Positions 1-64,000 of a DNA stretch of 64,000 bases are shown here, in pieces. The notes beneath the pieces are model-generated. The model did not search any database. It was not told the DNA's origin and worked only from the letters and a program-made list of their open reading frames with translations. Every line of letters begins with the position of its first letter. Within the stretch, counting starts at the first letter, position 1. Position numbers and translations under genes: made by a program. Source of the stretch: Arthrobacter sp. D5-1 (GTDB lineage: Bacteria > Actinomycetota > Actinomycetes > Actinomycetales > Micrococcaceae); assembly GCF_017357425.1 (NCBI RefSeq), contig NZ_CP014571.1:1798001-1862000 (forward strand). The letters run 5' to 3'.

Positions 1-774
1 CCGGCAGCAGCTGCGGGGCTCCAGCCGAACGACACCATCACGTCCTTTGACGGAAAGACCGTCACGAGTTGGGACGAACTGACCGGCTGGATCCGTGCCT
101 CGGCAGGCAAGGATGTGGCCATCACCGTGCAGCGCAACGGTTCTCCTGTGGAGACCACCGTGACCCCTGTGCTCTCGTCCCGTCCCGTGGTGGGCTCCGA
201 TGGGCGCCAGGCGCAGGACGCCAACGGTGTTCTGCAGTACCAGGAGGTCGGCTTCCTCGGGATCGGCGCCCAAAGCGCCTTGGTTCCCCAACCGGCGTCG
301 GCCGTTCTCCCCATGGCGGGGGAGAACATCAAACAAATTTCCGGTGTGATCTTCAACCTGCCGGCCAGGGTAGCCGGGGTGGCGAAAGCAGCCTTCAGCG
401 AGGAACCCCGGGATCCGAACGGTCCCATCAGCGTAGTGGGCGTTGGCCGCGTGGCCGGCGAAGTCGCGGCCATGGAACAGGTTCCCATGCAGGCCCGCAT
501 CGGAACCCTGGTGGGGCTGCTTGCAGGGCTGAACTTCGCGTTGGCCATCTTCAACCTCATCCCCTTGCTTCCCCTCGATGGCGGCCATGTGGCAGGGGCT
601 TTGTACGAGGGCGCACGGCGTCAAGTGGCCAGGTTGAGGGGCAAACCGGATCCGGGTTCGTTCGACATTGCGAAACTGTTGCCGCTGACCTATGTGGTGG
701 CTGCGCTGCTGATGGCCATGGGCGCCCTGCTGATCTATGCGGACATCGTGAAGCCCGTCAACATCTTCGGCTGA
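1..774 (+). CDS. M50 family site-2 (RIP) metalloprotease, 5'-truncated
   Basis: The reading frame is open from base 1, so the N-terminal half with the HExxH zinc site lies outside the window. What remains is a PDZ domain (about the first 60 codons; GLQPND, then DGKTVTSWDEL) and the C-terminal membrane part. There the FNLIPLLPLDGGH stretch carries the conserved LDG motif that supplies the third zinc ligand, and a last hydrophobic helix (YVVAALLMAMGALLIYADI) ends the protein. RseP/Rip1-type enzymes cut membrane-embedded anti-sigma factors and similar substrates. Position just upstream of ispG is the usual actinobacterial arrangement. The call is firm; the substrate is unknown. Confidence 0.93.
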   Translation, partial: PAAAAGLQPNDTITSFDGKTVTSWDELTGWIRASAGKDVAITVQRNGSPVETTVTPVLSSRPVVGSDGRQAQDANGVLQYQEVGFLGIGAQSALVPQPASAVLPMAGENIKQISGVIFNLPARVAGVAKAAFSEEPRDPNGPISVVGVGRVAGEVAAMEQVPMQARIGTLVGLLAGLNFALAIFNLIPLLPLDGGHVAGALYEGARRQVARLRGKPDPGSFDIAKLLPLTYVVAALLMAMGALLIYADIVKPVNIFG

Positions 775-825
775 GCCATGAACATTTTCGGCAGAACATG
801 AATATTTCCGGCGGAGCAGGCGGGA

Positions 826-837
826 TAGGCTAGCACC
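826..837 (+). promoter_or_regulatory. -10 box TAGGCT placed for leaderless transcription of the YciI gene
   Basis: TAGGCT is followed by exactly six bases and then the ATG at 838, so the predicted first transcribed base is the A of the start codon. There is no Shine-Dalgarno sequence before this ATG. Inference from sequence position only. Confidence 0.6.
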
Positions 838-1131
838 ATGACTGTTTTCGCTGTTGAGTACGTATACGTCGCCGACTCCGGTGCCCTCCGCGACGAAGCC
901 CGCCCCGCACACCGTGCCTGGCTGGGCGAACTGGCCGAGGAAGGCAAGCTCCTTGCCAGCGGCCCGTACGGTGACGGCGCCGGTGCCCTCCTGATCTTCA
1001 AGTCCGCAGATGAAACCGGGCTCAACGACCTCCTCAAGCAGGATCCCTTTGCCGAAGCAGGCGTGATTGCCGGCATCCGCACCACCGAATGGGCCCCCAT
1101 CATCGGGGTCCTGGCGGCCCACGCGTCCTAG
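838..1131 (+). CDS. YciI-like domain protein
   Basis: A 97-residue protein of the YciI/YCII ferredoxin-like alpha-beta fold. Typical features are the [10 protein letters not shown] opening strand, the conserved [26 protein letters not shown] block (His-Arg plus the SGPY turn), and the [11 protein letters not shown] segment near the C-terminus. YciI homologues are small dimeric proteins of unclear biochemical role, sometimes acting as dehalogenase-like or sensing domains, so no reaction can be assigned. A -10 box six bases before the ATG suggests leaderless transcription as a separate unit between the M50 protease gene and ispG. Confidence 0.85.
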
Positions 1132-1178
1132 CCGGGCGTTCTCCACCACAACGATCCACCCCAATCCAAGGAGTCCAC

Positions 1179-2345
1179 GTGACCTCGGTCAGCCTGGGAA
1201 TGCCAGCAGCCCCACCCCCCGTACTTGCCCCGCGCCGTAAGACACGGCAGATCAAGGTTGGGTCCGTTGGTGTTGGTTCTGATTCGCCCATCAGCGTTCA
1301 GTCCATGACCACGACGCCCACCACGGATATCAACGCCACTCTTCAGCAGATTGCCGAACTCACGGCGTCCGGCTGCGACATCGTGCGTGTTGCGTGTCCT
1401 TCGGCGGACGACGCCGAAGCGCTTCCCATCATCGCCCGCAAGTCCCAGATCCCCGTGATCGCCGATATCCACTTCCAGCCCAAGTACGTTTTCGCGGCCA
1501 TTGAGGCCGGATGCGCGGCTGTTCGTGTGAACCCGGGCAACATCCGTAAGTTCGATGACCAGGTCAAGGAAATCGCGGCAGCGGCCCGGGACCACGGCAC
1601 GTCCATCCGGATCGGCGTCAATGCCGGTTCCCTGGAGCCGGGCATCATGAAGAAGTACGGCAAGGCGACACCCGAAGCCCTGGTGGAGTCCGCCGTGTGG
1701 GAAGCGTCCCTGTTCGAGGAACACGGCTTCCACGACTTCAAGATCTCCGTCAAGCACAACGACCCCGTGATCATGGTGGCCGCATACGAAATGCTGGCTG
1801 AGCAGGGCGACTGGCCCTTGCACCTCGGTGTGACCGAGGCCGGGCCGGCATTCCAGGGCACCATCAAGTCGGCAACGGCGTTCGGTGCGCTTCTGTCCCG
1901 CGGCATCGGTGACACCATTCGTGTTTCCCTTTCGGCTCCGCCGGTGGAGGAAATCAAGGTGGGCAACCAGATCCTGCAATCCCTGAACCTGCGCCCCCGC
2001 AAGCTGGAAATCGTCTCCTGCCCGTCCTGTGGCCGTGCGCAGGTTGATGTTTACACGCTGGCGGAGCAGGTAACGGCCGGGCTGGAAGGCATGGAGATTC
2101 CCCTGCGTGTCGCCGTCATGGGCTGCGTCGTCAACGGACCCGGTGAGGCCCGTGAAGCAGACCTCGGCGTGGCCTCCGGAAACGGCAAGGGCCAGATTTT
2201 CGTGAAGGGCGAAGTCATCAAGACTGTGCCTGAGAGCGAAATTGTTGAGACACTGATCGAAGAGGCCATGCGCATCGCCGAAGAGATGGGGGAGGCCGAT
2301 GGCGAAGATGCTGTCAAGGGTAGCCCCGTGGTTAGCGTCTCGTAA
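1179..2345 (+). CDS. ispG: (E)-4-hydroxy-3-methylbut-2-enyl-diphosphate synthase (flavodoxin)
   Basis: IspG (GcpE) converts methylerythritol cyclodiphosphate to HMBPP in the non-mevalonate isoprenoid pathway, using a [4Fe-4S] cluster. The three cluster cysteines are visible at about 281, 284 (CPSCGR) and 316 (GCVVNGPGE), with the fourth-ligand glutamate in the same NGPGE motif. The TIM-barrel half begins with RQIKVG and SVQSMT. I chose GTG 1179 because AAGGAG sits six bases upstream; the same frame is open further 5' but lacks a ribosome site. Length (388 aa) is normal for actinobacteria. The 3' end overlaps the next gene by 47 bases, suggesting co-transcription. Confidence 0.97.
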
Positions 2346-3186
2346 CGAGAACGGCTTGGGAGTCAGGGTGCTCGGCAAAGCCGACACCCTGGCTCTGCGC
2401 GCGCTGGCCAGCGAAGACGTGGTGGCCAATGTCTTCATCCTGTCCCACTTGGACAGCACGGGGACGGCTGCGCCCACCAGCGGTGGTGCCAGTATTTTTG
2501 GAGTGTTCCACGATCAAACGCTCCTGGGTGCCTGCTGGGCCGGGGCCAACCTCGTTCCTGTGCAACTTGATCCTGCATTGGCAGGCTATGCAGCAACGGC
2601 GGCACACCAAACCGGACGCCGTTACGCTTCAATTTTTGGCCCCGCCGACACCGTGCTGGCCCTCTACTCGCGTTTTGAACAACTGGGCCACGCCGCCCAC
2701 GAGATCCGGTCCCGCCAGCCCCTCCTGACCATCTCCGGTGGACCTGCCATCGGTGCCAATCCTGCCCTGACCTTTGGCGCCATGGAGGATTTTGACCGCA
2801 TCCTTCCGGCCTGCGCGGCCATGTTCGAGGAAGAAGTTGGCTATTCTCCCTTCCTCGGAGGCCAGGAGTTCTACAGCAGGCGGGTAGCCGGCCTGATCCG
2901 GCAGGGACATTCCCTGGTCCACATTGACGCCGGAGGCACGGTGGTCTTCAAAGCTGAACTCGGTGCCGTCACGGCGGATGTGACCCAGGTCCAGGGTGTA
3001 TGGATGAATCCGGAACTCCGGGGACGCGGCCAGAGCGCCGGCTACATGGCCGCCGTCGTGAATCTCTCAAAGACCTTTGCCCCGGTGACCAGCCTGTACG
3101 TCAACGACTACAACGCCAAGGCCCGCGCCACCTACGAACGGGTAGGCTTCGAGCAAGTGGGCACGTTCGCCACGGTGCTTTTTTAG
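2299..3186 (+). CDS. GNAT-family acetyltransferase with DUF4081-like N-terminus
   Basis: 295 residues with a two-part layout. The N-terminal ~150 residues resemble DUF4081 ([20 protein letters not shown]). The C-terminal GNAT domain has the acetyl-CoA binding loop [15 protein letters not shown] and the terminal strand-helix [23 protein letters not shown] typical of N-acetyltransferases. The substrate is unknown. The ATG at 2299 lies inside the ispG 3' end with a GGGGGAGG ribosome site just upstream, giving translational coupling. This ispG-GNAT pairing is common in Arthrobacter-like genomes. Confidence 0.88.
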
Positions 3187-3260
3187 CCTCCGTCCGGGAA
3201 CTTGTAGTCTTGTCCCGGTTGGCGCGCGCCAGCCATCACTCGAACTTTCTTGGGGAACAA

Positions 3261-3992
3261 ATGAAGAAGAATGCGCTGCGCGGTTTTGCCGCGTCAGGAC
3301 TTTTGGTCATGGGACTCACCGCGTGTGGCGGCGCCGGTACCTCTACGGATGCTGCATCTGCTCCGGCCAGTGAGACCCCGGCCCCTGCGCCCGCCCAGGC
3401 AAAGAAGTACACCACCCAGGAACTCACGGACCTGGTGAAGCAGATCAAGGCAGCCGATGGAACGGAACTGATGGTTTCTTCCGTCGACGACCTCGCTGGC
3501 CAGCAGGATCCCCTCAAGGATCTCCTGGGCTCCATGAACATTGAGCCGGCCGAGTGCAAGGACCTGGCCATGGCCGGCGCTTCGCAGCCGATCGAGGGCG
3601 CCACCGGCGCCAGCGGTGCAAAAATTGACCCTGCTTCCGGCGTCATTTCCAGTGTGACCCTGGCATCAGGTGTCTCCAGGGACGTGCTGGAGAACAACGT
3701 CAAGAGCAACGAAGACCAGATCACCACGTGCGCGAACATGACAATGTCCATGTCCGGCACCACCATGACCATGAAGACGGAAAAGTTCGACGGCATCGGT
3801 TCAGTACCCGGAACCTTGGGCATCAAGACCACCATGACCCTCCCTGACGGCCAGACCCAGTCAACCTTGATGGCCGCTGCCATTAAGGACGGCGTCCTCA
3901 TCTCCGCCACAGCCTCGGGAAAGAACGCCGAAAGCGGCGGCGCAGCAGCTGCCGGGGCACTCATGGACCAGGCCGCAGCACTTATTAAGTAG
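3261..3992 (+). CDS. Secreted lipoprotein of unknown function
   Basis: The 243-residue product starts with a lipoprotein signal peptide: MKK, a hydrophobic stretch (GFAASGLLVMGL) and the lipobox LTAC at about residues 20-23, followed by an Ala/Pro/Ser-rich linker. The mature part contains two cysteines (AECK, TTCANM) that could form a disulfide, and a Met/Thr-rich segment (NMTMSMSGTTMTMKTEKF). It has no domain I recognise. Start ATG 3261 is preceded by a weak GGGGA element; the longer upstream frame lacks a signal sequence. It is separated from ispG-GNAT by 74 bases and is probably membrane-anchored outside the cell. Confidence 0.8.
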   Translation: MKKNALRGFAASGLLVMGLTACGGAGTSTDAASAPASETPAPAPAQAKKYTTQELTDLVKQIKAADGTELMVSSVDDLAGQQDPLKDLLGSMNIEPAECKDLAMAGASQPIEGATGASGAKIDPASGVISSVTLASGVSRDVLENNVKSNEDQITTCANMTMSMSGTTMTMKTEKFDGIGSVPGTLGIKTTMTLPDGQTQSTLMAAAIKDGVLISATASGKNAESGGAAAAGALMDQAAALIK

Positions 3993-4392
3993 CGTCTGCG
4001 CTGCAGCCGCGCGGCATGCCACCCACGCTTGAAAATGTGTCCGCGATCACATAGGTTCTTCCCAAGCCGTGTCGTTGGGGTGCGGGTGGTATCGGGGGGA
4101 CTCATGATCAAGACCTTGACCGGCGTCGCTGGCGTCCACACCATCCGTGAGCTCGGCAGTGCCCCATGCTTCCCAGCCGCAGATGATCCCGTTCCGCTGG
4201 AGGGAACGGCGATCTAGTCCCAGGACAGAGTCTGCGGCCGGCCGGCCGCTGAGCCACGCCATCGCAGGATGACCAGCCCTTTGGGGCCAGGGGCTTCCAC
4301 ACGCGACGGCGTGGCTCTTCTGTGTGTGGGCACCCGGTAGATTAGTAGACAGTTGTTTTTGCCACACCTGCCATAGAAACGGATACGTACCC
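3993..4392 (+). other. 400-bp non-coding gap upstream of proS
   Basis: No convincing gene. A 37-codon frame (ATG 4104 to stop 4217) has a purine-rich GGGGGA just three bases before ATG, too close to be persuasive. Near 4272-4312 there are short imperfect inverted repeats. TAGATT at 4336-4341 is a plausible -10 for proS, which would give a roughly 45-nt leader. No T-box or riboswitch signature was recognised. Confidence 0.4.
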
Positions 4393-6204
4393 GTGGTCCT
4401 TCGCCTTTCCCAGTTATTCCTGCGCACCCTGCGTGAAGATCCCGTTGACGCTGAGGTCGCCAGCCACAAGCTCCTGGTCCGCGCCGGCTACATCCGCCGC
4501 GCAGCACCCGGCATCTATACGTGGCTGCCGCTGGGACTGAGTGTCCTGCGCAAGGTAGAAGAGATCATCCGTCAGGAAATGTCGGCCATCGGCGCCCAGG
4601 AAGTCCACTTCCCGGCGCTGCTGCCCCGCGAGCCCTACGAGGCCACCAACCGCTGGACCGAATACGGCGAAGGCCTGTTCCGCCTCCAGGACCGTAAGGG
4701 CGCGGACTATCTTCTTGCCCCCACGCACGAGGAAATGTTCACGCTCCTGGTGAAGGACCTGTACTCCTCGTACAAGGACCTGCCGCTGAGCCTCTACCAG
4801 ATCCAGAACAAGTACCGCGATGAAGCACGCCCCCGGGCCGGCCTCCTCCGTGGCCGTGAGTTCATCATGAAGGACTCGTACTCCTTCGACATTGACGACG
4901 CCGGTTTGGATGCCAGCTACGCCGCCCACCGCGCCGCCTACCTGAAAATCTTTGAGCGCCTCGGCCTCGAAGTCATCCCCGTTGCTGCCACCGCCGGTGC
5001 CATGGGTGGCTCCAAGAGCGAGGAATTCCTTTTCCCCACCGAGATCGGCGAGGACACGTTCGTGCGCTCGGCGGGTGGCTACTACGCCAACGTCGAGGCC
5101 GTGACCACCGTTGTCCCGGAGGAGATCGATTTCACCAACGCACCGGCCGCCCAGGTCCTGGACACCCCGAACACTCCCACCATTGATACCTTGGTGGCCG
5201 CAGCCAACCAGTTGGCTCCGCGCAGCGAGGCTGACGGCGGCGCCTGGACTGCCGCTGACACGCTCAAGAACGTTGTCCTTGCCGTGACCCTGCCAACGGG
5301 TGAGCGCCAGATCGTGGTGATCGGTGTCCCCGGCGACCGCGGAGTGGACCTCAAGCGCGTGGAAGCCAACATCGGCTCACACCTGCCGATTGCCGGCGAG
5401 ATCGGCCTCGAGGCTGCCAACGAAGAGGACCTCAAGAAGCTGCCGTGGCTGGTTAAGGGCTACATCGGCCCCGGCCTGTCCCTGGACCAGCCTCTGCTGG
5501 GCCTTGAGGGCTCGTCCAAAGTGCTGTTCCTGGTGGATCCCCGTGTCGTCTCCGGTACCAGCTGGGTTACAGGCGCCAACGCCGAGGGCAAGCATGTCTT
5601 TGGGCTGGTCGCCGGCCGCGACTTCACGTGGGATGGCGTCATTGAAAGCACCGAAGTGCGTGCAGGCGACCCCGCCCCGGATGGATCCGGTCCGCTGGAG
5701 ACCGCCCGCGGCATCGAAATGGGCCACATCTTCCAGCTCGGCCGCAAGTATGCCGCGGCCTTGGACTTGAAGGTGCTGGACCAGAACGGCAAGCAGCAGG
5801 TTGTCACCATGGGCTCCTACGGCGTTGGTGTTACGCGCGCAGTGGCCGCCTTGGCTGAAGCAAACCATGACGACCGCGGCCTCGTCTGGCCGCGCTCAGT
5901 GGCTCCGGCAGATGTCCATGTGGTGGCCGTAGGCCGTGGCGATGAAATCTTCGAGGCTGCTGAAAAGCTCTCCGCTGAGCTTGAAGCTGCCGGCCTGGAC
6001 GTTATTTTCGACGACCGTCCGAAGGTTTCTCCCGGTGTAAAGTTCGGCGATGCCGAGCTGGTTGGCGTGCCCACCATCCTGGCCGTTGGCCGGGGACTTG
6101 TAGACGGTGTGGTGGAAGTCAAGGATCGCCGCAGCGGCGAAGCCGAGAACGTTGCGGTGGACAAAGCCGTGGACTACGTGGTCAACTCCGTACGAAACCG
6201 GTGA
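4393..6204 (+). CDS. proS: Prolyl-tRNA synthetase (bacterial type with editing insertion)
   Basis: Class II aminoacyl-tRNA synthetase charging tRNA-Pro. The 603-residue protein has the bacterial-type N-terminus ([14 protein letters not shown]), motif 2/motif 3 signatures ([42 protein letters not shown]), the central INS editing domain between motifs 2 and 3 (about residues 230-390), and a C-terminal anticodon-binding domain. GTG 4393 starts the conserved region; codons upstream of it in the same frame are not family-like. The last four bases (GTGA) are shared with the next gene. Confidence 0.97.
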
Positions 6205-6998
6205 TTTCCGGCTTCGAATCAATCCAGCTCACCACTCTCATCCTGATTGTGGTGGCTGGATTCGCCGCCGGTTGGGTGGACGCTGTTGTAGGGGGCGGGG
6301 GACTGATCCAGCTTCCCGCCCTGCTGCTGGTTCCCGGCATCACGCCGGTGCAGGCCTTGGCCACCAACAAGATGGGGTCCATTTTCGGCACCACCACCAG
6401 CGCCGTGACGTATTACCGGCGCGTGGGACCCGATCTCAAAACAGCCGTGCCCATGGCGGTCATCGCGTTGGCGGGGAGCTTCGGTGGGGCCATCCTGGCC
6501 GCTTCGCTGCCTGCCAGTGTGTTCAAGCCGATCATCGTGGTGGCATTGATCGCCGTCGCCATTTTCACTGCCTTGCGCCCCCGCGCCGGAGAGTTGACTG
6601 CCCTCCGCCACGACGGCCACAAGCACTACGTGGTGGCATGCCTCATAGGCGCCGTCATTGGCTTCTATGACGGTCTGATCGGCCCTGGCACCGGCTCTTT
6701 CCTGGTGATCGCCCTGGTTTCGGCCATGGGTTACGCGTTCCTGGAAGCCAGCGCCAAGGCGAAGATCGTCAATATGGCCACCAACGCCGGCGCCCTGATC
6801 TTTTTCCTTCCCCACGGCTCCCTGCTGTGGGGCGTAGGGCTGGTCCTGGGCCTGGCCAATATGGCCGGCGGCTATCTTGGTGCACGCACCGCCGTAGCCA
6901 AGGGGAGCAGTTTTGTACGCGTTGTCTTCCTGATCGTAGTTGCGGCGTTGATCATCAAGCTCGGCGTCGACGTCTGGAATGAGAACTTCGCGGCCTGA
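6201..6998 (+). CDS. TauE/SafE-family membrane transporter (sulfite exporter-like)
   Basis: A 265-residue, very hydrophobic protein with about seven to eight predicted membrane helices. The family signature is the Gly-rich start [25 protein letters not shown] and its internal repeat [21 protein letters not shown]. TauE/SafE proteins export sulfite, sulfoacetate or related organic anions; the true substrate here cannot be read from sequence. It begins with GTG overlapping the proS stop by four bases, so it is translated from the same message. Confidence 0.88.
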
Positions 6999-7012
6999 TT
7001 CCCACGCAGGCG

Positions 7013-7789
7013 TCAGATGAAACTGCCGCTGGCATTGGCCAGCGATTTCAGACCGCGGACGACGGCGTGAGGCACCAACGCGCTGGAGGCTGGGTTACCG
7101 GGGGATGCCTCATTGGTGACGCAGAGATCGAACGTACCCAGGCTGGTCTCCGCCACCACGTGGTGGGATGTCTGGCCGGCGCCCGGATCTGCGATGAGCA
7201 CAGCCTCCACCACGTCCCAGTTGCCAGCGGCCAAGGCAAGCGCGGACACCACGTTGGTGGATTTAGGGAAGGCCTTGATCAAGTCCGCAGGGCCGCCCCG
7301 CAGAAGCTCCATGGGCCGGGTCGCGGCGAGCAGCCGTTCTTTGGTTTCCCCGTCCATCCACGGCTGGACCAGGGCGGCGGGCAGTTTTCGCGACTCCAGG
7401 GTGATGCGGTGAATGGTGCCGCCGGCGGAGGCGGCTGTGATCGCGTCCAGTCCGCCCAAGGCGCCGGTGGTGAGGAACGTCCGGCCTGGACCGTCGTCGA
7501 GCAGTTTCGTCCGCAGGGACTGGTCGCACAAGGCGCCTATCGAGGTGACCAGCAGGTCCGTGCCTGCCGCTACGGTACGGGGGCCGAATTCCGCGACGGC
7601 GGCGACGCCGGCGCACTCCACCACGACATCCGCCACTTCCAAGGCGTCGTCGAAGCTGAACCCTGCCCCGGCCTTGCCGTGCGGCACAACTCCGGCGAGC
7701 CTGGCGCCAGGGACTGTCCCGGCGTCGAGCAGTTCCACGATCCTCGAGCCGATGGCCCCGGACCCGATCAGGGCTACGGTGAGTGTCAT
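7013..7789 (-). CDS. Aspartate dehydrogenase-like protein (NadX/DUF108)
   Basis: 258 residues. The N-terminal Rossmann fold has GSGAIGSRIVELL, and the C-terminal domain is that of the aspartate/homoserine dehydrogenase-like DUF108 family (TTGALGGLDAITAA; FPKSTNVVSALALA). Family members oxidise L-aspartate to iminoaspartate with NAD(P)+, which can feed quinolinate and NAD synthesis; others act on related amino acids. Three bases separate it from the upstream kinase gene, so the two are one transcription unit. No nadA or nadC is nearby, so the NAD role is inferred from family only. Confidence 0.8.
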   Translation of the reverse strand: MTLTVALIGSGAIGSRIVELLDAGTVPGARLAGVVPHGKAGAGFSFDDALEVADVVVECAGVAAVAEFGPRTVAAGTDLLVTSIGALCDQSLRTKLLDDGPGRTFLTTGALGGLDAITAASAGGTIHRITLESRKLPAALVQPWMDGETKERLLAATRPMELLRGGPADLIKAFPKSTNVVSALALAAGNWDVVEAVLIADPGAGQTSHHVVAETSLGTFDLCVTNEASPGNPASSALVPHAVVRGLKSLANASGSFI

Positions 7790-7792
7790 CGC

Positions 7793-8815
7793 CTAGTGCG
7801 CCGTAGCGCCGGGATCGGGGATCTCATGGACCCGTGGAAGGCCATCAAGTGTCCGGCCCGCAAGAGTGCTGGCAACCCACAAAGAACGCGCTAAGTCTCC
7901 GCCGTGACCGGGAGTCCCCGCGTACCAAAGAGCATTGTCCACCTCGCGGGCAATGCTCCATTGCCGGGCAGCCTCGGGATCGAGCCCCGCGGCGACGCTG
8001 AAATCGTGGCAACGCTCCCGCAACGCAGCCTCCGGGGCCGTTCGGGAGAGGTCATGGATCCGGTTCCACAAAACCGGCGCCACAGCGAACTCGGCCTCAC
8101 CAATCTGTGGTTGCGGATCGATGGCCAGGTAGTCGCCACGGAGCTGCCGGTTGCCACTGGGGACAGCAAGGATGTTCATGAAGTGGAGGTCCGTGTGAAC
8201 CAGGACATCCCTCCCCGAGCGGCGTCCCACGGCGCCACGCGTCTGGCATACTTCCAGCGCCGCTTCCAGCAGCCACCTGGGAAATGGCCGGTCCAGGCGT
8301 TCCCACTCCGCCGGCAGCTCATCGCTCCATCGCTCGGCAGTTGCGGCAATGTGCTCCAAGGCCCGCCACTCCAGGCGCTCGTCAGGTTGGATGGAGAGCC
8401 GGCGCAGGACGGCGCCCCAGGCGTCCCTCGCGTGATCCATGGGGGCGTCCTGGAGCCAGCGGGAGGCCTCCAGCCGTTCAAGGAGCATGGTGCAACTGGG
8501 AGCATCCGCTGCCAGCAGGCGGACCGCGCCGTGACCATCCCACAGTGCCAGGGCGTGGCGCTCCACCTGGGCTTCGTCGTGCGGGTAGGCGATCTTCAGC
8601 GCGGACGGGGCGCCGTTCTGGAGGACCGGCACCACCAGCGCTCCATGGCCGTTCCATGGTTCGGTGCCGGGTGCCAGGTCAACTGAGAGCTGCCACCGGT
8701 CCAGGGCGTCGGAGATAAGTCCCGGAAGGCTGGCCAGCCAGTCGCGTCCCGCGGAGTCGCGGTTGTACCGGGCGTGGAGGTCGCCCGGAATGGGAATCAT
8801 CGCGTGAAGGGTCAC
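7793..8815 (-). CDS. Aminoglycoside/hydroxyurea antibiotic resistance kinase family protein (APH(6)-like)
   Basis: 340 residues with the phosphotransferase core of the streptomycin 6-kinase family (PF04655 type). The catalytic loop is HTDLHFMNIL, the metal-binding motif is AIDPQP, and the nucleotide-facing segment includes SALKIAYPHDEAQVERHAL. Relatives phosphorylate streptomycin, but many chromosomal actinobacterial copies have unknown substrates, so resistance should not be assumed. GTG 8815 is favoured over the ATG 15 bases downstream because TAGGCT lies six bases before it, the leaderless arrangement. It leads a two-gene unit with nadX. Confidence 0.85.
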   Translation of the reverse strand: MTLHAMIPIPGDLHARYNRDSAGRDWLASLPGLISDALDRWQLSVDLAPGTEPWNGHGALVVPVLQNGAPSALKIAYPHDEAQVERHALALWDGHGAVRLLAADAPSCTMLLERLEASRWLQDAPMDHARDAWGAVLRRLSIQPDERLEWRALEHIAATAERWSDELPAEWERLDRPFPRWLLEAALEVCQTRGAVGRRSGRDVLVHTDLHFMNILAVPSGNRQLRGDYLAIDPQPQIGEAEFAVAPVLWNRIHDLSRTAPEAALRERCHDFSVAAGLDPEAARQWSIAREVDNALWYAGTPGHGGDLARSLWVASTLAGRTLDGLPRVHEIPDPGATAH

Positions 8816-8827
8816 GCGATCAGCCTA
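8816..8827 (-). promoter_or_regulatory. -10 box TAGGCT for leaderless kinase-nadX mRNA
   Basis: On the minus strand TAGGCT is followed by six bases (GATCGC) and the GTG at 8815. No ribosome binding site precedes the GTG. Confidence 0.6.
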
Positions 8828-8849
8828 ACTCTGAGGGAAGCCGGAGCCC

Positions 8850-9617
8850 CTAGAAAACGCCGCTGGCACCCAAGAGCGTTCCCAGGGAGAACGTGGCAGC
8901 CAGGGCCAACGCGCCGCCCAGCACCACCCGGAAGGCCGCACGGAACCGGGAAGCGCCACCGATCCAGGCGCCAACAGCTCCGGTGATCGCCAAGGCAAGC
9001 AGGACCGCCACGAAGGTCAGCGGTACCCGGAGCTCCGGGGGAGGCAGGAGGATGGCCAGCATGGGCAGTATGGCCCCCAAAGTGAACGCCACAGCGGAGG
9101 CGAACGCCGCATTCCACGGGCTCACAATGTCGTCCTCGTGGATGTTCAGCTCCGCAGAGAGATGGGCGGCCAGGGCATCGTGCTCCGTGAGCTCCTCGGC
9201 AACCGCCCGGGCAGTCCTGGCACTGAGTCCCTTGGACTCGTAGATGGCCGCCAGCTCGTTGAGTTCGTCCTCGGGTTGCTGGGCCAGTTCGAGGCGTTCC
9301 TTCTCGATCAGCGCCTTCTGGGTGTCGCTCTGGCTGCTGACGGAGACATATTCACCCAAGGCCATGGAAATGGCGCCACCCACCAGGCCCGCGGTACCGG
9401 CGGCAAGGATGCTGCCGGTGCTGGTGGTGGCACCTGCCACGCCCACCACGATCGCAGCAACGGACACAATCCCGTCATTGGCGCCCAGGACCCCGGCCCG
9501 CAACCAGTTCAACCGGTGGGCCAAGTCATCCCGGTGGGGTTCGTTCTCGTGCACGGTGGCAGTGTCTGGGGAAGCCATGATCCAAGCCAAGCACCGGGGG
9601 AGGGTCTTGACCAGCAT
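8850..9617 (-). CDS. VIT1/CCC1-family transporter
   Basis: 255 residues with five hydrophobic segments. The family hallmark is the first helix region LNWLRAGVLGANDGIVSVAAIVVGVAG followed by the Gly-rich AGTAGLVGGAISMALGEYVSVSSQSD. A charged, mostly helical cytosolic insertion (about residues 95-165, EKERLELAQQPEDELNELAAIYESKG) corresponds to the metal-binding domain of VIT proteins. Family members move Fe2+ or Mn2+. The start is uncertain: TTG/ATG-type position 9617 has an ATAGGCC element upstream, while ATG 9578 gives a shorter N-terminus (MASPDT) that is closer to family size. Confidence 0.88.
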   Translation of the reverse strand: MLVKTLPRCLAWIMASPDTATVHENEPHRDDLAHRLNWLRAGVLGANDGIVSVAAIVVGVAGATTSTGSILAAGTAGLVGGAISMALGEYVSVSSQSDTQKALIEKERLELAQQPEDELNELAAIYESKGLSARTARAVAEELTEHDALAAHLSAELNIHEDDIVSPWNAAFASAVAFTLGAILPMLAILLPPPELRVPLTFVAVLLALAITGAVGAWIGGASRFRAAFRVVLGGALALAATFSLGTLLGASGVF

Positions 9618-9629
9618 GGCTAGGCTGGC

Positions 9630-10793
9630 CTATCCGGCGGGAGGAGGCGCGGACCCCTTCATGGTGGACCCGGTGGATGGTGTGGTGGAGGCGGAGCCGG
9701 ACGCTGGACCCGTCGCTGAACCGCCCGCTGAACCGGGCGTCGGCAGCGGCGGCAACTCCCCGGCGTCGAGCGTCAGACCTGGCAGGGCAGGCACGTCCGC
9801 ACCCCACGCCAGGCTCCTGCGGGCAGCGGCAAGGAGGCCGTCCACCGCCCATGCCCGCGTCCCACCCGTGGACAGGGCAACCAAGTCCCCCATTACCGGA
9901 AGAGCCGACGATTCCATCGCAGCCAGGGCAGCGGCGGGGTCCTGCGCGAACTGTTCCGGAAGACGGTATCCGGCTTCGCTGGCAGGTACGTCCCCGCAGT
10001 TGGCCCGGGTCAGCGCCTCCACCTGCTGGAGCAGCAGTTCGTGGGCTGCAAGGCCCTTGGCCGCGGTGCCGGCGGAAGCAGTGTCCAGCCGTTTGAGCGC
10101 CACCTGGTACGCGTAGACCGCTTCCTGATGTATGCGGACCGTAGCTGCCAAGGATGCGTCAGCTGCCAAGGATGCGTCGGTGGTGGCGGACGTTGGCTCG
10201 GGCGTGGGGCTGACCGAAGGGCACGGTGCCGTCGGCGGCGTGGCGGCAGCTATTGGGGTCTTGGATGCCGCGGCATCCTTCGGGATCGGCAACTGCCACG
10301 CACCAGCCAGCTTTTCGGCCCCCAGCACTTGGGCGGATCCCACGGCGGCGAGGAGCCGGGCGATGCCGCCGTCGGCCTCGTAGGCGTCTGCCAGGCGCTG
10401 GGTTCCGCTTGCGGACAAAGCGGCAACAAAGGCGGAACGCGTGGTGCCGTCTGCTCTGCCGGCAGTGGTCGCGGTGGCGGAGGGAGTTGCTTCGGATGGA
10501 ACCAGGAGGGCGCGAGCCTGCGTTGTCAGCAAAGTCACAGCGTCCTTGAGTGCGGTCTGGTCAGCACCCTGGCCGGCGGACGAAGACAGGGTGGCGGCCG
10601 ATTCGCGAAGTTGCAGAGTGTCCTCCAGCGCACCCGCACGGGCGGCTTCGGAGAAGGGGACGGGCGGGGGAGTGCCGGAATCACGCGGAATAAGCACTAT
10701 TCCGGTCCCTGCGACGAGCAATGCCACCACGGTAACCAGCAGGGCGCGGCCCCAGGGTGGTGTTCGTTGTTTTTCGCTTGTCTGCCCGCTCAC
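9630..10793 (-). CDS. Membrane-anchored DUF4439-like (ferritin-like fold) protein
   Basis: A 387-residue protein with one N-terminal membrane helix (RALLVTVVALLVAGTGIVLI) and a long extracytoplasmic part. The C-terminal helical block (AATVRIHQEAVYAYQVALKRL ... AAHELLLQQVEALTR) resembles DUF4439, a predicted four-helix ferritin-like bundle. It ends in a Pro/Ser/Thr-rich tail (TPGSAGGSATGPASGSAS). A Ser/Thr/Pro/Ala linker with the short repeat DASLAADASLAA separates the halves. Start is uncertain: GTG 10793 is used because the longer option (GTG 10868) would overlap the rimP promoter. Function unknown; the neighbouring metal transporter makes a metal role conceivable. Confidence 0.65.
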   Translation of the reverse strand: MSGQTSEKQRTPPWGRALLVTVVALLVAGTGIVLIPRDSGTPPPVPFSEAARAGALEDTLQLRESAATLSSSAGQGADQTALKDAVTLLTTQARALLVPSEATPSATATTAGRADGTTRSAFVAALSASGTQRLADAYEADGGIARLLAAVGSAQVLGAEKLAGAWQLPIPKDAAASKTPIAAATPPTAPCPSVSPTPEPTSATTDASLAADASLAATVRIHQEAVYAYQVALKRLDTASAGTAAKGLAAHELLLQQVEALTRANCGDVPASEAGYRLPEQFAQDPAAALAAMESSALPVMGDLVALSTGGTRAWAVDGLLAAARRSLAWGADVPALPGLTLDAGELPPLPTPGSAGGSATGPASGSASTTPSTGSTMKGSAPPPAG

Positions 10794-10853
10794 AACAGAC
10801 CATGGTGTCACGTGCGTGGCAAAGTCCGTGCACCATGTTCCCGGGAAAATCGT

Positions 10854-10859
10854 TAGGCT
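10854..10859 (+). promoter_or_regulatory. Likely -10 element of the rimP operon
   Basis: TAGGCT lies about 40 bases before the rimP GTG, giving a short leader that contains GGGAGG. No clear -35 hexamer is visible 17 bases upstream. Confidence 0.4.
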
Positions 10860-10898
10860 AGTAGTCACAACAACATCTATCGGGAGGCGGCGGGCAAC

Positions 10899-11510
10899 GT
10901 GAGTGACTCGGAAGCCACGACTTCAACACACCGTTCTGAATCCAACTCAACGGCCACCATCCACAACCCGGAAGAGAGCAGGCTTAAGGCGCTGCTTGAA
11001 CCGGCTGTCCTTGCCAGCAGGCTCTACCTCGAGGATGTTTCCATCCACGTTGCCGGTTCACACCGCACGGTCCACGTCGTCGTGGACCTGCCGCAGGAGG
11101 AGACCGGCGGTGTCAGCCTTGACGCCATTGCGGATGTCTCACGCGGGCTGTCCGATATCCTGGACAACGATCCCCATGACGACGGACGTCCGTATGACCT
11201 TGAGGTTTCTTCGCCGGGCGTCAGCCGCCCCTTGACCGAACCGCGCCACTGGCACCGGGCCCGGGGCCGCATGGTCCGGGTCAACGTGATCCAGGGGGAC
11301 AATCTCCTGGGCCGCATCGCCTCGGTGGAGGATGACGGCGTGACGTTGATCCCCGAACACGAGGTCAAGAAGGGCATGAAGCCCAAGCAAGGCGACCCCA
11401 TCACTATTCCTTTCGACAGGATCCGCCAAGGAAAAGTCGAGATTGAATTCAGCCACCTCCACGAGGCTGCGCTGGCAGACGAGCACAACGGACCTTCTGA
11501 GGAGGCCTAA
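10899..11510 (+). CDS. rimP: Ribosome maturation factor RimP
   Basis: RimP helps assemble the 30S subunit. The 203-residue protein has the conserved N-terminal alpha-beta domain and the signature [20 protein letters not shown], followed by an Sm-like C-terminal domain ([28 protein letters not shown]). The N-terminal ~28 residues are Ser/Thr-rich and lineage-specific. GTG 10899 is preceded by GGGAGG at about 12 bases. It is first in the rimP-nusA-ylxR-infB-rbfA unit, the standard bacterial order, and its stop overlaps the nusA ATG (TAATG). Confidence 0.95.
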
Positions 11511-12490
11511 TGGATATTGACATGAGCGCACTGAGACTCCTGGAGCGTGAGCGTGAAATCCCGCTGGATCTCCTGATTCCCACCATCGAGCAAGCCCTGT
11601 TGGTGGCGTACCACAAGACGCCCGGCGCCTTCGAGAAGGCCCGCGCGGAATTGGACCGCAAGAGCGGCCACGTGACCATCTGGGCCACCGAGATTGACGA
11701 CGACGGCGAGCCCATCGGCGAGTTTGAGGACACCCCGGCCGGCTTTGGCCGCATCGCAGCCAGCACGGCCCGCCAGATCATCCTCCAGCGTCTCCGCGAC
11801 GTGGAGGATGACAACGTGCTGGGTGAGTTCAAGGGCCGTGAAGGCGAACTCGTTGCCGGCATGATCCAGCAGGGCAACAACCCGCACATGATCCAGGTCA
11901 ACCTGGGAGCCGTTGAGGCACTGCTGCCGCCGCCCGAGCAGGTTCCCGGTGAGAAGTACCTCCACGGAAGCCGACTGCGCGCTTTCGTGGTCGATGTCCA
12001 CCGTGGCGCCAAAGGTCCTTCCATCACGCTGTCCCGTTCGCACCCCGGACTGGTCCGCAAGCTGTTCGAAATGGAAGTTCCGGAAATCGCCGACCACTCC
12101 GTGGAGATCGTGGCGCTTGCCCGCGAAGCAGGCCACCGCACCAAGATCGCCGTCAAGGCCAACACTCCCGGCATCAACGCCAAGGGTGCCTGCATCGGTG
12201 AAATGGGTTCGCGTGTCCGGGCAGTCATGACTGAACTGAACGACGAAAAGATCGACATCGTCGACTTCAGTGATGACCCGGCAACCTTCATTGCCAACTC
12301 CTTGTCGCCCTCCAGGGTGAATTCCGTCACAATCACGGACGAGTCAACCCGCTCGGCCCGAGTGGTGGTTCCCGATTACCAGCTTTCGCTGGCCATCGGC
12401 AAGGAAGGCCAGAACGCCCGGCTCGCCGCAAAGCTGACTGGCTGGCGGATCGATATCGTCTCCGACGCCGCTCCGGCAAAGGTCGACTAG
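11510..12490 (+). CDS. nusA: Transcription termination/antitermination factor NusA
   Basis: NusA binds RNA polymerase and modulates pausing, termination and antitermination. The 326-residue actinobacterial-length protein has the N-terminal RNAP-binding domain ([26 protein letters not shown]), an S1 domain ([29 protein letters not shown]) and two KH domains ([54 protein letters not shown]). It lacks the C-terminal acidic repeats of E. coli NusA, as usual in this phylum. The one-base overlap with rimP implies coupled translation. Confidence 0.97.
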
Positions 12491-12686
12491 CGGTTCAACC
12501 GGCGGCTGATGCCGCCGGTTCCGCGCCGCGCTTGGGCGTCCCTGGTTTCGGTAGTGCGGGGCCGGGGGGCTAGACTAGATGGAACCGGGCTTACGTCCGG
12601 TATCCGCGCGCTTTGGCGTGCCTCAGCTGCGTGTGCAGGACCGGGGCCCGTCGGGCGCCAGTAACGTAAGGCAGGTTGGACACGTC

Positions 12687-13028
12687 GTGGCTGAACTGCC
12701 TGAACACGGCCAGGGGCCTGTTCGCACGTGCATCGGATGCCGGAAGCAAGGCTCCCGGTCCGAGCTTGTCCGGCTGGTCGCCCAAGGCAGCGGTTCGTCC
12801 GCCGTCCTGGTGGATGTCCGACGCCGGATGGCCGGCAGGGGTGCGTGGCTGCACCCCAGCGAAAAGTGCTTGGCATTGGCGATCAAGCGGCGCGCTTTCG
12901 GAAGGGCCCTTGCGGGCGCTGCCGAAACGGACGCCGTCGAACGTTACCTGATGCAGGGCACGCCACTTGTGGAGGCCCAGGCCACCACAGGAAAACCGTC
13001 CAAACCTGAAAGCGGGTCAGAAAACTGA
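12687..13028 (+). CDS. ylxR: YlxR family (DUF448) RNA-binding protein
   Basis: 113 residues with the DUF448 signature: PVRTCIGCRKQGSRSELVRLVAQ, then GRGAWLHPSEKCLALAIKRRAFGRAL. YlxR proteins are small basic proteins encoded between nusA and infB; the homologue in Bacillus is nucleoid-associated or RNA-binding. GTG 12687 begins the conserved region; the frame is open further upstream (ATG 12579) but that extension is not family-like and no ribosome site supports it. Confidence 0.88.
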   Translation: MAELPEHGQGPVRTCIGCRKQGSRSELVRLVAQGSGSSAVLVDVRRRMAGRGAWLHPSEKCLALAIKRRAFGRALAGAAETDAVERYLMQGTPLVEAQATTGKPSKPESGSEN

Positions 13029-13180
13029 TGGAAACCCGATGAGTTCCCAGCGATGAGTGCGTAACGATGACAACTTTGTTGCGCTCTGCAATGGGCCTTT
13101 CATTCGCGCAAGCGGCGAAGGCCCGCAGTAAGAAGTAGACGGTTCGTGCCTGGCTCGGTGCGGACCGAGACAGGAGAAAT

Positions 13181-16048
13181 GTGGCCAAGGTCCGCGTACA
13201 TGAGCTCGCCAAAGAGCTCGGTATTACTTCCAAAGATGCAGTAACCAAACTGCAGGAATTGGGCGAATTCGTTCGCTCCGCCTCGTCAACCATCGAGGCC
13301 CCAGTCGTGAAGAAACTTCGCGACGCCTACCCGGGTGCCGGCGCTGCCAAGGCCGCCGCTCCCGCTGCCGCTCCCGCGGCAACCCGTCCCGCAGCATCCC
13401 GTCCGGCAGCACCGGCTCCGGGCCCCGCAGCACCGAAGGCTCCGGCCCCGGCACCTGCAGCCCCCGCTCCGGCAGCTTCGGCTCCGGCAGCACCGGCGGC
13501 TCCCGCTCCGGCAGCACCCGCGGCTCCTGCCGCGTCCACCCCGGTGTCGGCCAAGCCCGGCGCCCGTCCTGCTCCCAAGGCAGAGACGCCGGCTCCGGCA
13601 CGTCAAGGTGGCCAGGCTCCCCGTCCCGGCGGTCCCCGTCCGGGCAACAACCCGTTTGCTACCTCCCAGGGCATGCCCCGGGGCCGTGGTGGCGACGGAG
13701 ATCGTCCGCCCCGTCCGGGTAACAACCCGTTTGCACCGTCCCAGGGCATGCCCCGGGGCGAACGCCGCAACGATGGCGAACGCCCCGGTGGTCCCCGTCC
13801 CGCTGCCGGCGCAGGCGGTCCCCGTCCTGCAGCAGGCACCGGTGGTCCCCGTCCGGGCGCTCCGCGTCCGGGTGCACCCCGTCCGGGCGCTCCGCGTCCC
13901 GCTGGCGGTCCCGGTGCCGGAAACCGTCCTACTCCGGGCATGATGCCCAACCGCACTGAGCGTCCGGCTCCCGGTGGCGCAGGCCGTCCGGGTGGCGCAG
14001 GCCGTCCCGGTGGCGGCCCCGGTCGTCCCGGTGGCGCGCCCGGTGCAGGTACCGGTGGCGGCGCTCCCGCCGGCGGTGGCTTCGGCAAGGGTGGCCGCGG
14101 CCGCGGTGGCACCCAGGGTGCCTTCGGCAAGGGTGGCGCCGGTCGTGGCAAGCAGCGTAAGTCGAAGCGTGCAAAGCGCCAGGAACTGGAGCAGATGAGT
14201 GCTCCGTCGCTGGGCGGCGTATCGGTACCCCGCGGTGATGGCGAAACCATCATCCGGCTTCGTCGTGGCTCGTCCATCACGGACTTTGCCGAGAAGATTG
14301 ATGCGAACCCCGCATCGCTGGTGACCGTGCTGTTCCACCTCGGTGAAATGGCAACGGCTACGCAGTCCCTCGACGAAGACACCTTTGGCCTGCTTGGCGC
14401 CGAACTTGGCTACAAGCTCCAGGTTGTTTCCCCCGAGGATGAAGAGCGCGAGCTGCTGGATCAGTTCGACATCAACATCCAGGATGAACTCGACGCCGAA
14501 GGCGACGACGTTCTCGAGGCCCGCGCCCCGGTTGTCACCGTCATGGGTCACGTTGACCACGGTAAGACCCGCCTGTTGGATGCCATCCGCAACTCGAACG
14601 TTGTGGCCGGCGAGCACGGTGGCATCACCCAGCACATCGGTGCCTACCAGATCAGCCACGTCCACGAGGGCACTGCCCGCGACATCACCTTCATTGACAC
14701 CCCCGGTCACGAGGCCTTCACGGCCATGCGTGCACGTGGTGCCAAGGTCACCGATATCGCCATCCTGGTTGTCGCAGCCGACGACGGCGTGATGCCGCAG
14801 ACGGTGGAAGCGCTCAACCACGCCCAGGCAGCCAATGTGCCGATCGTCGTCGCGGTGAACAAGATCGACAAGGAAGGCGCCAACCCTGACAAGGTCAAGG
14901 GCCAGCTGACCGAGTACGGCTTGGTTCCGGAAGAGTACGGTGGCGACACTATGTTCGTTGAGGTCTCTGCACGCCAGAACCTCAATATTGACGAACTGAT
15001 CGACGCCGTCCTGCTCACGGCCGATGCGGCACTGGATCTGCGCGCCAACCCGGACAAGGACGCTCGAGGCATTGCCATCGAAGCGAACCTGGACAAGGGC
15101 CGCGGTGCTGTTGCTACCGTCCTGGTCCAGTCCGGAACCTTGGCCGTGGGCGACACGATCGTGGCCGGTACGGCTCACGGCCGCGTCCGTGCCATGTTCG
15201 ACGAGAACGGCGAGGCACTCGATGTCGCACTGCCGTCCCGTCCGGTGCAGGTCCTCGGCCTGTCCAACGTGCCGCGTGCAGGTGACACCTTCCTGGTGAC
15301 CCCTGACGAGCGTACGGCCCGCCAGATCGCTGAGAAGCGTGAAGCTGCCGACCGCAACGCCGCACTGGCCAAGCGTCGCAAGCGCATCAGCCTGGAGGAC
15401 TTCGACCAGGCCGTTGCAGAAGGCAAGATCGACACCCTCAACCTCATCCTCAAGGGTGACGTTTCCGGTGCCGTGGAAGCCCTCGAAGACGCCTTGCTCA
15501 AGATCGACGTCGGAGATGACGACGTTCAGCTGCGTGTCATTCACCGCGGTGTGGGTGCCATCACGCAGAACGACGTCAACCTCGCTACGGTGGACAACGC
15601 CATCATCATCGGCTTCAACGTCAAGCCGGCCGAGCGCGTTGCTGAACTTGCTGACCGTGAAGGCGTGGACATGCGCTTCTACTCGGTCATCTACGCAGCA
15701 ATCGATGACATTGAGATGGCTCTCAAGGGCATGCTCAAGCCGGAGTACGAAGAAGTCCAGCTCGGCACTGCCGAGGTCCGCGAAGTCTTCCGTTCCTCCA
15801 AGTTCGGCAACATCGCAGGCTCGATCGTCCGCACGGGCATCATCCGCCGTAACAGCAAGGCACGTGTCAGCCGCGACGGCAAGGTCATCGGTGACAACCT
15901 CACCGTTGAGACGCTCAAGCGCTTCAAGGATGACGCCACCGAAGTCCGTACCGACTTCGAGTGTGGTATCGGTCTTGGCTCCTTCAACGACATCACTGAA
16001 GGCGACATCATCGAGACCTTCGAAATGCGCGAAAAGCCGCGCGTCTAG
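13181..16048 (+). CDS. infB: Translation initiation factor IF-2
   Basis: GTPase that delivers fMet-tRNA to the 30S subunit. The 955-residue protein begins with an IF2_N motif ([22 protein letters not shown]) and continues into a ~280-residue Ala/Pro then Gly/Arg/Pro-rich region. A second IF2_N follows ([17 protein letters not shown]), then the G domain: G1 GHVDHGKT at about 456-463, G3 DTPGHE, G4 NKID. The C-terminal domains include the fMet-binding C2 region. Start GTG 13181 follows GGAGA. The low-complexity N-terminus is typical of actinobacteria and contains internal repeats. Confidence 0.98.
13620..14150 (+). repeat. Tandem and near-duplicate repeats within the infB N-terminal coding region
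   Basis: The segment encodes [14 protein letters not shown] and then [14 protein letters not shown], a clear two-copy unit about 81 bases apart. It is followed by three GGPRP(A/G) units, runs of PRPGA, and [21 protein letters not shown]. The reading frame is uninterrupted, so this is coding low complexity, not an intergenic array. Confidence 0.75.
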
Positions 16049-16126
16049 GTTCCGTTTGGAACGGGTCCGTCGGGTAGCCCCGGCGGACCCGTTCCGTCCC
16101 CGTTTCTAACTTTCCAGGAGGAAGTC

Positions 16127-16630
16127 ATGGCTGATCCCGCACGCGCTGCCAAGCTGGCACAGCGGATTAAGGTCGTCGTCGCTGAGGCCCTCGGTCGTCG
16201 GGTCAAAGATCCGCGTGTCGAGTCCATCACGGTCACCGACGCCCGCGTCACCAACGACCTTCAGCACGCCACCATCTACTACACCGTCTTCGGTGACGAG
16301 GTAGCCCACGCAGATGCTGCCCGCGCCTTGGAGAAGGCCAAGGGTGTGCTTCGGCAGGAAGTTGGCCGCAACATCACCGTCCGGCTTACCCCGACGCTCG
16401 AGTTTGTTGCGGACCAAATCCCCGTCAACGCCTCGAACCTTGAGGAGTTGCTGCGCGAAGCCAAGCGTCGCGATGCCGAGGTAGCCGCTTTGGCTGCCAG
16501 TGCCAAGCACGCCGGCGAGGCCGACCCCTACAAGGGCGATGCCCCTGAGGACATCGACGAGGACGACTTCGACGAAGAGGACACTGATCTCTCCGGAGAT
16601 CAAGAACTCGACGAAGACGCCAACCGCTAA
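16127..16630 (+). CDS. rbfA: Ribosome-binding factor A
   Basis: RbfA is a KH-fold protein needed for late 30S (16S 5'-end) maturation. The protein has the family start (ARAAKLAQRIKVVVAEALGRRVKDPRVESITVTDARVTNDLQHATIYYTVFG) in its first 65 residues and the LRQEVGRNITVRLTPTLEFVAD segment. The last ~35 residues form a strongly acidic Asp/Glu tail (PEDIDEDDFDEEDTDL), common in actinobacterial RbfA. A good ribosome site (CAGGAGG) precedes ATG 16127. It is last in the rimP operon. Confidence 0.96.
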   Translation: MADPARAAKLAQRIKVVVAEALGRRVKDPRVESITVTDARVTNDLQHATIYYTVFGDEVAHADAARALEKAKGVLRQEVGRNITVRLTPTLEFVADQIPVNASNLEELLREAKRRDAEVAALAASAKHAGEADPYKGDAPEDIDEDDFDEEDTDLSGDQELDEDANR

Positions 16631-16652
16631 GAGCCTCAGCGTTTTTGTACAC

Positions 16653-16687
16653 CCAATGCCCCTAAGACAGCGTTTTAGGGGCATTGG
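16653..16687 (+). terminator. Strong hairpin after rbfA
   Basis: A perfect 13-bp inverted repeat (CCAATGCCCCTAA ... TTAGGGGCATTGG) encloses a 9-nt loop. It closes the rimP-rbfA unit, but no T-run follows on either strand, so it may be a non-canonical terminator or a 3'-end stabiliser. Confidence 0.65.
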
Positions 16688-16703
16688 CTGTACTCAGACT
16701 CGT

Positions 16704-16715
16704 TAGGATCAGAGC
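16704..16715 (+). promoter_or_regulatory. -10 box TAGGAT for leaderless deaminase mRNA
   Basis: TAGGAT, six bases, then ATG 16716. It lies immediately downstream of the rbfA hairpin, consistent with a new transcription unit. Confidence 0.6.
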
Positions 16716-17198
16716 ATGTCGGCGCACACTGCTCAGCAACGTGATGAATATCTGAACCGTGCCATCCACCTGGCGGTGCAGAACGTTTCCGACGGCGGCG
16801 GTCCTTTCGGCGCCGTTGTGGTCACCCCGGACGGGACTGTCCATGAAGGTGTCAACAGGGTCACCCGCGACCATGACCCCACAGCCCATGCAGAAGTCGT
16901 GGCGATCCGCCGGGCCGCTTCCGCGGCGCAACGGTTCGACCTCACGGGATCGGTTCTCTACGCCAGTTGTGAGCCGTGCCCCTTGTGTTTATCGGCCGCG
17001 CTCTGGGCCAGGATCGGCCATGTCTACTTCGCGGCGGACAGGCATGGTGCCGCCCGGGCTGGGTTTGATGACGCCGTGTTCTACGAATATTTCGCCGGTG
17101 CCAGGCCTGGGCTGCTGCCGGTAGAGCACGCTGCATTGCCCGCGTCAGGTGACCCCTTCGAGGCCTGGCTCAACCACTCCCGCCGGACCGCCTACTGA
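16716..17198 (+). CDS. Nucleoside/guanine deaminase-type zinc enzyme
   Basis: 160 residues of the cytidine/deoxycytidylate deaminase superfamily. Zinc motifs are THAE-type (PTAHAEVVAIRRA, catalytic Glu) and PCxxC (CEPCPLCLSAALWA). The C-terminal FDDAVFYEYF segment, with a terminal Tyr, is closer to Bacillus guanine deaminase (GuaD) than to TadA. Guanine deamination to xanthine is the best guess; tRNA adenosine deamination is less likely because the TadA basic C-terminal helix is absent. A leaderless-type promoter precedes the ATG. Confidence 0.82.
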   Translation: MSAHTAQQRDEYLNRAIHLAVQNVSDGGGPFGAVVVTPDGTVHEGVNRVTRDHDPTAHAEVVAIRRAASAAQRFDLTGSVLYASCEPCPLCLSAALWARIGHVYFAADRHGAARAGFDDAVFYEYFAGARPGLLPVEHAALPASGDPFEAWLNHSRRTAY

Positions 17199-17244
17199 GG
17201 CCGGACGGCCTGCGGAGGCGCCCGCATCCTGGAGTCCCCGGCAA

Positions 17245-18399
17245 CTAGACCTTGGCTGGGAGCCGGCTGACGCCGTCGAGCAGGTCCTGCTGCCCACCAC
17301 AGAGGGCAATCCTGATCCATCCTTCACCGATTGAGCCGAATGCCGTTCCCGGCGCGAAGGACACACCGGCATCAGCGAGGAACTTTCGCACCCAGGTGCG
17401 GACATCCCCGTTGGTGACATGGGAGACGTCGGCCCACAAATAGAACGCCCCCTGTGCTCCCAAATACGGAATTCCCTTCCCCGACAACACCGCTGAGGCC
17501 GCATCCCGGTTGCTCCGGTAGTGGTCGCGGGCGTGGGAAACATAGTCCTGCGGCCCCGTGAGTGCGGCCAAGGCGGCGTACTGGGAAGGTGATGCGACGC
17601 AGGACACGATCGATTCCATGACGTTGTTCATCTTCTGCTCCAGTCCTGGAGGGCAGATCAAGGCACCGATGCGCAGGCCTGTGAGGCCGTAGGTCTTGGA
17701 CAGCGTCAGGGAGGTGAAAACGCGGGCTTCACCGGGAACGTCGCTGTCGTAGCGGGCCGGGCTGACATGTGGCACATCGAACGTGAAGGCCTCATAGCAC
17801 TCGTCCGAAATGATCCAGAGGTCATGCCGCACTGCCAGCTCCACGAGATGGCGCGTGGCGTCTTCACTGATGACCGCGCCCAAAGGGTTGGAGGGGGAGT
17901 TCAACATCAGCACCTTGGTCCGTGGTGTGATGAGTGCTTCAATGTCCTCGATGTGGGGCTGGAAGTCGTTCTTGGGGTACAGCGGGTACTGGACCGGCAC
18001 TGCGTGCAGGAGGCGGCTGGTCATGGCGAACGTGGGGTACCCGGGGTTGGGAATGAGGATCTCGTCGCCCGGAGCGAGCAGGAGGCTCATGGCGAAGTGC
18101 AGGCCCTGCTGCGCGCCGTCCACCACATAGACCCGCTCCGCGCCGATCTGCACGTGCTGCTGTTCGCGGAAGCGCGCTGCGAAGGCTTCACGGAGCGCGG
18201 GAATCCCGGCGTTCGGTGTGTAATTGGTCTCATCCCGGTCCAGGCAGGCAATGCCGGCGTCCAGGACGTGCCGCGGCAGTGCAAAGCCCGGCTCGCCGAT
18301 GCTGAGGACGATCGCTCCGGGGGTTGCCCAGGCGGCTTCGGTGATTTCCCGGATCTGGTTCACGGGGACGTCGCGGACATGTGTGGCAAGCTCAGGCAT
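17245..18399 (-). CDS. PLP-dependent class I/II aminotransferase
   Basis: 384 residues. Type I aminotransferase features are SIGEPGFALPRHVLDAG near the N-terminus, the substrate-pocket NSPSNPLGAVISEDATRHL, ISDECYEAF, the PLP lysine in SLSKTYGLTGLRIG, and the C-terminal WIRIALCG arginine. It probably transaminates aspartate or another amino acid; exact substrate unknown. Of two in-frame ATGs (18408 and 18399) I choose 18399 because TAGGAT ends seven bases before it. It is divergent from truB with a 34-base intergenic space. Confidence 0.85.
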   Translation of the reverse strand: MPELATHVRDVPVNQIREITEAAWATPGAIVLSIGEPGFALPRHVLDAGIACLDRDETNYTPNAGIPALREAFAARFREQQHVQIGAERVYVVDGAQQGLHFAMSLLLAPGDEILIPNPGYPTFAMTSRLLHAVPVQYPLYPKNDFQPHIEDIEALITPRTKVLMLNSPSNPLGAVISEDATRHLVELAVRHDLWIISDECYEAFTFDVPHVSPARYDSDVPGEARVFTSLTLSKTYGLTGLRIGALICPPGLEQKMNNVMESIVSCVASPSQYAALAALTGPQDYVSHARDHYRSNRDAASAVLSGKGIPYLGAQGAFYLWADVSHVTNGDVRTWVRKFLADAGVSFAPGTAFGSIGEGWIRIALCGGQQDLLDGVSRLPAKV

Positions 18400-18412
18400 G
18401 GGAGCCATCCTA
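18400..18412 (-). promoter_or_regulatory. -10 box TAGGAT for leaderless aminotransferase mRNA
   Basis: On the minus strand TAGGAT is followed by GGCTCCC (7 nt) and ATG 18399. It faces the truB -10 at 18421-18426. Confidence 0.55.
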
Positions 18413-18420
18413 GCCACCCA

Positions 18421-18433
18421 TATACTGGTAAGC
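18421..18433 (+). promoter_or_regulatory. -10 box TATACT for leaderless truB mRNA
   Basis: TATACT is followed by seven bases and the truB GTG at 18434. Any -35 contact would fall inside the divergent aminotransferase gene. Confidence 0.6.
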
Positions 18434-19363
18434 GTGCTTTCTGGACTGGTAATCGTTGACAAACCGCAGGGATGGACCAGCCATGATGTGGTTGGCCGGA
18501 TGCGGCGGCTGGCAGGTACCCGGAAAGTGGGGCATGCGGGAACGCTGGATCCCATGGCCACCGGCGTGCTGGTACTCGGCATCAACAAGGCCACGCGCCT
18601 GTTGACCTACATCGTGGGCACTTCCAAGACCTACACCGCCACCATCAGGTTGGGCGAAACCACCATCACCGATGACGCTGAGGGCGAAGTCACAGAATCC
18701 CGCACGGCCGCGGAGGTCACCGATGACGCCATCGCCGCCGGGGTTGCCGCGCTGACAGGACTCATCCAGCAGGTTCCCAGCAGCGTCAGCGCCATCAAAG
18801 TCAACGGCGAACGTTCCTACGCCCGCGTCCGCTCCGGCGAGGAAGTCAAGCTCGCCGCCCGCCCGGTCACCATTCACCGCTTTGATGTCCACTCCATAAC
18901 CAGGATCGACGGCGGCAGGGTAGTTGACGTTGATGTCACCGTGGAATGTTCTTCCGGCACGTACATCAGGGCGTTGGCCCGCGACCTCGGCAACGGGCTG
19001 GGCGTCGGGGGGCACCTCACTGCCCTGCGCAGGACCCAGGTAGGTCCGTACACCCTTGACCAGGCCCGTACCTTGGAGGAGCTGGCAGAAGAACTCAACG
19101 TCCTGGAGATGTCCTTGGCGGCCAGGGCCCTCATGCCCAACCGGGAGCTCAGCGAAGAAGAAACCACGGAGATCTCCTTTGGCCGCCGTATTGCTGCCGG
19201 CCCCGGGGCAGGTACGTCCACGGCCGCTACGGCAGAGAACCCCGCAGCCGCGTTCGCGCCGTCGGGTGAGCTGGTAGCACTGCTGGCGGACGCCGGCAGC
19301 TTTGCGAAGCCGGTGTTGGTCTTCGCTCCGGGAACTGGGTCCGGAACCGGGCAGGGGCAATAA
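18434..19363 (+). CDS. truB: tRNA pseudouridine(55) synthase
   Basis: TruB makes pseudouridine 55 in the T-loop of tRNAs. The 309-residue protein shows the family start LSGLVIVDKPQGWTSHDVV, the catalytic-Asp motif HAGTLDPMATGVLVLGINKATRL, and the SSGTYIRALARDLG segment. The C-terminal domain carries an Ala/Pro-rich insertion (about residues 255-275). GTG 18434 is supported both by the family N-terminus and by the -10 box seven bases before it. Two small membrane-protein genes and ribF follow on the same strand, in place of the direct truB-ribF pairing of many bacteria. Confidence 0.96.
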   Translation: MLSGLVIVDKPQGWTSHDVVGRMRRLAGTRKVGHAGTLDPMATGVLVLGINKATRLLTYIVGTSKTYTATIRLGETTITDDAEGEVTESRTAAEVTDDAIAAGVAALTGLIQQVPSSVSAIKVNGERSYARVRSGEEVKLAARPVTIHRFDVHSITRIDGGRVVDVDVTVECSSGTYIRALARDLGNGLGVGGHLTALRRTQVGPYTLDQARTLEELAEELNVLEMSLAARALMPNRELSEEETTEISFGRRIAAGPGAGTSTAATAENPAAAFAPSGELVALLADAGSFAKPVLVFAPGTGSGTGQGQ

Positions 19364-19365
19364 CC

Positions 19366-19719
19366 ATGGACGGATATTTTTATGCCATCCTGATCGTCGG
19401 ATTGGTGTCCACCATCATGTGCCTCGTGGCAGGCCTGATGAAGAAAGCCCCGAACGATCCCACCATCTTCTCCGTGCTCGCCGTTGAACTGGTCCTCCTG
19501 GTGTATCTGGTGGGTTCGATCGTTCGTGTGGCCATGGGTGAGCAGATTGCCGGTGAGGCCTGGGAATTCTGGGGGTACCTGGTCACGGCCCTGATGATCC
19601 CGTTGGGTGCTGTTTACTGGGCCATCCTTGAACGAACCCGCTGGAGCAACTTTGTCCTGGCCGCAGTGGGGGTCACCGTGCTCGTTATGGGTGCCCGCAT
19701 GAACCAGATCTGGTACTGA
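19366..19719 (+). CDS. Small integral membrane protein, unknown function
   Basis: 117 residues with four hydrophobic segments: YFYAILIVGLVSTIMCLVAG, PTIFSVLAVELVLLVYLVGSIV, WGYLVTALMIPLGAVYWAIL and NFVLAAVGVTVLVMGA. No catalytic or transport motif is recognised. It starts two bases after the truB stop, so it is almost certainly co-transcribed. A similar small membrane protein next to truB/ribF is common in Micrococcaceae, but I know no function. Confidence 0.8.
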   Translation: MDGYFYAILIVGLVSTIMCLVAGLMKKAPNDPTIFSVLAVELVLLVYLVGSIVRVAMGEQIAGEAWEFWGYLVTALMIPLGAVYWAILERTRWSNFVLAAVGVTVLVMGARMNQIWY

Positions 19720-19739
19720 CCTTGAAGGAAGAACACGAC

Positions 19740-20168
19740 GTGACTGGAACCGAGACCAACCCGGCAAACCCGCAGCAGAAGGACACCCGCAATACTGGTC
19801 CGGGCCGCCTGCTGATCGCGGTCTATGCGGTCTTCGCATTGTCGGCAACGGCGCGTGCGGGCTACCAGATCGCCACCAAGTTTGCCGAAGCTCCCTTGGC
19901 GCACATCCTTTCTGCCTTCGCCGCCGTTGTGTACATCGTGGCCACCATTTCGTTGGCCAAGCCCGGCCGCACCTGGTTCAAGGTTTCCCTTGCGGCGGTG
20001 CTGACGGAACTTGTGGGTGTGCTGGTGGTGGGGGCCATCAGCCTGTTCGATCCCGTCGCCTTCCCGCACGACACCGTCTGGTCGCTGTTCGGACGCGGTT
20101 ACGGATTCGTCCCCTTGGTCCTGCCGGTCCTCGGGCTCCTGTGGCTCAACAAACGCAGACCGTCCTGA
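19740..20168 (+). CDS. Small integral membrane protein, unknown function
   Basis: 142 residues: a hydrophilic N-terminal ~28 residues (TGTETNPANPQQKDTRNT), then four membrane helices (RLLIAVYAVFALSATARAG; AHILSAFAAVVYIVATISLA; VSLAAVLTELVGVLVVGAI; GFVPLVLPVLGLLWL) and a short basic tail NKRRPS. GTG 19740 is chosen over an upstream TTG because GAAGGAAG lies eight bases before it. Together with the preceding gene it forms a membrane-protein pair between truB and ribF; function is unknown. Confidence 0.8.
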   Translation: MTGTETNPANPQQKDTRNTGPGRLLIAVYAVFALSATARAGYQIATKFAEAPLAHILSAFAAVVYIVATISLAKPGRTWFKVSLAAVLTELVGVLVVGAISLFDPVAFPHDTVWSLFGRGYGFVPLVLPVLGLLWLNKRRPS

Positions 20169-20256
20169 GCCAGCTGCCCTGGCGGGTAACCTTAGAATGT
20201 TCCGGCGCCGGAAGGTTGCCGGGCGGAACGAATATCTGCAGTAAAAGGCGAGGTTG

Positions 20257-21240
20257 ATGGTCCACATCTGGAACGATCCCACTGAAGTCCCCAGGGACTT
20301 CGGAGCTACTGTCGTCACCATCGGAAACTTTGACGGTGTCCATCGCGGACACCAGCATGTCCTGGCGCAACTGACTGATACCGCCAAGCGGCACAACATC
20401 CCATCGGTAGCAGTGACCTTTGATCCCCACCCCGCCCAGGTCCACAGGCCGGATTCTGCCCCGGAATTGATCATGGGGCTCCAAGACAAGCTGGAAGCCC
20501 TGGCGGACACCGGCGTCGATGCCGTACTGGTCATGAAGTACACCCTGGACCTGGCGGCCATGACGCCGCTGGAGTTTGTGCGCGAGGTCCTCTTGGACGG
20601 GCTGCACGCCGCTCACCTGGTGGTGGGCCATGACCTCCGTTTCGGCGCGGGCAATGCCGGCGATGTCCTCACCATGCAGGAGCTGGGGGACCAGCTCGGT
20701 TTCAGTGTTCAGGTAGTTAATGAGTACGGCGCGGGAGGCTTCCCGGTCCACGATGACGGCGATACCGACCGCCGCTGTTCCTCCACCTGGGTGCGGGAAG
20801 CTTTGTCTGAGGGAGACGTCGTGACTGCCGCCGCGGTATTGGGCCGGCCCCACCGCATGCGCGGGGAAGTCGTCCATGGCGCCGCCCGTGGCCGTGACCT
20901 CGGATTCCCCACCGCCAACCTTTCCCACGATTCCACGGGCTATGTTCCTGCGGACGGAATTTATGCCGGCTGGTTGATCGACCAGTCCGGAACCCGGTGG
21001 CCCGCTGCGATTTCCGTGGGTTCCAACCCCACGTTCGATGGCGTCAGCCGTCAGGTGGAAGCCCATGTGATCGATCGTCCCGAGGAAAATGTGGAGGACT
21101 TCGACCTCTACGACCAAACCGTAGCCGTTGAATTCACCCAGCGCCTCCGGGGCATGGTGGCGTACCGGGGACCCGAGGCATTGGTTGAGCAAATGTGCCT
21201 GGATGTCGCCCAGGCGCACGAGCTCCTGGGCCAGAGCTAG
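20257..21240 (+). CDS. ribF: Bifunctional riboflavin kinase/FAD synthetase
   Basis: Converts riboflavin to FMN and FMN to FAD. The N-terminal nucleotidyltransferase domain has VTIGNFDGVHRGHQHVL (GxFDGVHxGH). The C-terminal kinase domain starts near residue 185 with RPHRMRGEVVHGAARGRDLGFPTANL (the FPTAN nucleotide-binding motif) and contains ISVGSNPTFDG and VEAHVID. The 327-residue length is standard. ATG 20257 is preceded by AAAAGGCGAGG. TAGAAT at about 20192 may be the -10 of a separate promoter. No FMN riboswitch is present. Confidence 0.96.
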   Translation: MVHIWNDPTEVPRDFGATVVTIGNFDGVHRGHQHVLAQLTDTAKRHNIPSVAVTFDPHPAQVHRPDSAPELIMGLQDKLEALADTGVDAVLVMKYTLDLAAMTPLEFVREVLLDGLHAAHLVVGHDLRFGAGNAGDVLTMQELGDQLGFSVQVVNEYGAGGFPVHDDGDTDRRCSSTWVREALSEGDVVTAAAVLGRPHRMRGEVVHGAARGRDLGFPTANLSHDSTGYVPADGIYAGWLIDQSGTRWPAAISVGSNPTFDGVSRQVEAHVIDRPEENVEDFDLYDQTVAVEFTQRLRGMVAYRGPEALVEQMCLDVAQAHELLGQS

Positions 21241-21247
21241 GCGCATT

Positions 21248-21277
21248 TCGACAACACTGCCGGCCTGCCGGTAAACT
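21248..21277 (+). promoter_or_regulatory. Promoter of rpsO
   Basis: TCGACA and TAAACT are separated by 18 bases. The predicted start is near 21284, leaving a leader of about 115 nt in which S15 autoregulation is possible. The spacing and -10 are good; not tested. Confidence 0.5.
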
Positions 21278-21399
21278 GATGAGTGGATCCGGCTGCAGTC
21301 CGTGGCGGCTGGACCTGTTTTTGTGTGCGGTGACGCACCAAAGGCAACCCGTCAGCGAGGCGCTGGACCGGGAGGCACGGCACAACTCTAGGAGTTCAC

Positions 21400-21669
21400 G
21401 TGGCACTTGAAGCCGCTGTAAAGCAGTCCATCATCAAGGAATACGCAACCTCTGAAGGCGACACCGGTTCGCCCGAGGTACAGGTTGCAGTCCTGACCCA
21501 GCGGATCAAGGATCTGACTGAGCACATGAAGGAGCACAAGCACGACTTCCACACCCAGCGCGGTCTGCTGGCCATGGTTGGTCGTCGCAAGCGCATGCTT
21601 TCCTACCTGAAGAACACCGACATCGCCCGCTACCGTGCGCTCATCGAGCGCCTCGGCCTGCGTCGCTAG
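21400..21669 (+). CDS. rpsO: 30S ribosomal protein S15
   Basis: S15 (uS15), a primary 16S rRNA-binding protein. The 89-residue sequence is highly typical: [54 protein letters not shown] 21400 follows TAGGAG. It sits upstream of pnp as in most bacteria, but a strong terminator hairpin separates the two here. Confidence 0.98.
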
Positions 21670-21681
21670 TCTGACTTTAGG

Positions 21682-21717
21682 GACGGCCCGGTCCCTCGTG
21701 GAACGGGCCGTCTTCTT
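21682..21717 (+). terminator. Intrinsic terminator between rpsO and pnp
   Basis: GACGGCCCG and CGGGCCGTC form a 9-bp stem, extended by a further TCC/GGA pairing, followed by TTCTTC. It lies 12 bases after the rpsO stop. Confidence 0.75.
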
Positions 21718-21907
21718 CACCAACAACTAAAAACAGGAATCAACCGCATCGCGCATTCGCGGTCCTCGGTAGTGATTCCCGGGAACAATCGGTGACGATT
21801 GCCCCGTGGATCTCGATCGATGACCGGGTGTCGTACAGGCCAGGAATAAAGAAGAGGCCTGGGTTGATGCGGCGGACTTCCGCTAACAGAAACGGAGGTG
21901 ACTCTCT
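21718..21907 (+). other. pnp leader region with inverted repeats
   Basis: 190 bases between the rpsO terminator and pnp. CAGGCC near 21836 pairs with GGCCTG near 21857 around an A-rich loop, and a smaller GCGG...CCGC element follows. GGAGG lies about nine bases before the pnp ATG. No clear promoter was recognised, though pnp needs one if the preceding terminator works. Confidence 0.45.
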
Positions 21908-24160
21908 ATGGAGGGTCCCGAAATCCAGTTCTCCGAAGCCATTATCGACAACGGTCGTTTCGGCAAGCGAGTCATTCGCTTCGAAACCGGCCGCCTTGCC
22001 AAGCAGGCAGCCGGCGCTTCGATGGTCTACATCGACGAAGACACCGCCTTGCTGTCCGCAACCACCGCAGGCAAGCAGCCGCGCGAAGGTTTCGACTTCT
22101 TCCCGCTGACGGTTGACGTTGAAGAGCGCATGTATGCTGCCGGCCGTATCCCGGGCTCGTTCTTCCGTCGCGAAGGCCGCCCGTCCACCGAAGCCATCCT
22201 GGCCTGCCGCCTCATGGACCGTCCGCTGCGCCCGGCCTTCGTCAAGGGCCTGCGCAACGAAGTCCAGATCGTGGTCACCGTCCTGGCGATCAACCCCGAT
22301 GAGCTCTACGACGTCGTCGCCATCAACGCATCTTCGATGTCCACGCAGCTGTCCGGCCTCCCGTTCTCCGGGCCGATCGGTGGCGTCCGCGTCGCCCTCA
22401 TCGCTGACGAACAGGGTTCGCAGTGGGTTGCTTTCCCCAAGCACTCCCAGCTTGAGAACGCTGTGTTCAACATGGTTGTAGCCGGCCGCATCACGGGTGA
22501 CGACGTCGCCATCATGATGGTTGAAGCCGAAGCCACGGACAACTCCTGGAACCTCATCAAGGAACAGGGCGCCACAGCCCCCACCGAAGAGGTTGTCTCC
22601 GAGGGCCTCGAGGCTGCAAAGCCGTTCATCAAGGCACTCTGTGAAGCACAGGCGGACCTGGCTGCACGCGCGGCCAAGCCCACCGTCGAGTTCCCCGTGT
22701 TCCTGGACTACCAGGACGATGTTTACGCCGCTGTTGAGGCCGCTGCTGCCGACAAGCTGGCTGCCGTCTTCCAGATCGCTGACAAGCAGGACCGCGACAC
22801 CGCCTCTGACGAACTCAAGGACGAAGTCCTGGGTGCGCTTGCCGGTAACTTCGAAGGCCGCGAGAAGGAACTGTCCGCAGCTTTCCGCTCGGTCACCAAG
22901 CAGGTTGTGCGCCAGCGCATCCTCAAGGACCAGATCCGCATCGACGGCCGTGGCCTGACGGACATCCGCCAGCTCACCGCCGAGGTAGAGGTTCTGCCCC
23001 GCGTCCACGGTTCGGCCATCTTCGAGCGCGGCGAGACCCAGATCATGGGTGTCACCACACTGAACATGCTCAAGATGGAGCAGCAGATCGACTCGTTGTC
23101 GCCGGTAACGCGCAAGCGCTACATGCACAACTACAACTTCCCGCCGTACTCCACCGGTGAGACCGGCCGCGTCGGTTCCCCGAAGCGCCGCGAAATCGGC
23201 CACGGTGCTCTTGCAGAGCGCGCCCTGGTTCCGGTTCTGCCGACGCGTGAAGAGTTCCCCTACGCCATCCGCCAGGTATCCGAGGCCCTCAGCTCCAACG
23301 GCTCGACGTCCATGGGCTCTGTCTGCGCTTCGACGCTTTCCATGCTCAACGCCGGTGTGCCGTTGAAGGCAGCAGTTGCCGGTATCGCCATGGGCCTGGT
23401 TTCCGACCAGGTTGACGGCCAGACCCGCTATGCAGCGCTGACCGACATCCTCGGCGCCGAAGACGCTTTCGGCGACATGGACTTCAAGGTTGCCGGTACG
23501 TCCGAGTTCGTCACGGCCATCCAGCTGGACACCAAGCTCGACGGCATCCCCGCTTCCGTGCTGGCAGCAGCACTGAAGCAGGCCCGCGAAGCCCGCCTCC
23601 ACATCCTCGAGGTCATCAACGCAGCGATCGACACCCCGGATGAGCTCTCCGAGTTCGCTCCGCGCGTCATCGCCGTCAAGATCCCCGTGGACAAGATCGG
23701 CGAGGTCATTGGCCCCAAGGGCAAGATGATCAACCAGATCCAGGAAGACACGGGCGCGGACATCTCCATCGAGGATGACGGCACGGTCTACATCGGCGCT
23801 ACCAACGGTCCGTCTGCCGATGCAGCACGTTCCGCCATCAACGCCATCGCCAACCCGCAGGTCCCGGAAATCGGTGAGCGCTACTTGGGCACGGTCGTCA
23901 AGACCACCACCTTCGGCGCCTTCGTTTCCTTGACCCCGGGCAAGGACGGCCTGCTGCACATCTCCGAGCTCCGCAAGCTGGCCAACGGCAAGCGCGTGGA
24001 CAACGTTGATGACGTAGTCTCCGTGGGCCAGAAGGTCCAGGTCGAGATCACCAAGATCGATGACCGCGGCAAGCTTTCCCTCTCCCCGGTTGTTGCCGAG
24101 GAAGACGGCGCAGCTGCCGAGGACGCTCCGGCTGAGGCCGCTGAAGAGTCCGCAGAGTAG
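21908..24160 (+). CDS. pnp: Polyribonucleotide nucleotidyltransferase (PNPase/GpsI)
   Basis: Phosphorolytic 3'-5' exoribonuclease. The 750-residue protein has two RNase PH domains (first: [19 protein letters not shown] and [12 protein letters not shown]; second: [37 protein letters not shown]). It ends with a KH domain ([25 protein letters not shown]) and an S1 domain ([28 protein letters not shown]). An Ala/Glu-rich acidic tail ends the protein. It may also act in ppGpp/poly(A) metabolism as reported for actinobacterial homologues. Confidence 0.98.
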
Positions 24161-24182
24161 TCTGTAAGCAGTACACCCGGCG

Positions 24183-24219
24183 GGGCCGGTGGGCTTGTAA
24201 AAGCTCCACCGGCCCTTCC
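24183..24219 (+). terminator. Hairpin terminator after pnp
   Basis: GGGCCGGTGG pairs with CCACCGGCCC (10 bp, extended by GCTT/AAGC), followed by TTCC. It lies before the M16 peptidase gene, whose start is about 35 bases further on. Confidence 0.6.
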
Positions 24220-24249
24220 GGCCTTAACCCGAAAACCTGAAAGGCCTTG

Positions 24250-25593
24250 ATGACTGTCGTACCCCTGCCGCTGGAGCAGACTCTTCCCGGCGGCGAATTG
24301 ATCCATGGTGCCGAGGGCGGTTCCGTCGTACGGCGCTCGGTCCTTCCCGGCGGCGTGCGCGTCCTGACCGAGGCAATGCCCGGCCAGCGTTCGGCCACCA
24401 TAGGGTTCTGGGTGGCAGTGGGTTCGCGCGATGAAGCGGACGGCCAGCACGGTTCCACGCACTTCCTTGAGCATTTGCTGTTCAAAGGCACCAAGCGCCG
24501 CACCGCTTTGGAGATCGCGTCGGCTTTTGACGAGGTGGGCGGCGAATCAAACGCTGCCACCGCGAAGGAAAGCACCTGTTACTTTGCCAGGGTCCTGGAC
24601 ACAGACCTGCCCATGGCCATCGATGTCATTGCCGACATGATCACCGGCGCCGTCCTGGATCCTGCTGAACTGGAGCAGGAGCGCGATGTCATCCTTGAGG
24701 AAATCGCCATGGACAGCGATGACCCGACGGATGTGGCCCACGAGAAATTCGTGGAGGCCGTCCTCGGCAACCACCCCCTGGCCCGTCCCATTGGTGGAAC
24801 CCCTGACGCCATCAAGGCTGTGGCAAGGGACGCGGTCTGGGAACACTACCAGCGCTATTACCGCCCGGAGGAACTGGTCATCACCGCTGCCGGCGGCTTG
24901 GACCACGACGTCGTCTGTGACCTTGTCCTCGATGCCCTGACGGCCGCGGGCTGGAAGCTCGACACCCAGGCAGCCCCGGTCAACCGCCGCGGTACCGATC
25001 GCGCCGTCATCAGCGGAACGTCCGGCCTCCATGTGGTCAAGCGCCCCGTGGAGCAAGCCAACATCATCATGGGCTGCCCCACGATCGTGGCAACCGATGA
25101 CCGACGATTCGTTATGAGCGTGCTCAACGCTGTCCTGGGTGGCGGCATGTCCTCCAGGCTGTTCCAGGAAATCCGCGAGAAGAGGGGCCTGGTCTACTCC
25201 ACGTACTCCTTCACCGCGGCTTACGCTGACGCCGGTTATTTCGGAATGTACGCAGGCTGCACGCCGTCCAAGGTCCGCCAGGTACTGGACCTCCTGGGCG
25301 TCGAGCTGGAGAAGCTTGCCAAGGAGGGCATCACAGAAGAAGAACTCCGTAAAGCCGTAGGCCAACTCAGTGGGGGAATCGTCCTGGCCCTGGAAGATAC
25401 GGGATCACGGATGTCCCGGCTGGGCCGGGCAGAGTTGGTTTCCGGAGAATTCCAGGACATCGACGAAACCCTTGCCCGGATCCAGGCCGTCACGGTGGAA
25501 GAAGTGCAGGACCTGGCCCGCGAACTCGCAGCTGCACCGCGAACCATTACCGTGGTGGGTCCTTTCGAGGAAACCGAGACTTTCGGACTCTAG
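24250..25593 (+). CDS. M16-family zinc metallopeptidase (insulinase/PqqL-like)
   Basis: 447 residues. The inverted zinc motif HxxEH is in GSTHFLEHLLFKGTKRR, with the downstream glutamate in LEQERDVILEEIAM. The inactive-type C-terminal half contains GGGMSSRLFQEIREKRGLVYS, the conserved R-Y substrate-binding region. The single-copy ~450-residue form works as a dimer in other bacteria. The gene follows pnp, an arrangement seen in many Gram-positives. Start ATG 24250 is preferred over the TTG three bases earlier; AAGG lies a few bases upstream. Confidence 0.93.
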   Translation: MTVVPLPLEQTLPGGELIHGAEGGSVVRRSVLPGGVRVLTEAMPGQRSATIGFWVAVGSRDEADGQHGSTHFLEHLLFKGTKRRTALEIASAFDEVGGESNAATAKESTCYFARVLDTDLPMAIDVIADMITGAVLDPAELEQERDVILEEIAMDSDDPTDVAHEKFVEAVLGNHPLARPIGGTPDAIKAVARDAVWEHYQRYYRPEELVITAAGGLDHDVVCDLVLDALTAAGWKLDTQAAPVNRRGTDRAVISGTSGLHVVKRPVEQANIIMGCPTIVATDDRRFVMSVLNAVLGGGMSSRLFQEIREKRGLVYSTYSFTAAYADAGYFGMYAGCTPSKVRQVLDLLGVELEKLAKEGITEEELRKAVGQLSGGIVLALEDTGSRMSRLGRAELVSGEFQDIDETLARIQAVTVEEVQDLARELAAAPRTITVVGPFEETETFGL

Positions 25594-25617
25594 GCCTCTG
25601 GACGCACGCACTGTCAA

Positions 25618-25654
25618 CAGGGCAGCATGATCACACGGTGATGATGCTGCCCTG
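25618..25654 (+). terminator. Hairpin downstream of the M16 peptidase gene
   Basis: CAGGGCAGCAT pairs with ATGCTGCCCTG (11 bp) around a 15-nt loop that can itself pair (TCA/TGA). No T-run follows, so function as an intrinsic terminator is uncertain. Confidence 0.55.
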
Positions 25655-25671
25655 ACGACTTTGGAGACATG

Positions 25672-26133
25672 ATGGATCTGCCCTCGAGCGGCCAGGCCGC
25701 GGAGCTGTTGCAGGACTTCATCGGTCACTGGCGGGGCATCACGGAGATTGCCGCGTCGCCGTGGGGGAGTGCCCGGACGGCTGAAGCGGAAGTGGTTTTC
25801 ACCAAGGCCGCCGGCGGGTATGCCGTCGTCCAGAGCTACCGGCACCGCGAGGCGGACGGCACGCACTTCGAAGGGCATGGCATGTTCACTGTGGACCGGG
25901 ATCACGGGGACACTCTTTGGTACTACGTAGACAGCCTGGGGAGGTCGCCGGCCAGCCCGGTCAGGGGAGCGTGGAATGCAGGCACCCTGACATTGGATAG
26001 GAGGACTGCCGACGGCGTTGCCCGGCACACCTTCCGCGTCGAGGACGGGGTCCTGGTGCACACGGCCGATCTACGGCTGGAAGGAACACCGGACTACAGT
26101 CCGTTGCTGAGGAGCTTCTTCCGTAAGGCCTGA
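25672..26133 (+). CDS. DUF1579-like protein
   Basis: 153 residues with an alternating beta-strand pattern and few charged catalytic candidates. LLQDFIGHWRGITEI near the start, VVQSYRHREADGTHFEGHGMFTVD and FRVEDGVLVHTADLRLEGT match a lipocalin-like (THAP4/DUF1579-type) barrel. The biochemical role of the family is unknown. ATG 25672 is five bases from GGAG; the ATG just before it is too close to the ribosome site. It is convergent with moaD, three bases apart. Confidence 0.7.
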   Translation: MDLPSSGQAAELLQDFIGHWRGITEIAASPWGSARTAEAEVVFTKAAGGYAVVQSYRHREADGTHFEGHGMFTVDRDHGDTLWYYVDSLGRSPASPVRGAWNAGTLTLDRRTADGVARHTFRVEDGVLVHTADLRLEGTPDYSPLLRSFFRKA

Positions 26134-26136
26134 GCC

Positions 26137-26403
26137 TCAGCCTCCGGCGAACGGCGGCAGGACATCGATGACGTCCTGGGCTCCCAGCGGCGCTGAACGG
26201 TCCCGCACAGCTACCTCGTTGCGCAGGAAACTGCTCCGTGCCACGATCCGGTCCAGCGTCGGGGTGCCTTCGGGAGGCAGCGGACGTTCGACGGCGAGTG
26301 CGGCTTCCAGCAACGCTTCCAGGCTGGTGCCTTCCGGGAGGACGTGACGTTCTTCTTCGACACCGGCCGCCGCGCGTGCGGCAGCGAAGTAGCGGACAAG
26401 CAA
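26137..26403 (-). CDS. moaD: MoaD family sulfur-carrier protein
   Basis: The 88-residue ubiquitin-fold small subunit of molybdopterin synthase. MLVRYFAAARAAAGVEEE opens it, and it ends in the diagnostic Gly-Gly (PPFAGG) that is thiocarboxylated to carry sulfur to precursor Z. The start is a rare TTG at 26403, supported by GGAGG eight bases upstream and by the family's start. It follows moaA by four bases. No MoeB-type activating enzyme is in the window, so activation must come from elsewhere. Confidence 0.9.
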   Translation of the reverse strand: MLVRYFAAARAAAGVEEERHVLPEGTSLEALLEAALAVERPLPPEGTPTLDRIVARSSFLRNEVAVRDRSAPLGAQDVIDVLPPFAGG

Positions 26404-26407
26404 GGTT

Positions 26408-27547
26408 TCAGCCTCCGATTGCGCTCATGCTGCGGTCCGGCTGGACAAAGTCCGCTGCGCCGAGACCTGTGTGGTCCATGCCGTGGGCTTTAGGTTTGAC
26501 CCACATGGCGTCTTGCCACCGCGATGCCAGTTCGTGATCCGTGGCCCCGCCGCGAAGCAGGCCCAGGAGGTCGAATTCTTCGTGGGAGAAGAGGCAACTC
26601 ATGATCTTGCCCTCGGCCGTGATGCGGGTTCGGCGGCAGTCGGCGCAGAACGGTTCGGTGACCGAGGCGATAATGCCGACTGTACCGAGGACTGGGCCCG
26701 CAGCTTCACCGGAAGCCGTGTCCCGGCGTCGTACTTCAAATCGTTCGGCCGGGGCGCCGTCCCGTTCGCGGGGGTCGTGCGCCAGCACAAAGTCGCGGGA
26801 GAGCAATTCCCGGATCTCGGCGGCAGTGATCATGTTGCGACGGGTCCACCCGTGATCGGCGTCCAGCGGCATTTGTTCGATGAAGCGAAGCTCGTAGCCG
26901 CGGCCCAAGGCCCAGGCGAGCAAGTCCGGCGATTCGGCGTCGTTGATCCCGCGCATCAGCACGGCATTCAACTTGACCGGCCCAAGGCCGGCCGCCCAAG
27001 CGGCATCAACGCCGGCCAGGACGCGATCCAGGAACGGCCGGCGCGTGAGTTTGGTAAAGGTTTCCTCGTGCAGGGAATCGAGCGAGACATTGATGCGGGT
27101 GAGGCCCGCAGCCTTCAGCGCCGCCGCCTTTTTGTCCAGGCCAACACCGTTGGTGGTCATGGAGATCGGGAGGTCCGGGTGGTCGCTGCGGATGCCGGAA
27201 ATGATGTCCACCAGGTCGGCGCGGACCAAGGGTTCGCCGCCGGTGAGGCGCAGTTCCCGCACGCCCAAGGCGTTGACCCCGATCCGGACGATCCGGACAA
27301 TTTCGTCCCTGGTCATCACGGCTTGTTTCGAGAGCCATTCCAACCCCTCGGCCGGCATGCAGTATGTACAGCGCAGGTTGCATTTGTCCGTCAGGGACAG
27401 CCGCATGTCCGTAGCCCGCCGGCCATAGCGGTCCCACAGGCCCGCAGGCGTTCCTGCCGGGCGCGGCGGCGGTACCGCGATGCCACTTTCCTTGCTGCCC
27501 GCGGGGCCACCCGGAGGGGGCACCGGCATTCCCAGCTGAACACTCAT
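26408..27547 (-). CDS. moaA: GTP 3',8-cyclase (Moco biosynthesis)
   Basis: Radical-SAM enzyme performing the first step of molybdenum cofactor synthesis. The cluster motif is DKCNLRCTYCMP (CxxxCxxC), with TTNGVGL and the C-terminal second cluster ligands (EPFCADCRRTRITAEGKIMSCLF). The C-terminus ends Ala-Ile-Gly-Gly, the GG motif needed in MoaA. A Pro-rich ~35-residue N-terminal extension precedes the barrel. The ATG at 27547 sits six bases after TAGCCT on the minus strand, predicting leaderless transcription of moaA-moaD. Confidence 0.97.
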   Translation of the reverse strand: MSVQLGMPVPPPGGPAGSKESGIAVPPPRPAGTPAGLWDRYGRRATDMRLSLTDKCNLRCTYCMPAEGLEWLSKQAVMTRDEIVRIVRIGVNALGVRELRLTGGEPLVRADLVDIISGIRSDHPDLPISMTTNGVGLDKKAAALKAAGLTRINVSLDSLHEETFTKLTRRPFLDRVLAGVDAAWAAGLGPVKLNAVLMRGINDAESPDLLAWALGRGYELRFIEQMPLDADHGWTRRNMITAAEIRELLSRDFVLAHDPRERDGAPAERFEVRRRDTASGEAAGPVLGTVGIIASVTEPFCADCRRTRITAEGKIMSCLFSHEEFDLLGLLRGGATDHELASRWQDAMWVKPKAHGMDHTGLGAADFVQPDRSMSAIGG

Positions 27548-27559
27548 AAATTCAGGCTA
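27548..27559 (-). promoter_or_regulatory. -10 box TAGCCT for leaderless moaA-moaD mRNA
   Basis: On the minus strand TAGCCT is followed by GAATTT and the ATG at 27547. Confidence 0.6.
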
Positions 27560-27669
27560 CGCCACCGTGGCAGGATCAGTGACACCGATTACAGTCATAC
27601 AGTTCTTACGGATTGCATACGCTTGCGCCGCGGATGCCTGAATCACGTGCCGGGGACCGCCGGCAAACC

Positions 27670-27681
27670 TATGCTGAAAGC
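27670..27681 (+). promoter_or_regulatory. -10 box TATGCT for the leaderless response-regulator mRNA
   Basis: TATGCT, six bases (GAAAGC), then GTG 27682. This sets the start of the response regulator downstream of the longest open frame. Confidence 0.6.
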
Positions 27682-28449
27682 GTGACCACACCTACGGCAT
27701 CATCAGCGGAACCAGGGAATCGCCGCATCCTCCTGGTGGAAGACGAACAGACCATCGCCGATGTGGTCCGCGACTACCTGCTGCAAGCGGGCTTTCAGGT
27801 AGACATGGCGGGTGACGGATTTACCGCCCTTCAGGTGGCAGCGGACCGCAAACCCGACCTGGTGATCCTGGACCGCATGCTGCCTGGTTTGGACGGCGTG
27901 GAGGTGTGCCGCCGGCTCCGCCAGACCATGAGTGTACCGGTGATCATGGTTACGGCTTTGGGCACCGAAGATGACCGGATCCTCGGCCTGGAGATGGGCG
28001 CTGACGATTACGTGACCAAGCCCTTCTCACCGCGCGAGCTGGTGCTCCGGGTGAAATCGGTGCTCAGGCGAAGCATCAAGGAGTTCACGCCGGAACCACC
28101 AGTGGAAGCCGCGGGTCTCGAACTCGATCCTGCGTCCCGGACAGTAACGCATCACGGAGTTCCGTTGGCCTTGACGGTGCGCGAATTCGATCTCCTGGCT
28201 TTCATGATGCGGCGGCCACGCCAGGTTTTCAGCCGCGAGGAACTCATCAAGGCCGTCTGGGGCTGGGACTTCGGCGATCTCTCAACAGTCACAGTGCACG
28301 TGCGTCGCCTGCGGGAAAAGATTGAAGCCAACCCCACCAAGCCTGAGTTGCTCAAGACGGTCTGGGGTGTGGGGTACCGCTTCGATTCCGCCTCCGGCAA
28401 CGCGCCGGAGCACTCCGGCGGCGGGGAGCGTGGCCATGGAGGGCAGTGA
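27682..28449 (+). CDS. OmpR/PhoB-family response regulator
   Basis: 255 residues. The receiver domain (about 18-130) has the acidic pair in LLVEDEQ, the phospho-acceptor Asp in LVILDRMLPGLDG, and the conserved Thr/Lys in MVTALG and YVTKPFSPREL. The C-terminal winged helix has LTVREFDLLAFMMRRPRQVFSREELIKAVWGW and the VHVRRLREKIE recognition region. It overlaps the histidine kinase gene by 14 bases and heads a kinase/oxidoreductase unit. I infer that it controls the Moco-dependent enzyme or cofactor genes here; nothing in the sequence proves it. Confidence 0.93.
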   Translation: MTTPTASSAEPGNRRILLVEDEQTIADVVRDYLLQAGFQVDMAGDGFTALQVAADRKPDLVILDRMLPGLDGVEVCRRLRQTMSVPVIMVTALGTEDDRILGLEMGADDYVTKPFSPRELVLRVKSVLRRSIKEFTPEPPVEAAGLELDPASRTVTHHGVPLALTVREFDLLAFMMRRPRQVFSREELIKAVWGWDFGDLSTVTVHVRRLREKIEANPTKPELLKTVWGVGYRFDSASGNAPEHSGGGERGHGGQ

Positions 28450-29656
28450 GCTGTGGACCATCCTGGCTTGGGTCTTGTTCTGGGCCGTCCTCATCGGCGC
28501 CGCAACCTTGTTCAGCCTGCGACTGCTGCGTCGGGCGTCGGTCCTGGCACAGATCTGCCTGGTGGTCGTCGCTACGGTTGCGGTCCTGGTGGCCGGCATG
28601 GTCAGTGCGTTCAATGCCATGTTCATCTCTGCCAGGGACCTGGAAGTCATGTGGTACATCCTCGCCGTGGCATCAGCAGTAGCTGTTGCCTTGTCACTCA
28701 TGCTGGGCGGGGGCGTGTCACGTAACGCTGCCCGGTTGGTGGTTGCCGCGCGGCGCCTTGGCCGGGGGGAGACCTTGGACCACGCCGGGGAGGGGCGGGG
28801 CAGTGCTCCCGCCATGACGTCCGAACTTGCCGAACTGGCCAAGGAACTTGAGGCCAGCAGCCGCAGCCTCGCCGAGTCACGGGAACGTGAAGCCGCCATT
28901 GAGACGGCCCGGCGGGAATTGGTGTCGTGGATATCGCATGATCTCCGGACCCCCTTGGCCAGCATGCGCGCCATGACCGAGGCACTTGAAGACGGTATGG
29001 CGTCCGATGTGCCGGGCTATTACCGGAAGATCATCGGACAGACGGAGCAGATGACCGCCATGGTCAATGATCTCCTGGAGTTGTCCAAGATCCAGGCCGG
29101 CACTCTCCGTCTCCGTGCTGAACCACTGGACCTTTACGATCTTGTCAGCGATGCGTTGTCCGATCTCGCACCTTTGGCCGCTCAACGCGGCATCACGCTC
29201 GACGGCGGCGGCGACCGTGAGTGCATGGCCGTCGCCGATGGCCCCAGCCTCGCCCGGGCTGTGCGGAACATCCTCCTCAACGCCATTATCTACAGCCGGC
29301 CGGACACTGAGGTCCACGTCAGCGTCGGACGCGACGGGCTGGGGCACCACGGCGGAAATGCAGTGGTCGCAGTGCAGGACCAGTGTGGTGGCATCCGCAA
29401 CGAGGACCTACCGCATCTGTTCGAGACGGGCTGGCAGAAAGACCCCGCCCGGGGCACCACTGATGGACTGCAGGGCAGATACAGTGGCGCGGGCATCGGA
29501 CTGAGCATGGTGGCCGGCATCGTCAAGGCCCACGGCGGATCAGTCACTGTGGAAAACGTCGACGGCGGCTGTCGCTTTGCGTTGTCCCTTCCGGCGGGAT
29601 CCGTCCCGGCCACGTCCGGGATTTCAGCCGACGAACGCGCGGGAGGCGCATCATGA
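28436..29656 (+). CDS. Sensor histidine kinase
   Basis: 406 residues. Three N-terminal hydrophobic segments (LAWVLFWAVLIGAATLFSL; LAQICLVVVATVAVLVAGMV; MWYILAVASAVAVALSLML) leave only a short extracytoplasmic loop, so the sensing is likely within the membrane or cytoplasm. An H-box VSWISHDLRTPLASM carries the phospho-histidine. The ATPase domain shows N-box AVRNILLNAIIYS and G-boxes (GAGIGLSMVAGIVKAHGGSVTV). ATG 28436 has GGGGAG upstream. Its stop overlaps the next gene (ATGA), tying kinase and oxidoreductase translation. Confidence 0.93.
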   Translation: MEGSELWTILAWVLFWAVLIGAATLFSLRLLRRASVLAQICLVVVATVAVLVAGMVSAFNAMFISARDLEVMWYILAVASAVAVALSLMLGGGVSRNAARLVVAARRLGRGETLDHAGEGRGSAPAMTSELAELAKELEASSRSLAESREREAAIETARRELVSWISHDLRTPLASMRAMTEALEDGMASDVPGYYRKIIGQTEQMTAMVNDLLELSKIQAGTLRLRAEPLDLYDLVSDALSDLAPLAAQRGITLDGGGDRECMAVADGPSLARAVRNILLNAIIYSRPDTEVHVSVGRDGLGHHGGNAVVAVQDQCGGIRNEDLPHLFETGWQKDPARGTTDGLQGRYSGAGIGLSMVAGIVKAHGGSVTVENVDGGCRFALSLPAGSVPATSGISADERAGGAS

Positions 29657-31260
29657 GTACGCACAAAAGTGTGGACAGGCCGGAAACCCGCGCCTCCACC
29701 CGGTCACGCGGCCGGCTCAGCCTACGTCGGTGGCCTGCCGCGGCAGGTGTAGCGTCGGGCGGTGCTGGGATTGCTGCCGGCGAACTGACCGCAGGCCTGC
29801 TGAGCCCGTTGGTTTCCCCTGTCACGGCCCTGGGCGGAGCTGTGATTGATGCAGTGCCCCCCGGAGTGAAGGACCTGGCCGTGCAGTTGTTCGGCACAGC
29901 GGACAAGATCGTGTTGATTGCATCCATCGGTCTCGTCGCGGGATTGTTGGCCGCGCTGGCCGGCGTTCTGGAGCATCGCCGCGCCGGCTGGGGACTGGCG
30001 CTGGCCGGGGTGGCCGGAGCAGCTGGACTGACCGCCGTCGTCACGCGTGCCCAAGCAAGCCCGCAGGCGGCCTTGGCCCCGATCGTCGCTGCGGTCGTCA
30101 CGATGCTGCTGTTGCGCACCCTCATCCGGCGGCTCGTCACGTGGGCACCCGAGGCAGCAAATCAGGAACTTCAAGGGCATGATCCCGCACCCCTGGCACG
30201 GCGGAGTTTCCTCAACGCCCTCGCTGGCACCTCCCTCGCCGCCGTCGTGGCCGGAACCGTCACTGCGGTCCTCACCCGGGCCACGGCCGTGGCGTCAGGT
30301 TTCCGCAGTTCCATGACGCTCCCGGAACCCGTGATCCCACCGCAGGCAATACCCGCCGGCGCCTCGCTTCCCGTGGACGGCATCAGCCCCCTGGTGACCC
30401 CCAACTCCGATTTCTACAGAATCGATACGGCACTGACGGTACCGGCCATCGACCCGCCGGCGTGGAGGCTGAAGGTCACCGGATTGGTGGACCGGGAGAT
30501 CGAGATCGACTTTGCCACGCTCCTCGCCAAACCCATGATCGAACGGCATGTCACCATCGCCTGCGTATCCAACAACGTCGGCGGCGACCTCATAGGCAAT
30601 GCGCTCTGGCTGGGCTGGCCCATCCGCGAACTCCTTGCCATGGCCGGTCCCAAAGCCGGCGCAGACATGGTGCTGTCCACCAGCAACGACGGGTGGACGG
30701 CCAGCACACCTTTGGAGGCCCTCACCGACGACCGCGACGCACTGTTGGCCGTCGGCATGAACGGCGAACCGCTCCCGCTGGAACACGGCTTCCCGGTGCG
30801 GATGATCGTGCCAGGGCTGTACGGATTTGTCTCCGCCACCAAATGGCTCACCGAACTGAAAGTCACCCGCTTCGCCGACGACACCGCGTACTGGACCCCC
30901 AGGGGCTGGAGCGACCACGGACCCATCAAGACGCAGTCACGCATCGACGTTCCCCGCAGCGGCAGGACGGTCCAGCCGGGCACAGTGCAGTTCGGAGGTG
31001 TGGCCTGGGCCCAGCACCGGGGCATCAGCCGCGTTGAGCTCCGCGTCAACCGCGGACCCTGGAAGCAGGCCACTCTTGCGAGCGGGATTTCCACGGACAC
31101 CTGGTATCAATGGCAACTGGGCCTCGATCTCACCCCCGGGGATTACGAAGTGCAGGTCCGGGCCACCGATACCACCGGCCAGCCGCAGACCGAGGAAAAG
31201 GCACCCGTGGCTCCGGATGGCGCCACGGGCTATCACACCATCAGCGTCAAGGTGGGCTAA
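29653..31260 (+). CDS. Membrane-anchored molybdopterin-dependent (sulfite oxidase-fold) oxidoreductase
   Basis: 535 residues. The N-terminal ~150 carry four hydrophobic segments, followed by an Arg-Arg-Ser-Phe-Leu signal-like stretch (ARRSFLNALAGTSLAAVVAG, about 180) that resembles a twin-arginine motif. The rest is a sulfite-oxidase Moco domain: VTPNSDFYRID, the Moco-ligand Cys in VTIACVSNNVGGD, RMIVPGLYGFVSATKWLTEL, and a C-terminal dimerisation domain. Natural substrate unknown; sulfite or a sulfoxide is possible. Absence of a haem domain means the electron acceptor is unclear. It directly follows a dedicated two-component pair. Confidence 0.9.
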   Translation: MSTHKSVDRPETRASTRSRGRLSLRRWPAAAGVASGGAGIAAGELTAGLLSPLVSPVTALGGAVIDAVPPGVKDLAVQLFGTADKIVLIASIGLVAGLLAALAGVLEHRRAGWGLALAGVAGAAGLTAVVTRAQASPQAALAPIVAAVVTMLLLRTLIRRLVTWAPEAANQELQGHDPAPLARRSFLNALAGTSLAAVVAGTVTAVLTRATAVASGFRSSMTLPEPVIPPQAIPAGASLPVDGISPLVTPNSDFYRIDTALTVPAIDPPAWRLKVTGLVDREIEIDFATLLAKPMIERHVTIACVSNNVGGDLIGNALWLGWPIRELLAMAGPKAGADMVLSTSNDGWTASTPLEALTDDRDALLAVGMNGEPLPLEHGFPVRMIVPGLYGFVSATKWLTELKVTRFADDTAYWTPRGWSDHGPIKTQSRIDVPRSGRTVQPGTVQFGGVAWAQHRGISRVELRVNRGPWKQATLASGISTDTWYQWQLGLDLTPGDYEVQVRATDTTGQPQTEEKAPVAPDGATGYHTISVKVG

Positions 31261-31324
31261 GGCCCTAGTCTGGGTACGTCCGGAGAAATTCCGGAAGCCA
31301 GTGTGTCACAACAGGAGGTTGTCC

Positions 31325-32545
31325 GTGCCCAGATCAGTTGCAACCCATCGCCAGGCAGTGGTGGAACTGCTGGCCGGCACTGCCACCACCAAGGGAAACC
31401 ACCGCGTGCCGTTGCTCGACGCACTGGGAAAGCCGCTCGCCGTCGATGTCCATGCGCCGCTCTCGCTGCCGCCATTCGCCAACTCCCAGATGGACGGCTT
31501 TGCCGTCCGGTCACATGACATTCCCGACGACGGCGGGCAGCTCCGGGTGGCAGCTCCCGTCCCGGCAGGTGCGACACCAACAGCGCTGAAGGCCGGCTAC
31601 GCCGCCCCCATCATGACCGGAGCCATGATTCCAGAGGGCGCCGACGCCGTCGTACCCATCGAGAAAGCGAGCCCCAGTACCTTTCCAGACCCCACCACCA
31701 TGGATGCCGTCGTCAACCTTCCCGCGGTGGCTCCCGGTGCTTATGTGCGGAACAGCGGCAGCGACATCCACAGGGGAGCCCTGGCCCTGGCAGCAGGCAC
31801 CCTGCTGGGACCGGCCCAGCTTGGCCTGCTGGCAGCCATGGGCCTGTCAACAGTTGAGGTCCCTGAACCTCTGCGTGTCCTCCTGGTCACCACGGGAGAC
31901 GAGGTAGTGGAACCAGGGGAAGAACTCAAGCCCGGCAAGATCTTCGACTCCAACGGAACGCTGCTTGAAGCGTCCATGCGCCAGGCAAACCTGGACGTTG
32001 TTCGTACGGGCATCTCGGACGACGACCCTGCACACCTCCTGGCCGTCCTTCACCATCACACCCGGGAATCGGACCGTCCCGTGGATGTCATTGTCACCAC
32101 CGGGGGAGTAAGCAAGGGCGCCTACGAGGTGGTGCGCCAGGCGATGGCCGGCCAGCCCGTTGATTTCCTCCCCGTTGCAATGCAGCCGGGCGGGCCGCAG
32201 GGCCTGGGAACCTTCAACGGCATTCCCTTCCTCGGATTTCCCGGCAACCCTGTCAGCTGCCTCGTCTCCTTTGAGATGTTCCTCCGGCCCGCCCTGTCGG
32301 AGGTTATGGGAACTCCGGCTCCACGACCCGTACGGACTGTACGCCTTGCCGAACCCCTGACCTCTCCCGAGGGCAAACACCAGGTCCGGCGTGGCTCGGT
32401 GGCCGGGGACGGCATGCTCCGTATGGAAGGCGGCGCCGGCTCACACCTGGTGCACGCCCTTGCCCGTGCCAACGCGTTGGTCCAGATCCCAGGCAACGTC
32501 ACGGAACTCACCGCAGGAGCCGAAGTGGAAGTATGGATGCTGTGA
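31325..32545 (+). CDS. moeA: Molybdopterin molybdenumtransferase
   Basis: MoeA inserts molybdate into adenylylated molybdopterin. 406 residues with the N-terminal [32 protein letters not shown] (Moco-pathway DGxA/DG motif), the central [23 protein letters not shown] domain and the [17 protein letters not shown] plus PGNPVS motifs. GTG 31325 is seven bases from a strong AGGAGG. The upstream frame (to about 30998) is a shadow of the preceding gene. It begins the moeA-moaC-mog-moaE run. Confidence 0.95.
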
Positions 32546-33069
32546 ATGAAACTCCCGGGACAACAGAACACGGCGGCGGCCTGACGCACCTACGGCACGA
32601 CGGCACTGCGCAGATGGTGGATGTCTCCGCGAAGGCAGTGACCACCCGCGAAGCCACCGCCACGGCAACCGTCCGGACAACCCCGGACGTGATGGCCCTT
32701 TTGGGTGCCGGTGAGCTGCCCAAAGGCGACGCGCTCGCCGTGGCACGGGTAGCAGGCATCATGGCGGCAAAGAAGACGCCGGAGCTGATCCCGTTGTGCC
32801 ATCCGCTGCCTATTTCCAAGGTCACCGTGGATTTCCATTTGGGCGCCCGCTCGGTGGACATCCTGGCAACCGTCAAGACCAAGGGCGTGACCGGCGTTGA
32901 AATGGAAGCCCTGACGGCGGCATCGGTAGCGGCACTGAGTATCTACGACATGATCAAGGCCGTGGACAAGCATGCCGTGCTGACCGACATCCGCGTGCTG
33001 GCCAAGACTGGCGGCAAGAGTGGCGACTGGGACGTCTCAGGGGAACCGGTCCAGGAGGCCGGCGAATGA
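32533..33069 (+). CDS. moaC: Cyclic pyranopterin monophosphate synthase
   Basis: MoaC acts right after MoaA to form cPMP. 178 residues: [21 protein letters not shown], the signature [16 protein letters not shown], and [27 protein letters not shown] with the catalytic Lys. The gene overlaps moeA by 13 bases. The C-terminal KTGGKSGDW is the normal family tail. Pairing with moaA elsewhere in this island supplies steps 1 and 2 of Moco synthesis. Confidence 0.97.
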
Positions 33070-33563
33070 GTGCTTGCGAGCCGAACAGCCTTCGGAAGGC
33101 CGGCGTCGTGATTGCCTCCACCCGGGCTGCTGCCGGAATCTACGCTGATGAGACGGGGCCCATCATCCTCGATTGGCTCAATGAGCACGGTTTTGAGACG
33201 TTCCCCACCATGGTGGTGCCGGACGGGGAGCCAGTGGGAGCTGCCCTCAGGGCGCTCCTGACCCAGGACCCCGCGGTCATCATCACCAGCGGCGGAACGG
33301 GCCTGAGCCCGGATGACAAGACGCCGGAGATGACCTTGCCGCTCTTGGACCGCGAAATTCCCGGCATCATGGAAGCAATCCGGCGCGCAGGCGCCGCGAA
33401 GACGCCCATGGCCATGCTGAGCCGCGGCCACGCTGGAGCTGCGGGAACGACGTTCATCATCAATCTGCCGGGATCCCCAAAGGGCGTTATGGATGGATTG
33501 GCTGTCCTGGACCCAGTGATCGGGCACTTGTGCGAACAAATGGAAGGTAGCCATGGGCACTGA
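33066..33563 (+). CDS. mog: MogA/MoaB-type molybdopterin adenylyltransferase
   Basis: 165 residues with the MoCF-binding fold: [25 protein letters not shown], the nucleotide/pterin-binding [28 protein letters not shown], and the Ser-Arg-Gly-His-Ala loop followed by [12 protein letters not shown]. It adenylylates molybdopterin before MoeA acts. ATG overlaps the moaC stop (ATGA). Confidence 0.93.
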
Positions 33564-34008
33564 AACAGATTTCGAAGTAGTCAGCGCTGTCCTCAGCGCG
33601 GAACCCATCTCGGTGGACCAAGCCATCGCGGCGGTCGAATCGGACAGCGCCGGGGCTGTGGTCAGCTTCAGCGGCGTGGTCCGGAACCACGATTCCGGCA
33701 AGGCTGTGGACCGGCTCAGTTACAGCGCCCATCCCACGGCGCACCAGGTCATGTCCGACGTCGTGGCCCAATTGGTGGCTGAGCATTCAGGCGAAGCCGA
33801 CCAACCCGTCCGCATCTGGGCCGCGCACCGCATCGGGATGCTGGAGATCGGTGACCCGGCCCTTGTCTGTGCCGTCGCGGCGGCCCACCGGGGACAGGCG
33901 TTTGCCGTCTGTTCCGAGCTGGTGGACAGGGTCAAAGCGCAGGTTCCCATTTGGAAGGAACAGTTCTTCACCGACGGCACCGTCGAGTGGGTTGGCGCGG
34001 GGGAGTAA
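33553..34008 (+). CDS. moaE: Molybdopterin synthase catalytic subunit
   Basis: 151 residues. MoaE joins MoaD to convert cPMP to molybdopterin. The motifs are GAVVSFSGVVRNHDSGKAVDRLSY, WAAHRIGMLEIGDPALVCAVAAAHRGQAF and the catalytic-Lys region VPIWKEQFFTDGTVEWVG. The N-terminal ~18 residues are extra. It overlaps mog by 11 bases and ends the cluster. The minus-strand moaA/moaD and plus-strand moeA/moaC/mog/moaE together give most of the pathway except sulfur activation and MobA. Confidence 0.95.
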   Translation: MGTETDFEVVSAVLSAEPISVDQAIAAVESDSAGAVVSFSGVVRNHDSGKAVDRLSYSAHPTAHQVMSDVVAQLVAEHSGEADQPVRIWAAHRIGMLEIGDPALVCAVAAAHRGQAFAVCSELVDRVKAQVPIWKEQFFTDGTVEWVGAGE

Positions 34009-34046
34009 GCCTGAGTCACGGTTCCTGCCGGGCCCCGGCCCGGCGG

Positions 34047-34059
34047 TAGGGTTAACGGC
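34047..34059 (+). promoter_or_regulatory. -10 box TAGGGT for leaderless dapB mRNA
   Basis: TAGGGT followed by TAACGGC (7 nt) and ATG 34060. Confidence 0.55.
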
Positions 34060-34818
34060 ATGACCGAACAACTTGCTGTTGCAGTGCTGGGCGCCCACGG
34101 GCGCATGGGAATTGAAGCCGTGAAAGCTGTGGAAGCAGCCGATGACATGAAGCTTGTAGCCGCCCTGGGTCGCGGCGATTCCCTGGAAACCCTGCTCGAC
34201 GCCGGCGCACAGTACGTTGTTGACCTCACGGTCCCGGACACCACAGAGACCAACGTCCGGTTTGCCGTAGAGCATGGCATCCATGCTGTTGTCGGTACCA
34301 CTGGTTGGAATGCCGACAGGCTGGAGTCCCTCCGTGCATTGCTGGAGCAGAAGCCGGACACCGGCGTGCTGATCGCCCCGAACTTTGCCCTGGGGTCCGT
34401 GCTGGCCTCCGCTTTCGCGGCCAAAGCCTCACAGTATTTTGAGTCCGTCGAGATCATCGAGCTGCACCACCCGAACAAGGTGGACGCACCATCCGGCACG
34501 GCGGTGCGTACGGCGCAGCTGATCGCTGATGCACGGCAGGCAGCCGGAGTTCCGGCAAGCCCGGACGCCACTGAAACGTCGTTGGACGGAGCCAGGGGCT
34601 GTGACGTGGAGGGTGTCCGCGTCCACAGTGTGCGGCTCCGCGGTTTGGTCGCCCACCAGGAGGTCCTTTTCGGCGGTCCGGGTGAGCAGTTGACGTTGCG
34701 CCATGACTCCTTCGACCGGGCTTCCTTTATGCCTGGTGTCCTGCTGGGATTGCGTAAAGTCTCAACGCACCCCGGCCTCACGGTTGGCCTGGACGGCTAC
34801 CTGGACCTGGGACTCTAG
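34060..34818 (+). CDS. dapB: 4-hydroxy-tetrahydrodipicolinate reductase
   Basis: NAD(P)H-dependent reductase in the lysine/diaminopimelate pathway. 252 residues: AVLGAHGRMGIEAVKAV (Rossmann GxxGxxG), VDLTVPDTTETNV, VVGTTGWNADRL, the catalytic IELHHPNKVDAPSGTA (His-His and Lys motifs) and HDSFDRASFMPGVLLGLRKV. The gene stands alone behind a leaderless-type promoter; dapA is about 3.2 kb downstream and dapF about 16 kb. Confidence 0.96.
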   Translation: MTEQLAVAVLGAHGRMGIEAVKAVEAADDMKLVAALGRGDSLETLLDAGAQYVVDLTVPDTTETNVRFAVEHGIHAVVGTTGWNADRLESLRALLEQKPDTGVLIAPNFALGSVLASAFAAKASQYFESVEIIELHHPNKVDAPSGTAVRTAQLIADARQAAGVPASPDATETSLDGARGCDVEGVRVHSVRLRGLVAHQEVLFGGPGEQLTLRHDSFDRASFMPGVLLGLRKVSTHPGLTVGLDGYLDLGL

Positions 34819-34822
34819 GTCC

Positions 34823-35311
34823 ATGGGCAATTTCTGGACTTCCTTGAAGAAGAACCGCACCAAGATCTGGGTCGGCGCCATCACCCTGCTGTTGGTGCTC
34901 TACCTGGTGGTGTCCGTCCAACGCTCGTTCCTCCTCCTCGGTGACCCGAACCTGGTAGCGAAGGGCATTGGAGCGGCCTATCTGGTCCTGCCCATCGTCG
35001 GAGCGTGGGCGCTCATCCGCGAGCTCCTGTTTGGCGCCCGCACCGAGCAGATGGCCAAGGTCCTGGAAGCCGAAGGCGGTTTGCCCGAGGACACCCTGCC
35101 CCGAACGCCCGGCGGGCGGATTGTCCGGGCGGCCGCGGATGCGGAGTTCGAGAAGTACCGGGCCGAGGCCGAGGCGGCGCCGGAGGATTGGCGTTCCTGG
35201 TTCCGGTTGAGTTGCGCCTATGACGCCTCGGGGGACCGCAAGCGCGCCAGGGCATCAATGCGCGACGCCGTGAAGCTGTTCCGCTCTCAGCCCACCGCTG
35301 CGGGACGGTAG
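34823..35311 (+). CDS. Membrane protein with two N-terminal helices and a TPR-like tail
   Basis: 162 residues. Two hydrophobic helices (IWVGAITLLLVLYLVVSV; AAYLVLPIVGAWALIRELLF) are followed by a cytosolic helical tail. The pattern DWRSWFRLSCAYDASGDRKRARASMRDAVKLFR fits a tetratricopeptide-like repeat. It starts four bases after the dapB stop without a clear ribosome site, so co-transcription with dapB is likely. Its family occurs next to dapB in other Micrococcaceae, but function is unknown. Confidence 0.75.
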   Translation: MGNFWTSLKKNRTKIWVGAITLLLVLYLVVSVQRSFLLLGDPNLVAKGIGAAYLVLPIVGAWALIRELLFGARTEQMAKVLEAEGGLPEDTLPRTPGGRIVRAAADAEFEKYRAEAEAAPEDWRSWFRLSCAYDASGDRKRARASMRDAVKLFRSQPTAAGR

Positions 35312-36522
35312 CTGCCCAGCTTCGACGCCGTATGGGCAACCCACTCCAGCGGTCCGCGGCGCCGGAGCAAGGCGAAACACACGCCGATTGCCACTGCACA
35401 CAGTGCCTGGGTCCAGTACATGCCCCCTTCTGTCCACCCTGCGGGCAGTGGCTGGTTGGTGAACCCCGAAACCACCCATACATGGGCCGAATAGAGGCTG
35501 AGCGTCATGGCTCCGGGCCCGCTGAGCACTATCAGGATATTGACCTTGATACGGTCGGCCACGGTACCCAGCAGCAGGAAGAAACCCACCACTGCGGCAG
35601 CCGTTCCGCTGGTGTGCAGCAGGTCCAGCGTGGTCCCTGCATGGGGGGATGCTGTGGCCAACCACCACCACGAACCGGTCTGCTCCAGCCCGGTCAGATT
35701 AACCTGGAGCATGCTTTCCAGCGGGTACCCGCGGGTGCCGGGAAGTGCCTCCAGCGCGGCCCGGCCGCCCCATGCTTCCAGGGCAAGGAACCCTCCCAGC
35801 TTTGCCGCAGCAGCCACAGTGGTTCCGCCGATTAGGAGCAGGAACTGCACCTTCGCGGTCGTGAGCGCCAACCTGCCGAGCACCAGTCCGATCAGCAGAT
35901 ATGAGATCCACTGGAACACCGGGTAGTAACCAGTGAAGAAGAGGTCTGCGAGGAGGCGTGCCGGCGTCCCCAGGTCCTCGCCGTTGGGGTTGTGACCCAG
36001 TTGCAGGGGAGGTGCGGCGTCCAACAGCAAGGGCCGGACCAGGTAAGCCAGCAGCGGAGACAACAGCACCCAGCCCGCCGCCCAGAAACACAGTGCCTTG
36101 ACCCGAAGGCCAAGGAATGGCAGGACGCAAAGGAAAAGCACGGCGTAATGCACCAGGATGACGGCGACATTGACGTCCAGCCCTCCCAAAGTGAGGCCGA
36201 CCACCGCAATGACCAAGGCTCGCATGGCGACCCCGCCTCTCGCGGCCCGGAGATCGTTGCCTTTGCGAGGTTCCTGCCGACCCGTACTCAGCGCCAATCC
36301 AATGCCGGCAAGGACAGCGAAGAGTGCAGCAGACCGCCCCGAAAATACCAATCCCACGAAGGTCGGCTCCCACGCCGGGGAGGGCCCGAACGTCGGTAGG
36401 AGGTGCGTGGACATCATGCCAAGCAACGCTGCACCCCTGGCAGCGTCGATCCCAGTGAGCCGGGAGGAGACCTGGCCGCCGTCGCGCGCTTTCCGCGGGG
36501 GCGCAGTCTCTTGCGAAGTCAT
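35287..36522 (-). CDS. DUF418/DUF1624-like polytopic membrane protein
   Basis: 411 residues and about ten membrane helices. The start RLTGIDAARGAALLGMMSTHL (D-x-x-R-G) is the hallmark of the acyltransferase-like DUF1624/DUF418 group (heparan-alpha-glucosaminide acetyltransferase-type). TMSLYSAHVWVVSGF near the C-terminus matches the family's transmembrane motif. Members acylate cell-surface molecules in some species, but the role here is unknown. It overlaps the preceding gene's 3' end by 25 bases in convergent orientation. Confidence 0.75.
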   Translation of the reverse strand: MTSQETAPPRKARDGGQVSSRLTGIDAARGAALLGMMSTHLLPTFGPSPAWEPTFVGLVFSGRSAALFAVLAGIGLALSTGRQEPRKGNDLRAARGGVAMRALVIAVVGLTLGGLDVNVAVILVHYAVLFLCVLPFLGLRVKALCFWAAGWVLLSPLLAYLVRPLLLDAAPPLQLGHNPNGEDLGTPARLLADLFFTGYYPVFQWISYLLIGLVLGRLALTTAKVQFLLLIGGTTVAAAAKLGGFLALEAWGGRAALEALPGTRGYPLESMLQVNLTGLEQTGSWWWLATASPHAGTTLDLLHTSGTAAAVVGFFLLLGTVADRIKVNILIVLSGPGAMTLSLYSAHVWVVSGFTNQPLPAGWTEGGMYWTQALCAVAIGVCFALLRRRGPLEWVAHTASKLGSYRPAAVG

Positions 36523-36576
36523 GCTGCGATCGTCTCACAGCCAACTGTGAGCCGGGCCGACGGCAGAGCCCAGGTC

Positions 36577-36611
36577 TTGTCTTCGAATATATGTTCGAAT
36601 AACATGGCAGG
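36577..36611 (+). promoter_or_regulatory. SOS-box-controlled promoter before a DUF222-like remnant
   Basis: TTGTCT (-35) and TAACAT (-10) are separated by exactly 17 bases, and a 16-bp LexA-type palindrome (TCGAATATATGTTCGA) occupies 36583-36598 of that spacer. TAACAT is six bases from ATG 36612. One base differs from TCGAAC-N4-GTTCGA. Confidence 0.75.
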
Positions 36612-36947
36612 ATGAACGATGTCCCCACGCCACCCGAAGGTCTCGCCGGACCCATGAAAGCAATGAGCCCCGGCGTCGTCGACTTCCTCTTCAGGCAACT
36701 CGTGGCGGGCGAACCCCCTGAAGACACCCAGTGGCGCCGCGAAGGAACAGTGCTGGCCGAGCAGCCGCCCGGAGCTGAACTTGCCCGGCGGCTATCCGAG
36801 GCGGACCTGGATTCCCTGACGCCGTTGGAACTGTTCGAGTACGTTCGCGCTTCCCAGCGCCTGGTCACCTGGGCTGAACACCTCAAGGAGCGGGCCGTGG
36901 CGCACTATTGCGCGGATCAACCTGCGCGGACGCCTGGGCCGTCCTAG
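36612..36947 (+). pseudogene. Truncated DUF222 (13E12-like) protein remnant
   Basis: 111 residues. The segment SLTPLELFEYVRASQRLVTWAEHLKERAVAHYC resembles the first helical part of DUF222, the N-terminal domain of 13E12-repeat/HNH-endonuclease proteins (usually 400-600 aa). The frame stops soon after, and no DUF222 or HNH (H-N-H) similarity continues in the other frames up to 37043, so I read it as a broken or minimal copy. It could alternatively be a short lineage-specific gene. Its intact SOS-type promoter suggests damage induction. 13E12-family genes are known LexA targets in mycobacteria. Confidence 0.5.
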
Positions 36948-37031
36948 CCAGTCGGGGTCTGACTGGAGTGAGAGGGCCCCATGGCTCCACGCCCCGGCCT
37001 GTCCTGCAACATCCCGAGGTTGCCTCCGGAA

Positions 37032-37043
37032 TAGGATGGGCTG
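37032..37043 (+). promoter_or_regulatory. -10 box TAGGAT for leaderless nitrilase-family mRNA
   Basis: TAGGAT, six bases (GGGCTG), then GTG 37044. Confidence 0.55.
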
Positions 37044-38000
37044 GTGATTCCGACGCCCCCGCAAGTCCCCACCCAAAGGCCGGCCCGTCCCCTGGATGCC
37101 ACATCCGTGGAGAGCCCGTTTGGTGGTACCGCGCCCGCAGGGGCCGGGTTCGTTGAAGCAAGGCCTCACCCAGGGGAAGAACCGCATGACCCGGCAGTGC
37201 TTCGCGCGGCCGTTGTTCAATATGAAGCGCTGCTGTCAGGCGTCGGGGGAGCGGCCGTGGAGGCAAACGTCGCGGCCCATGTGAGGCTGGTGGCGGAGGC
37301 TTGCAACCGTGGCGCACGTTTGGTGCTTTTTCCTGAACTCTCCTTGACCGGGTATGAACTCACTGCATTCAAAGTCCCCGCCGGAGCAGGACAGCCTTCG
37401 CCGGGCAGTCAGCCTTCGCCGTGGTTAACCGAAGGCGACCCGCGGCTCCACCCCCTCCAGGATGTCTGTGCCCGCACCAGGACGGTGGCCGTCGTCGGGG
37501 CAGGCTGGCGGGAGGCGGATCAGACGCCCAGGTTGGCCTCGCTTATCGTCGGCTGTGACGGATCGGTGAAACCTGTCTTCAAAACTCATCTGCATGGGCC
37601 GGAGCGGGAGCTTTTTGTCCCTGGAAGCGGTCCGGCGGTGCTTGATGTCGACGGATGGCGGGTTGCCTTTGCGGTCTGTGCTGACGCCGCGCATCCTGCC
37701 CACGCCGGTGCCGCGGCGGAAGCGGAGGCCGATGTGTATGCAGTCTCTGCGCTGTACACGCGGGGCGAGGAACTCAGGCTCGGACTGCATTTGGGCGCCC
37801 GTTCCATGGACCACCGGATGTTTGGATTATTGGCGAACCTTGGAGGAGAAACGCCCTTGGGCCCCTCCTGCGGTCTCAGTGGAGCGTGGGGTCCAGACGG
37901 TGCTGCCCTGGTCCGGGTGGCGGGCACCGGGACGGAAGTCGCCATGGTGTCGTTGGACTGGTCCCGTCTTGACGCCTACAGATCCTCAACCGGGGCATGA
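37044..38000 (+). CDS. Carbon-nitrogen hydrolase (nitrilase superfamily)
   Basis: 318 residues with the Glu-Lys-Cys triad: Glu in LVLFPELSLTGYEL, Lys in VKPVFKTHLHGPERE, Cys in AVCADAAHPAHAG. The first ~50 residues are a Pro-rich N-terminal extension not shared by the family. The reaction is amide or nitrile hydrolysis, and the substrate cannot be read from sequence. It lies between the DUF222 remnant and dapA, with its own leaderless promoter. Confidence 0.85.
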   Translation: MIPTPPQVPTQRPARPLDATSVESPFGGTAPAGAGFVEARPHPGEEPHDPAVLRAAVVQYEALLSGVGGAAVEANVAAHVRLVAEACNRGARLVLFPELSLTGYELTAFKVPAGAGQPSPGSQPSPWLTEGDPRLHPLQDVCARTRTVAVVGAGWREADQTPRLASLIVGCDGSVKPVFKTHLHGPERELFVPGSGPAVLDVDGWRVAFAVCADAAHPAHAGAAAEAEADVYAVSALYTRGEELRLGLHLGARSMDHRMFGLLANLGGETPLGPSCGLSGAWGPDGAALVRVAGTGTEVAMVSLDWSRLDAYRSSTGA

Positions 38001-38023
38001 GGACCATCACGCGGAACCCATTC

Positions 38024-38058
38024 TTGTAACAAGCCCGCGACAGGGTAACGTTTTTCTT
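38024..38058 (+). promoter_or_regulatory. Promoter of dapA (leaderless type)
   Basis: TTGTAA and TAACGT are 16 bases apart, and TAACGT is seven bases before the ATG at 38059. Both hexamers are better than at most sites in the window. Confidence 0.65.
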
Positions 38059-38970
38059 ATGTCTGACTTGCGCGCCCACACTCCCGCCCTTGGTACCCTC
38101 CTGACCGCGATGGTCACCCCGTTCACCGAGGACGGCAAGGTGGACTACGACCAAGCCGCTGTACTGGCAGAGAAGCTTGTCCAGGATGGTTGCGATGGGC
38201 TCGTTGTTACCGGCACCACCGGAGAGACCTCAACCCTCACGGACGACGAAAACCTTGGTATGTTCCGGGCGGTCAAAGAAGCCGTCGGCGGCAAGGCTGC
38301 CATCATTGCCGGAACCGGCACCAACGACACCGCACACTCGGTGCACCTTTCCCAGCGGGCTGCCGAGGTTGGCGTGGATGGTCTCCTGATCGTCACGCCC
38401 TACTACAACAAGCCCAGCCAGGCAGGCGTCCGGGCGCACTTCGAGACCATTGCCTCGTCAACGGATCTGCCCGTCATGCTCTACGACATCCCAGGCCGCT
38501 CCTCCATTGCGATTGCTCCTGAGACCATGATCGGCCTGGCCAAGCACCAGAACATCGTGGCGGTCAAGGACGCCAAGGCAGATTTTGCCGCCGCTACCCG
38601 GGTCATGGCTGAGACTGACCTGGTTTTCTATTCCGGTGATGACGGATTGACCCTCCAGTGGATGGCGCTCGGCGCCGTCGGCCTGGTGGGCGTCACCACC
38701 CACGTGGCCACGCGTCGCTTCCGCGAGCTGATCGACGCTGTTAACGCCAGCGACCTCGCCACTGCGAGGGCCATCAACTTTGAACTGGAACCCGTCATTC
38801 GCGCAACCATGACGCGGGTCCAAGGCGCAGTAGCCGCCAAGCAGATTCTCAAGTGGCAGGGAGTCCTGCCCAACTCGGTTGTCCGTTTGCCCCTCGTGGA
38901 GCCGGACGCAGCCGAGATCGACATCATCCGCGGGGATTTGGCGGAAGCCGGTATGGACTTCAACGTCTAG
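38059..38970 (+). CDS. dapA: 4-hydroxy-tetrahydrodipicolinate synthase
   Basis: Schiff-base aldolase condensing pyruvate with aspartate semialdehyde, the first committed lysine step. 303 residues: TLLTAMVTPFTEDGKVD, the GTTGET motif (VVTGTTGETSTL), the catalytic Tyr in YYNKPSQAGVRAHF and YDIPGRS, and the Schiff-base Lys in NIVAVKDAKAD. The ATG at 38059 is supported by the promoter above; an upstream frame is a shadow of the nitrilase gene. Confidence 0.97.
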   Translation: MSDLRAHTPALGTLLTAMVTPFTEDGKVDYDQAAVLAEKLVQDGCDGLVVTGTTGETSTLTDDENLGMFRAVKEAVGGKAAIIAGTGTNDTAHSVHLSQRAAEVGVDGLLIVTPYYNKPSQAGVRAHFETIASSTDLPVMLYDIPGRSSIAIAPETMIGLAKHQNIVAVKDAKADFAAATRVMAETDLVFYSGDDGLTLQWMALGAVGLVGVTTHVATRRFRELIDAVNASDLATARAINFELEPVIRATMTRVQGAVAAKQILKWQGVLPNSVVRLPLVEPDAAEIDIIRGDLAEAGMDFNV

Positions 38971-38997
38971 GCCGGTTCCGCCGGAAAGAAGCACAAT

Positions 38998-40689
38998 ATG
39001 ACCCAAACCGCCCTTCCCGGACTGGTTACGCCGCCGAAACTGCCGAAAGGCACGCTGCGGATTGTTCCGCTCGGTGGCCTGGGAGAGATCGGCCGCAACA
39101 TGGCCGTCTTCGAAATCGACGGCAAGCTGCTGGTCGTTGACTGTGGCGTGCTCTTCCCTGAAGAGACCCAGCCCGGCGTAGACCTCATCCTGCCCGATTT
39201 CTCCTACATCGAAGACAGGCTGCAGGACGTAGTTGGCGTCGTGCTGACGCACGGTCACGAGGACCACATCGGTGCGGTTCCCTACCTGTTGCGCCTTAAA
39301 GCCGATATTCCACTGATCGGGTCCCAGCTCACCCTGGCCCTGGTGGAAGCAAAGCTCCAGGAACACCGGATCAAGCCGTACACCCTCACCGTCACCGAGG
39401 GCCAAGTGGAGCAATTCGGCCCGTTCGAGTGCGAGTTCATTGCCGTGAACCACTCCATCCCTGATGCCCTGGCCGTTTTCATCCGGACCGAGGGTGGCAC
39501 GGTCCTGCACACCGGCGACTTCAAGATGGACCAGTTGCCGCTGGATGGCCGCATCACCGACCTCCGTCACTTCGCCCGGTTGGGCGAAGAGGGCGTGGAC
39601 CTGTTCATGGCCGACTCCACCAACGCGGACGTCCCTGGGTTCACCACGGCCGAAAAGGAAATTGGTCCCACTTTGGACCGCCTGTTCGGCCAAGCGAAGA
39701 AGCGCCTCATCGTCGCGTCGTTCTCGTCCCATGTTCACCGTGTCCAGCAGGTCCTTGATGCCGCAGAGAAGCATGGCCGCAAGGTCGCTTTCGTTGGACG
39801 CTCCATGGTGCGCAACATGGCCATCGCCGCCAAACTGGGGTATCTCGATGTGCCGGCCGGGATTTTGGTGGACATCAAGAACATCGACAACATGCCCGAT
39901 GACCGCGTGGTCCTGATGTCCACCGGTTCCCAGGGCGAGCCGATGGCTGCCCTGTCCCGGATGGCCAACGGCGACCACCGCGTAGTGGTTGGACCCGGCG
40001 ACACCGTCATTCTGGCCTCCAGCCTGATTCCCGGCAACGAGAATGCCGTGTTCCGCATCATCAACGGACTCCTCAAACTCGGCGCGGACGTAATCCATAA
40101 GGGCACTGCGAAGGTCCACGTCTCCGGGCACGCAGCGGCAGGGGAGCTCCTGTACTGCTACAACATCCTTGAGCCGCTCAACGCCATGCCTGTGCACGGC
40201 GAAACCCGTCACCTTATTGCCAATGGCAACATCGCGCGGGAATCCGGTGTTCCGTCCGAGGGCATCATCCTGAGCGACAACGGCACAGTGATCGACCTGA
40301 AGGACCACAAAGCAAACATTGTTGGCCAAGTAGAGGTCGGATTCGTCTACGTGGACGGTTCCAGCGTGGGTGAGATCACCGACGCCGACTTGAAGGACCG
40401 TCGCATCCTCGGGGACGAGGGCTTCATTTCCATCATTACGGTCATCAACCGCACTACCGGCAAGATCGTGTCGGGACCGGAAATCCATGCCCGTGGTGTT
40501 GCTGAGGATGATTCGGTCTTCGACGAGATCATCCCCAAGATCAACGCCGCACTGGAAGACGCTGTGCTTAATCACGCAGACCATACCAACCATCAGCTGC
40601 AGCAGGTGGTGCGCAGGATCATCGGCACGTGGGTCAACCGCAAGCTCCGCCGCCGTCCCATGATCATTCCGGTGGTCCTTGAGGCATAG
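38998..40689 (+). CDS. rnj: Ribonuclease J
   Basis: Metallo-beta-lactamase/beta-CASP nuclease with 5' exo- and endoribonuclease activity. The 563-residue protein contains the zinc motif HGHEDH at residues 85-90 and HTGDFKMD. The beta-CASP domain has ADSTNADVPG, FSSHVHRVQQ and the STGSQGEPMAALSRMANGDHR segment, and the C-terminal MPVHGETRHL carries a further ligand His. Downstream of dapA with a 27-base gap containing GAAAGAAG, the usual actinobacterial dapA-rnj pairing. Confidence 0.97.
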   Translation: MTQTALPGLVTPPKLPKGTLRIVPLGGLGEIGRNMAVFEIDGKLLVVDCGVLFPEETQPGVDLILPDFSYIEDRLQDVVGVVLTHGHEDHIGAVPYLLRLKADIPLIGSQLTLALVEAKLQEHRIKPYTLTVTEGQVEQFGPFECEFIAVNHSIPDALAVFIRTEGGTVLHTGDFKMDQLPLDGRITDLRHFARLGEEGVDLFMADSTNADVPGFTTAEKEIGPTLDRLFGQAKKRLIVASFSSHVHRVQQVLDAAEKHGRKVAFVGRSMVRNMAIAAKLGYLDVPAGILVDIKNIDNMPDDRVVLMSTGSQGEPMAALSRMANGDHRVVVGPGDTVILASSLIPGNENAVFRIINGLLKLGADVIHKGTAKVHVSGHAAAGELLYCYNILEPLNAMPVHGETRHLIANGNIARESGVPSEGIILSDNGTVIDLKDHKANIVGQVEVGFVYVDGSSVGEITDADLKDRRILGDEGFISIITVINRTTGKIVSGPEIHARGVAEDDSVFDEIIPKINAALEDAVLNHADHTNHQLQQVVRRIIGTWVNRKLRRRPMIIPVVLEA

Positions 40690-40708
40690 CCCCACGGCAA
40701 CATGCACA

Positions 40709-40750
40709 CCCAAGGGGGCCTGAAATCCGCGGATTTCAGGCCCCCTTGGG
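40709..40750 (+). terminator. 42-bp perfect palindrome between rnj and ftsK
   Basis: Two 21-base arms (CCCAAGGGGGCCTGAAATCCG and its exact complement) meet at CCG|CGG with no loop. A bi-directional terminator is the simplest reading, although no T-run follows on either strand. It lies only two bases before the ftsK -10 box. Confidence 0.7.
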
Positions 40751-40751
40751 G

Positions 40752-40764
40752 TACCGTGGCAGTT
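40752..40764 (+). promoter_or_regulatory. -10 box TACCGT for leaderless ftsK mRNA
   Basis: TACCGT, seven bases (GGCAGTT), ATG 40765. The palindrome occupies the expected -35 region. Confidence 0.5.
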
Positions 40765-43626
40765 ATGGCGACCCGTACTACCTCCACGCCACGAGGCAGC
40801 TCCAGCAGTAAATCCGGCGGCACAGGCCGGAGCGCAGCCACATCCAAAACCAGCGCCGCCGCAGGCAAGAGCGGGCGTGGAAGCACTGCCCGCACCAAGC
40901 AGGCGGCCGCCGTCGAGCCCCAGGCTCCGCTGCCCCTGCGTATGCTTTCAGGTTTTTGGCAGGGGATCGGCCATGTGGTCGGTGCCGGCGTCCGCCGCAT
41001 TGGGTACGACGTCAGCGACCTCGATCCCGCGGATCGCCGTGACGGCGCAGCCCTTTTCAACCTGGTGTTGGGCATCGCGATTGCCACTTTCGCCTGGTGG
41101 GGCCTGACGGGGTGGCTCCCGGACGTCGTCTACAGCGTGGTCAACGGGACGTTTGGCTGGATGACCCTGATCCTGCCTTTCATGCTTTTTGTTTGTGCCT
41201 TCCGGTTGTTCCGGAAACCCCAGGACGGCCGCGGCAACAACCGTGTGGGCATTGGCTTTATGATCATGACCCTGGCTGGATCGGGTTTGGCCCACGTCAT
41301 TGGCGGCCTGCCCACCGTGGCCGATGGGTTCGATGGCCTGCGCAGGGCAGGCGGCATGCTGGGATTCCTCGCCGCCGCCCCCCTGGCCGCAATCCACGGT
41401 GCAGTACCGGTGGTCCTCTACAGCTTGTTGGCCTTCGTCTCTTTCCTGATCGTCACTGCAACCCCGTTCGGCGCCATTCCCTCCCGCATCCGGGGTGCCT
41501 ATGAGCACCTTATGGGTGTGGACCTCATGGACGGTTCCGGCAAGGACGCCCACGACCGCAGCTACCTCTACGAAAACGACGCACCGGCCAAGCCCAAGAA
41601 GAAGCGCATGCGCTTCTTCGGCAAGGATGAGGAGCCCGAGGCAGGCCTGGAGGGCTACGTCGGGGACGAAGCTTTCGAACATGCAATAGTCGACGACGAC
41701 GCTCCCGCCTCGCCGGAACCGCGCGTTCCGCCGGGGGTGCGCCGCCCAACCCAGGCGGAGATCGCCGTCGGGAAGATCAAGGCAGCCCAGGGCTTGGGGG
41801 CGGCACCCGGCATTGACAACCCCACCGAAGCCATTCCGGTCATCAGTCCTGCCATGACCGTGCCAGCGCCCACCGTTGCCCAGGTCCCCGCGAAGCCTGC
41901 CGGTGCGCCGCTGCCGCAAACGCCGATTCCACAACGCACGGAGCAGTTGTCCCTCGCCGGGGACGTCACCTACACCCTGCCGGCCTCCGACTACCTGACG
42001 CCGGGCTCCATTCCGAAGGAGCGCACAGAGGCCAATGACGCCGTCGTCGCCGCCTTGACGGACACCTTGACACAATTCAACGTGGACGCAGCCGTGACTG
42101 GCTTCAGCCGTGGTCCCACCGTGACGCGCTACGAGATCGAGCTGTCTCCCGGTACCAAGGTGGAGCGCGTTACCGCGCTGTCGAAGAATATTTCCTACGC
42201 GGTCGCATCGAGCGATGTCCGCATCCTGAGCCCCATCCCCGGCAAATCGGCCATCGGTATCGAGATTCCCAACACGGACCGCGAAACGGTTTCGCTGGGC
42301 GACGTTCTGCGGAGCCAGAACGCCCGCCGGACAGACCACCCCATGGTCATGGGTGTTGGCAAGGACGTCGAGGGCGGCTACGTGGTGGCCAACCTGGCAA
42401 AGATGCCCCACCTGCTGGTGGCTGGGGCCACTGGTGCCGGTAAGTCGAGCTTCGTGAACTCCATGATCACCTCCATCCTCATGCGTGCCACCCCGGATGA
42501 AGTCCGCATGGTCATGGTGGACCCCAAGCGCGTGGAGCTCACCGCGTACGAAGGCGTCCCGCACCTCATCACGCCCATCATCACCAATCCCAAAAAGGCC
42601 GCGGAGGCCCTGCAATGGGTGGTCCGGGAGATGGACGCCCGCTACGACGACCTCGCCAACTACGGTTACAAACACATCGACGACTTCAACAAGGCTGTCC
42701 GTGCCGGCAAAGTGGTGCCGCCCGTGGACTCCAAACGGATCATCAAGCCCTACCCTTACCTTCTGGTGATCGTGGATGAACTCGCCGACCTCATGATGGT
42801 GGCCCCGCGCGACGTCGAAGACTCGATTGTCCGCATCACCCAGCTCGCCCGTGCTGCCGGTATCCACCTGGTCCTGGCCACCCAGCGCCCGTCCGTGGAT
42901 GTCGTCACTGGCCTGATCAAGGCGAACGTGCCGTCCCGCATGGCCTTCGCAACCTCGTCCGTGACGGACTCCCGTGTTGTGCTGGACCAGCCTGGGGCGG
43001 AGAAGCTTATTGGCCAGGGTGATGCGCTTTTCCTGCCGATGGGTGCGTCGAAGGCTATGCGTGTCCAGGGTGCCTGGGTGACGGAATCCGAGATCCACAA
43101 GGTTGTGGAGCACGTCAAGGGACAGCTCCAGGCTGTTTACCGCGACGACGTTGCTGCCGAAGCCCCCAAGAAGCAGATCGACGACGACATTGGAGACGAC
43201 CTCGAGGTCTTGTTGCAGGCCACCGAGTTGGTGGTGACCACCCAATTCGGCTCCACGTCGATGTTGCAGCGCAAGCTCCGGGTGGGCTTCGCCAAGGCCG
43301 GGCGGCTTATGGACCTCCTCGAATCCCGCGGAGTGGTGGGTCCCTCGGAAGGCTCGAAGGCCCGCGATGTCCTGGTCAAGCCGGACGACCTCGCGGCCGT
43401 CCTGGCAGCGATGAAGGGCCAGGAATCACCCGCTGCACCCGACGCCCACACGGCGGCCCTGAGCGACAACGCGAACTCGAACATCGCCGTCGGCGGTTAT
43501 GCGGAGGACCTCGTGCAGGCAGACCTGGACAACCGGACGCAGGCCATTGAGTACCACGACGGCGCTGACGGCCCCGATGACGACGACGAAGGCGGCGAGG
43601 ACGCCTGGTCGTTGACGGGGCGCTAG
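40765..43626 (+). CDS. ftsK: DNA translocase FtsK/SpoIIIE
   Basis: Septal DNA pump that clears and segregates chromosomes. 953 residues: a basic Ser/Thr/Gly N-terminal region; four membrane helices (about 90-240); an Ala/Pro-rich linker; a RecA-like motor with Walker A GATGAGKSS (about residues 553-561), Walker B LLVIVDELADLMM and LVLATQRPSVDVVTG; and a C-terminal gamma winged helix (STSMLQRKLRVGFAKAGRLMDLLES). ATG 40765 is preferred to ATG 40702, which would place the palindrome inside the gene. Confidence 0.97.
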   Translation: MATRTTSTPRGSSSSKSGGTGRSAATSKTSAAAGKSGRGSTARTKQAAAVEPQAPLPLRMLSGFWQGIGHVVGAGVRRIGYDVSDLDPADRRDGAALFNLVLGIAIATFAWWGLTGWLPDVVYSVVNGTFGWMTLILPFMLFVCAFRLFRKPQDGRGNNRVGIGFMIMTLAGSGLAHVIGGLPTVADGFDGLRRAGGMLGFLAAAPLAAIHGAVPVVLYSLLAFVSFLIVTATPFGAIPSRIRGAYEHLMGVDLMDGSGKDAHDRSYLYENDAPAKPKKKRMRFFGKDEEPEAGLEGYVGDEAFEHAIVDDDAPASPEPRVPPGVRRPTQAEIAVGKIKAAQGLGAAPGIDNPTEAIPVISPAMTVPAPTVAQVPAKPAGAPLPQTPIPQRTEQLSLAGDVTYTLPASDYLTPGSIPKERTEANDAVVAALTDTLTQFNVDAAVTGFSRGPTVTRYEIELSPGTKVERVTALSKNISYAVASSDVRILSPIPGKSAIGIEIPNTDRETVSLGDVLRSQNARRTDHPMVMGVGKDVEGGYVVANLAKMPHLLVAGATGAGKSSFVNSMITSILMRATPDEVRMVMVDPKRVELTAYEGVPHLITPIITNPKKAAEALQWVVREMDARYDDLANYGYKHIDDFNKAVRAGKVVPPVDSKRIIKPYPYLLVIVDELADLMMVAPRDVEDSIVRITQLARAAGIHLVLATQRPSVDVVTGLIKANVPSRMAFATSSVTDSRVVLDQPGAEKLIGQGDALFLPMGASKAMRVQGAWVTESEIHKVVEHVKGQLQAVYRDDVAAEAPKKQIDDDIGDDLEVLLQATELVVTTQFGSTSMLQRKLRVGFAKAGRLMDLLESRGVVGPSEGSKARDVLVKPDDLAAVLAAMKGQESPAAPDAHTAALSDNANSNIAVGGYAEDLVQADLDNRTQAIEYHDGADGPDDDDEGGEDAWSLTGR

Positions 43627-43652
43627 CTTCAAAGGCGTCAGCCCAAAGACGG

Positions 43653-43664
43653 TAGCCTAGAGGG
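43653..43664 (+). promoter_or_regulatory. -10 box TAGCCT for leaderless pgsA mRNA
   Basis: TAGCCT, six bases (AGAGGG), then GTG 43665. Confidence 0.6.
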
Positions 43665-44267
43665 GTGACTACAGCCGAGGGTGATAACGCGACGTCCAGC
43701 AATTCCGATGTCTGGAACCTGCCCAACATCCTCACCATGCTTCGGATCGTCCTGGTTCCGTTTTTTGTGTGGTTCCTGCTCGCCGACAACGGCGAATACG
43801 GCCTGTGGCGCTGGGCAGCGGTGGTGGCCTTCGCGGTCGCCATCTACACGGACAAGCTCGACGGCGACATCGCCAGGGCGCGCGGCCTCATCACCAATTT
43901 CGGCAAGATCGCCGATCCCATTGCCGACAAATTGCTGATCGGCTCCGCGCTGGTGCTCCTGTCCATCCTGGGGGAACTGCCGTGGTGGGTCACCATCCTC
44001 ATCCTCGTCCGCGAGTGGGGGATTACGGCCCTTCGGTTCGTCGTGATCCGGTACGGCGTCATGCCGGCTTCCAGGGGCGGAAAGCTGAAGACGGTGGTAC
44101 AAACCGTCGCCATCTTCCTTTACATCCTTCCCCTCAAAGCGATCGCTCCATGGCTGGGCGACGTTGCCTTCTGGGTCATGATGCTGGCACTTGCCATCAC
44201 CCTGTGGACCGGCGTCGAATACGTCATCCAAGCCCTCAAGCTGCGGGCGGCGGGGCGTAGGGCATGA
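43665..44267 (+). CDS. pgsA: CDP-diacylglycerol-glycerol-3-phosphate phosphatidyltransferase
   Basis: 200 residues with four membrane helices and the CDP-alcohol phosphatidyltransferase motif D-x2-D-G-x2-A-R-x8-G-x3-D-x3-D, seen in TDKLDGDIARARGLITNFGKIADPIADK. The product is phosphatidylglycerophosphate. GTG 43665 is supported by the -10 box. It overlaps cinA by four bases. Confidence 0.93.
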   Translation: MTTAEGDNATSSNSDVWNLPNILTMLRIVLVPFFVWFLLADNGEYGLWRWAAVVAFAVAIYTDKLDGDIARARGLITNFGKIADPIADKLLIGSALVLLSILGELPWWVTILILVREWGITALRFVVIRYGVMPASRGGKLKTVVQTVAIFLYILPLKAIAPWLGDVAFWVMMLALAITLWTGVEYVIQALKLRAAGRRA

Positions 44268-44776
44268 CGTCCGGGAACGCCGGCACCGCCGCGGCAGAGA
44301 CGTCGACGGCGGTGGTCGCCGCAGCGATCGCAAAGAACCAAACGGTCGCCACGGCCGAGTCGCTGACCGCTGGAATGGTAGCGGCCACCCTGGCAAATAC
44401 TCCTGGCGCTTCGGGGATGCTTCAGGGCGGAGTTGTTGCGTACCAAAATTCCGTCAAGGCCGGCGTCCTGGGCGTTCCGGAACAGCTGCTTGCCGACGTC
44501 GGGTCCGTTGACGGTGCTGTTGCGGAAGCCATGGCCGAGGGTGCGCGGCGCTCTTGCGGTGCCAGCATTGGAGTATCCACTACCGGAGTGGCCGGACCTG
44601 ATCCCCATGATGGCAAAGCCGTCGGAACAGTGTTCGTTGGAATCGCTGCCGATGCCGGAACCAAAGCCTTCGAATTCAGCTTCACGGGGGACCGCCGGTC
44701 GATTCGCGAGCAGGCCTGCGAGGCGGCCCTGGCGCGTCTGCTTGCCGCGCTGGAAGGGGATGGTTACCGTTCGTAA
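44264..44776 (+). CDS. CinA C-terminal domain nicotinamide-nucleotide amidase
   Basis: 170 residues comprising only the CinA amidohydrolase (PncC-type) domain: VATAESLTAGMVAATLANTPGASGMLQGGVVAYQ, STTGVAGPDP and KAVGTVFVGIA. It hydrolyses NMN to nicotinic acid mononucleotide in characterised relatives. The N-terminal MoCF-like half of full CinA is absent, as usual in actinobacteria. It overlaps pgsA by four bases. Confidence 0.9.
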   Translation: MTSGNAGTAAAETSTAVVAAAIAKNQTVATAESLTAGMVAATLANTPGASGMLQGGVVAYQNSVKAGVLGVPEQLLADVGSVDGAVAEAMAEGARRSCGASIGVSTTGVAGPDPHDGKAVGTVFVGIAADAGTKAFEFSFTGDRRSIREQACEAALARLLAALEGDGYRS

Positions 44777-45006
44777 AGTAGCCGGGAACAAAAACTGATT
44801 GCCAATAGTTGTGTCATTGAGTCGCTTCGGAAGAGCCGGGGCGCCTAGGATGTAGAAACCAACCCGGTCCGCCCACCAGCGAACCGGATGACTGAGGGAG
44901 CAAGGCGATACAGATGGTAAAGCAGCCCGTATCCGTAAACGGCGTTGTCCGCTGGAAGGATGTGGGCTTGGCTGATCAGACACAGAGCGAACAGAAGGAG
45001 CGCAAA
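44777..45006 (+). other. Upstream region of the ClgR-like regulator
   Basis: About 230 bases. TAGGAT near 44847 is a possible -10. AAGGAG is at 44995-45000. A second in-frame ATG (44914) is preceded by GGGAGCAAGG, so an alternative longer protein is possible. No palindromic regulator site stood out. Confidence 0.4.
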
Positions 45007-45348
45007 ATGGTTGTACTACGCCACGAGATCGGTGATGTACTGCGCGATGTCCGCCAGCGTCAGGGCCGTACCCTCCGCGAGGTTTCGCACAGCGCCCGCG
45101 TCTCACTTGGTTACTTGAGTGAAGTTGAACGCGGCCAGAAGGAGGCTTCTTCCGAGCTCCTGTCCTCCATTTGCACAGCCCTGGATGTTCCGTTGTCCCA
45201 CATGCTCCGCGAAGTCAGCGACCGTGTGGCCGTTGCTGAGGGTGTGGCCGTGCCGGACACCGTTCCGCAGGAATTCTCCCAGCGTTACGGTCGCGATCTG
45301 GACCTCACGGACGACTTCCCGCAGGGAATGCTCTCCGGAGCCCGGTAA
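45007..45348 (+). CDS. clgR: HTH transcriptional regulator, ClgR-like
   Basis: 113 residues of the Xre/ClgR type. [64 protein letters not shown] is the canonical ClgR helix-turn-helix. In actinobacteria ClgR activates clpP/clpC and other protease genes. The C-terminal half carries the basic, Asp-rich tail. ATG 45007 is five bases after AAGGAG; an upstream ATG (44914) would add 31 residues. Gene order pgsA-cinA-clgR-recA is normal. Confidence 0.88.
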
Positions 45349-45367
45349 CCGTTCCACCAGAAGTGGG

Positions 45368-45404
45368 AGAAGGTCCCCAGCCATCGGCTGGGGACCTTCT
45401 TTTG
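45368..45404 (+). terminator. Intrinsic terminator after clgR
   Basis: A perfect 15-bp stem (AGAAGGTCCCCAGCC / GGCTGGGGACCTTCT) with an ATC loop, followed by TTTT. It is the best terminator in the window and could serve the convergent MarR gene as well. Confidence 0.9.
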
Positions 45405-45438
45405 GTCTTCGGTGGTATGGCCTGAGGCGCCTGGCGGA

Positions 45439-45990
45439 TCAGGCGTCGGCTGGCTTGGTGGGGTCGGCAGCACTGTCCGGTTCCCGCAGGGTCACGTCCT
45501 TGAGGACGCCGTCGCCGTAGATCGCATTGAGCCGGCCCATGTAGTCGGCCAGGGTCTGGACGTCCTCAAGCGGCCATTCGCCCAGGCGTTCGCGGAATAC
45601 CTGCCGCCGGGCATCCTGGACCTGGTGCATCTTGTCCTCGCCCTTGTCCGTCAGGCGTATGGATTGTGCCCTTCCGTCCTGCGGGTCCGCTTCCTTGTAG
45701 ACCAGGCCAATGCTCTCCAGGAAGGCGATCTGCCGGCTCACGGAGGGCTTGCCAACGCCTATGCACGTGGCGAGGTCGGTCAGCCTGATCGGACCTTCCC
45801 TCCGGATGACGGTCAGCAGCCCGTAGGCGGCCGGTTCCATGTCCGGGTGGACCTGGCGCGACAACTGATGGGAGATTGACCGGGCACGGCGCCAGAGCAG
45901 GCTCAGCTGGTGTTCCACCTGCTGGAGGGCGTCGTCTACGGCGTCGCCTGGCACGGCCTGACCGGGCGTGCTCTGGAGAGGATTGCTCAT
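45439..45990 (-). CDS. MarR-family transcriptional regulator
   Basis: 183 residues with the winged-helix MarR fold: EHQLSLLWRRARSISHQLSRQVHPDMEPAAYGLLTVIRREGPIRLTDLATCIGVGKPSVSRQIAFLESIGLVYKEADPQDGRAQSIRLTDKG, ending in an Asp/Pro-rich tail. Ligand and targets unknown. Starts at ATG 45990 (not the ATG 45999): TAGAAT on the minus strand lies seven bases before 45990. It is divergent from DUF3046, so the two could share a control region. Confidence 0.88.
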   Translation of the reverse strand: MSNPLQSTPGQAVPGDAVDDALQQVEHQLSLLWRRARSISHQLSRQVHPDMEPAAYGLLTVIRREGPIRLTDLATCIGVGKPSVSRQIAFLESIGLVYKEADPQDGRAQSIRLTDKGEDKMHQVQDARRQVFRERLGEWPLEDVQTLADYMGRLNAIYGDGVLKDVTLREPDSAADPTKPADA

Positions 45991-46003
45991 GGCAACCATT
46001 CTA
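45991..46003 (-). promoter_or_regulatory. -10 box TAGAAT for leaderless marR mRNA
   Basis: Minus-strand TAGAAT, seven bases (GGTTGCC), ATG 45990. Confidence 0.55.
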
Positions 46004-46031
46004 GAGTCCGGCTCCGTGAGAGACTCTATCC

Positions 46032-46256
46032 GTGAGGGCAAGTGACTTTTGGCGATTGATGGACGATGAGTTCGGGGCAGGCTATTCCCGTGTCCTCGCC
46101 GGCTCCTTGGTACTCGCAGGCGTGGGCGGGCGGACTGCCGTTGAGGCACTGGCCTCCGGATACCATCCCCGCGAGGTGTGGTTGGCTGTATGCGAAGTCC
46201 AGGATGTTCCGGCCGAACGCAGGCTGGGGCGGGACATTAAACCGGCCTCCAGCTGA
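46032..46256 (+). CDS. DUF3046 protein
   Basis: 74 residues: SDFWRLMDDEFGAGYSRVLAGSLVLAGVGGRTAVEALASGYHPREVWLAVCEVQDVPAERRLGRDIKP. This is the DUF3046 family, found next to recA across actinobacteria. Its function is unknown. GTG 46032 is divergent from the MarR gene. The conserved link to recA and its distance (248 bp) from it suggest a separate transcript. Confidence 0.82.
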   Translation: MRASDFWRLMDDEFGAGYSRVLAGSLVLAGVGGRTAVEALASGYHPREVWLAVCEVQDVPAERRLGRDIKPASS

Positions 46257-46504
46257 GGTCCGCGCCGCTGCCTCGACAGCAGACACGCCGGTCCATTGTT
46301 CGAATATCTGTTCGGATGGGGATATGCTCCTGTGAGAGGAAAATTGATCCCGAAGGCCGCATTTCCGAGCATCCGGATTACCCGGTTGTCCACATAGCCG
46401 GATTCGGCTCATAAAAATGTCAGCACGTCGTAATAGCGTCTGACATGACAGGAAAGCGGCTCTTAGGGCCACTCCACAGCGAGAAAGCATCAGAGGTGTG
46501 AACC
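46257..46504 (+). other. recA upstream region with SOS box and leader
   Basis: 248 bases: an SOS box at 46300-46315, the -10 TATGCT at 46323-46328, then a ~170-nt leader before the recA ATG. AGAGGTG lies about nine bases before the ATG. Confidence 0.6.
46300..46328 (+). promoter_or_regulatory. SOS box and -10 of recA
   Basis: TCGAATATCTGTTCGG matches the LexA operator consensus TCGAAC-N4-GTTCGA with two differences. It overlaps the predicted -35 region of the TATGCT -10 box. LexA repression of recA is well established in actinobacteria. Confidence 0.8.
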
Positions 46505-47545
46505 ATGGCGGCAACCCCGGATCGTGAAAAGGCGCTTGAAGCAGCGCTTGCCCAGATCGACAAGCAGTTCGGCAAAGGATCCATCATGCGCCTGGGTGAT
46601 GACACCCGGGCTCCCATCGAGGTCATCCCTACCGGCTCCATTGCCTTGGACATCGCCCTTGGCATTGGCGGGCTGCCCCGTGGCCGTGTAGTGGAAATCT
46701 ACGGACCGGAATCCTCGGGTAAGACAACCGTTGCGCTGCATGCGGTTGCCAGCGCCCAGCGCGCCGGCGGCATTGCGGCGTTCATCGACGCTGAGCACGC
46801 TCTGGACCCGGACTACGCGGCAAAGCTCGGAGTGGATACGGATGCACTCTTGGTCTCGCAGCCGGATACCGGGGAGCAGGCTTTGGAGATCATGGACATG
46901 TTGGTGGGTTCCGGCTCCCTGGACATCGTCGTCATCGACTCCGTGGCCGCGCTGGTACCCCGTGCTGAAATCGAAGGCGAAATGGGCGACTCCCACGTGG
47001 GTCTGCAGGCCCGCCTGATGAGCCAGGCCCTGCGTAAGATCACCGGCAGGCTCAGCCAGACCAAGACCACAGCCATCTTCATCAACCAGCTGCGTGAGAA
47101 GATCGGCGTCTTCTTCGGTTCCCCGGAAACCACCACCGGTGGTAAGGCCCTGAAGTTCTACGCTTCGGTGCGCATCGATGTCCGTCGTATCCAGACCTTG
47201 AAGGAAGGTGCGGACTCCGTAGGTAACCGCACCAAGGCCAAGATCGTCAAGAACAAGATGGCACCGCCCTTCAAGATTGCTGAGTTCGACATTATTTACG
47301 GCCAGGGCATCTCCCGTGAGGGCGGCATCATTGATATGGGTGTCGAGCACGGCATCATCAAGAAATCGGGCTCGTGGTTCACCTATGATGGCGATCAGCT
47401 GGGCCAAGGCATGGAGAACTCGCGGCGTTTCCTCCGGGATAACCCTGAGCTCGCCCAGGAGCTGGAGCGCCTGATCAAGGAAAAGCTTGGCGTTGGCGTC
47501 AAGCCGGAGGAAGACTCCCCAAAGCTGAAGGCCGTTGACGGTTAG
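46505..47545 (+). CDS. recA: Recombinase RecA
   Basis: 346 residues, standard length. Walker [10 protein letters not shown] at about 68-76, Walker [18 protein letters not shown]-binding loops ([49 protein letters not shown]). RecA drives homologous recombination and activates LexA cleavage. It is preceded by an SOS box. The recX start overlaps its 3' end by 11 bases. Confidence 0.98.
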
Positions 47546-48077
47546 GAGAGGGCCGGATCCGGAGTCGTCCGTATCCGCCGATCCCGAGCCTGATCCCGAG
47601 TCCGTGGCGCGTGCCATCGTCCTGAGGCAGCTGACGATGGCGCCGCGGAGCCGGCTCCAGCTGTCCCGCAAGCTCGCGGAACGCAACGTGCCCGAGGATG
47701 TGGCCGAGGCCGTCCTGGACCGGTTTGAAGAGGTTCAGCTGATTGATGATGCTGAGTTCGCGAGAATGTGGGTCCGCAGCCGTTCGCAGAGCAAGAAGCT
47801 CGCCAAAGGCGCACTTCGTCGCGAACTGACGGAGAAGGGCATTGAGCTGGACGCAGCCGAAGATGCCCTGTCACAGCTCAGTGATCAGGATGAAGAGTTG
47901 GCTGCCCGTGAGCTTGTTCAACGCAAGCTGCGTCCCGGCGTCGATCTGGCTGATCGCGCGGAACGGGACAAGTACACCCGGCGTCTGGCGTCGATGCTGG
48001 CACGGAAGGGCTACGCCCCCTCCATGGCCTTCAGGATCGTCGGCGAGGTGCTGGCAGAAGCCGGTACCCTTGAGTAG
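47535..48077 (+). CDS. recX: Regulatory protein RecX
   Basis: 180 residues of RecX three-helix repeats: [57 protein letters not shown], then two further repeats. RecX inhibits RecA filaments. The start is uncertain: TTG 47535 with GAAGG upstream fits, while GTG 47604 is a shorter alternative. It overlaps recA and abuts miaB (TAGTG). Confidence 0.9.
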
Positions 48078-49606
48078 TGAGTTTGACCATTCCTTCCCCA
48101 ACAGTTCCCGCCACTCCTCCGGCTGAGCCCAGGACCTATCAGGTCCGCACGTTCGGCTGCCAGATGAACGTCCATGATTCAGAGCGCATGGCGGGACTCC
48201 TGGAGGACGCAGGTTACGTGCCTGCGGACGGTGAACTGGCTGACGTGGTGGTCTTCAACACCTGCGCTGTTCGGGAGAATGCGGACAACAAGCTCTACGG
48301 CAATCTCGGCCAACTCCGGCAGGTCAAGGCAGCGAACCCCGGCATGCAGATAGCTGTAGGTGGCTGCCTGGCCCAGAAGGACCGCGAAACCATCGTCAAG
48401 AAGGCGCCGTGGGTTGACGCCGTGTTTGGTACCCATAATGTTGGCGCCCTGCCGGCGCTGCTGGACCGTGCCCGGCACAACAATGAAGCACAACTTGAGA
48501 TCCTCGAGTCTTTGGATGTCTTCCCGTCAACTCTTCCCACTAAACGGGATTCTGTTTATGCGGGGTGGGTTTCCATCTCCGTGGGCTGCAACAACACCTG
48601 CACGTTCTGCATTGTGCCTTCGCTCCGCGGCAAGGAAAAGGACCGACGCCCCGGAGAAATCCTCGCCGAGATCCAAGCCCTCGTGGATGATGGCGCTGTT
48701 GAAGTGACTCTCCTCGGCCAGAACGTCAACTCGTACGGCGTGGAGTTCGGGGATCGTCAGGCTTTCTCCAAACTCCTTCGGGCGTGCGGTGAAATCGAGG
48801 GCTTGGAGCGCGTCCGCTTCACCAGCCCGCACCCCGCAGCCTTTACCGATGACGTCATCGAGGCCATGGCTGAGACGCCCAACATCATGCCGCAATTGCA
48901 CATGCCCTTGCAGTCCGGCTCAGACAAAATCCTCAAAGACATGCGGCGTTCCTACCGATCCAGCCGGTTCCTCGGAATTTTGGACAAGGTTCGCGATCGG
49001 ATTCCCAACGCAGCCATCACCACGGACATTATTGTCGGGTTCCCAGACGAAACTGAAGAGGATTTCCAGGCGACCCTGGATGTCGTGGAGAAGTCCCGTT
49101 TCGCCTCAGCCTTCACCTTCCAATACTCCAAACGGCCCGGCACGCCGGCCGCCGAGTTGCCTGACCAGCTTCCGAAAGCGGTGGTGCAGGAGCGTTTCGA
49201 AAGGCTGACAGCCCTCCAGGACCGCATTGCCGCTGAGGAGAACGCCAAACAGCTGGGCAGGACGGTTGAAGTGCTGGTGACGGCCCAGTCAGGGCGTAAA
49301 GCCGAGGAAACCCACCGCTTATCCGGTCGGTCCAAGGATCAGCGCCTGGTGCACTTCTCCGTGCCGTCCGGCGCAGATACTCCCCGTCCCGGTGACTTTG
49401 TGACGGTCACCATCACGGAGGCTGCTGCTTTCCACCTTGTGGCGGATCCGGCCACCGCTGGCGACTATGTGCTGCGCCGGTCCCGTGCCGGCGATGCCTG
49501 GGATCGTTCCCAAGCTGAGTCCTGCGGCGTCCCTGCTCCGGGTTCGGGCTCGACCAAGGCCGGGGTGTCCCTGGGCATGCCGTCCTTGCCGGCTCGCCGC
49601 GCCTGA
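48077..49606 (+). CDS. miaB: tRNA-2-methylthio-N6-isopentenyladenosine methylthiotransferase
   Basis: Radical-SAM methylthiotransferase modifying A37 of tRNAs after MiaA. 509 residues: an N-terminal UPF0004 domain with [17 protein letters not shown] and NTCAVRENA (auxiliary cluster cysteines); the radical-SAM CxxxCxxC in [29 protein letters not shown]; and a C-terminal TRAM domain ([15 protein letters not shown]). The last ~40 residues form an Ala/Pro-rich tail. GTG 48077 overlaps the recX stop. Confidence 0.95.
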
Positions 49607-49624
49607 CGTCGGACCAGGAACCCT

Positions 49625-50551
49625 GTGCCTACCTACACCAAGGACGCTTCCCTGCCCGTCATTGCAGTGGTTGGCCCCACTGGTTCCGGCAAGTCGGACC
49701 TGGGTGTCAACCTTGCCCTCGCCCTGAACGGTGAGGTCATCAACGCGGATGCCCTGCAGTTCTATCGCGGGATGGACATCGGAACAGCCAAGATCAGCGA
49801 GGAAGAGCGCAAGGGCGTTCCCCATCACTTGCTGGACACCATGGATGTCACCCAGGAGGCAAGTGTTGCGGACTTCCAGGCGGACTGCCGTAGAGCCATT
49901 GGGGAAATCCGTTCACGCGGAAAACGCCCTATCCTGGTGGGGGGATCCGGTCTGTACGTCCGCGCCGCGCTGGACGTCCTGGAGTTCCCCGGCACCGACC
50001 CAGTCATCCGTAAGGCCCTGGAAGAAGAGTATGACGCGCACGGCCTCGCGCCGCTGCGAACCCGTCTTGAGTACGTCGATCCCGTGTCGGCAGCCCGTGT
50101 AGGTGACGCGCGGCGGGTGATCCGGGCCCTTGAAGTGCACCAGCTCACCGGGCGGCCTTTCAGTTCGTTCATGCCGCAACGCGAGTACTTTCAGCCGGCA
50201 GTGCAGATCGGGCTGTCAGTGGACCGTGAGGTGCTGAGGGAACGGTTGGCCCTGAGGGTCCATCGGATGGTGGAGGCTGGTCTGCTTGAGGAGGTTGAAC
50301 GGCTTGATGCTGCGGGGCTCAGGGAGGGCAAGACCGCGTCCCGTGCCTTGGGGTACGCGCAGTTCCTGAGGGTCCTGGACCGTCAAGCCGATGTTGCTGC
50401 CGCGTCAGAGGAAACCATCGTGGCTACCAGGCAGTTCGCCAGGCGTCAGCTCACCTGGTTCAGGGCTGACCCCCGGATCACCTGGCTTGACTGGCAGGAT
50501 ACCGACCTCGTGGCCAAGGCCGTCGCCACCGCTTCGAGCCGGCCGGCCTGA
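49625..50551 (+). CDS. miaA: tRNA dimethylallyltransferase
   Basis: Isopentenylates A37 of tRNAs, the substrate step for MiaB. 308 residues: P-loop [52 protein letters not shown], and [12 protein letters not shown] 49625 is preceded by CAGGAA. Adjacent miaB-miaA is a sensible functional pairing. Confidence 0.96.
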
Positions 50552-50576
50552 TTTCTGGCCAAACCAGCGTGGAAGG

Positions 50577-50588
50577 TAGCCTAGTGGC
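50577..50588 (+). promoter_or_regulatory. -10 box TAGCCT for leaderless dapF mRNA
   Basis: TAGCCT, six bases (AGTGGC), then ATG 50589. Same hexamer as pgsA and moaA. Confidence 0.6.
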
Positions 50589-51557
50589 ATGGATGAAACC
50601 CCTGCAGTTCCCGCCCAGCAGTCCACAGCTGCCGGTGCTACCGTGACCGCCTCAAGCCTTGCTGGGCTGACGTTTTCCAAGGGCCATGGAACGGGCAACG
50701 ACTTCGTCCTGATTGCCGACCCCGGCGATGCCCACGAGATCACCCCGGAGCAGGTTGCCCAATTATGCGACCGCCATGTAGGCATTGGAGGAGACGGTCT
50801 TATCCGCGCTGTCCCGTCGCGGTTCCTTCCGGAGGGTCGGGACCTTCTGGAGCAGGACCCGGACGCCGAGTGGTTCATGGATTACCGCAACGGCGATGGT
50901 TCCCTCTCGGAGATGTGCGGTAACGGCGTCCGCGTCTTCGTGCACTTCTTGATTGCGGAAAAACTGGTGGATCTTGGCCCGGGCGAAACCCTGACCATCG
51001 GCACCCGTGGCGGGGTCAAGAAAGTGGTCCGTACGGCCAACGGGTATGCCGTGGACATGGGCCCATGGGAGTTCATCTTCCCCAAGGAAGCCACCACCAA
51101 GGCAATGGACGCATTGGTCAGCGCTGACGGTCTGGAAGTAGCCCGTCCGGGCCTCTCAGTCAGCATGGGCAACCCCCACACTGTGGTTGCTTTGGCCGAA
51201 CTCAAGGAGCTGTCGGCCACGCAATTGTTCAAGGCGCCGGTGGTCGATCCCAAGCCTGTCAACGGGACCAACGTTGAATTCGTTGTTCCGGCCGAACCGT
51301 TGGTTGAAGACGGCGTCGGCACCATCACCATGCGTGTCCATGAGCGCGGCGTGGGGGAGACCCAATCATGCGGCACAGGAGCCTGCGCGGCCGCCGTCGC
51401 CATCCGTCATTGGGCCGGCAACACCGCGCCGAACGATTGGCACGTTAAGGTGCCGGGCGGCGTCGTGGGTGTTAAGTTCTTCCCCGGTGCAGGTGGCCGC
51501 GAACATGTAGAGCTCAGCGGCCCGGCCGTGATCGTGGCTACTGGGACGCTTTCCTGA
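50589..51557 (+). CDS. dapF: Diaminopimelate epimerase
   Basis: Cofactor-independent epimerase converting LL- to meso-DAP. 322 residues: [16 protein letters not shown], the first active-site Cys in [15 protein letters not shown], the second in [18 protein letters not shown], and SMGNPHTVV. The ~25-residue N-terminal extension and insertion around 80-95 are usual in actinobacteria. Its 3' end overlaps the convergent methyltransferase gene by 20 bases. Confidence 0.96.
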
Positions 51558-52152
51558 CCCGGATGATCCTGAAGGACTTGGACGTGCTCTCCCGGCCCAC
51601 CGTGTAGCTCTTGTCCAGCTCGCCGGCGAGCCACCGCTGGAGGGAGTCCGAGCCAAGGTTCTTTTGAACCACCAACCAGGCGTTTCCTCCCGGGGCCAGG
51701 CGCGGCAGCCACGTCAGCAGCAGGGTGTGCAGCTCGTCCTTGCCGATGCGGATAGGCGGGTTGGACCAGATGGTGTCGAACTCGACGGCGGCGTCTACCT
51801 CGTGCGGCAGGCTCGCCGTCACGTTGTCCAGACCCAGGGCAGCCGCGTTCTCATTGGTCAACGTGACACACCGCTCATTGACGTCCACGGCGTGCACCTT
51901 GGCGTGGGGGGCCATCAGCCCCAGCGTCAAGGCAATAGGACCCCAGCCGCAGCCGATGTCCAACAAGTTTCCCTGGGGTGAAGGCGGCGGAACTTCGGAG
52001 AAGAGTATGGCAGTGCCCTTGTCCACTCCGTCGGGACTGAAGATGCCGGAGGAGGTCTGCAAGTGGCGTGTGGCTCCAGCGAGTTCCACCGTGAGTGGCT
52101 TTCGGGTGAATGGTCCGGCCGGTTGGGCGGTGAAATAGTGTGCAGACTCCAT
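51538..52152 (-). CDS. Class I SAM-dependent methyltransferase, RsmC-like (small)
   Basis: 204 residues: [26 protein letters not shown], then motif [23 protein letters not shown], motif [20 protein letters not shown], and the NPPIR tetrapeptide ([31 protein letters not shown]). This is the N-terminally short RsmC/RlmG-like group that methylates guanines in rRNA; the exact rRNA site is unknown. The minus-strand TAATCT lies eight bases before ATG 52152. The 3' end overlaps the dapF stop by 20 bases. Confidence 0.85.
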
Positions 52153-52225
52153 AATTTGCCAGATTAGTTGGCTATCGGCGCCATGGGAAACTGCCCGCCC
52201 GAAGAGCTGGCTTGACATTGGATGA

Positions 52226-52238
52226 TAGTGTGAAACGC
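52226..52238 (+). promoter_or_regulatory. -10 box TAGTGT placed before the MFLIFE micro-ORF
   Basis: TAGTGT, seven bases (GAAACGC), then ATG 52239: the same spacing as the leaderless genes in the window. TTGACA at 52212-52217 is too close (8 bp) to be its -35. Confidence 0.4.
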
Positions 52239-52259
52239 ATGTTCTTGATCTTCGAGTAA
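52239..52259 (+). CDS. Putative six-residue leader peptide MFLIFE upstream of hflX
   Basis: ATG TTC TTG ATC TTC GAG TAA encodes Met-Phe-Leu-Ile-Phe-Glu. The AUG would be the first or near-first codon of a leaderless transcript. Its stop is only three bases before a strong hairpin (52263-52298), and hflX lies 410 bases downstream. This is the geometry of ribosome-dependent attenuators. Hydrophobic short leader peptides are a common form of drug-stalling sequence, but that is inference only and the six codons could be chance. Confidence 0.35.
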   Translation: MFLIFE

Positions 52260-52669
52260 AAAGCCGCCACCCGCCTGAGCACTCAGGCGTCACTCGGCAC
52301 CGCCCGCGATGCAGCCCGGTCCCTGGCAGTTCTGCCAAGCCCCGGTCTTTCCGCCAGGCAGGTCCCACCGGCACATCCGTTGACCCGCGTTCCCCGTCAC
52401 GGATGTCTTGAAGATCACACTCCAGCCCAGCCCTCTGAACCGTCAGCATCCTGTGCGGTCCAGGTAAGCCGGCAGTGCAATCTCCAGATAGCCAGGAACC
52501 TCGACGCGGATCCCACCACGCCAGATCACAGCAGCCGCCGCCCACTCCACGGGCGGCCGTTCAGCACAGGAGGCCCTCTTTGGCCCATGCCCGTCAGCCC
52601 AGCGCGAATAGCGCCCCATTGAACAGCAAACAGCACTATTCTGGAATAGCCGAACAGTCTAAGGAGACC
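52260..52669 (+). promoter_or_regulatory. Long structured leader of hflX
   Basis: About 410 bases without a recognisable gene. First hairpin: CGCCTGAG at 52272 pairs with CTCAGGCG at 52282, extended by GCCG/CGGC at 52263 and 52295. Second: CCGG-TGGCA / TGCCA-CCGG, 52316-52345, followed by TCTTT. A third stem is GCCGCCC/GGGCGGC at 52537 and 52551. TATTCT at 52637 could be a second, hflX-proximal promoter. AAGGAG precedes the hflX ATG. The region may be an attenuator; no Rfam-type element is recognised. Confidence 0.4.
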
Positions 52670-54232
52670 ATGACCACCCAGAAGCATTCCGGATCCGATT
52701 CCGACGCCCAGGACATGAGTCCTGAACAAATCCAGGCCGTCATCGACCGGATTCTTTCCAAGGACGTACCTGCGCAAGCATCCGATAACGACGATGCCGG
52801 TGGTGTGTTCGGCAAGGCACAGGCCATTTCCACACTTGACCAGGAACACAGCATCTACGACGGCGACCAGGAAGACCTGGCCGAGCGTCGTGCACTGCGC
52901 CGTACGGCTGGCTTGTCCACGGAACTCGAAGACGTCACCGAGGTTGAATACCGGCAGCTGCGCCTTGAGCGCGTTGTCCTGGCCGGCCTCTGGACCGAGG
53001 GGACACTGGCCGACGCTGAAAATTCACTCCGCGAGCTCGCTGCCCTGGCAGAGACTGCCGGTTCGGAAGTCCTTGACGGTTTGGTGCAGCGGCGAACGAA
53101 GCCGGACCCAGGGACCTTCCTGGGGTCGGGCAAGGCCCAGGAGCTCAAGGACATCGTTGCCGCCACCGGTGCGGACACCGTAGTGGTGGATACCGAGTTG
53201 GCTCCTTCCCAACGCCGTGGCCTTGAGGACATTGTCAAGGTCAAGGTAGTAGACCGCACCACGCTGATCCTGGACATCTTCGCCCAGCACGCCAAGAGCC
53301 GTGAAGGCAAAGCCCAGGTTGAGCTTGCGCAGCTCGAGTACCTGCTCCCGCGCCTTCGTGGTTGGGGCGACTCCATGTCACGCCAGGCCGGTGGCCAGGT
53401 GGGTGGGGCTGGTGCCGGCATGGGTTCGCGTGGTCCTGGTGAAACCAAGATCGAACTGGACCGTCGTCGCATCCGCACCCGCATGGCCAAGCTTCGCCGT
53501 GAGATCGCCGCGATGAAGCCGGCGCGCGAGACCAAGCGCGCCAACCGCCGTCGTAATGCCGTTCCTTCCGTCGCAATCGCCGGATACACGAACGCCGGCA
53601 AGTCATCGCTCCTGAACCGCCTCACCGACGCTGGTGTGCTGGTGGAGAACGCCCTGTTCGCCACCTTGGATCCCACCGTCCGTAAAGCCCAAACGCCGGA
53701 TGGCATCGGCTACACGTTGGCGGACACTGTGGGGTTTGTCCGTTCGTTGCCGACCCAGCTGATTGAAGCCTTCCGCTCCACCTTGGAAGAAGTGGCGGAC
53801 GCAGACCTGATCCTGCACGTAGTGGACGCCTCGCATCCTGATCCCGAAGGCCAGATTGCTGCTGTCCGGGAGGTCTTCACAGAGGTGGATGCCCGCAAGG
53901 TGCCCGAGATCATCGTCCTGAACAAGGTTGATGTCGCGGATCCCTTCGTCGTTGAGCGCCTGAAGCAGAAGGAACCGCGTCATGCGGTTGTTTCTACACG
54001 CACTGGCCAAGGCATCGCCGAACTGCTGGAAGACATCAGCCGGTCCATTCCCCGCCCGGGGGTGCGCCTGGAGCTTCTCATTCCCTACGACCGCGGCGAA
54101 ATGATCAGCAAGCTCCACAGCTCCGACTCGGAAATCCTCACCCTCGAGCACGAGGAAAACGGGACCCGTGTTGTTGTCATGGTCCGCGAAGGACTGGCAG
54201 CCGAACTGGAGCCGTTCGTCACCAATGGTTGA
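52670..54232 (+). CDS. hflX: GTPase HflX
   Basis: Ribosome-associated GTPase that splits stalled or stressed 70S ribosomes. 520 residues: HflX N-terminal domain (GSEVLDGLVQRRTKPDPGTFLGSGKAQELKD; DTELAPSQRRGLEDIVKVKVVDRTTLILDIFAQHAKSREGKAQVELAQLEYLLPRL), Gly-rich linker (GGQVGGAGAGMGSRGPGETKIE) and the G domain with G1 AGYTNAGKSSLLN, G3 DTVGF, G4 NKVD. A ~60-residue N-terminal acidic/Gln-rich extension is lineage-specific. ATG 52670 follows AAGGAG. In mycobacteria hflX is part of the WhiB7 antibiotic response. Confidence 0.95.
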   Translation: MTTQKHSGSDSDAQDMSPEQIQAVIDRILSKDVPAQASDNDDAGGVFGKAQAISTLDQEHSIYDGDQEDLAERRALRRTAGLSTELEDVTEVEYRQLRLERVVLAGLWTEGTLADAENSLRELAALAETAGSEVLDGLVQRRTKPDPGTFLGSGKAQELKDIVAATGADTVVVDTELAPSQRRGLEDIVKVKVVDRTTLILDIFAQHAKSREGKAQVELAQLEYLLPRLRGWGDSMSRQAGGQVGGAGAGMGSRGPGETKIELDRRRIRTRMAKLRREIAAMKPARETKRANRRRNAVPSVAIAGYTNAGKSSLLNRLTDAGVLVENALFATLDPTVRKAQTPDGIGYTLADTVGFVRSLPTQLIEAFRSTLEEVADADLILHVVDASHPDPEGQIAAVREVFTEVDARKVPEIIVLNKVDVADPFVVERLKQKEPRHAVVSTRTGQGIAELLEDISRSIPRPGVRLELLIPYDRGEMISKLHSSDSEILTLEHEENGTRVVVMVREGLAAELEPFVTNG

Positions 54233-56285
54233 GAAGGTGGCGGCGGACGCCGTCGAGTCGTTGGGGGAGAAGACCACCCTCGAGTTGTTGGACCGGGCTG
54301 TTGCCGGCATGGGCGGTCAAAGCCGTACCGGGCAGCACGAGATGGCCAAGCATGTCACCAGGGCCATCGAGACCGGGGAGCACCTGCTGGTCCAGGCGGG
54401 AACGGGAACAGGTAAGTCCTTGGCGTACCTGATTCCATTGATCGCGCATTCGATGGACAGCGACAAACCGACTTTGGTGTCCACCGCCACCTTGGCACTC
54501 CAAACACAGATTGTTGGCCGCGACCTTCCCCGGCTGTTGGAGACCATCAACCCGGCCCTTGAACGCCCCGTCAACGTGGCGCTCGTCAAGGGCAGGGCCA
54601 ACTACGTCTGCCGGCAAAAACTCGAAGGCGGGTTCCCCAGTGAGGAACCGTCCGAGGGTCAGCTGTTCTCCCTGGGCGAGGACACCAGTGTCCCGCACTT
54701 TGCGGCGTCCATGGGGGGACCGCAATCACAGCTGGGCAAGGAAGTGGTCCGGCTTCGCGAATGGGCCGAAAAGACCACTACCGGCGACCGTGACGAACTC
54801 ATGCCCGGCGTCACGGACCGGGCTTGGCGGCAAGTCTCCGTGACGTCCATGGAGTGCCTCGGCGCGCAGAAGTGTCCCCTCGCCGAGGAGTGCTTCAGTG
54901 AGTTGGCCCGGTCCCGCGCAGGCGAAGCCGACGTCGTTGTCACCAACCATGCCATGCTGGCCGTCAGCGCCTTCGAGGGGCTGGCTGTGCTGCCCGAATA
55001 CGACGTCGTGGTAGTGGATGAGGCCCATGAACTGCAGGACCGGGTGACGGGCGCGGTGTCAGGCCAGTTGTCCGTGGCCATGGTCCATGCGGCGGCGTCG
55101 AGCGCGCGCAAGCACACGGCCATCACGGTGGATGCCCTCAACGCGGCCGCCGATCGTTTGGATATGGCCATAGCGGGCGTGCCCAATGGTCTTCTGCCCA
55201 GTGGGCTCAATGACGAACAGCTCGACTGTTTGGACCAACTGAGGGAAGCCACACGCGCAGCATTGTCGGATTCGAAGACGGATTCTTCCAACGCGGTCGA
55301 CGGCGGCAGGCAGCTGGCGCGTTCACGGCTCATGCTCATTCTGGAGCTGTGCGAGCGGATGCTCGCGGCCAAGGAGAACCGGGAAGTGGTGTGGTTTTCC
55401 CGCAACAGTACGTTCGATCCCCAGCAGGGATACTCGCAACCCGACGAGACCGCTCCGGCCCTGATCAACATTGCGCCCCTGAGTGTGGCGGGACGCCTGC
55501 GCGAAGGTCTCTTTGCCGGTCACACAGTGGTGCTGACTTCAGCTACCCTGGCCATCGGCTCGGCTTTCGAACCGGCTGCAGGTGGCCTTGGACTGATTGG
55601 CGATGGAGCGCCAAGCTGGACCGGGATCGATGTTGGCTCGCCCTTCGATTACCCCAAGCAGGGTGTGCTTTACGTGGCCAAGCACTTGCCCAAGCCTGGC
55701 CGTGGAACTTCGCCCGAGGCCCTGGATGAGTTGGAAGACCTCATCCGCGCTTCCGGTGGGGGAGCGCTGTGTCTTTTCTCGTCGCGGCGGGCGGCTGAGG
55801 AAGCCGCCGATGCCATGAGGCTTCGTCTCGACGTCAGTATTCTCTGTCAGGGTGAATCCACCATGGCCGCATTGGTGAAGCAGTTCGCCGACGAGCCCGA
55901 TACCTGCCTCTTCGGCACGATGTCGCTGTGGCAGGGTGTGGATGTCCCCGGTGGTTCGTGCCGCCTTGTGGTCATAGACCGAATCCCGTTCCCGCGTCCG
56001 GATGACCCGTTGATGACTGCCCGCTCTCGTGCCGTGGCACAGTCGGGTGGAAACGGATTCATGGCCGTGTCAGCGACCCACGCCGCCATTCGTCTGGCCC
56101 AGGGGGCAGGCCGGCTCATCCGTTCCACCGGGGACAAAGGGGTTGTAGCGGTCCTGGACTCCCGGCTCTCAACAGAGCGCTATGGGGGCTTCCTCAGGGC
56201 AGCCCTGCCGCCGTTCTGGGCGACGACGGACCGAACCGTGGTTCGGGGCGTCCTGGAGCGTCTGGGCCCGGCCAAAGCCTCCTAG
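54225..56285 (+). CDS. DinG-family ATP-dependent DNA helicase
   Basis: 686 residues, XPD/DinG-like superfamily 2. Walker [18 protein letters not shown]-motif upstream, Walker [12 protein letters not shown] (DEAH), and motif [25 protein letters not shown]. Four cysteines ([24 protein letters not shown]) can bind a [4Fe-4S] cluster. DinG resolves R-loops and repair intermediates. ATG 54225 overlaps the hflX stop by eight bases; upstream frame is a shadow. Its stop TAG and the convergent lexA stop share the palindrome CTAG. Confidence 0.92.
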
Positions 56286-57025
56286 AGGGAACGCAGGACC
56301 GACACGACCTTGCCCATGATGGTGGCTTGGTCGCCGAGGATGGGTTCGTACTGGGTGTTCTGCGGAAGAAGCCAGGTGTGCCCATCGCGCTGGCGGAAGG
56401 TTTTGACGGTTGCTTCGTCGTCCAGCAGTGCTGCCACGATGTCTCCGTTGATGGCGTCGTTCTGCCGGCGGACAACTACCCAGTCGCCGTCGCAGATCGC
56501 GGCATCGATCATCGAGTCGCCGGCCACCTTCAGCATGAAGAGTTCGCCGTGCCCTACGAGTTGCCGGGGCAGGGCAAGCACGTCCTCCACGGTCTGGTCA
56601 GCAAGGATGGGGCCGCCGGCAGCGATCCGACCAACCAGCGGGACCATGGCAGTATCGCTGGCGCTGGCAAGCTCTGTGACGGCAAAGCCACCCGTGCTGC
56701 GGAGCGTAGTGGGTGCTTCCACTCCCGGAATGGTTCCGCCATCGAGGGTCAACGGCATGAGGACTTCCATGGCCCGGGGACGTTTGGGATCGCGGCGGAG
56801 ATATCCAAGCTTCTCCAGCTGGGAGAGCTGGTGCGTCACGCTCGACAGGCTTGCCAGGCCCACGGTGTCTCCAATTTCGCGCATGCTGGGCGGATAACCG
56901 TTGTCATTGACGGACCGCTGGATGGTTTCCAGGATCTTCTTCTGACGGACAGTCAGGCTCTTGGGACTCTTTTGAGGCTGCTGGCTCCGCAGGGGTGCCC
57001 CGCCGCCGGTGGCTTTCGCTGCCAT
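56282..57025 (-). CDS. lexA: LexA repressor
   Basis: Represses SOS genes until RecA-stimulated autocleavage. 247 residues: N-terminal winged helix ([54 protein letters not shown]), cleavage site A136-G137 in RIAAGGPI, catalytic S171 (AGDSMIDA) and K208 (EATVKTF). ATG 57025 is used; TTG 57034 would add three residues. The first ~20 residues are a basic, lineage-specific extension. It is divergent from the LysM gene, with SOS boxes between. Confidence 0.97.
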
Positions 57026-57157
57026 GTTCGCCAATGCCTTTCCATTCCGCCCGGAGTGAGCCCGGGGTCGTCGGGTCTACAAAAAATGTCAGACCCTCCT
57101 GTTCCACTGAAACAGTGCTGTTTCTTCACTCAAACGTAGGGCAGCCACAGGCGTTTA

Positions 57158-57173
57158 TCAAACATTTGTTCTA
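57158..57173. promoter_or_regulatory. SOS-like box 1 (lexA-proximal)
   Basis: TCAAACATTTGTTCTA: two differences from TCGAAC-N4-GTTCGA. It lies 133 bases upstream of the lexA start, suited to autoregulation. Confidence 0.6.
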
Positions 57174-57224
57174 GCGAGTCTCGACACCGTTCGTTGATAA
57201 GTGCTAAAAATGTCATAGCAAGGT

Positions 57225-57240
57225 TCGAATATGTGTTCTA
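57225..57240. promoter_or_regulatory. SOS box 2 (central)
   Basis: TCGAATATGTGTTCTA, close to the recA box. It is followed on the plus strand by TATAAA (57239), a possible -10 for the LysM gene. Confidence 0.75.
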
Positions 57241-57265
57241 TAAACCTGATGCTGACGCCGGCTGT

Positions 57266-57282
57266 TCGAACGAAGTGTTCGA
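57266..57282. promoter_or_regulatory. SOS-like box 3 with two perfect half-sites but 5-nt spacer
   Basis: TCGAAC and GTTCGA are both perfect half-sites, but the spacer is five (GAAGT) rather than four bases. Binding by LexA is uncertain. Confidence 0.5.
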
Positions 57283-57370
57283 ACTGACGGAGTTGGGCAG
57301 GGGAACACACAGAATTGGCAGCCATGTACCGGGACCCGGCGCACGGCAATAGCTCAGAAGGGCTCAGCTC

Positions 57371-57730
57371 ATGTCCGCAATCACTACGTTCGCTGATTTC
57401 CGCACCACCCAGGCGCCTGCGCGTCTGCGCCTGACCCGACGGGGACGGATGGTCTTCTTCGGTATCCCGGCGATGCTGCTGGTGGCTGCGCTGCTGAGCC
57501 TGGCTGGATTTATCACGTCACCGGCCAAGGCTTCGGATTCCCAGGCGCAACTCCAACCGCCCGTCGCTGTCACTGTTACGGTTCAGCCGGGACAATCGCT
57601 GTGGGGCATCGCCGGAGCCGCTGCTCCTGAGCGGGATCCCCGCGACGTGATTGCGGAGATCATCCAGCTCAATGACCTCCGTGGCGGCCGTATCCAGCCG
57701 GGTCAGCAACTGTTCGTGCCCGCAAATTAG
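57371..57730 (+). CDS. LysM-domain membrane protein, probable SOS cell-division inhibitor (DivS/ChiZ-like)
   Basis: 119 residues: cytosolic basic N-terminus, one membrane helix (MVFFGIPAMLLVAALLSLAGFI), a short linker and a C-terminal LysM domain (VTVQPGQSLWGIAGAAAPERDPRDVIAEIIQLNDLRGGRIQPGQQLFVP). A divergent LysM/membrane gene beside lexA is the position of Rv2719c (ChiZ) in Mycobacterium and DivS in Corynebacterium, which inhibit division after DNA damage. The SOS boxes upstream support that assignment. ATG 57371 has AAGGG upstream. Confidence 0.8.
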   Translation: MSAITTFADFRTTQAPARLRLTRRGRMVFFGIPAMLLVAALLSLAGFITSPAKASDSQAQLQPPVAVTVTVQPGQSLWGIAGAAAPERDPRDVIAEIIQLNDLRGGRIQPGQQLFVPAN

Positions 57731-57796
57731 TACGTTGCATGCCCGCATGAGCCGGCCACCCGGCGTCACAGTTAGTCGGCAGTCCCGGCGGCCCCT

Positions 57797-57808
57797 TAAA
57801 CTGTGGTG
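57797..57808 (+). promoter_or_regulatory. -10 box TAAACT for leaderless hisC mRNA
   Basis: TAAACT, six bases (GTGGTG), then GTG 57809. Three consecutive GTG codons are possible starts; this spacing selects the third. Confidence 0.6.
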
Positions 57809-58927
57809 GTGAGTGACCAGCTTGAGCGACTTAACCGACTACCCCTTCGGACCAACCTGCGTGGACTGAGCCCTTACGGTGCTCCGCAGCTTGACGTCCC
57901 CATTTTGCTCAACGTCAACGAAAACACCCATGGCGTCCCGGCTGATGTGCAGGCAGCCATCACAGAAGCTGTTGCTGCTGCGGCCACGGGGCTCAACCGC
58001 TACCCGGACCGGGAGTTCACGGAACTTCGCCAGGCGCTGGCCGACTACCTTGGTCACAATCTTTCCCCGGACAACATCTGGGCAGCCAATGGCTCCAATG
58101 AGGTTCTGCAGCAGATCCTCCAAGCATTTGGCGGACCCGGCCGGAAAGCACTGGGATTCCCGCCCACGTATTCCATGTACCCGTTGCTGGCCAGCGGCAC
58201 GGATACCGAATACGTCCGCGGAGTCAGGGCTGACGACTACGGCCTCGATGCTGCCTCCGCCGCTGCACAGGTCCGGGAGACAGGTGCCAACATCGTGTTC
58301 CTGTGTTCACCCAACAATCCCACGGGAACAGGTCTGGGGCTGGATGTCGTTGAGGCTGTTTATGAGGCAGGCGAAGCCAGCCAGGCAATAGTGATCGTGG
58401 ACGAGGCTTACCACGAGTTCGCACACGACAATACCCCGAGCGCCCTGACCTTGTTGCCGGGACGCGAGCGTCTGATCGTTTCCCGCACCATGAGCAAGGC
58501 CTTTGCCCTTGCCGGTGCCCGACTGGGCTATATGGCTGCTGCTCCCGAGGTCACGGATGCCATCCGGCTGGTCCGGCTTCCGTACCACCTGTCCGCTGTT
58601 ACCCAGGCAACCGCCCTGGCTGCGCTCAACCACCGGGAGGCCCTCATGGCCGACGTTGAGGACATTAAAGTCCAGCGCGACCGGATTGTGACCGAGCTCC
58701 TGCGCATGGGCTTGAAACCTGCGGAGTCGGACTCCAACTATGTCTTCTTCGGCGGACTCAAGGATCCTCACACGATCTGGCAGGGCCTGCTTGACGCCGG
58801 CGTGCTGATCCGCGATGTCGGGATTCCCGGCCACCTCAGGGTCACTGCTGGAACCGAACCGGAAACCACGGCCTTCCTCGAGGCGCTGGAAGCGCTGCTG
58901 GACGGCGGGGCGTCACAGCCCGCCTAA
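57809..58927 (+). CDS. hisC: Histidinol-phosphate aminotransferase
   Basis: PLP enzyme of histidine synthesis. 372 residues: [50 protein letters not shown], the Schiff-base Lys in [19 protein letters not shown], and the C-terminal LRVTAGT Arg. It heads the his run. Start GTG 57809 is chosen by the leaderless promoter; the other two GTGs lie within six bases. Confidence 0.94.
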
Positions 58928-58973
58928 ACTTGTCCATAGACCCAACCCACTCTTCGTGTATAAGGACGTCCCA

Positions 58974-59600
58974 ATGAGCGAAACCGGCGCCACGCCGTCC
59001 GCTGCCCGCACCGCGCGCATGGAGCGCACCACCAGCGAATCCTCCGTCCTGGTGGAGATCAACCTGGACGGATCAGGTGTCTCGGACATCAGCACCTCGG
59101 TTCCGTTCTACGACCACATGCTGACGGCGCTGTGCAAGCACTCGTTGATTGACATGACCGTGAAGGCCACCGGCGATACCCACATCGACGCCCACCACAC
59201 CGTTGAAGATGTTGCCATCACCTTTGGCGAGGTGCTGCGGACCGCTTTGGGCAACAAGGCGGGCATCCGCCGCTTCGGCGAAGCCACTGTTCCTCTGGAT
59301 GAGGCCCTTGCCCACGCTGTGGTGGACGTTTCCGGCCGCCCGTACCTCGTTCACGGCGGAGAGCCGGCCGGCCAGGAGTACCACTTGATTGGTGGTCACT
59401 TCACTGGTTCATTGACCCGCCACGTTTTCGAGGCCATTACCCTGCACGCCGGGATTTGCCTGCACATGAACGTTCTCGCCGGCCGCGATCCCCACCACAT
59501 CGTGGAAGCCCAATTCAAAGCCTTTGCCCGGGCACTCCGTGCTGCAGTGGAATCCGATCCCAGGGTCGAGGGCATCCCCTCCACCAAGGGGGCATTGTGA
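58974..59600 (+). CDS. hisB: Imidazoleglycerol-phosphate dehydratase
   Basis: Mn-dependent dehydratase. 208 residues: [48 protein letters not shown] (His-rich metal sites) and a second [19 protein letters not shown]. The monofunctional form (no HisB phosphatase domain) is usual for actinobacteria. ATG 58974 with AAGGAC upstream. It overlaps hisH by four bases. Confidence 0.96.
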
Positions 59601-60349
59601 GCGGTCAGGTCCTGAAGGACGGGGCAGTCGCCGACACCATCGCTTCGGTCAAGCCCGAGTCCCCGGAAGGCAAGCCCACCGTCACGGTGCTCGACTATGG
59701 TTCGGGCAACGTACGTTCGGCTGTGAGGGCACTGGAGCGTGCCGGCGCCCATGTAGTGCTGAGCTCCAAGCCTGAAGACGTGCTTAACGCCGATGGCCTG
59801 GTGGTTCCCGGTGTCGGTGCTTTCGAGACCGTCATGAAGGAACTCAAGGCCGTGGATGGCATCCGGATGATCGGACGCCGGGTCGCCGGCGGCCGGCCTG
59901 TGCTGGCCATCTGTGTTGGTCTGCAGGTTCTGTTTGAAGCCGGTGTGGAACACGGCACCGAGTCCGAGGGCATGGCCGAGTGGCCTGGCAAGGTGGAGCT
60001 CCTGCCTGCTCCCGTCGTCCCGCACATGGGGTGGAACACCGTGGATGTCCCGGAAGGATCCAAGCTTTTTGCCGGCGTCGAGCAGGAGCGTTTCTATTTT
60101 GTGCACTCGTACGGTGTGCAGGAATGGAACTTCGACGTTGTGCAGCCCCGCATGGCCCCGCCGCAGGTGACGTGGTCCGAGCATGGCGCACGGTTCATTG
60201 CCGCCGTGGAAAATGGGCCGCTCTGCGCTACCCAGTTCCACCCGGAAAAGTCGGGGGACGCCGGGGCGCGCCTGTTGCGGAACTGGGTGGACGGCCTGAA
60301 AAAGACCCCTGCTCCAGCAGCGGAAACCTCCGGAAGCGGTGCCGCCTAG
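59597..60349 (+). CDS. hisH: Imidazole glycerol phosphate synthase, glutaminase subunit
   Basis: Class I glutamine amidotransferase feeding ammonia to HisF. 250 residues: [22 protein letters not shown], the nucleophile Cys in [21 protein letters not shown], and [12 protein letters not shown] (catalytic His-Glu). An ~28-residue N-terminal extension precedes the domain. GTG 59597 overlaps the hisB stop (GTGA). hisF is not in this window. Confidence 0.95.
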
Positions 60350-60508
60350 ATGTGGTCTGTTGTCCTCATGGGCCTTGCCGGCGTGCTGGTGGGCGGCGGT
60401 ATTTCCTTCCATCAGCAGAAGAAGCCCCGCTGGGTTTCCATCTCTTTCTACGTGCTGGCAGGGTTGTCCCTGCTGGCCGCCTACCTCCTGACGCTGCCCG
60501 GTAACTGA
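60350..60508 (+). CDS. 52-residue membrane protein between hisH and hisA
   Basis: ATG 60350 lies one base after the hisH stop, ending at TGA 60506-60508. Two hydrophobic helices ([37 protein letters not shown]) flank a basic turn (HQQKKPRWV). Good coding appearance and tight coupling to hisH argue that it is real; function unknown. A similar small protein is often annotated here in Arthrobacter-like his operons. Confidence 0.75.
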
Positions 60509-60555
60509 GCCGGTCACCAAGAACACGCGTCAAACCTCGAACTCCAAGGACCCAC

Positions 60556-61299
60556 ATGACCACCTCTGCCCAGCCTGTTCTGGAACTCCTGCCCGCCGTC
60601 GACATCGTTGACGGCCAGGCAGTCCGCCTCCTCCAAGGAGAGGCCGGCTCGGAGACCAGCTACGGAACGCCTTTGGAAGCAGCCCTGAACTGGCAGAATG
60701 CCGGTGCCGAATGGGTTCATATGGTGGACCTCGACGCCGCCTTCGGTCGCGGCAACAACGCGGACCTCATCAGTGAGGTAGTGAAGCAGCTGGACGTCAA
60801 GGTAGAGCTGTCCGGTGGCTTGCGCGATGACGAATCGTTGGAGCGCGCCTTGGGGCTGGGTGTCGCGCGGGTGAATCTTGGCACGGCAGCGCTCGAGAAC
60901 CCCGAGTGGACCCGCAGGGCCATTGACCGCTTCGGTGACAAGATCGCCGTCGGACTTGACGTCCGGGGTACCACCCTTGCCGGCCGGGGCTGGACCAAGG
61001 AGGGTGGCGACCTTTGGGAAGTCCTGGCCCGTCTTGAGGATGCCGGCTGTGCGCGCTACGTCGTCACGGACGTCACCAAGGACGGAACCTTGCAGGGGCC
61101 CAACGTGGAACTGCTGCGGCAGATGGTGGAGAAGACCGGAAAGCCTGTTGTCGCCTCGGGAGGCATTTCCAGCCTTGAGGACCTCCGCGTCCTGCGTGAA
61201 CTCGTGCCTCTGGGCGTAGAGGGTGCCATTGTGGGCAAGGCCCTCTATGCCGGTGCCTTCACGCTGCCCGAAGCCCTGGACGTTGCCGGTCGTCGCTGA
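60556..61299 (+). CDS. priA: Phosphoribosyl isomerase A (HisA/PriA bifunctional)
   Basis: TIM-barrel isomerase. 247 residues: [45 protein letters not shown], and the second phosphate site [14 protein letters not shown]. Actinobacterial PriA usually also does the TrpF reaction for tryptophan synthesis; whether it does here depends on trpF being missing elsewhere. ATG 60556 with AAGGA. It abuts the next gene by TGATG. Confidence 0.94.
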
Positions 61300-62219
61300 T
61301 GCCCCACGACGCCCAACACCCGCATGGTCACCAAGGCCACCTTGGTGCAGGCAGCCGGCACCTGCCGGGCCACATTGCCGCCGCCCTGGCCGGGGCCGGG
61401 GGAGCGACTGACTCTGCCGGGCAACCGTGGGCAGGCAGGAGCCTTAGTGGGGACGACGCCAGGATCCATAACTTTGAGGACGACGACGGAACGGCCGACG
61501 CCGGCTACGTCACCGCAATTTCCGCTTTGATCAACGGCACCGGAACCGAGGCCGATGTTGTCGCCTCGCTGGCTACTGCACGGGTGTTTGTTCCCGTTGT
61601 TGCGCAGTTGGCAGAGGAAGCCGTTGGTGTTGATGGGCTGCATGCTGACAAGCAGGCGGATATGGCATTGGTCACACTTAAGGCGCCTGATGGTCGCAAA
61701 GCCATGCCCGTCTTTACTTCGGCGGCTGCGCTGGAGGCTTGGCATGGGGAAGCCCGTCCCGTGGCGGCTTACGCGGCCCGCGCGGCTCTTTCCGCGGTCT
61801 CCGAGGGTGCGCAGTTGCTGGTGTTGGATCCAGGGTCGGACTTCACGTTCGTGGTCCGACGCCCGGCCATGTGGGCCCTCGCCCAACAGCGGGACTGGAC
61901 GCCGTCATACCTTGATGATCAACTGGAGTCTGCTCTCGCTTCAACCGTGTCAGGTTTCCGGACCGTGCGCCGGCTGGAGACGCAGCCCGGCGCAGGCGTT
62001 GCGTCGTTGACGGCTGACGGGCGGACGGTGTCCGGCGGTGGCTCGGGTCCGGAGTTGCGGGTGGTGCTCTTCCTTGAAGATGGCCTCGACGCGGTGGCCG
62101 TGCAAACTCTGGTGGCGCAACTCAATGAGGCGTGGGCACGGATGGATTCCTTCGCTGAAGGCGTTGACTCCATTGAAGTGAAATTGCAGCGTGCGGCGCA
62201 GGAGCCTGGGCTGCACTAA
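61299..62219 (+). CDS. SseB family protein
   Basis: 306 residues. The middle matches SseB-type domains (ARVFVPVVAQLAEEA; LKAPDGRKAMPVFTSAAALEAW; SEGAQLLVLDPGSDFTFVVRRPAM). The first 25 residues are His-rich (7 His), which is unusual for the family and might bind metal. ATG 61299 overlaps the hisA stop, so it is translationally coupled. Function of SseB proteins outside enteric pathogenicity islands is unknown. Confidence 0.78.
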   Translation: MPHDAQHPHGHQGHLGAGSRHLPGHIAAALAGAGGATDSAGQPWAGRSLSGDDARIHNFEDDDGTADAGYVTAISALINGTGTEADVVASLATARVFVPVVAQLAEEAVGVDGLHADKQADMALVTLKAPDGRKAMPVFTSAAALEAWHGEARPVAAYAARAALSAVSEGAQLLVLDPGSDFTFVVRRPAMWALAQQRDWTPSYLDDQLESALASTVSGFRTVRRLETQPGAGVASLTADGRTVSGGGSGPELRVVLFLEDGLDAVAVQTLVAQLNEAWARMDSFAEGVDSIEVKLQRAAQEPGLH

Positions 62220-62268
62220 CGGCAGCCGGTTCCCCGGTCTGCCCCGGGGGAACAAGAGGATTTAGCCA

Positions 62269-63573
62269 GTGAATTTCGCTCTCTACAAGGAGATGCTGTC
62301 CATCCGCCCTGTCCGGCGCTTGCTGGTGGTGGGCATGATCGCCCGTATTCCGCATTCTGCTGCCGGCGTTCTCCTCACCCTGCATATCGTCCTGACCTTG
62401 GGCCAGGGCTACGCAGCCGCGGGTGCAGCAGCGGCCGTGATGACCATTGGCATCGCCTTGGGCGCGCCGTGGCGGGGCCGCAGGGTGGATATGGTGGGCC
62501 TGAGGAAGGCCCTGATCCCCTCGGTGGTCTCCGAGACTGTGATCTGGTCGATCGTCCCGCACGTATCTTATGAGTGGCTTCTGCCGTTGGTCTTTGTCGG
62601 CGGGCTATTCACCTTGCCGATCTTCAGTGTTGTACGTCAGTCACTGGGAGTCATGGTGGAGGGGGAACAGCGCCGGTCTGCGTTCGCCCTCGATTCCATC
62701 GCTACTGAACTCGTCTTCATGATAGGTCCGGCCGTTGGCGCCATTGTTGCCACAAGCGGCCACTCGGCGATAGGCCTGACTGCGGTAGGTATCTCGGTCT
62801 CCGTGGCTGGACTCTTCCTCATGTGGTTCAACCCGCCAACACGAAGCGAGGCGGCCTGCACGCCGGAGGAGTCCGCGGACCGGGCCGCAGCGGATCTAGC
62901 TGCCGCTGAAGCGGCCATGGTGGCCTCGGCGCCGGCTCATGTCCAGGAAGCGGCATCGGAAATGGCGTCCTCAACGTCGCGCAGTGCAGCCCTCCGAAGC
63001 CGTGTGGCCAGGAATTTCACGTGGTTCACCGCATCCGTGGCTGCCCTCTTCACGGTGGCGGCCGGTTCAGGTATGGTGCTCAGCGGCTCGGATGTGAGCA
63101 TCGTCGGGTTGCTGGAACGTGGCGGGCACGAGAATGAAATTGGCATCGTGTTCTTCTTCTGGTGCGCCTCATCCGTGGTCGGCGGATTGATCTACGGCTC
63201 CATGAAGCGCTCCATTTCGCCCATGTTGCTGCTGCTGGGCATGGCCGCCCTGACCATCCCCATGGGATTTGCCCAGGACACCTGGACCCTGGCTTTCCTG
63301 TCACTCCTGCCGGGCCTGTTATGCGCACCCGTCCTGTCCGCGTCGTCGGAGAAGGTCGCCGACCTCGTGGACGAGGAACGCCGCGGCGAAGCAATGGGCT
63401 GGTACGGCTCTGCCCTGACGGCCGGCGTTGCGCTGGGCGCCCCTTTGGCCGGCGTTTTCATCGACGCCGTGGGTCCTTCAGCTGGATTCGCGGCCATCGG
63501 TTTGGCAGGCGTCGTGCTCTGTATTGCAGGCTTGGTCCTGACTTCCCTGCGTCGACGCGCGGCCCGCGTCTGA
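62269..63573 (+). CDS. MFS transporter
   Basis: 434 residues, twelve hydrophobic helices in two halves with a ~75-residue Ala/Glu-rich central loop (about 190-260). The first-half loop has RRLLVVGMIARIPHSAAGVLLTLHIVLTLG and the MFS-type GAPWRGRRVDMVGLRKAL. Second half: ASSVVGGLIYGSMKRSISPMLLLLG. Substrate unknown; family includes drug and sugar exporters. GTG 62269 has AAGAGGA upstream. Confidence 0.88.
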   Translation: MNFALYKEMLSIRPVRRLLVVGMIARIPHSAAGVLLTLHIVLTLGQGYAAAGAAAAVMTIGIALGAPWRGRRVDMVGLRKALIPSVVSETVIWSIVPHVSYEWLLPLVFVGGLFTLPIFSVVRQSLGVMVEGEQRRSAFALDSIATELVFMIGPAVGAIVATSGHSAIGLTAVGISVSVAGLFLMWFNPPTRSEAACTPEESADRAAADLAAAEAAMVASAPAHVQEAASEMASSTSRSAALRSRVARNFTWFTASVAALFTVAAGSGMVLSGSDVSIVGLLERGGHENEIGIVFFFWCASSVVGGLIYGSMKRSISPMLLLLGMAALTIPMGFAQDTWTLAFLSLLPGLLCAPVLSASSEKVADLVDEERRGEAMGWYGSALTAGVALGAPLAGVFIDAVGPSAGFAAIGLAGVVLCIAGLVLTSLRRRAARV

Positions 63574-63630
63574 CAACACGCCAAGCGGAAGAAAGCACGA
63601 CGGCGGGTCGACCACATGGGCCGGTTCTAG

Positions 63631-63673
63631 CGGTCGTTGCAACACCCAGAATTTTTGGGAGTTGCAACGACCG
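63631..63673. repeat. Long inverted repeat at the transposase-like start
   Basis: CGGTCGTTGCAAC (63631) and GTTGCAACGACCG (63661) form a perfect 13-bp stem, with CCCA/TGGG pairing inside around a GAATTTT loop. It may be an element end, or a hairpin controlling the ORF that follows. Confidence 0.6.
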
Positions 63674-64000
63674 TGTCGTCTTTAAAGAAGGTACCGGTAA
63701 ACCGGCGGATGTACGCGCCTGAGCTAAGGACTCAGTTCTTTCAAGCCCTTGATCGTCTTGGCAGCGTCACTGCCGCAGCTTCGGAACTTGGACTGAATCG
63801 GGTGACTTGTTACCAGTGGTGCCGGAAGGCCGGCGTCCGGAACGAGAAGGTCGTCAGGACGCAGTACGCGCCAGAGCAGAAAGAAGAGTTCTTCACGGTC
63901 CTCCGGCGCGTGGAGAGCGTGACTCTGGCCGCTGCCGAACTTGGTTTGAACGTCAATACCTGCCACCGCTGGGCCTCGGAAGCGGGAATTGCCAGCAAAG
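63673..64000 (+). mobile_element. Start of an IS30-like transposase ORF with tandem HTH repeats (right-truncated)
   Basis: The open frame runs to the window edge. Two helix-turn-helix copies are visible: TQFFQALDRLGSVTAAASELGLNRVTCYQWCRKAGV and EEFFTVLRRVESVTLAAAELGLNVNTCHRWASEAGI, each preceded by YAPE. Paired N-terminal HTHs of this kind occur in IS30-type and related transposases. The catalytic DDE part would lie beyond base 64000, so the family is not proven. The start is uncertain: GTG 63673, or TTG 63655. Confidence 0.6.

Follow-up and report, generated by a model that had tools for sequence, protein, structure and literature searches.

Control of hflX by an upstream ORF has been documented in Listeria (PMC6310831) and proposed in the Bacillales (PMC8632094). 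According to the account in PMC6310831, the Listeria monocytogenes gene hflXr (lmo0762) is governed by the attenuator rli80, which combines a 14-codon leader ORF bearing an RLR motif with a classical terminator, and its induction by lincomycin and erythromycin was shown there. The uORFC-6-1 motif of the Bacillales is presented in PMC8632094 as a conserved uORF (Arg-Leu-Arg) together with an RNA structure upstream of hflX. Macrolide- or ketolide-bound ribosomes are described as stalling on MRL- and RxR-type peptides (PMC8298421, PMC4335068). In the open-access literature (PMC, exclusive of subscription papers and preprints), we found neither an Arthrobacter hflX leader nor a six-codon leaderless attenuator described. 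Leaderless short cysteine-rich ORFs serve as attenuators in mycobacteria, where amino acids are sensed through the cysteine codons.

We analyzed a 64,000-nt window of the Arthrobacter sp. D5-1 genome, in which hflX (520 aa) occupies 52670..54232 on the plus strand and has the Shine-Dalgarno sequence AAGGAG at 52661-52666. Its product, which from knowledge of the HflX family we take to be a ribosome-splitting GTPase, has a single full-length relative in each genome of the family. We lean towards reading the 431-nt leader of this gene as a ribosome-occupancy attenuator. An earlier note on this DNA had placed a TAGTGT element seven bases ahead of an ATG at 52239, within a 517-bp gap to the left of hflX, and the sequence bears this out. 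Following TAGTGT (52226-52231), the plus strand carries a leaderless six-codon micro-ORF, ATG TTC TTG ATC TTC GAG TAA (MFLIFE*; 52239..52259, stop at 52257-52259), whose start lies 431 nt upstream of hflX; the gap has the claimed length when measured to a minus-strand methyltransferase gene with a likely start at 52152. The pattern TGN-TANNNT-N7-ATG marks a predicted distal promoter, P1p, with the extended -10 TGA-TAGTGT at 52223..52231 (plus strand), and its predicted transcription start is the A of the ATG at 52239.

The conserved part of this putative promoter is the extended -10. A TTGACA upstream of it was considered as a -35 and rejected, as it sits just 8 nt ahead of TAGTGT and is retained in part of the genus only, being absent across much of it. 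The divergent methyltransferase gene (51538-52152, minus strand, start near 52152) also looks leaderless, with a TAATCT shortly ahead of its ATG (region 52140-52231).

The micro-ORF exceeds chance expectation. The pattern TGA-TAGTGT-N7-ATG with a stop within 15 codons occurs once on both strands of the 64-kb window, none of 3000 first-order Markov sequences modelled on the gap contained such a site, and a relaxed pattern with up to 2 mismatches identified a single micro-ORF site in the whole genome. A search for further copies of MFLIFE returned only the one in its own genome, while the exact pattern was found in 2 of 120 family genomes, both of the same genus.

Of 198 same-genus genomes, 196 gave a match in a DNA search with positions 52180-52700 of the window. 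We examined 130 leaders from the 196 matching genomes, comprising the 30 best loci and 100 picked from the match list. The match covered the micro-ORF in 22 of the 130 and only hflX-proximal DNA in the other 108, which were consequently not selected for the micro-ORF. The earlier note had tied its proposal to conservation of the micro-ORF among relatives, and a leaderless micro-ORF was indeed found upstream of hflX in all 130 leaders. Six codons begin at exactly N7 after TANNNT in 127 of 130, a set whose definition includes the exact N7 spacing, and TGN precedes TANNNT in all 127. Two leaders encode MILNFK at N6 spacing (L167 and L187), and in another the micro-ORF is cut to MFLI followed by a stop (L170).

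Across the 127 leaders, the distance from micro-ORF to hflX ranges from 259 to 502 nt. The peptide is MFLIFE in 96 cases, MILISK in 8, MFLNFK in 7, MILNFK in 5, MFLNSK in 3 and MILIFK in 2, with six singletons (MFLVFE, MILNFQ, MFLNFR, MLINFK, MFMIFE and MFLTFK). The codons vary synonymously, with Leu3 written as TTG (79) or CTG (46) and Phe5 as TTC (75) or TTT (41), while the stop is TAG (86) or TAA (41) and never TGA.

Elsewhere in the family, 12 of 27 loci outside the genus (L076-L102) have an ATG-start leaderless micro-ORF before hflX, the TG of the extended -10 being missing in 3 of these 12. Their peptides are MFTS, MFTL, MKNK, MKK, MLSFL (two), MLIFL, MLLFI, MFLFT, MTFFHS and two of 15 codons (MILTQRVYTRIRFVG and MILTQRVLIRIRFVG). 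Among 80 loci from named genomes, 43 carry a leaderless micro-ORF and 37 do not. The MFLIFE type is present in 30 of these loci, from Arthrobacter, Paenarthrobacter and Pseudarthrobacter records, and a micro-ORF was found in 29 of 29 loci of the Arthrobacter/Paenarthrobacter/Pseudarthrobacter type and in one further. MRLFK is encoded in two Sinomonas loci, MRLYRI in a Nesterenkonia and MTFIFV in Glutamicibacter nicotianae; five non-MFLIFE micro-ORFs of named genomes, MRLFK and MRLYRI included, have no extended -10 and are therefore less certain. As a control, we searched 73 genomes of other families of the order, fetched 24 loci and obtained 23 with usable upstream DNA; by scan, none of these 23 has a leaderless micro-ORF. 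The trait therefore seems restricted to the Micrococcaceae, within which the peptide can vary freely. Two Micrococcaceae-like hflX loci (L251 and L226) belong to public entries named Vibrio cholerae strain 35D and Acidobacteria MAG, which are probably mislabelled or contaminated contigs.

Micro-ORFs with MRL or RxR motifs occur at L232, L236, L268, L097, L100, L111 and L260 (Sinomonas, Nesterenkonia and other family members), with peptides such as MRLFK, MRLYRI, MILTQRV..RIRFVG and MWIRPTQYARPRFAA. The RxR motif is limited, among sister-genus micro-ORFs, to L097, L100, L111 and L260. These ORFs are candidate macrolide/ketolide-arrest leaders of the kind described in PMC8298421 and PMC4335068.

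Complementarity and co-change show that the nucleotides of the micro-ORF are one strand of a predicted, co-changing long-range helix, P1, which is a second role of the micro-ORF and one absent from the earlier note. In the window, the 5′ strand TGATCTTCGAG (52246..52256, plus strand), inside the micro-ORF, pairs with the anti-ORF element CTTGAAGATCA (52407..52417, plus strand) over 11 bp that include one G-U, and homologues of this element co-change with the micro-ORF between clades. For the window's leader alone (L001), the duplex has p = 0.023. The relatives' anti-ORF element sits 90-165 nt past the micro-ORF stop and takes three main registers, GAAGATCA in clade A (the window's), ACTCGAAAGTCAG in clade B and ACTTGGA in clade C; in L029, L030, L033 and L035, the start codon itself is paired.

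Between clades, TTCGAGT goes with ACTCGA(A/G), while TTCAAGT and TCCAAGT go with ACTTGGA, so that two positions are altered on both sides. The underlying alignment was built with MAFFT from 79 clade B/C loci without using complementarity; L069 was dropped for a gap (78 kept), and at least 6 visibly misaligned rows were retained. Paired cells amount to 95% over the 78 loci and 85% over the 23 distinct rows, compared to 49-52% when the strands are slid by one. Shuffles average 81.5% as against 85%, and 3 of 2000 were as good, with relatedness uncorrected; the margin is small because many swaps still yield G-U pairs.

We also evaluated pairing within individual leaders. When the ORF was tested for duplexes against the whole leader, without choosing a window, p<=0.05 was reached by 46 of 127 leaders and 112 fell on the better side of the median; with the reversed ORF, these numbers dropped to 12 and 55. 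A post hoc window duplex test was positive in 30 of 70 leaders, versus 2 of 68 in the neighbouring window, and a cruder longest-helix count in the chosen window found at least 8 bp in 89 of 127, versus 44 of 127 when the ORF was matched to a leader of another codon-6 class. Exchanging ORFs between clades gave -7.9 for clade-C ORFs with clade-B leaders (-12.5 at home) and -12.4 for clade-B ORFs with clade-C leaders (-15.9 at home); clade-A ORFs scored -13.5 with clade-B leaders and -12.9 with their own, and thus the swap control is not clean.

Left to choose freely, RNAalifold recovered P1 as a consensus helix in subsets from clade B (38 leaders), clade A (29) and clade C (22). The clade-A subset holds 29 of 48 loci, the remaining 19 having been left out for their different layout; the clade B and C subsets were chosen by the presence of ACTCGA(A/G) or ACTTGG, and because the loci were picked by the anti-ORF element, their consensus folds are not independent of the P1 claim. 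On mixed sets (the 48 clade-A-like loci; all 127), RNAalifold returned no structure. Among 26 tests in other genera, two loci were clear (L080 and L249, p<0.005) and L227 gave p 0.03, while an 8-bp complementarity lies at a comparable place in L234 and L244; in the remaining other-genus loci, pairing did not exceed that of shuffles (12 of 13 and 11 of 13 in two sets). Since the ORF nucleotides form one strand of P1, a ribosome on the micro-ORF should block the helix.

Several steps would turn this competition into control of hflX, and the attenuator mechanism is likely in outline. RNA polymerase would start at the A of the micro-ORF's ATG, as the promoter spacing suggests, and a message beginning with a start codon would be taken up by a ribosome immediately. 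The six codons would be read fast, and once the ribosome leaves, the micro-ORF RNA would pair with the anti-ORF element some 150 nt downstream, so that P1 gives the leader its OFF shape and less transcription proceeds into hflX. A ribosome held on the micro-ORF, for example by a peptidyl-transferase-centre antibiotic, would block P1 and free the anti-ORF strand for downstream pairing (hairpin T in 40 clade-B relatives, described below), and the long hflX transcript would then be made, while a proximal promoter would supply a basal hflX level. That a ribosome on the ORF means ON is proposed by analogy with Listeria hflXr as portrayed in PMC6310831. Here we infer translation of the micro-ORF, blocking of P1 by the ribosome's footprint and the effect on transcription; a ribosome on the micro-ORF should change the shape of the RNA and probably the output of hflX. 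Any ribosome stopped on the six-codon ORF would cover the P1 strand, which would account for the drift of the peptide (MFLIFE, MILISK, MKK, MFTS) while the pairing is kept.

Most known macrolide-arrest peptides need more than six codons, whereas lincosamides, phenicols and pleuromutilins stop the first peptide bonds. If drugs play a role at all, these three classes would therefore be the better candidates as inducers. MFLIFE contains neither a known arrest motif nor Arg/Lys-X-Arg/Lys. The translation-sensing attenuator of the earlier note survives in part: a leaderless, translated-looking micro-ORF, found in 130 of 130 cases, does head a long, structured and conserved leader, with the switch-type helix P1, but MFLIFE lacks Arg-X-Arg/RLR, and a simple scan of 52150-52720 found no intrinsic terminator in the window's leader. 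A C-rich, G-poor stretch with negative GC skew runs from the anti-ORF element to the proximal region (52418..52560, plus strand), and C outnumbers G in all 127 leaders. This stretch is a possible Rho loading site, and leaders of such composition would suit Rho-dependent ends in the OFF state.

In clade B, the anti-ORF strand has a second potential partner. Together with the five bases preceding it, it can pair with RNA just downstream to form a hairpin, T, in all 40 clade-B leaders of a set selected for the ACTCGA element. The arms of T are GCCGGA/UCCGGC outside and CGAAAG/CUUUCG inside, with matched changes to GGGCAA/UUGCCC, GGCAGU/GCUGCC and CGCCGG/CCGGCG; in the P1 state, a helper GCCGG pairs with CCGGC directly past the micro-ORF stop. 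Because both use the same anti-ORF strand, T and P1 are predicted to be mutually exclusive in this clade. Support for hairpin T is moderate, as its fold surpasses shuffles (p<=0.05) in 15 of 40 leaders (mean z -1.55) and its outer-arm energies differ little between matched and swapped arms (-12.9 vs -12.0 kcal/mol). We found no consensus equivalent of T in clade A or clade C.

With 41% U and 85% pyrimidine, where the leaders overall have 18% and 58%, the tail of T looks like that of a terminator, which would reverse the direction of control. In clade B, this U-rich tail speaks for the opposite sign: T would be the terminator, P1 the antiterminator, and a ribosome on the micro-ORF would cause termination. 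Leaderless messages are read by 70S ribosomes. If free 70S ribosomes became scarce (stalled, drug-bound or hibernating), leaderless initiation would cease, P1 would form and hflX would be on, so that the micro-ORF would measure free 70S ribosomes, HflX's own splitting substrate. The reversed sign gains from the use of one strand by both T and P1 in clade B and from the wide peptide differences between genera, which fit occupancy better than a specific nascent chain. However, T was not recovered in the clade to which the window belongs, the MRL and RxR micro-ORFs of sister genera suggest stalling peptides, and the known hflXr and erm leaders, as characterized in PMC6310831 and PMC4335068, have the other sign. 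Overall, we consider the reversed sign unlikely, although it is the foremost alternative. We consider equally doubtful a feedback loop in which the micro-ORF, with a leaderless start that intact 70S particles alone would read, is a free-70S gauge that controls, via P1, the gene of a 70S-splitting factor, its peptide being nearly irrelevant. If true, six codons and a single long-range helix would together sense the state of ribosomes, and this sensor would have been kept across Arthrobacter-type genera.

The earlier note had also described two hairpins past the micro-ORF and looked to conservation of their stems. Both hairpins appear in the predicted fold of the first 129 nt, but that fold is of ordinary stability (-43.2 kcal/mol, z -1.5), being equalled by 19 of 200 shuffles, and they are not the best conserved parts of the leader. 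The first (52263..52298, plus strand), directly past the micro-ORF, is variable, being absent or much shorter in L008, L018, L023 and L025, whereas the second (52316-52345) turns out to be the tip of a better conserved element, GCGATGCAG...stem...TTTCCGC, at 52306..52354 (plus strand). Its pattern, GCGAYGCAGG...TTTCCGC, is found in 118 of 127 leaders in strict form and in 124 of 127 in relaxed form, with only two further matches elsewhere in this genome. The element has a conserved internal loop. No Rfam 15 family was identified with covariance models, the hits to RF02243 (window region, L080) lying below threshold and at chance level. By direct sequence reading, another hairpin lies just ahead of the anti-ORF strand (52373..52406, plus strand; ACATCCGT at 52373-52380 with ACGGATGT at 52399-52406), present in the individual L001 fold and not in the clade-A consensus.

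Conservation of the GCGAYGCAGG...TTCCGC element and of P1 would also be expected of an RNA folded to bind a ligand, whether a metabolite or a protein such as HflX itself, with the micro-ORF contributing only a 5′ strand and a start signal. Yet 127 of 130 leaders keep an ATG at N7 spacing, a length of six codons and a stop, with synonymous variation (TTG/CTG, TTC/TTT, TAA/TAG), and RNA structure alone would not require ORF features; a ligand-binding RNA is thus improbable. Still less probable, to the point of being barely credible, is action by the peptide itself in the manner of E-peptides, short hydrophobic sequences that render ribosomes macrolide-tolerant. Short and hydrophobic, MFLIFE, MLLFI and MTFIFV do resemble E-peptides, but related genera have MKK, MKNK or MFTS instead, and the leader pairing, which would play no part, changes in step with the codons. 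Our literature search on E-type peptides returned no relevant paper.

The ribosome-occupancy attenuator would operate alongside a proximal promoter. A -10-like TATTCT at 52637..52642 (plus strand), with a predicted start near 52650, is found at this site in 129 of 130 leaders, and other genera have TACGAT, TAGAAT, TAACAT and similar hexamers at the same place (by eye, plus-strand loci only). Part of hflX transcription may therefore bypass the leader. With this promoter-like element perhaps able to serve hflX alone and the divergent gene (51538-52152) close by, the micro-ORF could be an unregulated leftover of a promoter shared with that gene, but its retention over 130 genomes alongside a conserved leader makes this very hard to believe.

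An AGGAGG with a TTG start at 52568..52582 (plus strand), 30 codons upstream of and in frame with the ATG at 52670, could yield an N-extended HflX encoded by the long transcript only. An in-frame upstream start with a Shine-Dalgarno-like motif is present in 122 of 130 leaders (120 at -90; 82 ATG, 40 TTG). The block 52568-52670 is conserved at the DNA level even where frame or start is lost, and the N-terminal extension was rejected as the sole cause of hflX-proximal conservation, since 8 of 130 leaders lack the frame or the start and still have the conserved core. Within this block, CAGCCCAGCGCGAA (52590-52612) recurs in 123 of 130 leaders about 44 nt ahead of the proximal TATTCT and is perhaps a regulator site of the proximal promoter.

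If the ribosome-occupancy attenuator is correct, control of hflX by drugs or ribosome state extends to a large soil genus, and two questions become testable: what the minimum length of an attenuator ORF is, and whether the act of leaderless initiation can by itself sense the state of ribosomes. The locus shares with Listeria hflXr an hflX homologue, a short leader ORF and, here by prediction, ORF RNA engaged in alternative structures; unlike the system described in PMC6310831, it has six codons, is leaderless, and lacks the RLR motif and, in the window, a canonical terminator. With uORFC-6-1 it shares a conserved uORF and RNA structure before hflX, found by comparison, but as that motif is presented in PMC8632094 its structure lies wholly downstream of the uORF start, whereas in the Micrococcaceae the micro-ORF is itself a strand of the long-range helix. 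The very short leader ORF of a ribosome-drug gene recalls the erm(K), mef(E) and msr leaders (PMC4335068, PMC8298421), and the sister-genus peptides MRLFK and MRLYRI recall their MRL core; the ORFs described there have ribosome-binding sites and at least eight codons, while MFLIFE has no +X+ motif. As for the RLR and +X+ leader peptides, the leader ORF here precedes a ribosome-rescue gene. Actinobacterial uORF control within a long leader is shared with the mycobacterial whiB7 uORF and ilvB1 attenuators (PMC13236596, PMC10937400), which in those accounts concern other genes and other leaders, the hflX leader here not being that of WhiB7. The mycobacterial cysteine-rich attenuators likewise place a leaderless short ORF upstream of the gene, although MFLIFE has no cysteine codons. 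Compared to the open-access literature, the proposed design would be new, a leaderless ORF of six codons in which the coding nucleotides also serve as a regulatory RNA strand.
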